From positions 1 to 39,665 of IMG/VR virus record IMGVR_UViG_3300044858_004990: a stretch of 39,665 nucleotides of DNA; one strand, given 5' to 3'. This stretch comes from a virus. Shown piece by piece: positions 1 through 39,665 of the stretch (the first letter of the stretch is position 1; every line of letters starts with the position of its first letter). Made by a program: the position numbers and the translations under genes. The notes under the pieces were generated by a model. The model was not told where the DNA came from and searched no databases. It saw nothing but the letters and a program-made list of their open reading frames with translations.

Positions 1-35
1 GTACAAACGAGTGAGACTCAAGATACAATGTATCT

Positions 36-374
36 ATGCGAGATTCAAGAGCTGGTCAGGCCCTGTGGCAGATATGGTCTGGTAACGGTTACACTGCCTC
101 TACCTCTCCTTTAGTTGTATTTGGCACACAAGGTGATGTAGATGTAGAAAACGAAGTAGTTCGTCGTGCCTTAGCCTCTGCTATACAAAGAGAAGGTATT
201 GTTTTTACATTAGGAAATGGTTTTAGATCTATTGACGATGGGCATATAGTTAAAGGCTATGTTGGTTTTGTTGATGGTGATCTAGAGTTTACTAAATGTA
301 ATGAGAGTGGAGAGACAGAGTACGGAGATCAGGTTGAGGTTGCAGTTCCGTACACTTGGATAGAACTTAGCTGA
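36..374 (+). CDS. Hypothetical protein, 112 aa
   Basis: I do not recognise this family. The protein is acidic and looks beta-rich in its second half (alternating hydrophobic and charged residues, ending PYTWIELS). It has no Cys cluster, signal peptide or membrane segment. An in-frame stop lies at 12-14, so ATG at 36 is the first possible ATG start; there is no clear Shine-Dalgarno (SD) sequence. It ends 8 bases before the WhiB gene on the same strand, so the two are probably co-transcribed. The reading frame is open throughout and codon use resembles its neighbours, which supports a real gene. Function unknown. Confidence 0.6.
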   Translation: MRDSRAGQALWQIWSGNGYTASTSPLVVFGTQGDVDVENEVVRRALASAIQREGIVFTLGNGFRSIDDGHIVKGYVGFVDGDLEFTKCNESGETEYGDQVEVAVPYTWIELS

Positions 375-382
375 TACAGAAA

Positions 383-919
383 ATGAGTCGAGTATCCGAC
401 TTAAGCTGGCAAAAGGAAGCTATTTGCGCGCTTAAGGAAAATGAAGGTTTACGTGATTTTTTCTTTTCAACAGAGCCAACAGAAAAATATCAAGCAAAAA
501 ATCTTTGCTTTCTTTGTCCTGCAAGAAAAGACTGTCTCAAGTGGGCACTAGAACATCGACAGATCTGGGGAATCTGGGGAGGAAAAGATGAAGGTGAAAT
601 TCGTCGCGCGCTTAGCGTTTCATGGAGTGGTCAGGAATCCCGTCGTCAACGATACCCTCAATGTCCTTATTGCACAGCTCGTCCTAATAAGCTAGAGACG
701 CTAGTTGTTGATACGCCTAACGGCGGACGTTGGGCAACAATGAGACTAGTTCACTGCACTGCGTGTGATTTTACCTGGCGCTCACGAACGAGTGCAAACG
801 CAGTAGACGCGTATCACGTTGAGCGTAATGAAAAACTAGAACGTCAAGCTCGTGATAAGGCTAAGAAGAAAGCTCGCCTAGAGAAGAAACGTAAAAAGAA
901 AGATTTGAAGAAAGCCTAG
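383..919 (+). CDS. whiB: WhiB-like iron-sulfur regulator with C-terminal zinc ribbon
   Basis: WhiB proteins bind a 4Fe-4S cluster and act with the primary sigma factor to tune transcription in actinobacteria; phages often carry them. The four cluster ligands are visible as C15, C42, C45 and C51 (C-x2-C-x5-C for the last three), followed by the diagnostic G-I-W-G-G turn at 63-67 and basic residues. The protein is 178 aa, whereas a typical WhiB has about 80-130. The extra part holds a second set of four cysteines, C94/C97 and C125/C128, which looks like a zinc ribbon, and a tail of about 25 residues that is mostly Lys, Arg, Glu and Ala. The last 59 bases overlap the end of the convergent glycosyltransferase gene. 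The upstream gene is 8 bases away and no strong SD is present. The WhiB assignment is secure; the role of the C-terminal half is inferred. Confidence 0.93.
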   Translation: MSRVSDLSWQKEAICALKENEGLRDFFFSTEPTEKYQAKNLCFLCPARKDCLKWALEHRQIWGIWGGKDEGEIRRALSVSWSGQESRRQRYPQCPYCTARPNKLETLVVDTPNGGRWATMRLVHCTACDFTWRSRTSANAVDAYHVERNEKLERQARDKAKKKARLEKKRKKKDLKKA

Positions 920-1937
920 TTTTTTCCTCAGGTGGACATAGGTCAACTGCCTTTTGTCCGTGTTCAACAGCGGTAGCAAAATCCTTTAGATGATACGCTG
1001 CTATTGCAAGCATGTCGTGTGGAGTATGACCCCAAGACTCAGCCTCATTGAGATACTCTAACGGTCTTTCTTTTATCTCGAGAGCCTTTACAGCAGAGTC
1101 ATAGCACTTTTGCCAATCATTTTTTTCGTAGTAATACTTTGCAAGATCAACGTAAGGTTCACGTCGTCCAGGAGATTCCTCGGCAGCGCGATTCGCCCAG
1201 TACTCTGTTTTATCTTTTTCAAGCTTACCGAGGTAGCGCATTGACGCGGCGCGCTCTGGCGGCCACACTGCTCTTGGCAACGCGAGATGACGCTTAAATT
1301 CTTGTATTGCTTCCTCATTGTGCCCGTAGAAGTAAAGTTCTCGTGCGTAGTAAAACGCGTTGCGGTCATCAGTTAGATCCTCCTGGACTGCAAACTTTAA
1401 TAATGGAAGATACTGTGAGCGTGGTTTTGTGTTATCAGCGTGATGATGAATCTTTAATCCTGTCCAGCCTTGTGTTTCTTCTGTGTCACCGTATGTCATA
1501 AGAACCTCATGAACTGGGTGCTTCCAACGATACCCGAAACGCTTATGAATCTTGTCTCCACCGTAGATTAAGCCAGGCGTCCCATCATTGTTCCATGACC
1601 ATGTGTATTCGTAACGCGGACGAGTCCAACCTTGCTCATGCGCCTTCTCGAGCTCCTTACGCCAACCTGGAAGAAGTACTTCGTCCATGTCTAACGCAAT
1701 ACAGTAGTCTACGTCAGCGGGTAACGCAGCAAGAGACGCGTTGCGTCCCATATCAAATCTCCACGGCTTTACTACAACGTTAACAACGTTTATTCCAAGT
1801 TCCTTGGCAGCCTCGATGGTTCCATCAGTTGAGCCAGTGTCTGCAATTAAAAGGTAGTCTGCCTCCTTTGCAGAGTCGTACCACGGTTGAACAAACTGTA
1901 GTTCGTTAAGCGCGATTGTGTAAATTGCTACCTTCAT
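861..1937 (-). CDS. Family 2-type glycosyltransferase with TPR-like C-terminus
   Basis: This is a GT-A fold glycosyltransferase that should transfer a sugar from a nucleotide-sugar to a protein or glycan acceptor. The N-terminus has the typical beta strand MKVAIYTIALNE, the nucleotide-binding D-T-G-S-T-D-G-T at 33-40 and the metal-binding D-M-D-E at 83-86. A histidine-rich stretch (IHHHAD) comes before the C-terminal half, which is helical with Trp/Tyr-rich repeats resembling tetratricopeptide repeats, as in protein O- or S-glycosyltransferases of the SunS type. ATG at 1937 has an AAGGTG SD sequence. It is the last gene of the long minus-strand fibre block, so virion fibres are a plausible acceptor, but this is inference. 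Its last 59 bases overlap the convergent WhiB gene. Confidence 0.87.
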   Translation of the reverse strand: MKVAIYTIALNELQFVQPWYDSAKEADYLLIADTGSTDGTIEAAKELGINVVNVVVKPWRFDMGRNASLAALPADVDYCIALDMDEVLLPGWRKELEKAHEQGWTRPRYEYTWSWNNDGTPGLIYGGDKIHKRFGYRWKHPVHEVLMTYGDTEETQGWTGLKIHHHADNTKPRSQYLPLLKFAVQEDLTDDRNAFYYARELYFYGHNEEAIQEFKRHLALPRAVWPPERAASMRYLGKLEKDKTEYWANRAAEESPGRREPYVDLAKYYYEKNDWQKCYDSAVKALEIKERPLEYLNEAESWGHTPHDMLAIAAYHLKDFATAVEHGQKAVDLCPPEEKTRLSSNLSFYVSSLGELSS

Positions 1938-2044
1938 GTTTATAAGGCACCTTTCTTCGTTTCGTTGTAGTGTCTTTTCTATGTATAGATATTATCATAA
2001 AAGGACAAAAAATGCCTATTTATACTACCTAAAATTAGGTTAAT
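1938..2044 (-). promoter_or_regulatory. Leader region of the glycosyltransferase gene
   Basis: This 107-base gap separates the glycosyltransferase from the fibre-block gene to its right. On the minus strand it contains AT-rich -10-like runs (GATAAT and TATACA near 1980-1993) and an AAGGTG ribosome site before ATG 1937. A short inverted repeat, CCTAA/TTAGG, at about 2029-2040 lies just after the stop of the upstream gene and may slow transcription. I cannot fix a -35 box, so an independent promoter is possible but not proven. Confidence 0.3.
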
Positions 2045-2668
2045 TTAATAAGGAGTTGCTCCGCTAAAACTAGCATTTGCAGCTCCTGACCAAAAACCAC
2101 CGCTTGATCCATCAAAATAGGATCCTAAAGTATTTGACTTTTCTACCATGACAGAGTCCACATAGAAAATCTCGCCAGACACGGTTGAGCTTGTTACAAC
2201 TCTAATAACCAGAAAATTAGCCGAGGCATTCTTTGTAACAGCACCGCTCAGTCTTACCCAGTTTCCCGTATATGACAAGCTTTGAGTGGCAAAGTTTCCA
2301 GCAGCTACTGTTCCAGCAGAACCCTGTTCTTCATATTGAAGTTGCCTTAAAAAGTAATTTGCGGTGCTGTTACCGCTTGCCAGTTTTACATACGCGCTTA
2401 CGTAGTATGTTCCTTCTCCAGCTACTAAAGGAATAAAATCATAAGCAGCAGCAGAACCAGAAGCGTTAGTTACCGATAAAGATGCTGCCCCTGTATTAAA
2501 TTCAGATGTTGTTCTAGCAAGAGTTGCTGAAGCAACGCTTGACCAACCAGTAGTATTTACCTCAAAGGAAGGATTGGATACATAGTTAACCCTATATCCA
2601 AGAGCCCTTGGTTCGGCGTTGTTTTTTAAGAATCCAGCACTACCTGCTATACCTAAGGTTAATGGCAT
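2045..2668 (-). CDS. Virion-associated beta-sandwich (carbohydrate-binding-module-like) protein
   Basis: The 207-residue protein has a short N-terminus followed by a region that reads N-P-S-F-E-V-N-T-T-G-W, the usual opening of CBM4/9-type jelly-roll carbohydrate-binding modules. Alternating hydrophobic and Ser/Thr residues continue to the end, and a late segment (DSVMVEKSNTLGSYFDG) is the typical closing strand of such modules in phage tail proteins. A role in binding host surface sugars or decorating fibres is inferred from family and place. It follows the 421-residue fibre gene with a 12-base gap and comes before the glycosyltransferase. No catalytic signature is visible. The fold assignment rests on memory of similar phage proteins, not on a search. 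Confidence 0.65.
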   Translation of the reverse strand: MPLTLGIAGSAGFLKNNAEPRALGYRVNYVSNPSFEVNTTGWSSVASATLARTTSEFNTGAASLSVTNASGSAAAYDFIPLVAGEGTYYVSAYVKLASGNSTANYFLRQLQYEEQGSAGTVAAGNFATQSLSYTGNWVRLSGAVTKNASANFLVIRVVTSSTVSGEIFYVDSVMVEKSNTLGSYFDGSSGGFWSGAANASFSGATPY

Positions 2669-2680
2669 CTTTACTCCTAA

Positions 2681-3946
2681 TTATGTAAGGGCTACGTCGC
2701 CGGCGAGGACCCATTCATTTTCTGCAATTTTAATTATTGAGGCTGATGAGTACGTTGCTCTTAGCTTAGGAGTTGGAGTTGCTCTTAAGGTTACTCCAGT
2801 ATCTCCGGTGACAGTTACCTGTCCAGCTCCGTATTGCATGATGTCAATTCTTTGCCCGATGCTAAAGGCATGAGCTGCATTTGTAGGAATGATTATGGAC
2901 ATTGAAGTTCCTTTTGTGCATCGAATAAGTTTTCCAGCATCAGCTAAAACAAGTGTGTACGTGTCAGATTTAACTTCAATTGTTTGAGCTGTGTCCCAAA
3001 CTCCTTGCGCGCCAGTTGGTCCTGTTGGTCCAGTTACTCCTGGACCAGTTGGTCCTGTTGGACCAGTTACACCTTGCGCACCAGTTGGACCAGTAACTGT
3101 TGAGGCAGAACCTGTTGCACCTGTTGCACCAGTTGGACCTGTTGGACCGGTCGCTCCAGTTGGACCTGTTGGTCCACCTTCTGGTCCTGTTGGTCCTGTC
3201 GGGCCAGTGACTGTTGAGGCAGCACCAGTTGCACCTGTTGCACCTTGCGGACCAGTTGGCCCAATTGGTCCGACGAAAGGTCCAGCGTTATACCACTCGG
3301 AGTTTTGCTCGTTCCAAACGTAAAGGTCGTTTGCAACTATGTATGCATCGCCCACGTTTCCAGTTGGGTCATTAGTTGTCAGATCATTCAAAGTCGCGTA
3401 TGAGCCGAGAACACTTACTCCTGACCCTGTCTGCCCTGTTGGTCCTGTTACACCTTGAATACCTTGAACACCTTGAGGTCCTGTTGGTCCTGTTGGCGCA
3501 ATGGTTGAAACTGTACTAAAGCCTGCTCCAGTGTAAAGCCCTACTGCGTTAGTAGTACTATTAACCCAGATGTCTCCAACCTGCGGTGATCCTGGTTGGG
3601 TAGACTGATAAACAATGTTTGCGCGTCCAGTGGACTCATATGCGGCGGTAGCAGAGAATGTTGCGTTTGCGGTAGTAGATCTAACCCAGATCTTATCTCC
3701 AACATCAAGTGCAAATCTAAACGACTCGAAGGACTGTCCTTCTGTGACAGTTAGACCGCTTACAATGTAGACGTAATTTAATGGGTTTCCTGGAGTAGCG
3801 ACTGGCTCAATGTAGATAGTCGCATTGAGATCAACGTTTCCTCTGTTTGCAACAATTACTGACGCAACACAGGTGACGTCGGAGGTTACTAGTGCTTGTG
3901 TCGAGTTCGCGGCGGGGGCTAAGACTCCAAGGCGTTTTACTGGCAT
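2681..3946 (-). CDS. Collagen-like phage fibre, 421 aa
   Basis: A 421-residue fibre. Residues 1 to about 105 form a beta domain ([14 protein letters not shown]...) that is clearly paralogous to the N-terminus of the 450-residue fibre at 4324-5676, so both probably dock to the same virion site. Two small modules ([16 protein letters not shown] and a G-D-A-Y-I-V...L-Y-V-W type) lie around runs of Gly-X-Y triplets rich in GPT, GAT and GPQ. The C-terminal domain of about 100 aa ([24 protein letters not shown]) is a tip domain also present on the 583-residue fibre. The SD sequence AGGAG lies 7 bases before ATG 3946, inside the preceding small gene, which suggests translational coupling. Trimerisation and receptor contact are inferred from collagen-like phage fibres in general. 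Confidence 0.88.
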
Positions 3947-4086
3947 TTACATCTCCTTTTCTTCCACATCCAGATATGATGTACTGCCATAATAGCCATA
4001 AGAACCCACATTAACTGCATCTCTGTAACAGGAAATGACCAATCAGTAGAAGTAACTATTGTATGATTATGGTTATCATGCTTCAT
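3937..4086 (-). CDS. Small single-pass membrane protein, 49 aa
   Basis: A short gene encoding [16 protein letters not shown]..., then a hydrophobic stretch rich in Met, Trp, Leu, Val and Ala (about residues 22-40), then the basic end WKKRRCKCQ. This pattern fits one membrane helix with a positively charged C-terminus. Its start overlaps the previous gene's stop by 11 bases and its end overlaps the next fibre start by 10 bases, and it carries that gene's ribosome site. This tight packing supports real translation. Function unknown: a small holin-like or spanin-like role is conceivable but unsupported. Five His/Asn residues at the N-terminus are notable. Confidence 0.6.
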
Positions 4087-4327
4087 TAGTTTCCCCCTCT
4101 ACTAAAGAAACTTTTCCTTGATAGCAACAGTGATCTGCTCCTTCAAGGGTTTCTACAGCTGTATTGTATACACCTTCAAGAAAATCTTCACGTCCAGTTG
4201 CCCATACTACATCTGAAATTAACACCGTCTTGTTCTCAGAAATGTTCTTAATAGTTAGGTTAAGCAGTGGAGTGTTCTCGCTCTCTTCTGCTTTCCATTC
4301 AAAGTTGCCTACGGTTTCTAGTATCAT
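4076..4327 (-). CDS. Hypothetical small acidic protein, 83 aa
   Basis: I do not recognise the family. The protein begins [42 protein letters not shown] and seems to be a small beta protein with two adjacent cysteines (DHCCYQG) and an acidic end. Its ATG overlaps the stop of the 450-residue fibre gene in an ATGA arrangement, and it overlaps the following 49-residue gene by 11 bases. This continuous coupling with two paralogous fibres suggests it is made in proportion to them, perhaps as a chaperone or accessory part, which is inference only. Confidence 0.65.
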
Positions 4328-5676
4328 ATCGCTGAAATGTCCTTAATCGTAATGACTCCAAGCATTCCGCTATGTATTGAGCATTGATAAGCATATGCAC
4401 CACTTATATTAGCTGGTACTTGCCAGTATAAAGTTCCTGTTACCTTACCTTGAGCGGAAGAACCTGTAGTGACTGTTCCATCGGTAGCCACATGAATTAA
4501 ACCAGTATCGTAATTTGCTGCACCAGATGCAGTCTTAATTAAAAAAGGATGTCCAGTCACTGCTAAATTAAAAGCAATTGTTGTTCCACTAATTGCATAA
4601 ATTGTTGGATTGTTCCCACTGTACTGATTGTTAAAAAGATATGCTGAAGAGCCGCTATTCGTTACAGACAATCTAGTAATTGCAGAGTAAGCAACCTCGT
4701 CGATAGTAATTGCCGCTGCGGTTGCATCTGTAGTTCCGCTAAATGTTGCAGATCCACTAGCACCAGTTGCGCCTGTTGGACCAGTAGGGCCTGTTACTGT
4801 AGAAGCGTTGCCTGTTGGTCCAGTTGGACCGGTTGGACCGGTTGGACCGGTTGGACCAGTGACAGTTGAGGCAGCACCTGTCGCACCTGTTGGACCAGTT
4901 GGTCCAGTTGAACCTGTTGCACCAGTTGAAGATGCTGATCCTGCAGCACCAGTTGGGCCGGTGGAGCCAGTTGGGCCTGTCGGTCCAGTTGAACCTGTTG
5001 CACCAGTTGAAGATGCTGATCCTTCAGCTCCTGTTGGGCCAGTCGCTCCTGTTGGACCAGTTGGTCCAGTTGAACCTGTTGCACCAGTTGAAGATGCTGA
5101 TCCTTCAGCACCAGTTGGGCCGGTGGAGCCAGTTGGACCTGTTGGTCCTGTTGCTCCATTACCAGCAACTCCAGACCATCCTGCAGTATTTTTTACTTCT
5201 AAATTATCAGTTTCTGTATTAAATCTTACATAACCAATCTCTGCTGAACCAGGGCGTTGCGCGGTAGTTCCAGACTCAAGATACAGCGTGTTGTTGTCAC
5301 CGCGGATTACCTTATTTGTAAATGTTTGAGCTAGATTTTCAGAAAGAACGCTGTCTTCCTGTGGTATTCCATTACAAGAAAATGATGCTTGTGCAGTAGT
5401 TGAAAGCACATAGATCGTGTCCCCTGCGTTTACCGCAAAACGAAATGTCTCAAACGCCTGTCCTATAGAAATTTGTAGATTTGAGCACATATAAACGTAC
5501 TGTGCCTGCACAGTTGCGTTTGCTGGAACTATCCATATTGTTACCTTTGTTAAAGGTGTAGCAGTCGTTGCCTTATTTGCAACAACAACAGAAACAAGAT
5601 GTGCTCCTTGAAAGGTCGCAAGTACTGCGTTGGTGTTTGCAGCAGGGTTGACGAGCCCGAGTCGTGTTATCGGCAT
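4324..5676 (-). CDS. Collagen-like fibre with C-terminal cupredoxin domain, 450 aa
   Basis: The N-terminal domain (1 to about 105) is paralogous to that of the 421-residue fibre. A short linker leads to about 140 residues of Gly-X-Y repeats, including three near-identical 27-residue units with the motif [15 protein letters not shown]. The last 120 or so residues look like a type-1 copper (plastocyanin-like) domain: the strand G-T-T-I-A-F-N-L, H376 in G-H-P-F, and the C-terminal ligand loop C432-x2-H435-x2-M438 before L-G-V-I-T-I. All four classical ligands (His, Cys, His, Met) are present. Related cupredoxin-like tips occur in marine phage structural proteins. Copper binding is inferred from spacing. 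The stop overlaps the next gene's ATG by 4 bases. Confidence 0.87.
4901..5143 (-). repeat. Three tandem 81-bp repeats in a fibre gene
   Basis: The same 10-base word GGTCCAGTTG recurs at 4901, 4982 and 5063, exactly 81 bases apart, and the surrounding sequence is nearly identical in each unit. The 81 bases encode 27 residues (nine Gly-X-Y triplets), so copy-number change keeps both the frame and the triplet phase. Differences between units are mainly synonymous, plus Glu/Ala at one place. The array may expand or contract by slippage or recombination and so set fibre length. Confidence 0.85.
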
Positions 5677-5688
5677 GTGTCTTCCCTC

Positions 5689-8600
5689 CTATGCTTGCGC
5701 TTCAGACCATGAAAGTTTGGCTGATGATAGTGTAGAGTTTCCTGTAAGACGTGCAACTGCAATAGTAATAATATCAGGGCCGTCTGGGAAAATGCTGTCT
5801 CCACCAAGAATAGAGTTTGACATCTCAAAGAGACTGCTAACGTCTACTGTTGTTGTTCCTTCAGATCCGCCACCGCCACCTTCTCCACGGAAGTTGTAGA
5901 TCTGAACTCCACCGGACACTGTATCAGCCGCGGTGTGCTCAACGATTTGAGTAAGTGAAGGCGCGTCTACACCAACAAAGTTCAAGTTGTTGAGACGTGG
6001 GTTTAGAAGAACCTTAACGTCAATCAACTGTGTTGATGAGGTAGCAATTTCCGCGAGTCGTAACTGCATGCGGTTGATAACGTCTCGATCTCCAAGTTTT
6101 CCTGTTAGACCTGACGATACCGATGGGCTTAAACGAAGTGAGATAAGAGGCTGGTAGTTTGGACCAGAGGTGTTGTTGAGTGAGCCGTCTGGGTACAGGA
6201 AGTACGTAAACTGTGTGTTTCCTTGGCCAGTGAAGTCAATAACTTCTGAGACAATTGAGCCAGACTCAACTAAGATTGTTTGGTTGGTACCTACTGACGG
6301 ATAAGTAAACGTGTTAGTTCCAGTTACAGTAACTGTGAACGCTCCGTTAGCTACACCGGTTGGAGAAGTTACTGGCTGGCTCATATTTAGAGTTGTATTT
6401 GCTACTCCGTAGACTCCAACGTACATACCAGTTGACAGGTTGTGCGGCGCTACAGTTGTAACTGTCATAACGTTAGATGTTCTTGCAAATGATGCACCAG
6501 TGCTAATTGTAGCTGTAAGAGGTGCTAGGTGCAGCAAGTTTGTAGAATTTACGATGGTTTTGTATCGTGCACCGTTTGTTAAGTTTGCAAGAGTGTTAGA
6601 TCCAACAACTCGGGTTGGAGGGTTTTGCAGGTCTGATCCTCGTAGGCCGTTTGATCCAATAGACTCGAACTGAAGAATATCTCCGCTTCTAAATCCGTGA
6701 GTTTGTACAGTCATTAGATCAGTCGTTAGGTTGATACCTGTTGACGCGAATGACTTTGCAGTAGTTCCTCGAATGTCCAAGGTCTGGCTGTTTTGTGTAA
6801 ACAAATACGCGTTATCGTCGTCAAAGCGGCCGTCCATCATTACCGAGGTGCCCCAGTGGAACAGGAACGGAATGTATGTAGGGTTTTGGTAGGTAACTAC
6901 CTCGTAGCGTGCTGGAAGGTTACCAGAACGTAGATATGACTCAAACAGGTTGTTGTTGTGAACGAACTCGTGAACGTAGCGAACCTGTCCGTCGGTTGTC
7001 TTAAACCCAAAACGAATCTTTCCAGCGCCGTACCAAGAGTAGTCGATGTAAGCCATCTGAATTCTTGAAAGATCAAGGTTGTAGCCTGTTACGCCTGTTC
7101 CATTGCAAGGGTCAATTGACCAGTTTTGTTGAGCAACCTTTGTGTCAACTGTCTTTGTGATAATGATGCCTGACTTAGCAGGTGTAAATGAGTGAATCGT
7201 AGTTGTTCCGACGCTTGAAAGGTTTACAAAACCTTCAGCGCCTGGAGCTGACTTTAGCTTAAACGTGTTTCCTGTTAGTAGGCTGATGTAGTATGTTCTA
7301 CCGTTTACAAGACCACCGATAGGCTCGCCGTCGATTGAGTTGTAGACAACTGGGAGAAGATCACTGAATCCGTGACCAATAATCGTAAAGACGTCTGTTG
7401 ATGTGTTTACGACTGTTGCTGGGTTAAACTCTTTCTCTGTTCCAGATGATCCCTTGTACTCTGGGCGAACTGACATTCGAGTGTTTGAGTCGATCTGCGT
7501 AATACGGTAGCTTTGGCCGCGCATAACAACGAAGTCGCCAACGACGAGCTGTGCCTGGAAACTTGTGCCAGTTCCGAATACAAGCTCTGAACCTTGCAGT
7601 GCGGCAGCCGTTCCAGCAAGTTGTTGAGTTGATGAACGACGCACCGCATATAGATTTTGGCCATCAAACTCAAAGAACATACCGTTTTGGAAGTCGTACA
7701 TACCAGTACGAACAGCTCCACCAGACCACTCGCGGACATAGAACTGAGGGAATCCGTATGCGCGGTTTTCTGTGATTGTACCGGCTGCTCTGGTAATTGT
7801 AAACGTTGTTAGGTTTGTTACTGTTACCTGGAATTCACCGTTGTAGACTTGGCTTGTTACACCTTGCGAGTCCTTTGCCTCGGAGATGACAACAAATAGG
7901 TCATTGACAAGTCCGTGTGGACGACGAGTCCTACATGTGATTACAGTGCTGCTAGTTTGAGTCATGCTTTCAAGGTCAATTGATGGCTTAAAGTTGATAC
8001 CGCAGGAGGTCTGTAAACCTTTACCTGACTGATAGCGGAAGTATTTACGTGTTTGTCGAACAATAGAACCGAATGATGTACCGCTACCAACAGACATCTC
8101 AACGCCACCATCAAATGGACGGTGTAAAGAGTATCCTTCAGGGCGAACATAGATAAACGTTGGGTATGAGTATGATATTGCTGTGTACGCGCTTGAGTAA
8201 GGGCGATCTACGGAGATCTGCGTGTCAGAGCCAATCGCAGTGATACGACGAATAATTGGGCCAACTGAGGTTGTCTTTGTTAGCGTAAACGCAGATCCAG
8301 TTCCAGTGGTGCTAAAGTCTGCAGGGCTTGTATTAGTTGTAGCGTCAGCTGCTGATCCGTGAAGGGTGATCTGAGTATCACTAATTTTACGAACAAAGTA
8401 GTAGTAAGCATCAACTAGTGGGCTGGGCGCTACACCACCGTTTGCGGCAAACTTTACTGTGTCACCAGTTTCAAAGTTGTGTGTGCGTGTGATGCGGTTA
8501 GTTGACGTGTCAACGTTGACTGCTGCAAATTTTGTTTGATCTGCAACCAGTGTAAACGCTGTTCCAGTTCCAGCAGCTGTTATGTCAACAGTGCTTGTAT

Positions 8601-11600
8601 TTGCGGTAGCGTCAGCCTCTGTTGGGTGTAAGGTTAATGTTGTTGAACTTACTCTACGAACAAAGTAAGAGTCTCCATTGGTTAGGCCTGTTGGAGAGGT
8701 TCCTCCTCCGTTACTAAAGGTTACCTGTGTTCCTGTAGAGAAATTGTGCGCCTTTGTAATTACCTCTGTAGAGGTGTTGATATCTGCCGCCGCAAATATG
8801 ATGCTCAGGTTTACTGTGTTGGCGTTTAATGAAAACGCTGTGCCAGTTCCAGTTGTTGTTATATCAACCAGGTTTGTGTTTGCTATCGCGTCCGCGACAG
8901 TTGTGTGAAGAGAAATGGTTGTTGATGACGCTGCTCTTACAAAGTAGGTTGTACCTTCTACTAAAGGAGCAGGCGCTGTTCCGCCTCCTGCGGAGAACAC
9001 CACGGCCTGCCCTGTTGGTAAGGTGTGCGTTTTTGTAATTAAATTTGTTGAAATGTTAACATCTGCCGCCGCAAATGTAAAAGCGCCGTGCGTTTTAGTT
9101 ACGTTTGGCGGGAAGATACGGAAGCGATCTCCTACCTTAAGAATCTTTGTGAACTGTGTACCAACTCCTGATACAAGAACTGATCCAGAGGCAATGGTGA
9201 TGTTTCCTGCACCTGTCACGTTTCCGTTGATCTGGGTTGAGGTAAATGAGTGCCCTACGCCTGTTCCGTAGTCTGTTACTGTAAGAACTACACCAGATGC
9301 GGCATTTTCTGCGGTGCTTGCAAGGCGAAGGTAGTCTCTGTTAATCGCAACAACATAGTAGTCGGTTAGATTTGTTAATCCACCAATTGCTGTTGCCGCT
9401 GCTCCAATGTCGTAAGCCACCTTTGTTCCAGTGATAAAACCGTGTGATGGGATATAGAAAGCGTTTTGTACTACATCAATGGCTGTTCTAGGGTTGAAAG
9501 TTTTTTCAATTTCTGGAACTTGGCCTCGTGCTGTAACGGTAAACGTGTTTGGAGCGCCTCCCGGTAGGCTTGCAATGTTATAGATACCGTCTGGAGTCTT
9601 GCTTAGTGACTGCAAAGCGTGTCGTCCGACACCGACTGGTGTATCGGTAATGTTAACAGCAGTACTTGCGACCGCATCTTCTGGTGTTAACGCAAGCTTA
9701 ATGTTGTCCTGATCTAAAAAGATCACGTAGTACGGGGTTGCAGTTGTTAGACCATTAACAACAGTCTGGCCTTTTGCATCGTAAAGAACAAGTTCTCCTT
9801 GTGTAAAACCGTGATTTGGAAGAGTAATAGTATCGGTTGCATAGTCAAGTGCGGTGATTAGAAGTTGTTGGGTTCCAGTTCCGGCTCCTGTTATGTTTGC
9901 AAACGTGGTTAGCGCCGCAGTTGTTGCAAGTTTTACAATGCTGTTGTCAACCTTTTTAATGTAGTAAGTTGTATTGTTAGTTAGACCTGGGATTGTTGTT
10001 CCGCCACCGTTTGAGTAGCGAACAGCCTGGCCGTCTACTAAGCCATGGTTGGCAATGTATAAGCTGTCTTCTGCGATGTTTACGGTCGAGAATATGAAGC
10101 TGTGCCCTGTTCCAGTTCCAGCTGTTGTAAGGTTAATGTAGCTCGCAGAGTTAAGTGCAAGTTTTAGTCGAATTCTGTTAGCGTCAATTACCTCCTGCAC
10201 ATAATACGTTGAACCAGTTGTAAGAGGCACGATTGATGTTCCGCCACCGTTTGAGTAGATCAAAGGTTGATCTACCTGGAAACCATGGCTACTGATAGTT
10301 AAGGTGTCCTCGATGGTGTTAACTACTACGCGGCTAATGGTTGAGCTTGTTGTCGTTTCTCTTGTTGAAGGTACAGTTAGGTTGATTGTCGTGAACGTCG
10401 GGCTAGGAGTAGTGCTTAAACGATATGTAAAATTATTTACAGTATTTATATAGTACGTAGTTCCATTTGTAAGGCCAAGAGGTGGTGTCCCATTAAAGCT
10501 AAGAATCACCGCCTCACCATTGACAAGGTTATGAACTGCAGGAGAGTGTATTGTGTCGTTTTGTATGTCTAAGTTTATTGGCACAAATGAATGGTATGAG
10601 CTACCTGCTGCGGCAATAGAAATCTTGTTTGTCCCGGCCTCTGAATCTGCAGCAGTTGGGTAAACTTCGTTACCAGTTGTAAATGTAGAAATAATAGACA
10701 TTACAACTGAACCTTCTCCAGTGTTGTATGAAGAAAGATTTGTAATAGCAATACCATTATATGTATTTTGTCCGTCAAATAAACCTGTAGATGTTGCTAC
10801 GTTAGTCGCAGTCGTTGTGATAAATGATCCACCACCTCCGCCTGACGAAGAACCAGCAGTTGTGCGAGCGCCGCCGCCGCCGGAGTAGCCTCCGCCGCCG
10901 CCTGACTGCCCTGCGTTGTTACCGTCTGATTGGCCACCACCACCAAAACCGCCATATCCACCGATACGACCGTTTGTTCCCATGGACAATCCGTCTAGGA
11001 ATGAACCGCCGCCTTGATCTCCAACAGTTGAAGCTTGACCGCGAGAGTTAAATCCTCCACCGCCACCAGAGCGACCGTTTAAAGCAAGACCGCCAAAGCC
11101 TGAAGCACCACCAGCAGCAGCACCGGTAGTAGAAGTTCCGCCAAGGTTTGTTAAAACGCCATCACGTCCAGCAGTGCCGGCAGATTCACCTGAGCCACCA
11201 CCAGCAATAAACAAAGGCTCGTTACCAGTTTTACGAACAACGAATGTTCCTCCGCCTGATCCGCCCCAAGTGCCACCAGCGTTAGGCGCAGCTCCTACTT
11301 GTCCTACAGCAATGGTAATAATTTCACCTTTTGTAAGAGCTACTCTTCCTTTAACAACTGCGCCTCTGCCAACTCCGCCGGCACCGTCTCCGTTGTAGCC
11401 AGAAGCTCCAGCAGCAGTAAACTCATAGATACCAGAAACTGGAACTATCCAGTCTTGGTAACCTTGGAAAGCACCTTGTGTTAAGTATGTTTCGTCCCAT
11501 GTCGTTGTGTACGTAGAGCGCATCTGTGCTTGAGTAGGCCCTACTCGTCCTGTTTGACCACAAGTGGTAAATGTATGTGTGTTGCTTGCTACTGTGTAAA

Positions 11601-12057
11601 GAGACTGAGCTCCAGCAAAACTAGATGCAGAAACGTTTTTTAAGAAGTAGGTATTTCCGCTTACAAGTCCGGTAAGAGGAGTGCTAGCGGTAAAGTACTT
11701 AACAGCCTGATTTGTTACAGTAGACGCGTCCATGTTCAACGTATTGTTGTAGACTACCGGAGTGTTAAAAGTAATAGTTCCAGCTGCTATGGCAGTAAGA
11801 TCAATATCAGTGCCTCCGGCTGTTAAGGCAAAGGAAATCTTTTGGTTTCCAGTTCTTTTAATAAAGTACAAAGAGTCAGAAGTAAGCCCGGTTATAGAGC
11901 CAACGCCACTTTTATACAAAAAGCCTGTGCCGTTAGTCAATCCTGAGGGAGGTGGAGTTCCGTCCTTATAGTAGATAAAGTTCTCGTCTGTATCAACATT
12001 TACTCTTTGAAGTCTATGTTCTCCGGTAGCGCCTACCGCTGAGATGTTAATAGGCAT
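5689..12057 (-). CDS. Giant virion structural protein / adhesin, 2122 aa
   Basis: A 2122-residue virion protein. Residues 1 to about 200 are a beta-rich start that already contains the repeat motif; about 205-450 form a glycine-rich domain (GGGGGYSGGGG type, closing with EGSVVMSIIST); about 480-1330 hold at least eight divergent repeats of 65-110 residues with the pattern H-G-F...G-L-T-N-G-T-x-Y-Y-V...; about 1335-1600 is a distinct domain with Y-V-R-P-E-G-Y-S-L-H-R-P-F-D-G-G; one or two more repeats and a domain with DYSWYGAGKIRFGFKT follow. The end, with NSILGG, FPDGPD and LSWSEAQA, matches large structural proteins of T4-like cyanophages as I remember them. It is probably a tail or baseplate protein that reaches the host. 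The SD sequence AAAGGTAGAG precedes ATG 12057. Its gene is 6.4 kb, the largest here. Confidence 0.85.
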   Translation of the reverse strand: MPINISAVGATGEHRLQRVNVDTDENFIYYKDGTPPPSGLTNGTGFLYKSGVGSITGLTSDSLYFIKRTGNQKISFALTAGGTDIDLTAIAAGTITFNTPVVYNNTLNMDASTVTNQAVKYFTASTPLTGLVSGNTYFLKNVSASSFAGAQSLYTVASNTHTFTTCGQTGRVGPTQAQMRSTYTTTWDETYLTQGAFQGYQDWIVPVSGIYEFTAAGASGYNGDGAGGVGRGAVVKGRVALTKGEIITIAVGQVGAAPNAGGTWGGSGGGTFVVRKTGNEPLFIAGGGSGESAGTAGRDGVLTNLGGTSTTGAAAGGASGFGGLALNGRSGGGGGFNSRGQASTVGDQGGGSFLDGLSMGTNGRIGGYGGFGGGGQSDGNNAGQSGGGGGYSGGGGARTTAGSSSGGGGGSFITTTATNVATSTGLFDGQNTYNGIAITNLSSYNTGEGSVVMSIISTFTTGNEVYPTAADSEAGTNKISIAAAGSSYHSFVPINLDIQNDTIHSPAVHNLVNGEAVILSFNGTPPLGLTNGTTYYINTVNNFTYRLSTTPSPTFTTINLTVPSTRETTTSSTISRVVVNTIEDTLTISSHGFQVDQPLIYSNGGGTSIVPLTTGSTYYVQEVIDANRIRLKLALNSASYINLTTAGTGTGHSFIFSTVNIAEDSLYIANHGLVDGQAVRYSNGGGTTIPGLTNNTTYYIKKVDNSIVKLATTAALTTFANITGAGTGTQQLLITALDYATDTITLPNHGFTQGELVLYDAKGQTVVNGLTTATPYYVIFLDQDNIKLALTPEDAVASTAVNITDTPVGVGRHALQSLSKTPDGIYNIASLPGGAPNTFTVTARGQVPEIEKTFNPRTAIDVVQNAFYIPSHGFITGTKVAYDIGAAATAIGGLTNLTDYYVVAINRDYLRLASTAENAASGVVLTVTDYGTGVGHSFTSTQINGNVTGAGNITIASGSVLVSGVGTQFTKILKVGDRFRIFPPNVTKTHGAFTFAAADVNISTNLITKTHTLPTGQAVVFSAGGGTAPAPLVEGTTYFVRAASSTTISLHTTVADAIANTNLVDITTTGTGTAFSLNANTVNLSIIFAAADINTSTEVITKAHNFSTGTQVTFSNGGGTSPTGLTNGDSYFVRRVSSTTLTLHPTEADATANTSTVDITAAGTGTAFTLVADQTKFAAVNVDTSTNRITRTHNFETGDTVKFAANGGVAPSPLVDAYYYFVRKISDTQITLHGSAADATTNTSPADFSTTGTGSAFTLTKTTSVGPIIRRITAIGSDTQISVDRPYSSAYTAISYSYPTFIYVRPEGYSLHRPFDGGVEMSVGSGTSFGSIVRQTRKYFRYQSGKGLQTSCGINFKPSIDLESMTQTSSTVITCRTRRPHGLVNDLFVVISEAKDSQGVTSQVYNGEFQVTVTNLTTFTITRAAGTITENRAYGFPQFYVREWSGGAVRTGMYDFQNGMFFEFDGQNLYAVRRSSTQQLAGTAAALQGSELVFGTGTSFQAQLVVGDFVVMRGQSYRITQIDSNTRMSVRPEYKGSSGTEKEFNPATVVNTSTDVFTIIGHGFSDLLPVVYNSIDGEPIGGLVNGRTYYISLLTGNTFKLKSAPGAEGFVNLSSVGTTTIHSFTPAKSGIIITKTVDTKVAQQNWSIDPCNGTGVTGYNLDLSRIQMAYIDYSWYGAGKIRFGFKTTDGQVRYVHEFVHNNNLFESYLRSGNLPARYEVVTYQNPTYIPFLFHWGTSVMMDGRFDDDNAYLFTQNSQTLDIRGTTAKSFASTGINLTTDLMTVQTHGFRSGDILQFESIGSNGLRGSDLQNPPTRVVGSNTLANLTNGARYKTIVNSTNLLHLAPLTATISTGASFARTSNVMTVTTVAPHNLSTGMYVGVYGVANTTLNMSQPVTSPTGVANGAFTVTVTGTNTFTYPSVGTNQTILVESGSIVSEVIDFTGQGNTQFTYFLYPDGSLNNTSGPNYQPLISLRLSPSVSSGLTGKLGDRDVINRMQLRLAEIATSSTQLIDVKVLLNPRLNNLNFVGVDAPSLTQIVEHTAADTVSGGVQIYNFRGEGGGGGSEGTTTVDVSSLFEMSNSILGGDSIFPDGPDIITIAVARLTGNSTLSSAKLSWSEAQA

Positions 12058-12102
12058 TATTCTCTACCTTTCTGTTTTTATTTCTATAGTCTTTAATTAA
12101 CA

Positions 12103-14703
12103 TTAGGAAGTCCTATATCTAATTATTACAATTCCTGATCCACCAGCTCCGCCTGGACCAGCTGAGTGACCACCAGCACCACCACCGCCGCCAGAGTTTG
12201 CTCCACCAGCTCCGCCAGTATCTGGACGACCGCAATCTTGTCCTCCACCAGGGCCATTTCCACCCGAGTTAATTGCTGAACCACCACCAGAAGACGCAGG
12301 GCCCCAGTTAGTAGAACCGCCTCCGCCGCCACCAGCACCGCCGTTGCCACCTCTGACGTTGTTTTGGCACCAGCAAGATCCTCCGCCTCCGCCGCCCCAA
12401 CGCCAGTTATTTCCATCAAAGTTAATTAGAGCTCCTTGCCCGCCGTCACCGCCGGAAGAGGATGTATTACCTGGGTTAAATCCATTTTGAGCAGAGCCAG
12501 CACCACCAGCGCCTGGATAGTTAGGACCATTACCTACGCCGTCTCCGCCTCTAAATCCAGCATAAACTGTTCCAGTAATTCCAGCCGGAAGCGTTGGTGA
12601 AACTCCGTTTGCGCCTTGTCCTGGACCTGGACGAGCTCCGTCTGCAGAGCCTCCTCCACCATTTGCGCCTCCTGTGTAATTTACGCTACCAAGGAAACTA
12701 CCACTAGCAAAACGATTAGGAGCTCCTCCTCCACCAGTTGCACTTATACCGAAAGCAGTAGAGGCTCCACCTCTATTTCCTCCTGTATCAGTACTCTGCT
12801 CTCCAGTTCCACCAGCACCACCATTTCCAACAACTACAGAATATGTTTGAGCGGTAACAGGAACGCTTGTTGCAACAATTGCACTGCCGCCGCCGCCGCC
12901 GCCAGCAAGAGAGACTCCGCCTCCTCCGCCACCGCCAACAAGAAGAACGTCTACAAGACCAGACCCAGTAACAACAAAGTTGTTGCTGCCTACAGTTGTA
13001 AATCTGTGGAAGTTATACGCTACTCCACCGACTGTAGCTGTGTAGGTTAATTGACCACCTGTTGCAGATAGAACTAGCGATGAATTTAAGGTGTAATTAT
13101 GCGCGTCATACGCAGTAGATACGTAATAAAAGTCCTTTGAATCTTCTCCAGCTGCTACAGTAAATCTTCCTCCGACTGGGTAGGTGTACTTTACTAGATC
13201 TCCAGCTGCAAAGTTAGAGTTTCTAACGTGAACAATATCTTTATCTACAGAAATTCCGATTCTTGTAAACTTTTGAGTTCCAGTTCCTCCAGAGATAGAG
13301 GTTACTGCTGTTCCTGAAGCTCCAGGTAGATTTTTTAAAGTAAACGAAAAAGTCCCTGTTCCTGTATTAAAAAATGTATCCACAAAATAGGTAGTGTTGT
13401 TAGTTAGACCAGAAGCTGCAGCCCCTGTCGTACTGTATCGGATCATAGCGCCTGTGTAGTAGTCCAATGTGTTATTTGCATCTGCGGTTACATTTACTAA
13501 AGAACCGCTGTAAGAAACTACAGTACAGACTCTCTCTCCCGTGATTGCGCTAGCTGATCCATCGTTAGCTGCATCAAACTGCACTGCAGTGTCAGCGATT
13601 ATAGTAACAGTAGATTCAGTTACAGGGTTTATGTTGTTTCCTGCGAATGTACGAGCTTGATTTGCAAGTTGGAATGTTCCCTGCATTGAAGAGACAATGT
13701 CAATTGCAGTTCCGTCTGGAGTTGCACTTACTTGAAAGGTAGATGAAAGCGCGGGGTTATTAAGAGCATTTGTTGTTTTCAAGAACACAACTCCGCGAGG
13801 ATTATCACTAAAGAAGCCTGACGAGGCGGGGGTAGTTAAGTTATAGTAAAGAGGAGTTCCGAGAGGCTGACTAGCAAAAGTTTCTGTGGTATGAGTGACT
13901 GAAATCGTGTCATTTGTAGTATTAACACCGCTAATTGTACTTACTACACCACCAACAGTTGAACTGTTAGACCAATCTATATTAAACGTTGAGAGAGTGT
14001 TAGATCCGTCAAAGGTCTGTGCGGTTGCTGAGTTTGATGAGTCAAAGGACTTAGCCGCGGTGTTTGATGCCTCAAACTCCTGGGAGATTGTTGAGTTAAG
14101 GTTGAGAAAGTAAAACGGAGTGTTAAGACCAAAACCATGAGTTGAGTCAGTTTTTACTGTAAGAGTAGATATCGCCTCGGCGTCTGTAATAATACCTTCA
14201 GCATCCGCGATACGGATCTGTGAACCTTGAAAGAACTCGCCCGTAATAATAGAGGAATAAAGATCCTCGATGGCATTGTTGCCTTGCTGGTTGTCCCTAC
14301 ATAGATAGGTAAACGTTGTTTCATTTGGAATCGAGTTGATGATATATGAACCATCTGCGGTGACTGATTTTGTTCCAGTTACGTTGATAGGAATACCAAC
14401 GGCCAAACCGTGCTCTGTTGCGGTAATTACCGTGATCTCACGGGTACCGTTGTTTGTGGCGATTGACACAATGTTAGGAATTGTTGTGTCGCCGCTCTTA
14501 GAAAAGAACGATGGAGTGTTGTTGATGAGCTCAACTGTTTCCCACTTGGTTGGCTGAAGGCCATACTCAAAGTCGGTATCAATGAGGTTTTCAGGTTGGG
14601 AAATACGAAGTTTAGTGACCGGATCAATGAACTCCTTTGGGAAAAGGATCTCACCTCCAGTGCCTGAGCTTCCACCTGTGCTACCACCTAGAAAACCTGG
14701 CAT
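12103..14703 (-). CDS. Glycine-rich phage adhesin, 866 aa
   Basis: The first 570 or so residues contain repeats of the same general type as in the 2122-residue neighbour (GLAVGIPINVTGT..., G-L-T-N-N-T-T-Y-F-V). The last 250 or so form the glycine-rich domain found at the ends of many phage tail proteins: the entry strand VDVLLVGGGGGGG and the closing strand GGSGIVIIRYRTS are typical. Such domains form polyglycine helix sandwiches in T-even phage adhesins and bind the receptor; that function is inferred here. I place the start at ATG 14703 because GAGAGGTG lies 7 bases before it; a TTG at 14724 would add seven residues without a good SD. Confidence 0.85.
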   Translation of the reverse strand: MPGFLGGSTGGSSGTGGEILFPKEFIDPVTKLRISQPENLIDTDFEYGLQPTKWETVELINNTPSFFSKSGDTTIPNIVSIATNNGTREITVITATEHGLAVGIPINVTGTKSVTADGSYIINSIPNETTFTYLCRDNQQGNNAIEDLYSSIITGEFFQGSQIRIADAEGIITDAEAISTLTVKTDSTHGFGLNTPFYFLNLNSTISQEFEASNTAAKSFDSSNSATAQTFDGSNTLSTFNIDWSNSSTVGGVVSTISGVNTTNDTISVTHTTETFASQPLGTPLYYNLTTPASSGFFSDNPRGVVFLKTTNALNNPALSSTFQVSATPDGTAIDIVSSMQGTFQLANQARTFAGNNINPVTESTVTIIADTAVQFDAANDGSASAITGERVCTVVSYSGSLVNVTADANNTLDYYTGAMIRYSTTGAAASGLTNNTTYFVDTFFNTGTGTFSFTLKNLPGASGTAVTSISGGTGTQKFTRIGISVDKDIVHVRNSNFAAGDLVKYTYPVGGRFTVAAGEDSKDFYYVSTAYDAHNYTLNSSLVLSATGGQLTYTATVGGVAYNFHRFTTVGSNNFVVTGSGLVDVLLVGGGGGGGVSLAGGGGGGSAIVATSVPVTAQTYSVVVGNGGAGGTGEQSTDTGGNRGGASTAFGISATGGGGAPNRFASGSFLGSVNYTGGANGGGGSADGARPGPGQGANGVSPTLPAGITGTVYAGFRGGDGVGNGPNYPGAGGAGSAQNGFNPGNTSSSGGDGGQGALINFDGNNWRWGGGGGGSCWCQNNVRGGNGGAGGGGGGSTNWGPASSGGGSAINSGGNGPGGGQDCGRPDTGGAGGANSGGGGGAGGHSAGPGGAGGSGIVIIRYRTS

Positions 14704-14760
14704 TACGCAACACCTCTCATACAACTATTGCTTGAGTATACCTTGGCTATTTTATACATG

Positions 14761-15411
14761 TTATGCACCTAACCACCAGGAAGTGGACACTGCAAACGAG
14801 CTAGATCCACCTGTTGGGCCAGTTGCTCCCTGGTTTCCACCTGCTGCTTGAATGAACACTCCGTTGTAGTAAACATACGTTATGCCTGTGTTTATGTCAA
14901 ACCACGCGTCTCCGTTTACCGATGTTTCAATGTTTGGTTGAGTTGCAGATGCGGTAAACTTACCCACAGGTCCCGTTGAACCAGTCGGACCGGTCGGTCC
15001 GGTTACCGTTGAAGCTGCTCCAGTTGGTCCTGTTCCACCCTTTGGACCGGTTGGTCCTGTTGGTCCAGTTACAAACGAAGGTGCGCCCGTTGGGCCTGTT
15101 GGTCCTGTTACACCTTGACTACCAGTTGGTCCTTGCGGGCCTGTTACACCTTGAGGACCTTGAGGTCCTGTTGGTCCAGGCTGAGTTGATACCGCACCTG
15201 TTGGGCCTGTTGGTCCACCAAAACCTTGTAATCCTTGCGCACCTGTTGCACCTGTTGGGCCTGTTGGTCCTTGAATACCTTGTGGACCCGTTGGTCCTTG
15301 AGGAGCTTGACGTTGAACACTCCACTTGGTTCCATCCCAAACCCAGGTGTTACCACCAGCGGTAAAGGTGTCGTTTAGCGAAGGCGAGTTAGGAAAGTCA
15401 ATTGCTGGCAA
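14761..15411 (-). CDS. Short collagen-like fibre, 216 aa
   Basis: The N-terminus [10 protein letters not shown]...[11 protein letters not shown] is shared with the 583- and 226-residue fibres and probably marks a common attachment module. About 100 residues of Gly-X-Y follow, then one small module ([18 protein letters not shown]) and a short Gly-X-Y piece, ending in a brief tail [12 protein letters not shown] with no large tip domain. The start is TTG at 15411, supported by GGGAGA a few bases upstream and by alignment with its paralogues, which begin MPIDFP. It is a short fibre or a spacer for another tip protein, possibly the glycine-rich adhesin encoded next. Confidence 0.82.
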
Positions 15412-15448
15412 CGTAGTCTCCCTTCACGTGATGGTTTGTAGCGCTCAT
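15398..15448 (-). CDS. Possible 16-aa leader peptide overlapping a fibre start
   Basis: An ATG at 15448 with AAGG five bases upstream opens a 16-residue frame, [16 protein letters not shown], that ends inside the start of the 216-residue fibre gene and covers that gene's own ribosome site and TTG start. Translation of the leader could open the site and couple the two. The frame is very short, so it may be chance. Confidence 0.25.
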
Positions 15449-15469
15449 TTTACCTTAAATCTTCCTTTA

Positions 15470-15640
15470 CTAGTTAGAACCGAATGGGTTATATCCACTA
15501 TTGCACTTGTTAACAAATTCCTCAGCCCAGGCGGAGGCAGCATCTTCTGACTCCCAAGGACCGCTTGCATCTATTACTACTCCGTCTTTAAAGATGTTAC
15601 ACATTGGAGGATTACTTAATACCTCATAGGTGTATGCCAT
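15470..15640 (-). CDS. Small virion-cluster protein, 56 aa
   Basis: This gene encodes MAYTYEVLSNPPMCNIFKDG..., 56 residues, with a conserved-looking pattern G-P-W-E-S-E-D-A-A-S-A-W-A-E-E-F that occurs in small proteins of phage tail clusters. A perfect AAGGAG SD sequence sits 6 bases before ATG 15640, and the gene begins 17 bases after the beta-propeller gene. It has two cysteines and is acidic. It is probably an accessory or regulatory part of the fibre set; the function is not known. It is short but well supported by its SD sequence and place. Confidence 0.75.
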   Translation of the reverse strand: MAYTYEVLSNPPMCNIFKDGVVIDASGPWESEDAASAWAEEFVNKCNSGYNPFGSN

Positions 15641-15657
15641 GTTTTTCTCCTTTTACT

Positions 15658-16563
15658 CTAGACTGAAAAACTTATTTTTCCGCTGTCACCGACGGCAACA
15701 GATCTTAGATTACTTATGTGAATTCCGTTTATAGATGATGCGCCAAACCCTGATGGGCGAAGTACCCAACCTGATCCGTCAAATGATGTTGCAAGTTTTC
15801 CGTCTGCTCCAACTATTACATATACTCCATTTGATGAAAGTGATATAGCGCGAATCTCGGAGCTACCAAAGCTCGAGTTACCTTGAGTCCAGTTGATTCC
15901 ATCAGCAGATGATGCAATTTTTCCTCCTGCGCCAAACGCGATAAATCTTCCTCCGACTGCTCGAACTCCGTAGATACGGCTAGCTCCAAACGAAGAAGTG
16001 CGTTGTGTCCAGGTAAGACCGTTTACAGACGTTGCAAGTTTTCCGTCATCTCCAACTGCTACAAGAGTCCCACCTAAAGCGGCAACTCCGCGAATAAATG
16101 ATGTTCCAAACGATGATGTTCTTTGAGTCCAGTTAACTCCATTTGCTGAAGTTGCTAACTTTCCATCTCCGCCAACTGCTACATAGATTGGTAGTGACGC
16201 AGAGTAGGCTATTCCAAGAATTACACTTGATCCGAATGAAGACGACATTGACGTCCATGAAGACGTTCCGTTTACTGATGTTGAAAGCTTGCCTGTGCTT
16301 CCTCCCGCGTAGAAAACTCCGTTTAAGTACTCTACGAAGTAGATAGGGCTACTACCAAATGATGATGTTCTTTGAGTCCAGGTCACACCTTCAGGTGAAC
16401 TACCAATCTTTCCAGCGTTTCCTACTGCTACGTATGTGGAATTTCCGAAGGCAACTGCGTTTATATTTGTTGTTCCAAATGATGATACTGGTGCAAGCGA
16501 CCAGGCTACTGGAACGAATGGAAACTCAGGTGTAGAGAACACGGCGTGTTGTGCAATTATCAT
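15658..16563 (-). CDS. Beta-propeller-like repeat protein, 301 aa
   Basis: The protein is made almost wholly of six to seven repeats of about 43 residues with the pattern Y-V-A-V-G-x-x-G-K-L-A-T-S-x-x-G-x-x-W-T-Q-R-T-S-S-F-G-x-S. Such W/G-rich four-strand units form beta-propeller blades (BNR/Kelch-like photosynthesis-assembly or sialidase type). No Asp-box catalytic set is obvious, so binding rather than hydrolysis is likely. It lies between collagen-like fibre genes, two bases from the end of the 583-residue fibre gene and 17 bases before the 56-residue gene, so a virion surface role is probable. The near-identity of blades suggests recent internal duplication. Confidence 0.8.
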   Translation of the reverse strand: MIIAQHAVFSTPEFPFVPVAWSLAPVSSFGTTNINAVAFGNSTYVAVGNAGKIGSSPEGVTWTQRTSSFGSSPIYFVEYLNGVFYAGGSTGKLSTSVNGTSSWTSMSSSFGSSVILGIAYSASLPIYVAVGGDGKLATSANGVNWTQRTSSFGTSFIRGVAALGGTLVAVGDDGKLATSVNGLTWTQRTSSFGASRIYGVRAVGGRFIAFGAGGKIASSADGINWTQGNSSFGSSEIRAISLSSNGVYVIVGADGKLATSFDGSGWVLRPSGFGASSINGIHISNLRSVAVGDSGKISFSV

Positions 16564-16564
16564 G

Positions 16565-18316
16565 TTACACCGTCAAGTTTCCAGATAGCAACCAGTTGTC
16601 TGGTCCTAGCTTAATTAGTGATGCAACAGCGTATTGAGCCTTTGTTACTCGCTTGTTTCCTTCGCTATATATTGTTACTCCTGCACCTGCTGTGATGGTA
16701 CTTTGACCAGCACCAAGTTGAACTATTACTATCTGAGTTCCTGTTGCCATGTTTGTTGTGATGTCAGGTGATACTGTTATTGTGTTTGCAACTGATAAGT
16801 TCATCTTCACAAGTGTCCCAGCATCAGCCTCTGTTAATACGCGACTAGCGGTGTATGTAGGGCCTGTTAGTGGAAAGAACGCAGGACCAGTCGGGCCTGT
16901 TGGTCCAGTTACTCCTGGACCTGTTGGACCGGTTATACCTTGTGCACCTGTTGGGCCAGTTACCGTTGAGGCTGGACCTGTTGGTCCTTGCGAGCCTGTC
17001 GGACCAGTTGGCCCGAGAATGTTTCCAACGTTTGTCCATTGGTTTGTTGCAACTGCCCAGACGTAAAGATCGCCTGCACCAATTACGTATCCTTCTCCAC
17101 CAACACCGACTGGGTCTGCTGCCTGTAGTTGTCCTAATGTTGCATAGTAACCAAGAATCTTAAGTGCTTCACCTGTCGCACCTGTTGCTCCTGTTGGTCC
17201 TGTTACACCTTGAATACCTTGTATTCCTTGTGCGCCTGTTGGTCCTGTTGGGCCTTGAAGGCCTACCTCACCTTGTGGACCAACGATCTGCCCAGCATCA
17301 CTCCAAGCAGAGCCGGTCCAGATGTAAAGATTTCCGTCTGCTTGAACAATACGACCATCGTTAGCAGTGTTTCCAACTGAAGGAAGATTTCCAACAGTTG
17401 CAACGCTTGCCTTCATGTTAATACTTATACCTTGCGGACCAGTTGGTCCTGTTGCACCTGGAATTGTTGAGGCTGCTCCGGTTGGTCCTGTTGGTCCTGT
17501 TGCACCAACTTCTCCGCGAAGACCTTGAGGTCCTGTTCCGCCAGTAGCTCCTGTTGCACCTGTTGGTCCTGTTGGACCACCGCTAGGACCTGTCGGTCCT
17601 GACGCACCAGTTGGGCCTGTTGCGCCTGTTGGACCAGTTATAGAAGTACCTGCCGGGCCAGTAAAGCCAGTAAATCCTCGTGGGCCAGAAGGACCAGTTG
17701 GGCCTGTCGGACCAGTTGAACCTGTCGGACCAAAATCACCTGTTGGACCAGTTTCGCCAACTGCTCCTTGCACACCTGTTGGTCCTGTTGGTCCTTGTAG
17801 ACCTAAAGGACCTGTTGGTCCTTGTGCGCCTGTTGGACCTTGCGAACCAGTCGCACCAGTTGCGCCTGTTGGGCCAAGATTTCCTGTAGCACCTTGTGGT
17901 CCCATTGGGCCAGTGTCACCCATTGGGCCTGTTGGGCCAGTTAAGCCTTGAATTCCCATTGGGCCGGTTGCGCCTGTTGGGCCAAGATCTCCTTGAAGAC
18001 CAATGTTACTTGAACTAGACTCAACCCAGTAACCGTCGTAGTAGATGTATATCTGTCCATTTTCACTGAAGTACCATGCGTCTCCAACGTCTGGGTTTGA
18101 TGGAGGTGTTGAAGATGAAATTGCAAAAACACCTTCAGGACCAGTTGAGCCTGTTGGACCAGTTGGACCTTGTGAACCCGTAGGACCTGTTGGTCCTGTT
18201 GGTCCAGATGATTGAACAACTACAATGTTCCACTTGGTTCCATCCCACTGCCATGTGGTGGAACCTGAAATAAACTGTTGCGCTACTGTAGGCGAGTTAG
18301 GAAAGTCAATTGGCAT
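16565..18316 (-). CDS. Collagen-like fibre, 583 aa
   Basis: The N-terminus [15 protein letters not shown]...[11 protein letters not shown] is shared with the 216- and 226-residue fibres. Long Gly-X-Y blocks ([12 protein letters not shown]) are interrupted by three small beta modules: [20 protein letters not shown], a [11 protein letters not shown] type, and a G-D-L-Y-V-W type. The C-terminal 100 or so residues ([31 protein letters not shown]) match the tip of the 421-residue fibre. It is probably a homotrimeric side or tail fibre. The stop lies one base from the start of the propeller gene, so the two products are likely made together. Confidence 0.88.
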
Positions 18317-18328
18317 GTGTTATCTCTC

Positions 18329-19009
18329 CTATCCTAGAGCAGATTCGTATTGAAAGTGAACAAGGACCTTGTCATTTGTGCCAAACAGGAAAGGAACTGA
18401 CTCGGTAACTGCCACGCCCTCGTCGTATGCAGAAGCCTGTGAGTGAACATAAAGCTCCATGCGATCTGTAAGGTTATTATTAAAGACTGCAGTACCAAAA
18501 TACGCGATAGCTGGTCCTTCATCTCGAACCACAACCTGCCCCATTGGTTGAAAGTTTTCGGCAACTCCCGCTGCCGGAAGAGAGAAGCGATATGTTCCAC
18601 TTCCTCTGTTTGTTGTAGAGCCAAAAAGTAAGCGTATTTCTCCGATTATTGTTGCACCAATGTTTACGTATCGTCCAGTGAGTGAGCCGTTTCCAATTGA
18701 AGCTGCTGCACCAGTTGTGTACCAGGTTGGAGTGTAAATTGTCCAAGGAGTAATTGCAAATGAGCCTGTTGGGCCAGTTGCGCCTTGCGAACCTGTTGGG
18801 CCAGTTACCGTTGAGGCAGCACCTGTTGGACCTGTTGGGCCTGTTGGACCAAGCGCTGTGCTTACTGGACCAGTTGGTCCCGTTGGTCCTGTTGGACCAA
18901 CTGCACTTGTGCGAACTAAACGCCAAGAAGAGCCGTTCCATTGATAAGTTTGTCCCGAGTAGATATAGGTCTGCCCGTTAGTTGGCCCTGCTGGAAAATC
19001 TATTGGCAT
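18329..19009 (-). CDS. Short collagen-like fibre with receptor-binding-type tip, 226 aa
   Basis: The protein starts [29 protein letters not shown], the shared attachment module, has only about 50 residues of Gly-X-Y, and then carries a globular tip of about 140 residues beginning [15 protein letters not shown]. The tip shows the beta-rich pattern of phage tail-fibre ends and is related to the C-terminus of the 1578-residue fibre. It may therefore compete for, or share, the same receptor contact at a different reach. Gaps to its neighbours are 12 and 15 bases. An 87-base stretch of its collagen part (18764-18850) recurs exactly in the giant fibre gene. Confidence 0.85.
18764..18850 (-). repeat. 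87-bp exact direct repeat, copy 1
   Basis: These 87 bases occur again, base for base by my reading, at 20636-20722. Both copies lie in collagen-coding parts on the same strand, in the 226- and 1578-residue fibre genes. Identity at the DNA level, including synonymous positions, points to recent duplication or gene conversion rather than selection on the protein alone. Confidence 0.85.
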
Positions 19010-19024
19010 TATCTATCTCCTCTC

Positions 19025-23818
<4,794 letters not shown>

Positions 23819-23827
23819 ACACTCTAA

Positions 23828-24184
23828 CTAGTTAGGTGGACTTGGAACTCCAAAACCGATGGTTGGACCAGATGTGGTTAGTTTACCATGGTCGGGATCT
23901 TCATTGAGCTCGCTGTAGGCTCCCATGGCTGAGTATGCGGCAGCATCAATCCAATACTCTTCTGCGTCTGTAGTGCTCGTTGCTCGAACTAGATTTGCCG
24001 CGGCCATCATTGCTGCGACTGTTGTAGCTGGGAGCACGTCATCAAGATCTAGTAGCCCTGCCCAAACTATGCCGATACGAGTAATCTCGTCAGACTGTTC
24101 GTAGTCTGGCTTTGTTACCTTATCTTCTGCCTGGCGTAAAATACGCTTACGTGCATCTTTTACTGGACGACGGTTTCTTATCAA
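23828..24184 (-). CDS. DUF6378-like phage protein, 118 aa
   Basis: The pattern I-T-R-I-G-I-V-W-A-G-L-L...A-A-M-M-A-A-A-N-L-V-R...Y-W-I-D-A-A-A-Y-S-A-M-G-A-Y matches, as I remember it, the DUF6378 family of phage proteins, a helical bundle related to MazG-like or nucleotide-handling folds. Its substrate is not known. The N-terminus is unusually basic (MIRNRRPVKDARKRILRQ). The start is TTG at 24184, with GGAAGGCGG upstream at good spacing. It follows the metallophosphoesterase gene by 19 bases and is probably in one transcript with it. Confidence 0.62.
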   Translation of the reverse strand: MIRNRRPVKDARKRILRQAEDKVTKPDYEQSDEITRIGIVWAGLLDLDDVLPATTVAAMMAAANLVRATSTTDAEEYWIDAAAYSAMGAYSELNEDPDHGKLTTSGPTIGFGVPSPPN

Positions 24185-24203
24185 GATACCGCCTTCCTTG
24201 TTA

Positions 24204-25418
24204 CTATATGATTCTTCTCGTCGCGGGGATAATGCTTAGATCTTGCCTAGCGTCATGACCATTTCCAATGACCATTGTAAGAATTCCTGGATTAGATTCT
24301 AAACCATGTCGATCACGGTACCATGCAGAACCAGGGTCAAGAGTAGGACATTGCGCCCAGAAGCGGTCTCCGATGTCCATGCTTCTAAAGGAGTGATAGT
24401 GACCTGACAACCAAACATCTGCCATTCCTACTGGAGTCTTACCTGCAGACTGCTCTTGAAGGTACAGCGACACGTTCTTTCCACATTGATGCCCATGGAA
24501 TAAGCCTAGCATTGTCCCATTCACGTCTATAGCCAGGGTTTGGTGGTCTTTAGCAGGGTATCTAAACTCTACATGAGAAAGCGCACTGTTTTCGGCGCAG
24601 GCGTCTTGAACTGAACTTGCAATCTCTGTGTTCCATCCTTCTGATGGATCTAATGCTACCTGACGTGATACCTCATCATGATTACCATTTACTACTGCAA
24701 CTACTACGCGATCTGCTAGAGGCGCAAACGCTTTTACCTGCGCCATAAGAAGTCTACGCCCAACACGCGTCTGCTCTGTAAGACCAAGATCAGATGCGGA
24801 GTGGCTTTGTAAACGACCTCCTTGAGAAACGTTTCCTTCAACGTGATCTCCAAGAAGTGAGATAACTACTGTGTTAATGTTTCTTCCAATGCGTCTTAAA
24901 TCAGAAAGACGCTGTACTGCTCCGTCCGTCGCCGAGATAATCCTGCTTACTGTCTGTGGAGTTCCTTCTCCACCTTGTTTTTTTCCAATTTGCTGATCAC
25001 TTGGAGCAAACACAAATGCAAGTTCAGGTCCTGTTGTTTTAGTGTAAGAAACCTTAGAAGGCTTCCATTTACTAAGTTCTTTGACCATCTGCTCAACATC
25101 AGCCTTATCTTGCTGTTGAATAGCAACGGGAACTACCGTTATGCGGTGTGATTCTAAAAACTCTCCATCGTATCTTTGCCACTTTGAGCGGCGTAGCCCT
25201 GTAACAATCCACTGAAGAGGGTCAAGGTCAAATGACTGCAATATGTCTTTTGCGTCAGGCACCTGCCCAGAAGGGTAAGGCACAGATTGAATAAACCCAC
25301 CGTCTTCACCGATGTCAAGGCGTGCTTTATACGCTTCAGGTGTTGCTGAAAAACGGGTGTCTGACCCTGATCTTCCTGCAATATGAAGTTGCTTGTCTAA
25401 GCTATCACCAAGACTCAT
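24204..25418 (-). CDS. Calcineurin-like metallophosphoesterase, 404 aa
   Basis: The two-metal phosphoesterase motifs are present in order: S-D-Q-Q at 140-143 (D141 for metal I), G-D-H at 190-192, G-N-H-D-E at 245-249, H-G-H at 308-310 and G-H-Y-H at 339-342. About 130 residues before the first motif form an N-terminal extension that includes a section like a small DNA-binding or wing domain (LDPLQWIVTGLRRSKWQRYDG). Related actinophage proteins carry the same S-D-Q-Q-x-G-K start. The substrate is unknown; nucleic acid or nucleotide phosphodiesters are likely. The preceding HTH gene ends directly before its ATG, so the two are translationally linked. Confidence 0.88.
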   Translation of the reverse strand: MSLGDSLDKQLHIAGRSGSDTRFSATPEAYKARLDIGEDGGFIQSVPYPSGQVPDAKDILQSFDLDPLQWIVTGLRRSKWQRYDGEFLESHRITVVPVAIQQQDKADVEQMVKELSKWKPSKVSYTKTTGPELAFVFAPSDQQIGKKQGGEGTPQTVSRIISATDGAVQRLSDLRRIGRNINTVVISLLGDHVEGNVSQGGRLQSHSASDLGLTEQTRVGRRLLMAQVKAFAPLADRVVVAVVNGNHDEVSRQVALDPSEGWNTEIASSVQDACAENSALSHVEFRYPAKDHQTLAIDVNGTMLGLFHGHQCGKNVSLYLQEQSAGKTPVGMADVWLSGHYHSFRSMDIGDRFWAQCPTLDPGSAWYRDRHGLESNPGILTMVIGNGHDARQDLSIIPATRRII

Positions 25419-25706
25419 TTACATCGCAACCTTAGGGTTAGATCCAAAGCAGCGGCATCCGCCACGACGGTGTTTTGTAACTGCTGCATCTCCAATATCA
25501 AATCCTTCATCGCGAAGGGCGGCAGCGATTGCTGTATTAGGCAAGCGCCCTTGAGCGCCATATGGCACTTCTAGAACCTCGGCAAGTTTTGCCTTGTCTT
25601 GCTTTGAAAGCTGGTCTCCAGTAAGTAAGCTCCCTACTCTGCATGGCAGACCTACTTTTGAACCTACAGCTACAGATAGCCTTTCAGATAATGACATTTT
25701 CACCAT
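25419..25706 (-). CDS. Small helix-turn-helix DNA-binding protein, 95 aa
   Basis: The C-terminal half reads L-P-N-T-A-I-A-A-A-L-R-D-E-G-F-D-I-G-D-A-A-V-T-K-H-R, a helix-turn-helix followed by R-R-G-G-C-R-C. Small actinophage proteins with this HTH plus C-R-C ending are often placed near packaging or structural genes, so a small-terminase-like or regulatory role is possible. The N-terminus holds another Cys (P-C-R-V-G-S-L-L). ATG 25706 and ATG 25697 are both possible starts. It is the first gene of the minus-strand block and its stop touches the metallophosphoesterase start. Confidence 0.7.
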   Translation of the reverse strand: MVKMSLSERLSVAVGSKVGLPCRVGSLLTGDQLSKQDKAKLAEVLEVPYGAQGRLPNTAIAAALRDEGFDIGDAAVTKHRRGGCRCFGSNPKVAM

Positions 25707-25928
25707 CTCACTTGGTAATTAGGCGCCTTAGCGCAATGCAAACTATACACCTATAGTAAACACTTAACTATATTATAAACAATAAGTTAAAAAAAGTAAC
25801 GCTCATGTGTACACTATTAGAGACTATTTTTTGCTAGTGAAAAGTATATCAAACTGTGAAACTAAGTAGACTTACTTGATTTTGTATAATTACTACCAGT
25901 TCTTGTAAACTGCTTCTAGTCTACTATG
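25707..25928 (-). promoter_or_regulatory. AT-rich intergenic promoter region
   Basis: A 222-base gap with no supported gene, placed upstream of the minus-strand block and downstream of the membrane-protein gene. It is strongly AT-rich. On the minus strand there is a perfect TATAAT (about 25776-25781) whose -35 region is poor (GTTACT at 17 bases), and a second TTTACA...TATACA pair with a short spacer further upstream. It is the natural site for the promoter of the HTH-metallophosphoesterase genes. No clear hairpin terminator was found for the 120-residue gene. Confidence 0.4.
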
Positions 25929-26291
25929 TTATTCGTCTTTATCAAAAGTTTTCAAAGCAAAGGCTGCTTTTGACTTTCTTGATCTTGCTGGAGCAACTGG
26001 TGCTTGCCCTATTAAGGTTAATAAAATATCCTTCATCAAACGTACTTCTGTTGCCGTCTCTCTTGCTATTCTATGGGTTTCACCTACCTCATCTGCCAGT
26101 GAATCTCCACCGTTCTTCCAAAGCTGGTGTTCTACGCGCGACATTCGATCCGATATTGTGCGGCCTTCCTCGTCTACAGCAAGAGCCTGGTCGATCCGAG
26201 TAGCAATTCGGTATATTGAAATTACTCCGCCACCTATAACTGCCAATGCGCCAATAATACCTGCTATGGTAAGAAGTATTTCTGATGGCAT
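25929..26291 (-). CDS. Membrane-anchored coiled-coil protein, 120 aa
   Basis: The N-terminus has one hydrophobic helix, L-L-T-I-A-G-I-I-G-A-L-A-V-I-G-G-G-V-I-S (about 6-25), followed by a helical, charged segment with heptad-like spacing (IATRIDQALAV...ISDRMSRVEHQLWK) and a basic-to-acidic end. This layout is seen in actinophage DUF2746-type membrane proteins and in some holin-like or lysis-associated proteins; I cannot choose between them. It stands alone on the minus strand, with the divergent replication module upstream. No cysteine or catalytic motif is present. Confidence 0.6.
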   Translation of the reverse strand: MPSEILLTIAGIIGALAVIGGGVISIYRIATRIDQALAVDEEGRTISDRMSRVEHQLWKNGGDSLADEVGETHRIARETATEVRLMKDILLTLIGQAPVAPARSRKSKAAFALKTFDKDE

Positions 26292-26356
26292 GAGCTAGTG
26301 TCCTAAGAGGTAGAAGGTAAGAATAATTTTAATCATAAAACTGGTTTGTCTGTTTG

Positions 26357-26386
26357 TTTACATGAGTGGTAGATACCCGTTATAGT
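26357..26386 (+). promoter_or_regulatory. Sigma70-type promoter of the replication module
   Basis: TTTACA (26357-26362) and TATAGT (26381-26386) match 5 of 6 bases each of the -35 and -10 consensus, with an 18-base spacer. It lies about 105 bases before the HTH gene that begins the primase-helicase transcript, so the RNA would have a leader of roughly 95-100 bases including the inverted repeat at 26423-26449. This is the best promoter match in the window. Confidence 0.6.
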
Positions 26387-26422
26387 GGACTTGTCCCAAA
26401 TTCCGCAAATTGTACAAGAGTG

Positions 26423-26449
26423 CTTCTACATTGAACAATGCCTTAGAAG
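26423..26449 (+). repeat. Two-part inverted repeat in the leader of the replication genes
   Basis: CTTCTA (26423-26428) pairs with TAGAAG (26444-26449) and, inside it, CATTG (26429-26433) pairs with CAATG (26436-26440), with a three-base bulge CCT and a tiny loop. As DNA it could be an operator for the excisionase-like protein encoded next; as RNA it would be an 11-bp hairpin in the leader. It lies downstream of the promoter, so either would repress or attenuate. Confidence 0.5.
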
Positions 26450-26491
26450 TCGTTATGTACTAGGGTCTTTGTCACTATAGAGAGGAACTAG

Positions 26492-26701
26492 ATGCAACAG
26501 ACGCAACGACGTATGAGTGTAAGAAGTGTAGCAACAACTTATGGAATTCCTGCTCGAACTGTTTCTCGTGCAGTTAACTCCGGTGAACTTCCGGCCGTAA
26601 TAACTAAGACCGAGACTGGAAGAGAACGTTTTTATATCTCAATGGAGGACGCTGAGCGCTGGTTTACTTCCCTTCTTATTGTAGAGAAGGTAAAAGACTA
26701 A
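26492..26701 (+). CDS. Excisionase-family helix-turn-helix protein, 69 aa
   Basis: The sequence M-S-V-R-S-V-A-T-T-Y-G-I-P-A-R-T-V-S-R-A-V-N-S-G-E-L-P-A-V (about 8-36) is a MerR/excisionase-type winged helix-turn-helix, followed by the wing (TETGRERFYIS) and an aromatic closing helix (DAERWFTSLL). Such proteins either direct recombination or regulate early genes. GAGAGGAAC precedes ATG 26492 at good spacing. The gene stops one base before the primase-helicase ATG, so it is co-translated and probably autoregulates the operon. A role with the serine recombinase 7 kb away is possible but not indicated by position. Confidence 0.8.
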   Translation: MQQTQRRMSVRSVATTYGIPARTVSRAVNSGELPAVITKTETGRERFYISMEDAERWFTSLLIVEKVKD

Positions 26702-26702
26702 T

Positions 26703-29336
26703 ATGACAAATTGGGACTCAGCACTAGGTCGTCTTCAACCTGCGGCAGTATGGTACGCATCACAGGGGTGGAAGATTCTTCCATGCTACGGAATTATTGG
26801 CGGACGGTGCACTTGCAGTAGTCCGCACGCTGAACCTAAGGATGTAGGCAAGCACCCATCAATCCCTGAGTGGAATACTCGCGCCACCTCAGATCTTGAA
26901 ACAATAAATAACTGGTATTCACAGGCGCCTGATAACAACATCGGTGTTCACTGCCAAGCCTCTGGTTTCTTTGTAATTGACATTGATCCACGCTCTGATG
27001 GTCCTGCGTCATTTGAAAAGTTTGAGGCGCTGCTTGATGGAGCTCTTCCGCCAACAGTCGAGGCACTTACTGGAAATTACTCATACAAGAATGGGCAAGC
27101 ACGTGGGCGTCACTTATTCTACAAGTGTGATGATAACGAAGGACTTGTTGGTAACTTAAAGAAAAATGGTCTTAATGGAATTGACATCAAACATAATGGC
27201 TATGTCTTAATTGCACCGTCACGTCACTTTTCTGGAAACTGCTATGAGTGGGTACCAGGTCATGCACCTTGGGAAATTGAGATGGCGCAGGCGCCAGAGG
27301 AACTTTTATCAGTTTTACGTAAAAGACAACGTCGTGGAGGAACTGCTTTAGGCGAGGCTGAGTGGGGTTGGCTTGACGGACTAGACTTTGGTGGCGAACG
27401 TGTTGATATTGAAAAGCTTCTTGAAGAAGGAATTGACGAAGGTTCACGCGCTGTAGATATATTCCGTATGGCTTGTGCTCTTGCTAATAAGTTCCCAGTG
27501 CAAACTGAGGCTGGTCGTCTTGCAGTTGAAACAATGATGATTAGGTTTAACGCAGAGAAGGTGCGCCCTCCTCTAGAGCTTGAAGGTCAAGGCGGATTAC
27601 TAATGCACGTTCGTCGTGCTATTACATTTGTCATTGAAAATCCAAAAACAGATCGCATGTGGCCAGGTCTTACAGAATGGGCACAAAAATCTCAACAAGA
27701 GTCACAGGCAAAAGTTATAGCAAAAACTAATGGCACTCAACAACCTACGCCAACAGATGCTCGTTCTTACGGTTTTAATGAGAACAGTCATCTACCAGGA
27801 ACTGTTGGTGGAAGTATTAACGCTGGTATTCAAGACGGCGACTCTGTTCGCGACGCCTCTAATCTTTCTAACATTGATGTCCCAGGAGACGCAGATGCTA
27901 TTGGCGAGAACGAAGGCGGAGAACCTGGAAAGAGAACTTTAACTGATACAGGAAATGGCCGTCGTCTTGTAGATGCATTTGGCCCTGCTGTTCGTTATAC
28001 TCCTGGACTTGGTTGGTTTCACTGGGATGGAAGTTACTGGAAGCCTGATATTGAGAATCTTGAAATGCGTGAGCTTACAAAAAAGCTTGCACCAATTATT
28101 GCTAGTGAGGTCGTAAATTACGAGGACCCTGATAAACAAGGTGAAGTAATTAAGTGGGCTCAACAAGCAAAATCAAACTCTAGACTTGCCGGTGCGATTG
28201 AATCTGCAACATCCGACCCACGCATTCTTGTTGGCGTGGAGAACTGGGACAGTGATGAACACCTTCTTGGTGTTGCTAACGGAGTTATAGATCTTCGCAC
28301 CGGCGAGCTACTTAAAGGACGACCTGATCTTTACATTACACGTCGTGCTCCCGTAGCTTACACTCAAGGTATGCGCAACATTCGCTGGGAACAATTTATT
28401 GACTTTGCTACTGGCGGAGATAAGGAACTACAAGAATGGCTACAGCGCGCTGCTGGTTTCTCGCTAACTGGTTTACGCACACACGATGTTATGTTCTTAG
28501 TTTATGGCCCTCCAGGATCTGGTAAAAATACATTTGTTGAAGCTCTTGTAAAGTGCTTAGGAACACAACAATATGCTTGGCCACTTGACTCATCTATCCT
28601 TGCTCAAGGGGACGGCCACTCTAACGGATCAGATCTCTATCACTGGGCTGAATTACGTGGTCGTCGTTTAGTGTGGGTTGATGAGTTACCGGATGGTGAG
28701 CGCATGAAGGAAAACTCAGTCAAGAAGTTAACTGGTTCATCTGAAATTTCTGCTCGTTCACCAGGTGAAAAACCGTTCACGTTCCAATCACGTGCAAAAT
28801 TATGGGTCACAACTAATCACCGTCCTATTATTAACGATGATGCAATGTGGCGTCGTATTCGACCAATCCCTTGGTCAAAGGTGCCAGAGTCACCAGATCC
28901 AGAGTTAAAGGCTTACATATTTGATCCTGAAGGCGCGCTTCCTGCTGTTCTATCTTGGGCAGTTGAAGGCGCAATAAAACTTCTTGGCTCAAGCGCGCGC
29001 GACTCTCTTGGTTGGTGCACTGCTGTGTCCGAGGCTGCAGACATATATCGTAAGAACGAAGATCGCATTGGTATCTTCTTAAATGAAGAAACAAGAGAAT
29101 CCGAAGGTGCACGTCTACCTATTAAGGCTCTATACGCAGTGTATCGCCTATGGAGTGAAGAACGTGGTGAACGTGCAATGACACAGATTGCATTTCAAAG
29201 AAAGATATCTGACCGTGGTCACGACATTACAGGTCTTGGCTCAAGGGCAGAGATTGTTGGTAGAGTACTTATTCCACGCGCTGTTCCGACAGGTGATGTT
29301 GATTGGGCAAGCGCAACTAGATTTGCAAGAGGTTAG
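26703..29336 (+). CDS. Prim-pol / SF3 helicase replication protein, 877 aa
   Basis: The N-terminal 210 residues form a bifunctional primase-polymerase domain: a Cys-rich early part (C28, C36, C38), the metal-binding D93-x-D95 in V-I-D-I-D-P-R-S-D-G, and a later R-G-R-H-L-F-Y-K and H-N-G-Y-V-L-I-A-P-S. A low-complexity linker of about 90 residues (about 335-430) follows. The C-terminal part is a D5-type superfamily 3 helicase with Walker A G-P-P-G-S-G-K at 602-608, Walker B ending D660-E661, and sensor-like K-L-W-V-T-T-N-H-R-P and W-R-R-I-R-P-I-P-W. A winged-helix-like end completes the family layout. It primes and unwinds phage DNA at the fork. The upstream HTH gene is one base away. Confidence 0.95.
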   Translation: MTNWDSALGRLQPAAVWYASQGWKILPCYGIIGGRCTCSSPHAEPKDVGKHPSIPEWNTRATSDLETINNWYSQAPDNNIGVHCQASGFFVIDIDPRSDGPASFEKFEALLDGALPPTVEALTGNYSYKNGQARGRHLFYKCDDNEGLVGNLKKNGLNGIDIKHNGYVLIAPSRHFSGNCYEWVPGHAPWEIEMAQAPEELLSVLRKRQRRGGTALGEAEWGWLDGLDFGGERVDIEKLLEEGIDEGSRAVDIFRMACALANKFPVQTEAGRLAVETMMIRFNAEKVRPPLELEGQGGLLMHVRRAITFVIENPKTDRMWPGLTEWAQKSQQESQAKVIAKTNGTQQPTPTDARSYGFNENSHLPGTVGGSINAGIQDGDSVRDASNLSNIDVPGDADAIGENEGGEPGKRTLTDTGNGRRLVDAFGPAVRYTPGLGWFHWDGSYWKPDIENLEMRELTKKLAPIIASEVVNYEDPDKQGEVIKWAQQAKSNSRLAGAIESATSDPRILVGVENWDSDEHLLGVANGVIDLRTGELLKGRPDLYITRRAPVAYTQGMRNIRWEQFIDFATGGDKELQEWLQRAAGFSLTGLRTHDVMFLVYGPPGSGKNTFVEALVKCLGTQQYAWPLDSSILAQGDGHSNGSDLYHWAELRGRRLVWVDELPDGERMKENSVKKLTGSSEISARSPGEKPFTFQSRAKLWVTTNHRPIINDDAMWRRIRPIPWSKVPESPDPELKAYIFDPEGALPAVLSWAVEGAIKLLGSSARDSLGWCTAVSEAADIYRKNEDRIGIFLNEETRESEGARLPIKALYAVYRLWSEERGERAMTQIAFQRKISDRGHDITGLGSRAEIVGRVLIPRAVPTGDVDWASATRFARG

Positions 29337-29344
29337 GACAGGAC

Positions 29345-29581
29345 ATGGGAGATAGTGCAGAATCATGGCAAATGCCTTGGAGTCAAATGTCTCAAGTTCG
29401 CATAGAGATTGAGTCAGAACTTCGTAATAAAATATCAACTGAGATATCCGCGTACTCTGCAATAGCTTTAGAACGCGGAATATCAAACTACTTTATTAGC
29501 GGACTAGACGTGGCAGCTAATATAGCACTGTTAGGACTGCCACAAAGAGAAAGAAAACAAGAGGAGATAGATAATGAGTGA
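29345..29581 (+). CDS. Hypothetical small helical protein, 78 aa
   Basis: I do not recognise the family. The protein is mostly helical and acidic, with V-R-I-E-I-E-S-E-L-R-N-K-I-S-T-E-I-S-A-Y-S-A-I-A as a probable amphipathic helix and L-D-V-A-A-N-I-A-L-L-G-L as a second. It begins 8 bases after the primase-helicase stop with AGGACAGGAC upstream, and its last 8 bases overlap the DUF4406 gene. The place suggests a replication accessory role, which is inference. Confidence 0.65.
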   Translation: MGDSAESWQMPWSQMSQVRIEIESELRNKISTEISAYSAIALERGISNYFISGLDVAANIALLGLPQRERKQEEIDNE

Positions 29582-30119
29582 AGAAGAGATAGTTGACGCA
29601 GAGATTATAGAAGCAATAGAAGTTCCGCGCAACGAGGACGTCGTTGAGGCTATAGAACATGGAATGAAAAACATGTATTTAAGTGGGCCAATGGACGGAG
29701 TTGAAAACTATAACCACGACCTATTCAATAGAATTGCTCAAGAGTTTAGGGCTGTAGGTTTCATGGTATGTTCTCCTTCAGAATTTTTTGATGGAGATAA
29801 GACCAAACAGCGCAAGGAGTACATGAGAGAAGCTGTCAAGTATCTACTTGAGGCTGACACGATTGTGTTACTGCCTGGTTGGGAAGAAAGTAAAGGTGCT
29901 CGCCTTGAGGCTGCAATAGCAACAGAGCTAGACCTTACAATAATGGAGTACGTAGAAAACGACGAGCAAGCTGCTAAATTGCCACCTATTGGTGGGGTAC
30001 TGTCTTCTATTGAAGAAATCAAGCAAGCAGAGGGTTTTCACAGCCTAACTCTTGTAGATGAAGAAGGAAAAGATCTACCTGCAGATCTAGGTTCTTTTAC
30101 TCCTGTAGAGGAAAAGTAA
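29574..30119 (+). CDS. DUF4406 / nucleoside deoxyribosyltransferase-like protein
   Basis: The core M-Y-L-S-G-P-M-D-G (34-42), then C-S-P-S-E-F-F, Y-M-R-E-A-V-K-Y-L-L-E-A-D-T-I-V-L-L-P-G-W-E-E-S-K-G-A-R-L-E-A matches the DUF4406 family, a Rossmann-like fold related to nucleoside 2-deoxyribosyltransferases. These proteins are common in phages and are presumed to act on nucleotides or nucleosides; the Glu in G-A-R-L-E-A is in the place of the usual catalytic or substrate-binding acid. The first 30 residues are very acidic and extra to the core. The SD GAGGAG lies before ATG 29574. It is the last gene of the replication transcript, before a strong terminator. Confidence 0.85.
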   Translation: MSEEEIVDAEIIEAIEVPRNEDVVEAIEHGMKNMYLSGPMDGVENYNHDLFNRIAQEFRAVGFMVCSPSEFFDGDKTKQRKEYMREAVKYLLEADTIVLLPGWEESKGARLEAAIATELDLTIMEYVENDEQAAKLPPIGGVLSSIEEIKQAEGFHSLTLVDEEGKDLPADLGSFTPVEEK

Positions 30120-30189
30120 GAAACCCGTAATAAGAAACGCTAAAGTACGCAGCATAGGTATATAGTACAAACACGGATTAACTGTGTAC

Positions 30190-30213
30190 TTGGGAGAGAG
30201 GCATATATCCCAA
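30190..30213 (+). other. Hairpin just before the replication-module terminator
   Basis: TTGGGA (30190-30195) and TCCCAA (30208-30213) form a 6-bp stem with a 12-base loop. The right arm shares its last two bases with the stem of the terminator that follows, so the two hairpins can hardly form fully together. This could be a small transcript end or a read-through switch; no gene lies here. Confidence 0.35.
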
Positions 30214-30243
30214 AGGAGCCTGAGAGATCAGGCTCCTTTTTTT
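30212..30243 (+). terminator. Rho-independent terminator
   Basis: A perfect 12-bp stem, AAAGGAGCCTGA (30212-30223) with TCAGGCTCCTTT (30228-30239), a GAGA loop and a run of T to 30243. It ends the transcript of the HTH, primase-helicase, 78-residue and DUF4406 genes, and leaves 13 bases before the next ATG at 30257, so that gene needs read-through or its own start. Confidence 0.9.
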
Positions 30244-30256
30244 AAGAAAGGCAAAA

Positions 30257-30616
30257 ATGGAATTTGATGTAGATAAATATGAAAAAAGAAATGCTATGCC
30301 GTGGGACCTTGTATTTCCAGGAAAACACTATGTTCCTGAAGAAGTTTTTGAAGAAAGGTATAACACCTGTTCCGGGTGTGAATTTTTTACAAAAAAAGCT
30401 CCAAGAGTCTGTAAAAAATGTCATTGTTGGATGAAATTAAAAGCCACTATAGGAATTGCTTATTGTCCTGTCGGTAAGTGGGGTCCATACGAAGGCGAGC
30501 TACTTGAAAGAAAATGGTTTAAGAGTAAAGAAGAAGAAGATCTAAGTACAAAAGCTGTACAAACCATGCAGGAAGCAGCTGTGGAGTCTAGAAAAGAGCA
30601 GGAAAATAATGAATAA
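30257..30616 (+). CDS. Cys-rich zinc-binding-type phage protein, 119 aa
   Basis: Six cysteines are arranged as C38-x2-C41, C52-x2-C55-x-C57 and C70 in the pattern Y-N-T-C-S-G-C-E-F-F...C-K-K-C-H-C-W-M-K-L-K-A...Y-C-P-V-G-K-W. This pattern belongs to a small conserved family that I know from marine tailed phages; it probably binds zinc or iron-sulfur. The C-terminus is a charged helix rich in Glu, Gln and Lys. AAAGGC precedes the ATG. Its last 8 bases overlap the next gene. The function is unknown; its place beside a halogenase cassette suggests joint transfer. Confidence 0.75.
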   Translation: MEFDVDKYEKRNAMPWDLVFPGKHYVPEEVFEERYNTCSGCEFFTKKAPRVCKKCHCWMKLKATIGIAYCPVGKWGPYEGELLERKWFKSKEEEDLSTKAVQTMQEAAVESRKEQENNE

Positions 30617-31331
30617 TAAGAAAATAAAGTTTACAGCTGTAGATAAAGATTCGTGGGATATCGCAGAAAAACCTTTTCCGGCTAAGCAAGCAGTCCCTGA
30701 ATGGTGGAAGAATTTGTCTCCTTACATAAAAACACCAGAAAATCCTGGTGGAAATAAGCTAATAGTAAAAGATCTTCAAACAAATCATGGAGCTAAAAAA
30801 TGCATTCCTATGCTAGATGCTCTTACTGCTGGCTACATCATCCCTTTATGGACAGATGTGTATGTGCGACAGGTTAATGGCTCACCCGAGATAAACTGGA
30901 AAGTTTCTCAGCAAGTATTTACTGTTCACCAACCCGATTCTAGAGAAATAGAACCGCCAACTGGCTACAGTAATTTTGTTGTTAAATATCATAATAAGTG
31001 GCTAATACACACTCCAAAAAACTACTCTATTATCTGTACTCAACCTTTTGGGTATAGATCATCTCCATTTCATGCTGTCCCCGCGATAGTTGATTCTGAT
31101 AGATCTAGTCTTGAGCTCTTATTTCCTTTATGGTTAAAAAATGATTTTGAAGGAGTTATAGAGAAAGGTACTCCTATAGCTCAAATAATTCCTTTTAAGA
31201 GAGATTCTTGGAATGCAGAATTTAGTTCTTTAGAAAATGGAGAATACAGAAAAATAGAAGATAAGAACTTTAATTCAACAATAGTAGGTCACTACTTAAA
31301 GAATGCTTGGTCAAAAAAAGAATTTAACTAA
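30609..31331 (+). CDS. Conserved phage protein of unknown function, 240 aa
   Basis: The motif series F-P-A-K-Q-A-V-P-E-W-W-K-N-L, then K-K-C-I-P-M-L-D-A-L-T-A-G-Y-I-I-P-L-W-T-D, then W-L-I-H-T-P-K-N-Y-S-I-I-C-T-Q-P and G-T-P-I-A-Q-I-I-P-F-K-R is typical of a family abundant in marine T4-like phages whose role is not established. The fold seems to be a beta barrel or cupin-like, with conserved Trp, Pro and His. The start overlaps the preceding Cys-rich gene by 8 bases, so they are coupled. The end overlaps the convergent 98-residue gene by 8 bases. Codons are more AT-rich than in the fibre genes, in keeping with acquired DNA. Confidence 0.7.
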   Translation: MNNKKIKFTAVDKDSWDIAEKPFPAKQAVPEWWKNLSPYIKTPENPGGNKLIVKDLQTNHGAKKCIPMLDALTAGYIIPLWTDVYVRQVNGSPEINWKVSQQVFTVHQPDSREIEPPTGYSNFVVKYHNKWLIHTPKNYSIICTQPFGYRSSPFHAVPAIVDSDRSSLELLFPLWLKNDFEGVIEKGTPIAQIIPFKRDSWNAEFSSLENGEYRKIEDKNFNSTIVGHYLKNAWSKKEFN

Positions 31332-31620
31332 TAAAATGTTTTACTATCGCTGCTGTAGCTAGAAGTGACCAAAGGATATTAAACCAAATAATTGTAGGTA
31401 GCGTCTTAACTGTAGAGGACCAGATAAGGGAAAGGCTAGTCAAAAGGGCAATTATGTAAAGCCACCATATCTGAGTGTCGAATAATAGACCGGGAATAAT
31501 AATTGCCGCTTTTGTCATAAAAGCAAAGAACTCAACAGTGTTAGGTTTATTCCAGTATTTCTTATAAGTCATAGTCTTTAGAGCGTCAACCCACTGCCCT
31601 CTAAATCTTTTAGTTTGCAT
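31324..31620 (-). CDS. Small multi-pass membrane protein, 98 aa
   Basis: After a basic N-terminus (MQTKRFRGQWVDALKTMTYKKYW) there are three hydrophobic segments: F-F-A-F-M-T-K-A-A-I-I-I-P-G-L-L-F, I-W-W-L-Y-I-I-A-L-L-T-S-L-S-L-I-W, and I-I-W-F-N-I-L-W-S-L-L-A-T-A-A-I-V. It is therefore an integral membrane protein with about three helices. Its ATG overlaps the end of the halogenase gene by 11 bases, which indicates coupled translation. I cannot assign a function; a part in membrane delivery of the halogenase product or in lysis would be guesswork. Confidence 0.7.
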   Translation of the reverse strand: MQTKRFRGQWVDALKTMTYKKYWNKPNTVEFFAFMTKAAIIIPGLLFDTQIWWLYIIALLTSLSLIWSSTVKTLPTIIWFNILWSLLATAAIVKHFIS

Positions 31621-33169
31621 TTCTTAAGTTTTCTAAGAACTCTTTATGGGTAGAAAAATCTTTAGTTGCTTTACTCATGCTGCCTGCTTTACTAAAGTAC
31701 GTACTACCGGCTTTTATTTCAAAGTAATTAGCGTTACTAGTTTTTTCTAAAATCTTTAGGTTTAGCTGGTTAGTGCCTCTAGCCACCATCATCCAACTAT
31801 TAAGCTTAAAAAGGTCTGCATCGTAGTCAGAGTAAGAAGGGGCTCGATACTTCCAGCGATCTAGCATTTTTTGTATCTCACTTGGTGCATTTTCATAGCT
31901 GTATTGTTTCCAAAACTCGGTATCTGACCTGCCTGACATGTAATGAAAGTACAAGAAGTTTTTTATGTTTCTGTTTCTTTCTACAAATCTGTTGTTTACT
32001 TCTTCTATATGTCCAGGATCTTGTTCATAAATACTGTTTAGATTAGAGAAAACTTCTTTTAGTGTTAAAATTGTCATCCATATTGATGTAGCTTCTAGAG
32101 GCTCTATAAAACCAGAAGAAAGGCCTACAGCAACGCAATTTTTTATCCAAGGTGTTTTATAGCACCCTGCCTCAAAAGTAAACGCACCCTTAGTACCGCG
32201 AGGATACTCCGGTACAAACCCAAGAAACTCTTCAATCTCTAAAGCCGCTTCCTCTTGAGATGTAAAAGTAGAATCAAAAACGTATCCGCACCCATATCTT
32301 TCCTTAGTGGGTATCTTCCAAATCCAGCCGTGCTTCATAGCTATGGCTTCGGTGTAAGGAGGAATGTCATCTTCTATAGGAAGAAAGAAGGGCAGCGCAG
32401 AATCTACAGTAAGCTTATCTTTATAACTTATCCATTCAGAGTTAAAGTGCTTTCCAATGAGTAATCTGCTAAAGCCGGTGCAGTCGATTACAAAATCTGC
32501 GTACTGAACAGTTCCATCGCTGAGCTGCAGTGACTCTATGCCTTTATTGTCATTAGAGTTTACAGAAGTAACCGTGCTATCTTTAACTGTGATTCCTCTT
32601 TCAATTCCAATTTTTTTAAGCAAAACCGCTAGTTTAACTGCGTTAAAATGAACAGCCCAGCTGGAGACGGCAGTGTAGCCGAATATAGGGTCTATCTGCC
32701 AGTCTGTAACAGAGCCATTGTACGTAAAAGGGACTTTTTTACTTTTCCCGGCAACCTCGGTTATGTCTATACTGGCTGTTTTTCCTTTTTTTAAGGCGTT
32801 TAGCACTATGCTTACATTTGTATCCAGTATGTATGGGTTGTAGACGTTGCAGCCGTCTAGACCTAGGGGTCCTTCTGTATGAAAGGGGTGATGATACACG
32901 CTTCCTTTTTCGGTCCAGTTAGTAAACTTTACAGAGGTCTTTATTGTCGCGTCTGCCTCTTTAACAAGGAGAGATATGGGTATCCCTAAAAAATCTGTAA
33001 AACTAACAAAGTCTGGGACTGTCCCTTCGCCTGCGCCTAGTATCCCTATGTCCTTCGATTCTATAACAGTCACATCTGCTAGCAAGAAAGCGTTTTTTGC
33101 GTAAAGAGCTGCAATCCAGCCAGCAGTCCCACCGCCTACAATAACTATCTTTTTTAAGTCAGAGCCCAT
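31610..33169 (-). CDS. Viral flavin-dependent tryptophan-halogenase-like enzyme, 519 aa
   Basis: Flavin-dependent halogenases use reduced FAD, O2 and halide to make HOX, which a lysine delivers to an electron-rich ring. Seen here: the FAD motif G-G-G-T-A-G-W (12-18), A-G-E-G-T-V-P-D-F near 46-54, a lysine at 77 in A-T-I-K-T-S-V-K-F-T-N-W where the catalytic Lys of PrnA/RebH lies, the diagnostic W282-I-W284-K-I-P, and E359 in F-I-E-P-L-E-A-T-S-I-W. The length is normal. Phage members are known; a cyanophage enzyme (VirX1) iodinates many substrates in vitro. The residue after E359 is Ala, where PrnA has Ser. The substrate is unknown and a flavin reductase was not seen. AAGGA precedes ATG 33169. 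Confidence 0.9.
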   Translation of the reverse strand: MGSDLKKIVIVGGGTAGWIAALYAKNAFLLADVTVIESKDIGILGAGEGTVPDFVSFTDFLGIPISLLVKEADATIKTSVKFTNWTEKGSVYHHPFHTEGPLGLDGCNVYNPYILDTNVSIVLNALKKGKTASIDITEVAGKSKKVPFTYNGSVTDWQIDPIFGYTAVSSWAVHFNAVKLAVLLKKIGIERGITVKDSTVTSVNSNDNKGIESLQLSDGTVQYADFVIDCTGFSRLLIGKHFNSEWISYKDKLTVDSALPFFLPIEDDIPPYTEAIAMKHGWIWKIPTKERYGCGYVFDSTFTSQEEAALEIEEFLGFVPEYPRGTKGAFTFEAGCYKTPWIKNCVAVGLSSGFIEPLEATSIWMTILTLKEVFSNLNSIYEQDPGHIEEVNNRFVERNRNIKNFLYFHYMSGRSDTEFWKQYSYENAPSEIQKMLDRWKYRAPSYSDYDADLFKLNSWMMVARGTNQLNLKILEKTSNANYFEIKAGSTYFSKAGSMSKATKDFSTHKEFLENLRNAN

Positions 33170-33257
33170 AATTCCTTCTTTTCACTTTATCGTTTTGCGA
33201 GGTAGATGCGTCTTATAATAAAACATACTACTCTATTTTTGTTAAAAAGTACATACG
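33170..33257 (-). promoter_or_regulatory. Probable promoter region of the halogenase genes
   Basis: An 88-base AT-rich gap between the recombinase stop and the halogenase start. On the minus strand TTAACA is followed 19 bases later by TATTAT, a weak promoter-like pair, and AAGGA lies just before ATG 33169. A separate promoter for the halogenase and membrane-protein pair is likely because the recombinase upstream belongs to another unit, but the boxes are poor. Confidence 0.3.
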
Positions 33258-33935
33258 CTATTGCTCTTCTTGTGTCCTATTTGCCTTTAAGTAACTTAAA
33301 GTTTTTCTTATAGTAGATCCGTGCCAGGCTCCACCTAACGCAGTAGGGATTTCTTGAGCATTTAGCTGACGAGCTGTTTCATGATATGAAACACCTTTAT
33401 CTCGTAGTTCTGTGATGATCTTCATTGCCTCGTCTGATATTTTGCTCTTAGGACCAAGATCAACTCCCCAGTTCTGACCAGTCTCTCGACGATACTTATG
33501 AACTGACTTCTGTCGCTCAGAGATAATAGACCTTTCCATCTCTGCGAGAGCAGACATGATTGTCACAACAAAACGTCCTTGGTACGTAGATGTGTCAAGG
33601 TTAAGGTCTAGCATGACTAGACGCCAACCCTTCTGATTAGCTCTGTCGACGATGTTTAAGAAGTCCTTTGTGGAACGTGCGAGGCGATCTACACGGGTAA
33701 CAATCAACGCTGAGGCTGTTCCATTGTCTAATCTATCAAGTGCGCCACGCAAGGCAGGACGACCTTTAATTGACTTACCAGAGCGCCCTTCCTCTCGGAC
33801 AAGTTCCATCTCGGTGTAACCAGCAAACGTGGCTGCAGCCCTAAGTTCTCTCTCTTGAGCGTCCAAAGACATGCCATCTGTTGCCTGCATTTGGGTTGAA
33901 ACACGTGCGTAGAGTAGTGCTATTCCTGTTGTCAT
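33258..33935 (-). CDS. Small serine recombinase (resolvase/invertase family), 225 aa
   Basis: The catalytic N-terminal domain has Y-A-R-V-S-T-Q with the nucleophile S13, S-L-D-A-Q-E-R-E-L, G-R-P-A-L-R-G-A-L-D-R-L, the arginines of V-T-R-V-D-R-L-A-R-S, and the long helix with A-L-A-E-M-E-R-S-I-I-S-E-R. A small helix-turn-helix end follows (S-Y-H-E-T-A-R-Q-L-N...W-H-G-S-T-I-R-K-T-L). At about 225 aa it is the size of resolvases and DNA invertases, not of large serine integrases (over 450 aa). I choose ATG 33935, which has GAGGAA at good spacing; a GTG at 34001 would add 22 unlikely residues. It faces away from a two-gene fibre cassette. Its action (resolution, inversion or integration) is not shown by sequence alone. 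Confidence 0.9.
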   Translation of the reverse strand: MTTGIALLYARVSTQMQATDGMSLDAQERELRAAATFAGYTEMELVREEGRSGKSIKGRPALRGALDRLDNGTASALIVTRVDRLARSTKDFLNIVDRANQKGWRLVMLDLNLDTSTYQGRFVVTIMSALAEMERSIISERQKSVHKYRRETGQNWGVDLGPKSKISDEAMKIITELRDKGVSYHETARQLNAQEIPTALGGAWHGSTIRKTLSYLKANRTQEEQ

Positions 33936-34099
33936 AAGTTCCTCATATTCATCAAATTCCGCATGAATGTACAATTCTTTACCCGTAAAACTAGTGTACA
34001 CCCTTTTGGTTAAACGTGTATGATTATAGCAGGGTTTTCACCGCGCGATGGCGCTAAAACACGGAATCTACAAAACAAATAGAGTATACAATAGATTAC
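33936..34099. promoter_or_regulatory. Divergent region between recombinase and fibre cassette
   Basis: This 164-base stretch holds the starts of two diverging units. It includes an imperfect inverted repeat at about 34034-34060 (GTTTT...GCGC...GCGC...AAAAC), the type of symmetric site small serine recombinases or their regulators bind. On the plus strand TATACA (34085-34090) lies 10 bases before ATG 34100; as no SD is visible there, a leaderless mRNA, common in actinobacteria, is possible. Confidence 0.35.
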
Positions 34100-34456
34100 A
34101 TGAAAGTAGCTAATGGAAGGCTCGGCCTAACCTGCGACCAAGGTGCTACCTTTACTCGTCGCATCACTTACAAGAGTAATGGCGAAATCGTGAACCTTAC
34201 AGGTTACACCGCGAGGATGCAAGTTCGTCCATCCTACGCCTATGAGTCAGACAACATCGTTGTAAATCTAACAAGTGGCAGTGGACTAACCATCACTGGA
34301 GCTACAGGGACTATTGACATAACTATCACCGCAGGTGCTACTGAGGCAATGACTCCAGGATCTTACGTATATGATCTTGAGATCGTAGCACCAAACACCA
34401 CTGTTCAACGACTTTTAGAAGGACCTTTCATTGTTACACCGGAGGTGACAAAGTAA
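34100..34456 (+). CDS. Fibre-base / adaptor-type beta domain protein, 118 aa
   Basis: The pattern L-G-L-T-C-D-Q-G-A-T-F-T-R-R-I-T-Y-K...V-N-L-T-G-Y-T-A-R-M-Q-V-R-P...G-S-Y-V-Y-D-L-E-I-V...R-L-L-E-G-P-F-I-V-T-P-E-V is a well-known beta-sandwich of phage baseplate or fibre-base proteins (similar to the N-terminal part of BppU-like proteins) that usually lies directly upstream of a collagen-like gene, as it does here. It probably anchors that fibre to the virion. The stop codon touches the next gene's ATG. No SD is seen, so a leaderless start is possible. Confidence 0.82.
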   Translation: MKVANGRLGLTCDQGATFTRRITYKSNGEIVNLTGYTARMQVRPSYAYESDNIVVNLTSGSGLTITGATGTIDITITAGATEAMTPGSYVYDLEIVAPNTTVQRLLEGPFIVTPEVTK

Positions 34457-34738
34457 ATGGCTGACATCGAAATAGAAGTTTCAACGCAAGGACCTCAAGG
34501 TGCACAAGGACCGACCGGACCAACGGGTCCCTTAGGACCGACAGGACCATCAGGAGGGGCAACCGGACCGACTGGCCCAGCAGGACCAACGGGACCAGCA
34601 GTATCATTCGTATCCGTTCCTTCAACTCCAACTTCATCTGGCACCGCAGGACAATTTGCTTTCAGCAACACGTTCCTTTACGTATGTGTGGCAACAAACT
34701 CCTGGATTCGTGTCTCAAGATCGGCCTGGAACGCGTAA
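34457..34738 (+). CDS. Mini collagen-like fibre, 93 aa
   Basis: A miniature fibre: a 10-residue start, about 36 residues of Gly-X-Y ([15 protein letters not shown]), then a short end domain with T-A-G-Q-F-A-F-S-N-T-F-L-Y-V-C-V-A-T-N-S-W-I-R-V-S, common at the ends of phage collagen-like proteins. GGAGGTGA, a near-perfect SD, lies at the end of the preceding gene. It is the only collagen-like gene on the plus strand, separate from the main fibre block by more than 10 kb. Its small size suggests a short spike or an assembly partner. Confidence 0.85.
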   Translation: MADIEIEVSTQGPQGAQGPTGPTGPLGPTGPSGGATGPTGPAGPTGPAVSFVSVPSTPTSSGTAGQFAFSNTFLYVCVATNSWIRVSRSAWNA

Positions 34739-34751
34739 CTTCCGTGTAAGG

Positions 34752-34774
34752 CTTCTTAGTGGAGATCTAAGAAG
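34752..34774 (+). other. Hairpin after the mini-fibre gene
   Basis: CTTCTTAG (34752-34759) and CTAAGAAG (34767-34774) form a perfect 8-bp stem with a 7-base loop, 14 bases after the stop. No T run follows directly, so it is not a standard terminator; a second weaker stem TTAGAG/CTCTAA (34801-34817) followed by T-rich sequence may complete the ending. Confidence 0.45.
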
Positions 34775-34817
34775 TTGAAAGCTAAACAAAATAAGGCTTT
34801 TTAGAGAAGCGCTCTAA

Positions 34818-34849
34818 TTGTACTTTTTGGCACTAAGAGGCGATATAAT
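34818..34849 (+). promoter_or_regulatory. Candidate promoter of the structured RNA
   Basis: A perfect -10 box TATAAT is at 34844-34849. TTGTAC at 34818-34823 is the nearest -35-like word, with a long spacer of 20 bases. Transcription would start at about 34856, exactly where the run of pairing elements of the structured region begins. Confidence 0.4.
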
Positions 34850-34855
34850 AACCTA

Positions 34856-35168
34856 TTGCCCTAAAGGCGTAGGTCGCAGCCAGTTGGAAGGTCTAACGTA
34901 AGTGCGTAAGTCTATAAAACCCTACAAATGAAAAAGGCATATCGTCCTGAACATGACGTACAACTGTTATCCCGAACGGCCTTAGGTGATATGCATACTA
35001 TGCACAATCATCACCGCAAAAAGGTTAGAGTGCTAGACGCTGGTTAGGTAGCCAATGTCGGGGTAGGTGAAGACACGTGGGGCGCCTTGAAGTCATAAAG
35101 GCGTTGACCTAATAACAGGGGAGATAGCTTTTAGGCTATCAGTTATGAAGTCCCCGCCAGCGTCTAGC
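34856..35168 (+). ncRNA. Large structured non-coding RNA, unassigned
   Basis: About 310 bases without a convincing gene but with many pairing elements. The 3' domain is closed by a perfect 12-bp stem, GCTAGACGCTGG (35032-35043) with CCAGCGTCTAGC (35157-35168). Inside it are TTAGGT/ACCTAA (35044-35049/35107-35112), CGCCTT/AAGGCG (35083-35088/35098-35103) and GGGGA+GATAGC/GCTATC+TCCCC (35118-35128/35135-35155). The 5' domain has GTAGG/CCTAC, GCATATC/GATATGC (34937-34943/34988-34994) or, as an alternative, GGTGAT+TGCAT/ATGCA+ATCACC (34985-35015). TCTAAC/GTTAGA (34892-34897/35024-35029) would make a pseudoknot. The motifs do not match tmRNA, RNase P or a group I or II intron as I know them. Large ornate RNAs such as GOLLD and ROOL occur in similar phages. 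The strand is chosen from the TATAAT upstream; ends are approximate. Confidence 0.55.
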
Positions 35169-35814
35169 TCGGCCTTTTACTTTCCCATTCATCAAGATCT
35201 TCAGGATAATCAAAATCAGTTGTCCAGTCGTCTATCTTAATGCAGTGTTGAGTAACATCCCAGTGTGGACGTGTAAGTGATTTGTACAAAACCCAACCGC
35301 CAGCACGAGGAGCCGACTTATCTCGTATAAGTGCAAGCATGCGCTGTCTTATAAGAGAGTTTACTGAACTGTCAAACGATATTGCAAACACCTCGCGGCG
35401 CGAGCCTCCAAGAGCCTCCAAGGAATCTCTAAGAAGAAACGTAAAACTATCGTCAGTTGTCATGATCTGATCCATTGCTTCATCTGTAAAGTACACATCT
35501 CCAAACACAAGGACCGTGCGTGTGTCAGACCAGAGAGTCATAGATGAATAAAACTTAAGAAGATCACCAAAGTCAGCATCTTCAGCCGCAGGTTTGGTGA
35601 TGTACAAGGATGTGCCTTCTATAGTGTATGCGTCACTTGATCCAACAACAACAATGTCATTGGTGTACCTTTTTAACTGTCTAACGGTTCTTTCAATTAA
35701 AACCTCACCTTCAACGTTTAGAAAGTGTTTAGCAGTTCCTCTGTAGTTTTCCCAGCGATCTCCATTTCCTGCCGCAAGGACGAGGACCTTAAGCGTTGGA
35801 CTTTTTACTAGCAC
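35164..35814 (-). CDS. Sugar-nucleotidyltransferase-like protein (NTP transferase family)
   Basis: The signature L-V-L-A-A-G-N-G-D-R-W followed by K-H-F-L-N-V-E-G is the nucleotide-binding loop of the NTP_transferase/MobA-like fold, which joins a nucleotide to a sugar or alditol phosphate. Further on, F-G-D-V-Y-F is the metal-binding Asp region and I-D-D-W-T-T-D-F-D-Y-P-E-D-L-D-E-W is the classic end strand of such enzymes. The length, about 216 aa, fits a single catalytic domain. I use GTG 35814; TTG 35838 is also possible, and either overlaps the preceding 42-residue gene. Its final codons overlap the last stem of the structured RNA. With the cupin at 36595 it may supply a nucleotide sugar for glycosylation, which is inference. 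Confidence 0.82.
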   Translation of the reverse strand: MLVKSPTLKVLVLAAGNGDRWENYRGTAKHFLNVEGEVLIERTVRQLKRYTNDIVVVGSSDAYTIEGTSLYITKPAAEDADFGDLLKFYSSMTLWSDTRTVLVFGDVYFTDEAMDQIMTTDDSFTFLLRDSLEALGGSRREVFAISFDSSVNSLIRQRMLALIRDKSAPRAGGWVLYKSLTRPHWDVTQHCIKIDDWTTDFDYPEDLDEWESKRPS

Positions 35815-35917
35815 TTGCGTCGTTCTTGATACAGTCAACGCAGTAGCTATAAGCCTTCCACGTATTTGGTTCCATCTTTGTTACGTAGGCAGGTTTATCA
35901 CAAAATGAGCAGGTCAT
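35789..35917 (-). CDS. Zinc-ribbon micro-protein, 42 aa
   Basis: The gene encodes MTCSFCDKPAYVTK... with two C-x2-C pairs, C3/C6 and C26/C29, separated by about 20 residues: a minimal zinc ribbon. Its ATG is one base after the stop of the previous micro-protein and its end overlaps the nucleotidyltransferase start region. The Cys spacing and packing make it credible despite its size. Such mini-ribbons often bind nucleic acid or proteins; the target is unknown. Confidence 0.7.
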   Translation of the reverse strand: MTCSFCDKPAYVTKMEPNTWKAYSYCVDCIKNDASASKKSNA

Positions 35918-35918
35918 G

Positions 35919-36050
35919 TTAAGCGCAGTGTTGTCCTGGGCAACCTTGAACAGGGCAACGAGGATTTCCGTTGTTACCTTGACTTTCTGTTCTAAGCTCT
36001 CCGCAGAACGGACAGTTGTCTACTCGGTCTTCTGGTAGTTTGTTTATCAC
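35919..36050 (-). CDS. Zinc-ribbon micro-protein, 43 aa
   Basis: Starting at GTG 36050, overlapping the previous stop as GTGA, the gene encodes MINKLPEDRVDNCPFCG..., ending CPVQGCPGQHCA. C13/C16 and a second group of three cysteines near the end make a zinc-ribbon-like set. AAGG lies about 7 bases before the start. It is a second, different ribbon in the same operon, next to the 42-residue one, so the two may work together. Not recognised beyond the metal motif. Confidence 0.65.
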   Translation of the reverse strand: MINKLPEDRVDNCPFCGELRTESQGNNGNPRCPVQGCPGQHCA

Positions 36051-36223
36051 TTCTTTACCTTACGCTCCCAGCGGGTTCCTTCTTGAACAAGACCGTCCTT
36101 GTCTCCGTCACGAGCATTTGGGTTGTATCCTTGAGAGATCTTCTTAAGCAAACGATCTTCTCGATACGCGACAACGCCAATTACAAGACACATTGCAAGA
36201 TACCAAAGAACTACTTCTTTCAT
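36047..36223 (-). CDS. Small membrane-anchored protein with EF-hand-like loop, 58 aa
   Basis: The N-terminus K-E-V-V-L-W-Y-L-A-M-C-L-V-I-G-V-V-A-Y is one membrane helix; the rest is outside or cytosolic and contains Y-N-P-N-A-R-D-G-D-K-D-G-L-V-Q-E-G-T-R-W. The D-x-D-x-D-G core is the pattern of calcium-binding loops (EF-hand/dockerin-like). Similar D-G-D-x-D-G-x-V-Q-x-G-T pieces occur in actinophage proteins. The start overlaps the thioredoxin stop by one base (TAATG) with GGAGGG upstream. Calcium binding is inferred from the motif alone. Confidence 0.72.
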   Translation of the reverse strand: MKEVVLWYLAMCLVIGVVAYREDRLLKKISQGYNPNARDGDKDGLVQEGTRWERKVKK

Positions 36224-36549
36224 TACATTCCCTCCACAAAATCTGATAGCTCGGCGATAAGCGCTGGCAGAGCTTTTGCCCCCGTAATCGTGTGTACTAC
36301 CTTACCATTACTAAACAACATTAAGGTGGGAATTGAGCGAATACTAAGCTCGGCAGTAAGTCCTGAGTTATCGTCAGTGTTGATCTTGACTACCTTTAAT
36401 AAGCTTGAGTTTTCCGCCGCAAGTTGTTCTAGTATAGGAAGCATCATCTTACAAGGATTACACCACTCTGCCCAGAAATCAACGAGAACAGGGGTAGGGG
36501 AAAGGAGAACGTCCTGGGCAAAGGTTGCTGAGGTTGATTCAGTAATCAT
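36223..36549 (-). CDS. trxA: Thioredoxin, 108 aa
   Basis: A full-length thioredoxin fold: P-V-L-V-D-F-W-A-E-W-C30-N-P-C33-K-M-M, then I-N-T-D-D-N, then the cis-proline in S-I-P-T-L-M-L-F, then G-K-V-V. It reduces disulfides; in phages it may serve ribonucleotide reductase or DNA polymerase processivity. The active site is W-C-N-P-C rather than the usual W-C-G-P-C, which may change its redox potential. It is the first gene of the minus-strand operon with three micro-proteins and the nucleotidyltransferase, and it diverges from the cupin gene 45 bases away. AGGATACG precedes the ATG. Confidence 0.95.
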   Translation of the reverse strand: MITESTSATFAQDVLLSPTPVLVDFWAEWCNPCKMMLPILEQLAAENSSLLKVVKINTDDNSGLTAELSIRSIPTLMLFSNGKVVHTITGAKALPALIAELSDFVEGM

Positions 36550-36594
36550 TGGCGTATCCTATCAAAGCCTAAAAAGCATGATAAAGTTACAACC

Positions 36595-36933
36595 ATGGAA
36601 AGACACGAGCGCCCTTGGGGCTACTATGAAATTCTGGCGACTGATAACATGACCCAGATCAAGAAACTTGTAGTTCGCGACCAACAACAACTTAGCCTTC
36701 AAACACACGAACAACGCGATGAATACTGGTTTATATCCTCTGGAATTGCTTTTATAACAGTAGATGACTACGAGGAATCTTTCACCGCAGGCATGACACT
36801 ACAAATACTTCGAGGAGAGAAACATCGAGTAAAGTCTCTTCAAGGAGATCTAGTGCTTTACGAAGTGCAGGTAGGTTCATACCTTGGTGAAGATGACATC
36901 ATTAGATACGAAGATAATTACGGAAGAGCCTAA
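36595..36933 (+). CDS. Phosphomannose-isomerase type II-like cupin, 112 aa
   Basis: A single cupin domain with the series R-P-W-G-Y-Y-E-I-L, Q-L-S-L-Q-T-H-E-Q-R-D-E-Y-W-F-I-S-S-G, and G-E-K-H-R-V-K-S that defines the C-terminal part of type II mannose-6-phosphate isomerase/GDP-mannose pyrophosphorylases. The metal-binding histidines and glutamate (H-E-Q-R-D-E-Y-W, later K-H-R) are present. It probably interconverts hexose phosphates. In bifunctional enzymes this domain is fused to a nucleotidyltransferase; here a nucleotidyltransferase-like gene lies nearby at 35164, so the pair may act together. No SD sequence is evident. Confidence 0.87.
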   Translation: MERHERPWGYYEILATDNMTQIKKLVVRDQQQLSLQTHEQRDEYWFISSGIAFITVDDYEESFTAGMTLQILRGEKHRVKSLQGDLVLYEVQVGSYLGEDDIIRYEDNYGRA

Positions 36934-36941
36934 CTCTTTTA

Positions 36942-37139
36942 CTAAATTCCGTTCTCTTCCATATATCTTAAACGCTCAACGATATCTTGAGGCAAGTCTT
37001 TAGCTTCTAATCTGTTTATATTAGTTTTAATCTCTAATTTAGATATACGCTTCTTTATAGGCTTAAGCATATGTAAGACTAGTAAGAAGTCTGCTAAAAG
37101 ACCAACGCCTAGTCCAAATAAAAACCAGAGTACTTCCAT
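36942..37139 (-). CDS. Small membrane protein with coiled coil, 65 aa
   Basis: The first 25 or so residues (V-L-W-F-L-F-G-L-G-V-G-L-L-A-D-F-L-L-V-L-H-M-L) make one membrane helix; the rest is a charged helix (I-K-K-R-I-S-K-L-E-I-K-T-N-I-N-R-L-E-A) likely to be a coiled coil. It is coupled to the 94-residue gene by a TAATG overlap of one base. It converges with the cupin gene 8 bases away. Function unknown. Confidence 0.65.
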   Translation of the reverse strand: MEVLWFLFGLGVGLLADFLLVLHMLKPIKKRISKLEIKTNINRLEAKDLPQDIVERLRYMEENGI

Positions 37140-37423
37140 TATTCATCTTCATCATCAGGTATTAACTCGGGCTTCTTTGGATCAATCATATGAGCTATTG
37201 AAAGAATAGATGCCTTAACGTAGTATTCCTCATCACTTTGTGGATCAACGTTTTCTGCCATAAACTGCACATACTTTGCAACAGTATTTAGCGCTGCCTC
37301 GGCTTCCTCAATGTAGGATATTTGAACAGTCGGTGCAAGATCCTCGTATTTAGGAAGGCCGTCTGTTCCAGCGTATTCATAGATGGCTTTGGCTGTGTCG
37401 TTGGTTAACTTTGGTATGGACAT
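37139..37423 (-). CDS. Hypothetical acidic helical protein, 94 aa
   Basis: The protein begins MSIPKLTNDTAKAIYEYAGTDG, has V-Q-I-S-Y-I-E-E-A-E-A-A-L-N-T-V-A-K-Y-V in the middle and an acidic end (L-I-P-D-D-E-D-E). I use ATG 37423; a TTG at 37450 would extend it by 9 residues into the promoter area of the tRNA. No clear SD. A short AT-rich -10-like run lies about 12 bases upstream on the minus strand, so the mRNA may be leaderless. Not recognised. Confidence 0.6.
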   Translation of the reverse strand: MSIPKLTNDTAKAIYEYAGTDGLPKYEDLAPTVQISYIEEAEAALNTVAKYVQFMAENVDPQSDEEYYVKASILSIAHMIDPKKPELIPDDEDE

Positions 37424-37439
37424 GTGTTTATAATATACT
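37411..37439 (+). promoter_or_regulatory. Candidate promoter of tRNA-Glu and the YkgJ-like gene
   Basis: TTGGTA (37411-37416) and TATACT (37434-37439) are spaced by exactly 17 bases; the -10 box matches 5 of 6 and the -35 box 4 of 6. Transcription would start near 37446, about 13 bases before the tRNA. The -35 box lies within the start of the divergent 94-residue gene. Confidence 0.5.
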
Positions 37440-37458
37440 AATAACTCCAAAAGTACAC

Positions 37459-37532
37459 GCCTCGTTGGTCTAGCGGTTTAGGACGCCTCCCTCTCACGGA
37501 GGAGATCGTGGGTTCGAATCCCATACGAGGTA
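37459..37532 (+). tRNA. tRNA-Glu (anticodon CTC)
   Basis: A complete cloverleaf: acceptor GCCTCGT/ACGAGGT (37459-37465/37525-37531, first pair G-U), D arm with TGGTCTAGCGGTTTAGGAC, anticodon stem CCTCC/GGAGG with loop CTCTCAC giving anticodon CTC, and T arm with GGTTCGAATC. The CCA end is not encoded. It reads GAG codons. The ATG of the next gene is only one base after the discriminator base. Confidence 0.95.
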
Positions 37533-37533
37533 C

Positions 37534-38058
37534 ATGGCAATTCCGCAGAGTGCACCGACAATACCAGGGCGGAGCTGTGAAGGTTGCACGAAGTGTTGTG
37601 AGGGTTGGCTAAGTGCAGACATCGTGTTTGACCGCAAGCTACTTCCACTACTTCCAGACGACGGAAGAATTGCAGATAGACTAGTCCATAAAATGGAACC
37701 AGGAAATCCTTGCTTATTTGTTGACAAGGATAAAGGCTGCAATTCATACAACGCTCGCCCGGTTGATCCATGCGTGCAATTTCGCTGTCACTACCTTGTC
37801 GATAAGGCAGTTCCTGAGTCAATGAAACCAAGCAAGTCAAACGTCATACTTAGTGTTGAAGAAATTAACGGAGAAGAATTTATTCGTGCAACTGAAGCTG
37901 GAAAAAAGATGGAGGCAGAACACGCATTATGGGTAGTAGGTCTTTACATAAACAACTCAGTAAATGTTTGTTTTACTGTAGATGGCAGATTTTACTATCT
38001 TGGGAGTCCTAAGTTTATAAAAGCAATATCAGAAAAGTATCCTACAACAGGTTTATAG
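37534..38058 (+). CDS. YkgJ-family Cys-cluster (metal-binding) protein, 174 aa
   Basis: The N-terminal cluster C15-x2-C18-x2-C21-C22 (S-C-E-G-C-T-K-C-C-E-G), then P-C-L-F-V-D-K-D-K-G-C-N-S-Y-N-A-R-P and P-C-V-Q-F-R-C-H define the YkgJ/UPF0153 family, thought to bind zinc or iron. The exact role is not known. The gene begins one base after the tRNA, and the tRNA's last stem bases GAGG are the only SD-like sequence, so translation must use RNA that has not yet been cut at the tRNA 3' end. Its end overlaps the convergent HNH gene by 6 bases. Confidence 0.85.
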   Translation: MAIPQSAPTIPGRSCEGCTKCCEGWLSADIVFDRKLLPLLPDDGRIADRLVHKMEPGNPCLFVDKDKGCNSYNARPVDPCVQFRCHYLVDKAVPESMKPSKSNVILSVEEINGEEFIRATEAGKKMEAEHALWVVGLYINNSVNVCFTVDGRFYYLGSPKFIKAISEKYPTTGL

Positions 38059-38592
38059 AATACCCGCTTTTTTCCGAGCGCGATATTGACGCATATACTC
38101 GGTGTTCTTTGCAGTTCTTTCTGGACTCTTTCTTCGTTCCTTACTTAACCTATCGTTCTCACGAACGCAGATCTTACATACTGGAGAAGGCTTTTTAGTC
38201 CTTCCACAGATCTTTATCATCGTATTACTGTGAGTGCGACGGTGACCACGCTTACAGTACTTAATAAGAATAGGACGACGCGGTATTTTTTGGAAACGTA
38301 AGAAGGCATCCTTTTCATTCTCTGACTGAGTTCCAAGCTTTAGATGACTAGGGTTAACACAAATCTTGTTGTCACACATGTGCATTACATGAAGTTTAGG
38401 TGAAGGAAGTCTGTGTCTGTTGTAGGTTATTGCCCAGGACGCACGATGAGCAGTTGTTATCTTATACTTAGTAAAAGCAAACGCGCCATATCCTTGCACG
38501 TGACGAGCAGCGCGCCAAGGCCAACACTCGTCTTCACCGCGAATATCTACCTTACTCCAAAAACGTTTCTTGCGAAGTTCCGCTCGTGTCAT
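38053..38592 (-). CDS. HNH endonuclease, 179 aa
   Basis: The series C-W-P-W-R-A-A-R-H-V-Q-G-Y-G-A-F, A-H-R-A-S-W, then V-M-H-M-C-D-N-K-I-C-V-N-P-S-H-L-K-L-G-T-Q is the HNH_3-type nuclease with His, Asn and His metal and catalytic residues. A second part (Y-C-K-R-G-H, V-C-K-I-C-V-R-E-N) gives a zinc-binding element, and the end is basic with a possible DNA-binding helix (T-E-Y-M-R-Q-Y-R-A-R-K-K-A). Free-standing HNH genes in phages are often homing endonucleases. I choose ATG 38592 over a GTG at 38601; neither has a good SD. It shows no sign of interrupting another gene. Confidence 0.88.
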   Translation of the reverse strand: MTRAELRKKRFWSKVDIRGEDECWPWRAARHVQGYGAFAFTKYKITTAHRASWAITYNRHRLPSPKLHVMHMCDNKICVNPSHLKLGTQSENEKDAFLRFQKIPRRPILIKYCKRGHRRTHSNTMIKICGRTKKPSPVCKICVRENDRLSKERRKSPERTAKNTEYMRQYRARKKAGIL

Positions 38593-38611
38593 AGGAGACA
38601 CTATACGTCAA

Positions 38612-38758
38612 CTACTTCTTTATATTAGGTATTCGTACCATACGTTCTTTTTCAGGGTCATAGACCTTAATAAACTTCTTCCAAGCCTTGCCGTTTGGTC
38701 GACGGTCGTTTGATCCTTTTACAGGGGGACGACCTCCACCACCTTTACCTGCTGCCAT
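38612..38758 (-). CDS. Small basic protein, 48 aa
   Basis: This gene encodes MAAGKGGGGRPPVKGSN..., a very basic protein of 48 residues ending RIPNIKK. GGAGAGG lies just before ATG 38758, a strong SD, and it follows the DUF7455 gene by 7 bases on the same strand. The glycine-rich basic start resembles nucleic-acid-binding tails. Not recognised, but the SD and the spacing support a real gene. Confidence 0.65.
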   Translation of the reverse strand: MAAGKGGGGRPPVKGSNDRRPNGKAWKKFIKVYDPEKERMVRIPNIKK

Positions 38759-38765
38759 ACCTCTC

Positions 38766-38975
38766 CTACTTTCTGCTTAACTTATCGGTTTCATCAACGA
38801 TATCTATAGCCTTTTCGATTAACTTTTGGCTGTGCATATTCCAGTGGTGAGAACAAAACATAAGCGCCTTGTCCTCTGGAAAGATAACCAATACATATGC
38901 CTGTGAACCGCATGCATCGCATCGGTCATGAGCAGTAAGGATGTCAAGATCTTCTTCAACTGATACGTTGGTCAT
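38766..38975 (-). CDS. DUF7455-type zinc-binding protein, 69 aa
   Basis: The motif D-R-C-D-A-C-G-S-Q-A-Y-V-L-V...L-M-F-C-S-H-H-W-N-M-H is the pattern of a small actinobacterial family (DUF7455) with two Cys pairs or Cys/His ligands forming a zinc site. Its function is unknown; in host genomes it lies near sigma-factor genes. Its presence supports an actinobacterial host. It starts a short operon with the 48-residue gene and perhaps the HNH gene, and diverges from the glycosidase-like gene. Confidence 0.8.
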   Translation of the reverse strand: MTNVSVEEDLDILTAHDRCDACGSQAYVLVIFPEDKALMFCSHHWNMHSQKLIEKAIDIVDETDKLSRK

Positions 38976-39004
38976 GGGTAAATCTTATGCCTTATGATAA
39001 ACCT

Positions 39005-39665
39005 ATGTCTACCAAAGCGATTCCTCTTCTGTCTAAGGTTGGCGGCGAGGTGTTTAACGTTAAGCGCTTTGCCTACCCTGACGATAAGAACTGGAGCCTA
39101 TTTAACCCAAGTATCGGATCTTCACCGCAAGGCTATGCCATGACATTTCGAAGTAGCAACTACGTCATCATGCCAGAGTCGGGAGAACTTTCCGTTCAGA
39201 CAGGTGGACCAATTAAGAACAAGGTCTTCTTTACCGAGACAAACGAGAAGATGGAACTACTAGATCTCCGTGAGATTAGTTTTAAGGACTCGGGTCTTAA
39301 AGCAGACCGTGGCGTTGAGGACGCTAAGCTATTTTGGCGAGATAACCAGTGGTACTTTACCGGGGTTGTTATGGAACGTAACATTCCAGCAGCGCGCATG
39401 GGAGTCTTTACGTTAGACCCTAAAACTTCAACCGCAAAGCTAGTTAAGTTGTACAAGGGTCAAGGAGCTAAGAAGCCAGAAAAGAACTGGATGACGTGTG
39501 GCCAAGCAAATAAGAACTTTGATTTTATTCATGGACCAAATTCTATTGTCAAGGGAGATGAGATTATCTTCTCTCTAAATGACAATCTTAAGATTGCACC
39601 ACTGCGAGGCAACACCAACCTACACTCATTAAATGATGGTACGTACCTTGCAGTGGTGCATATAC
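39005..39665 (+). CDS. Glycosidase-like five-bladed beta-propeller protein (partial)
   Basis: An open frame runs from ATG 39005 (or in-frame ATG 38987) to the window edge, giving 220 residues without a stop. The pattern F-N-P-S-I-G, Y-A-M-T-F-R-S-S-N-Y, G-V-E-D-A-K-L-F-W-R-D-N-Q-W-Y-F-T-G-V and P-E-K-N-W-M is characteristic of five-bladed propeller glycoside hydrolases or phosphorylases (GH43/GH130-like), where E-D-x-R/K-L-F is the usual active-site strand and E-K-N-W a later marker. It may degrade or rebuild host glycans, or be a non-catalytic sugar-binding relative. It diverges from the DUF7455 gene with only about 11-29 bases between. The C-terminal part lies outside the window. Confidence 0.78.
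   Translation, partial: MSTKAIPLLSKVGGEVFNVKRFAYPDDKNWSLFNPSIGSSPQGYAMTFRSSNYVIMPESGELSVQTGGPIKNKVFFTETNEKMELLDLREISFKDSGLKADRGVEDAKLFWRDNQWYFTGVVMERNIPAARMGVFTLDPKTSTAKLVKLYKGQGAKKPEKNWMTCGQANKNFDFIHGPNSIVKGDEIIFSLNDNLKIAPLRGNTNLHSLNDGTYLAVVHI

Follow-up and report, generated by a model that had tools for sequence, protein, structure and literature searches.

The window, meaning the whole 39.7-kb stretch of DNA analysed here, is an IMG/VR virus record that forms part of a large phage. Between a collagen-like fibre gene on the 5' side (34457-34738, plus strand) and a convergent nucleotidyltransferase gene on the 3' side (35164-35838, minus strand), it contains a predicted structured RNA gene that spans ~34,855 to ~35,178 on the plus strand. 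The 3' arm of its helix P1 (35156-35168) overlaps the 3' end of the nucleotidyltransferase gene. The nearest annotated relative of the window's phage is 'Actinomycetia phage DSL-LC01' (accession OQ999401), a phage from a lake metagenome (PMC10611076), with 79% identity between the primases; in the ribonucleotide reductase, DSL-LC01 shares 81% identity with L035, a relative of the window. An actinobacterial host fits the window's phage, since WhiB genes are present in DSL-LC01, and the carriers of the RNA family are taken to be viruses of lake-type Actinobacteria.

Several other genes were noted around the locus. A tryptophan-halogenase-like gene (31610-33169, minus strand; Pfam Trp_halogenase, E = 1e-102) also has a counterpart in the DSL-LC01 annotation. 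A short, DNA-invertase-related serine recombinase (33258-34001, minus strand) occupies a similar place in most relatives, beside variable fibre genes, which suggests that fibres are switched or exchanged here. A tRNA-Glu(ctc) gene lies at 37459-37533 (plus strand), 2.3 kb from the RNA, and the relative L036 has five tRNA genes on the minus strand (5993-8299), 1.4-3.7 kb from its RNA.

Extent and relatives of the RNA

All support for the RNA comes from DNA sequence. A preliminary description of the region had proposed a structured intergenic RNA behind a perfect TATAAT, and this is borne out: the -10 element TATAAT stands at 34844-34849 (plus strand) and at the same place in every complete member, the region folds more stably than dinucleotide shuffles (z -3.0, and z -5.1 for the P1 domain alone), and the fold has the comparative support given below. 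Most other members have an extended -10 element, TGTTATAAT or TGATATAAT; the promoter was assigned by eye and by position, and transcription is expected to start at ~34855-34857. At the other end, the tail UCGGCCUUUU (35169-35178, plus strand) is a possible terminator end, and many members have a U-run after P1 (UCGAUUCUUUUU in the L084 group), with L082, L107 and L110 lacking one. The distance from the promoter to the end of P1 is 156-325 nt in the 26 members, and the minimal member measures ~150 nt. We infer that the RNA is its own transcription unit, made from a sigma70-type promoter and ending at or soon after P1.

The same description had given the RNA an extent of 34739-35168, of which the part from ~34,855 stands, but 34739-34843 was rejected, since it precedes the promoter and its conservation does not go beyond the closest relatives. 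Hairpins between the fibre stop codon and the RNA promoter (34752-34842), namely CTTCTTAG..CTAAGAAG and AAGC..GCTTTTT, are kept in the closest relatives only and are probably the terminator of the fibre operon. We also considered whether a 39-codon frame at 34928-35047 is a small protein gene and rejected it: close relatives differ in the codon at which the frame ends, other groups have no upstream ATG, and L082, L086, L088, L096 and L107 have stops within the motif. No codon conservation was seen in this frame and the stems covary among homologues, so that the earlier reading of the region as RNA is upheld on both counts.

We found 26 distinct complete copies of the RNA on viral contigs, all with the same architecture, and in the nine records examined it is single-copy per genome. 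The copies were gathered via neighbouring proteins, via patterns made from the conserved parts and via a small gene that precedes the RNA in other phages. Since L002, L003, L004, L005, L009 and L082 were reached through neighbouring genes and not through an RNA pattern, the features that the copies share are not merely the result of ascertainment. No meaningful match came from BLASTN searches of 50,697 phage records, for which the window RNA and two further types served as queries, or of 72,556 plasmids, queried with the window RNA. A strict pattern scan of 84,980 species genomes returned zero copies, and the nine matches of a loose pattern in the same genomes all lack the second stem of the 26-nt module described below and are apparently chance or coding. 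The RNA is absent from DSL-LC01 and from the 130.5-kb record of L081. Searches of Rfam at gathering and permissive thresholds with the window and many relatives (L065, L107, L082, L036, L093, L086, L094 and L037) returned just tRNAs and chance matches, even at E<=10. The RNA thus lies outside known classes, as had been supposed, with chance-level matches only to the Rfam covariance models. Orphan non-coding RNAs of phages are already known as a group, but this RNA family and its module are new and matched by no known family, which brings to light from little-cultured aquatic phages an RNA whose double-pseudoknot core is defined and which is absent from the standard catalogues.

Conserved core and optional domains

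Structured RNAs usually consist of a constant core and optional inserts. Comparison of the copies shows that the predicted core here begins with a 26-nt H-type pseudoknot; a second, long-range pseudoknot then reaches into the loop of P1, a helix of 13 bp that encloses P2 and the hairpin H3, and the remainder is optional insert. From 5' to 3', the copies have in common the 26-nt pseudoknot, CC plus 3-4 nt that pair into the P1 loop, a hairpin of variable size, and P1; inside P1 there follow a joiner of 12-13 nt, the long-range partner strand, a joiner of ~10 nt that often holds an insert and, on the 3' side, P2 (4 bp), H3, 8-11 nt, P2' and P1'.

All core elements of the window lie on the plus strand. 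The 26-nt module CGTCCTGAACATGACGTACAACTGTT occupies 34943-34968, with stem S1 at 34943-34946/34955-34958, stem S2 at 34950-34953/34965-34968 and an A-rich loop at 34959-34964, and both stems covary. The long-range pseudoknot pairs CCCGA (34971-34975) with TCGGG inside P1 (35058-35062), and it is formed by CCCAA/UUGGG in L004, CCUCAC/GUGAGG in L003, CCGUCC/GGACGG in L002, CCACCC/GGGUGG in L065 and CCACUC/GAGUGG in L082, L084 and others. In P1 (35032-35044 with 35156-35168), 10 of the 13 pairs are double-changed and 99.7% of cells are paired. The perfect 12-bp closing stem with arms about 113 bases apart that had been reported earlier is this helix; the stem is real, but has 13 bp with one G-U pair and 111 nt between the arms. 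GAGU directly before P1 (35028-35031) is kept in most groups and missing in the L082/L093 group. P2 (35118-35121/35152-35155) occurs as GGGG/CCCC, AGCG/CGCU, GACG/CGUC, GAUG/CGUC, GAAG/CUUC and GCGG/CUGC, and in H3 (35123-35129/35134-35140) the arm sequences vary with pairing maintained.

The predicted fold is strongly supported by this comparison, including the two pseudoknots, which the preliminary description had missed. In the core alignment A3, which was built with MAFFT and for which the structure was chosen by us, 93.7% of cells are paired and 24 of 37 pairs are double-changed and still paired; its covariation score is 0.549, compared with 0.218 after shuffling and <=0.125 with slid partners. 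Under a tree-aware null, in which columns are re-evolved independently on the tree, 0 of 1000 replicates come up to the observed values for pairing, for double-changed pairs or for cells, pairing drops to ~70%, and the tree-based test of the whole structure infers 31-38 compensatory branch events, figures that are inflated by the placement of P2, H3 and the pseudoknot strands according to best pairing. The MAFFT alignment, which involves no such placement and is free of this bias save through our choice of structure, backs every helix except parts of H3. A pair-by-pair test against all column pairs under the tree null singled out one of the 32 pairs (E<0.05) and has low power because of the few independent lineages.

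Outside the core the RNA varies. The window has a 5' domain of type C (34850-34942, plus strand), with a hairpin CCTA..TAGG (34852-34873) and a hairpin GTTGGA/TCTAAC (34883-34888/34892-34897), which in other members is exchanged for another 5' domain or lacking. Three unlike 5' domains were found, in the window group, the L084/L002 group and the L082/L088/L093/L103 group, and L088 joins the 5' domain of one group to the core of another. Most members have ~60-95 nt of additional RNA 5' of the module; in L003 and L065 the domain is missing and the core begins a few nucleotides from the expected 5' end. The window group carries additional hairpins within the loops. One, GGTGAT/ATCACC (34985-35015, plus strand), varies in length and has a short hairpin in its stead in other groups; the other, CGCCTT/AAGGCG (35083-35103, plus strand), is limited to the window's group, where it covaries in L009 (CGCTTT/AAAGCG) and is replaced in L036, and is missing in other groups.

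Most of the specific internal stems outside P1 in the preliminary description proved wrong. It had proposed a pseudoknot between 34892-34897 and 35024-35029. These strands could pair in the window, but a hairpin GTCC AAGGT GGAC takes the place of the window's hairpin at 34883-34897 in L004, L005, L035 and L036, so that the 5' strand is replaced and the 3' strand retained. A second proposal, two mutually exclusive foldings around 34985-34994, requires GATATGC, which is missing in L004, L035 and L036. Both proposals were rejected for want of conservation.

The same contrast between a conserved 3' part and a less conserved 5' part is known from GOLLD (PMC12286853), and it raises the possibility that the RNA forms a small analogue of the GOLLD and ROOL particles, an RNA-only or ribonucleoprotein structure such as an oligomeric cage. 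GOLLD and ROOL are likewise phage-encoded orphan structured RNAs with pseudoknots and with tRNA genes nearby (PMC12286853), and tRNA genes are found 1.4-4 kb from the present RNA in the window, L036, L003 and L037. These tRNA genes are not adjacent, however, and with ~150-320 nt against ~660 to >800 nt the RNA is far smaller and falls short of the ~600-800 nt or more expected of that class; it has a different topology and lacks a match in Rfam, so that we regard a structural particle as very unlikely. The suggestion that the RNA is a truncated member of the GOLLD/ROOL kind is not supported either, given the distinct topology, the ~150-nt minimal member and the absence of Rfam matches from the tested members.

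Neighbouring genes

In most groups the neighbours of the RNA are a DUF91 gene and a cupin gene (mannose-6-phosphate isomerase-like), the cupin lying just 3' of the RNA on the same strand; in the window's group, whose genomes have no DUF91 gene, they are the fibre and nucleotidyltransferase genes. The gene upstream of the RNA also varies between groups. The next gene is on the opposite strand in the window group and in L093, a different gene follows in L003, and the cupin is displaced in L101. Directly before its ATG the cupin has a leaderless promoter-like sequence of its own, read by eye as TATGATAAAG / CATGATAAAG or similar, and this is retained in the window at 36577-36586, 1.4 kb from the RNA and with opposite-strand genes between.

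An alternative is that the RNA is a cis-regulatory leader, either a riboswitch or an operator, of the downstream cupin gene. The RNA stands directly 5' of a same-strand cupin in most members, and manA-motif RNAs of cyanophages precede mannose-metabolism genes (PMC2864571); like the manA and wcaG motif RNAs, the present RNA comes from phages of aquatic metagenomes and often has a mannose-related gene downstream. In contrast to these, its promoter is separate from that of the cupin, it is not always upstream of a cupin, and neither manA (RF01745), even at permissive thresholds, nor wcaG was matched in Rfam. The TATGATAAAG-type promoter lies 3' of the RNA, between RNA and cupin, and has been kept in the window despite the 1.4-kb gap; moreover, the association is inconstant, with opposite-strand or unrelated genes following in the groups named above. 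A cupin leader is hence an unlikely general explanation, although in the groups where a same-strand cupin directly follows the RNA a cis role is conceivable. Since the neighbours are not constant and a separate promoter serves the gene that usually follows, the RNA looks free-standing, and we infer that during infection it acts in trans.

Most loci have a DNA-invertase-like serine recombinase at a distance of 0.6-5 kb from the RNA, and the locus could therefore be read as a DNA element, a recombination or inversion site of this enzyme, with the covarying arms as inverted repeats. Such a site would not explain that two pseudoknots and inner hairpins covary, that a promoter precedes the element in constant orientation, or that the 26-nt module occurs alone in cyanophage leaders; in addition, no serine recombinase was found near L002 and L003. 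We consider this explanation extremely improbable.

The 26-nt module and possible modes of action

The module follows a consensus of a 4-bp S1, a loop CYN, a 4-bp S2 (RRYA with UGYY), one nucleotide, S1', six nucleotides usually ending in AAC, and S2'. S1 is of CG, GC and UA types, and S2 occurs as AACA/UGUU, GACA/UGUC, GGCA/UGCC and AGCA/UGCU. Pairing is kept in 98.9% of cells, and 6 of 8 pairs are double-changed, across 22 distinct modules drawn from the RNAs, from cyanophages and from one other phage. The module was recognised through a looser pattern with a free loop, which matched other phages, some of them with a longer S2 (CAGGCA/UGCCUG). With a sequence-structure descriptor, 18 copies were found in 73.5 kb of cyanophage sequence compared with 0.05 per 100 kb of shuffled sequence. 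A search of Rfam with the module gave no match, and a target search with a part of it that had seemed single-stranded, but is a strand of the pseudoknot, gave nothing useful.

The cyanophage contigs G013-G015 have 5-9 candidate copies of the module each, standing alone. The isolated Synechococcus phage S-EIV1, whose DNA polymerase shares 69% identity with that of G014, has seven copies in its genome. In six of these an annotated start codon follows at 16-25 nt, and five of the six also have a stop codon 4-10 nt upstream; the chance of a random position being intergenic and 10-45 nt before a start is 0.03. A module precedes the gene for the ssDNA-binding protein (SSB) in S-EIV1, at 22 nt before the start, and in G013 and G014; among the actinophages no SSB gene preceded by a module was found. 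By themselves, the modules of S-EIV1-like freshwater cyanophages resemble a phage regulon. In L168 (S-EIV1 record 25890-43014, minus strand), L166 and L167, modules of 26-30 nt, of which these phages have 7-9, mostly stand right before starts without an evident Shine-Dalgarno sequence.

The module links the orphan RNA to leader elements of a cultivable phage and turns it into a testable question, as both the cyanophage S-EIV1 and its host have been isolated, and what is learnt there about the function of the module, be it an operator, a roadblock or a ligand sensor, could carry over to the RNA. As judged from the comparisons, the probable and, in our opinion, best explanation is a free-standing new family of phage RNAs with a double-pseudoknot core, which would act in trans. 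In the mechanism that we favour, though with a low probability of its own, the scaffold would stably present the 26-nt module to an RNA-binding protein, and the RNA would be a decoy or a docking RNA for the protein that binds the module; a phage SSB is a candidate partner, and so are other translational regulators that resemble T4 gp32. That the module is a protein-recognition site and the RNA a decoy or docking RNA for its binder is put forward tentatively, by analogy and from two observations, the shared sequence of the module and its position. The operator of T4 gene 32, an H-type pseudoknot of ~28 nt with a UUAAA-type sequence in the mRNA leader 5' of the start, controls an ssDNA-binding protein (PMC535899). 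It may be likened, by topology and position, to the H-type pseudoknot close before the SSB start in S-EIV1-like cyanophages, a likeness that does not extend to the actinophage RNA; it differs in that the module also stands before many other genes and within a free-standing RNA. The wider proposal, that phages built a free-standing decoy out of a leader pseudoknot, that the module is the site of a phage regulator (SSB or other) over a set of genes and that the large RNA titrates or recruits this regulator in trans, across unrelated actinobacterial and cyanobacterial phages, is speculative and we hold it to be doubtful. The RNA may also bind a small ligand.

The main rival to the decoy mechanism is a mechanical one, in which the module would be a roadblock to a 5'-3' exoribonuclease (RNase J) and would stabilise the RNA 3' of it, leaving the RNA's own task to P1 and the pseudoknot core. 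The module is only a few nucleotides from the expected 5' end in the minimal L003 and L065, its topology (4-bp S1, 3-nt L1, 4-bp S2, A-rich L3) matches compact H-type pseudoknots, and the intergenic modules of cyanophages could protect processed messages. In vitro, bacterial RNase J1 is stopped by a resistant RNA of viral origin (PMC5760640), and the flaviviral exoribonuclease-resistant RNAs offer a possible mode of action, a compact pseudoknot near the 5' end that blocks 5'-3' exonucleases including RNase J1; they have no sequence relation to the module, and the likeness is an analogy of mechanism only. Against this, the extra RNA 5' of the module in most members (~60-95 nt) is not what a roadblock calls for, known resistant RNAs have a ring fold and the module is characterised here, from its sequence, as an H-type pseudoknot, and the spacing of 16-25 nt before starts suits translation control at least equally. 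We regard the roadblock as a possible but rather improbable alternative to the decoy or docking role.

Lone modules were also seen outside the cyanophages. The actinophage G001 has, besides the large RNA, a second module with S1 CGAC/GTCG (L152 1502-1527; G001 ~47726-47751, plus strand), ~20 nt ahead of the codon at which a small gene may start. In L106 (5188-5213, minus strand), L108 (1119-1144) and L123/L124, otherwise unrelated phages, lone modules lie 3' of tRNA genes; the upstream gene in L106 and L108 is a tRNA-Leu gene, and the matches in these two fit the module including both stems, with no P1 core. The weak matches in G009, G002 and W01, like several of those in G016/G017, are probably due to chance. 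Finally, a recurrent AACTGTCACCGC / TCTGTCACCGCAGGT was noted before or inside phage genes in L002 (~7570 and ~8140), L003 (~5260 and ~3110), L148 and L164.
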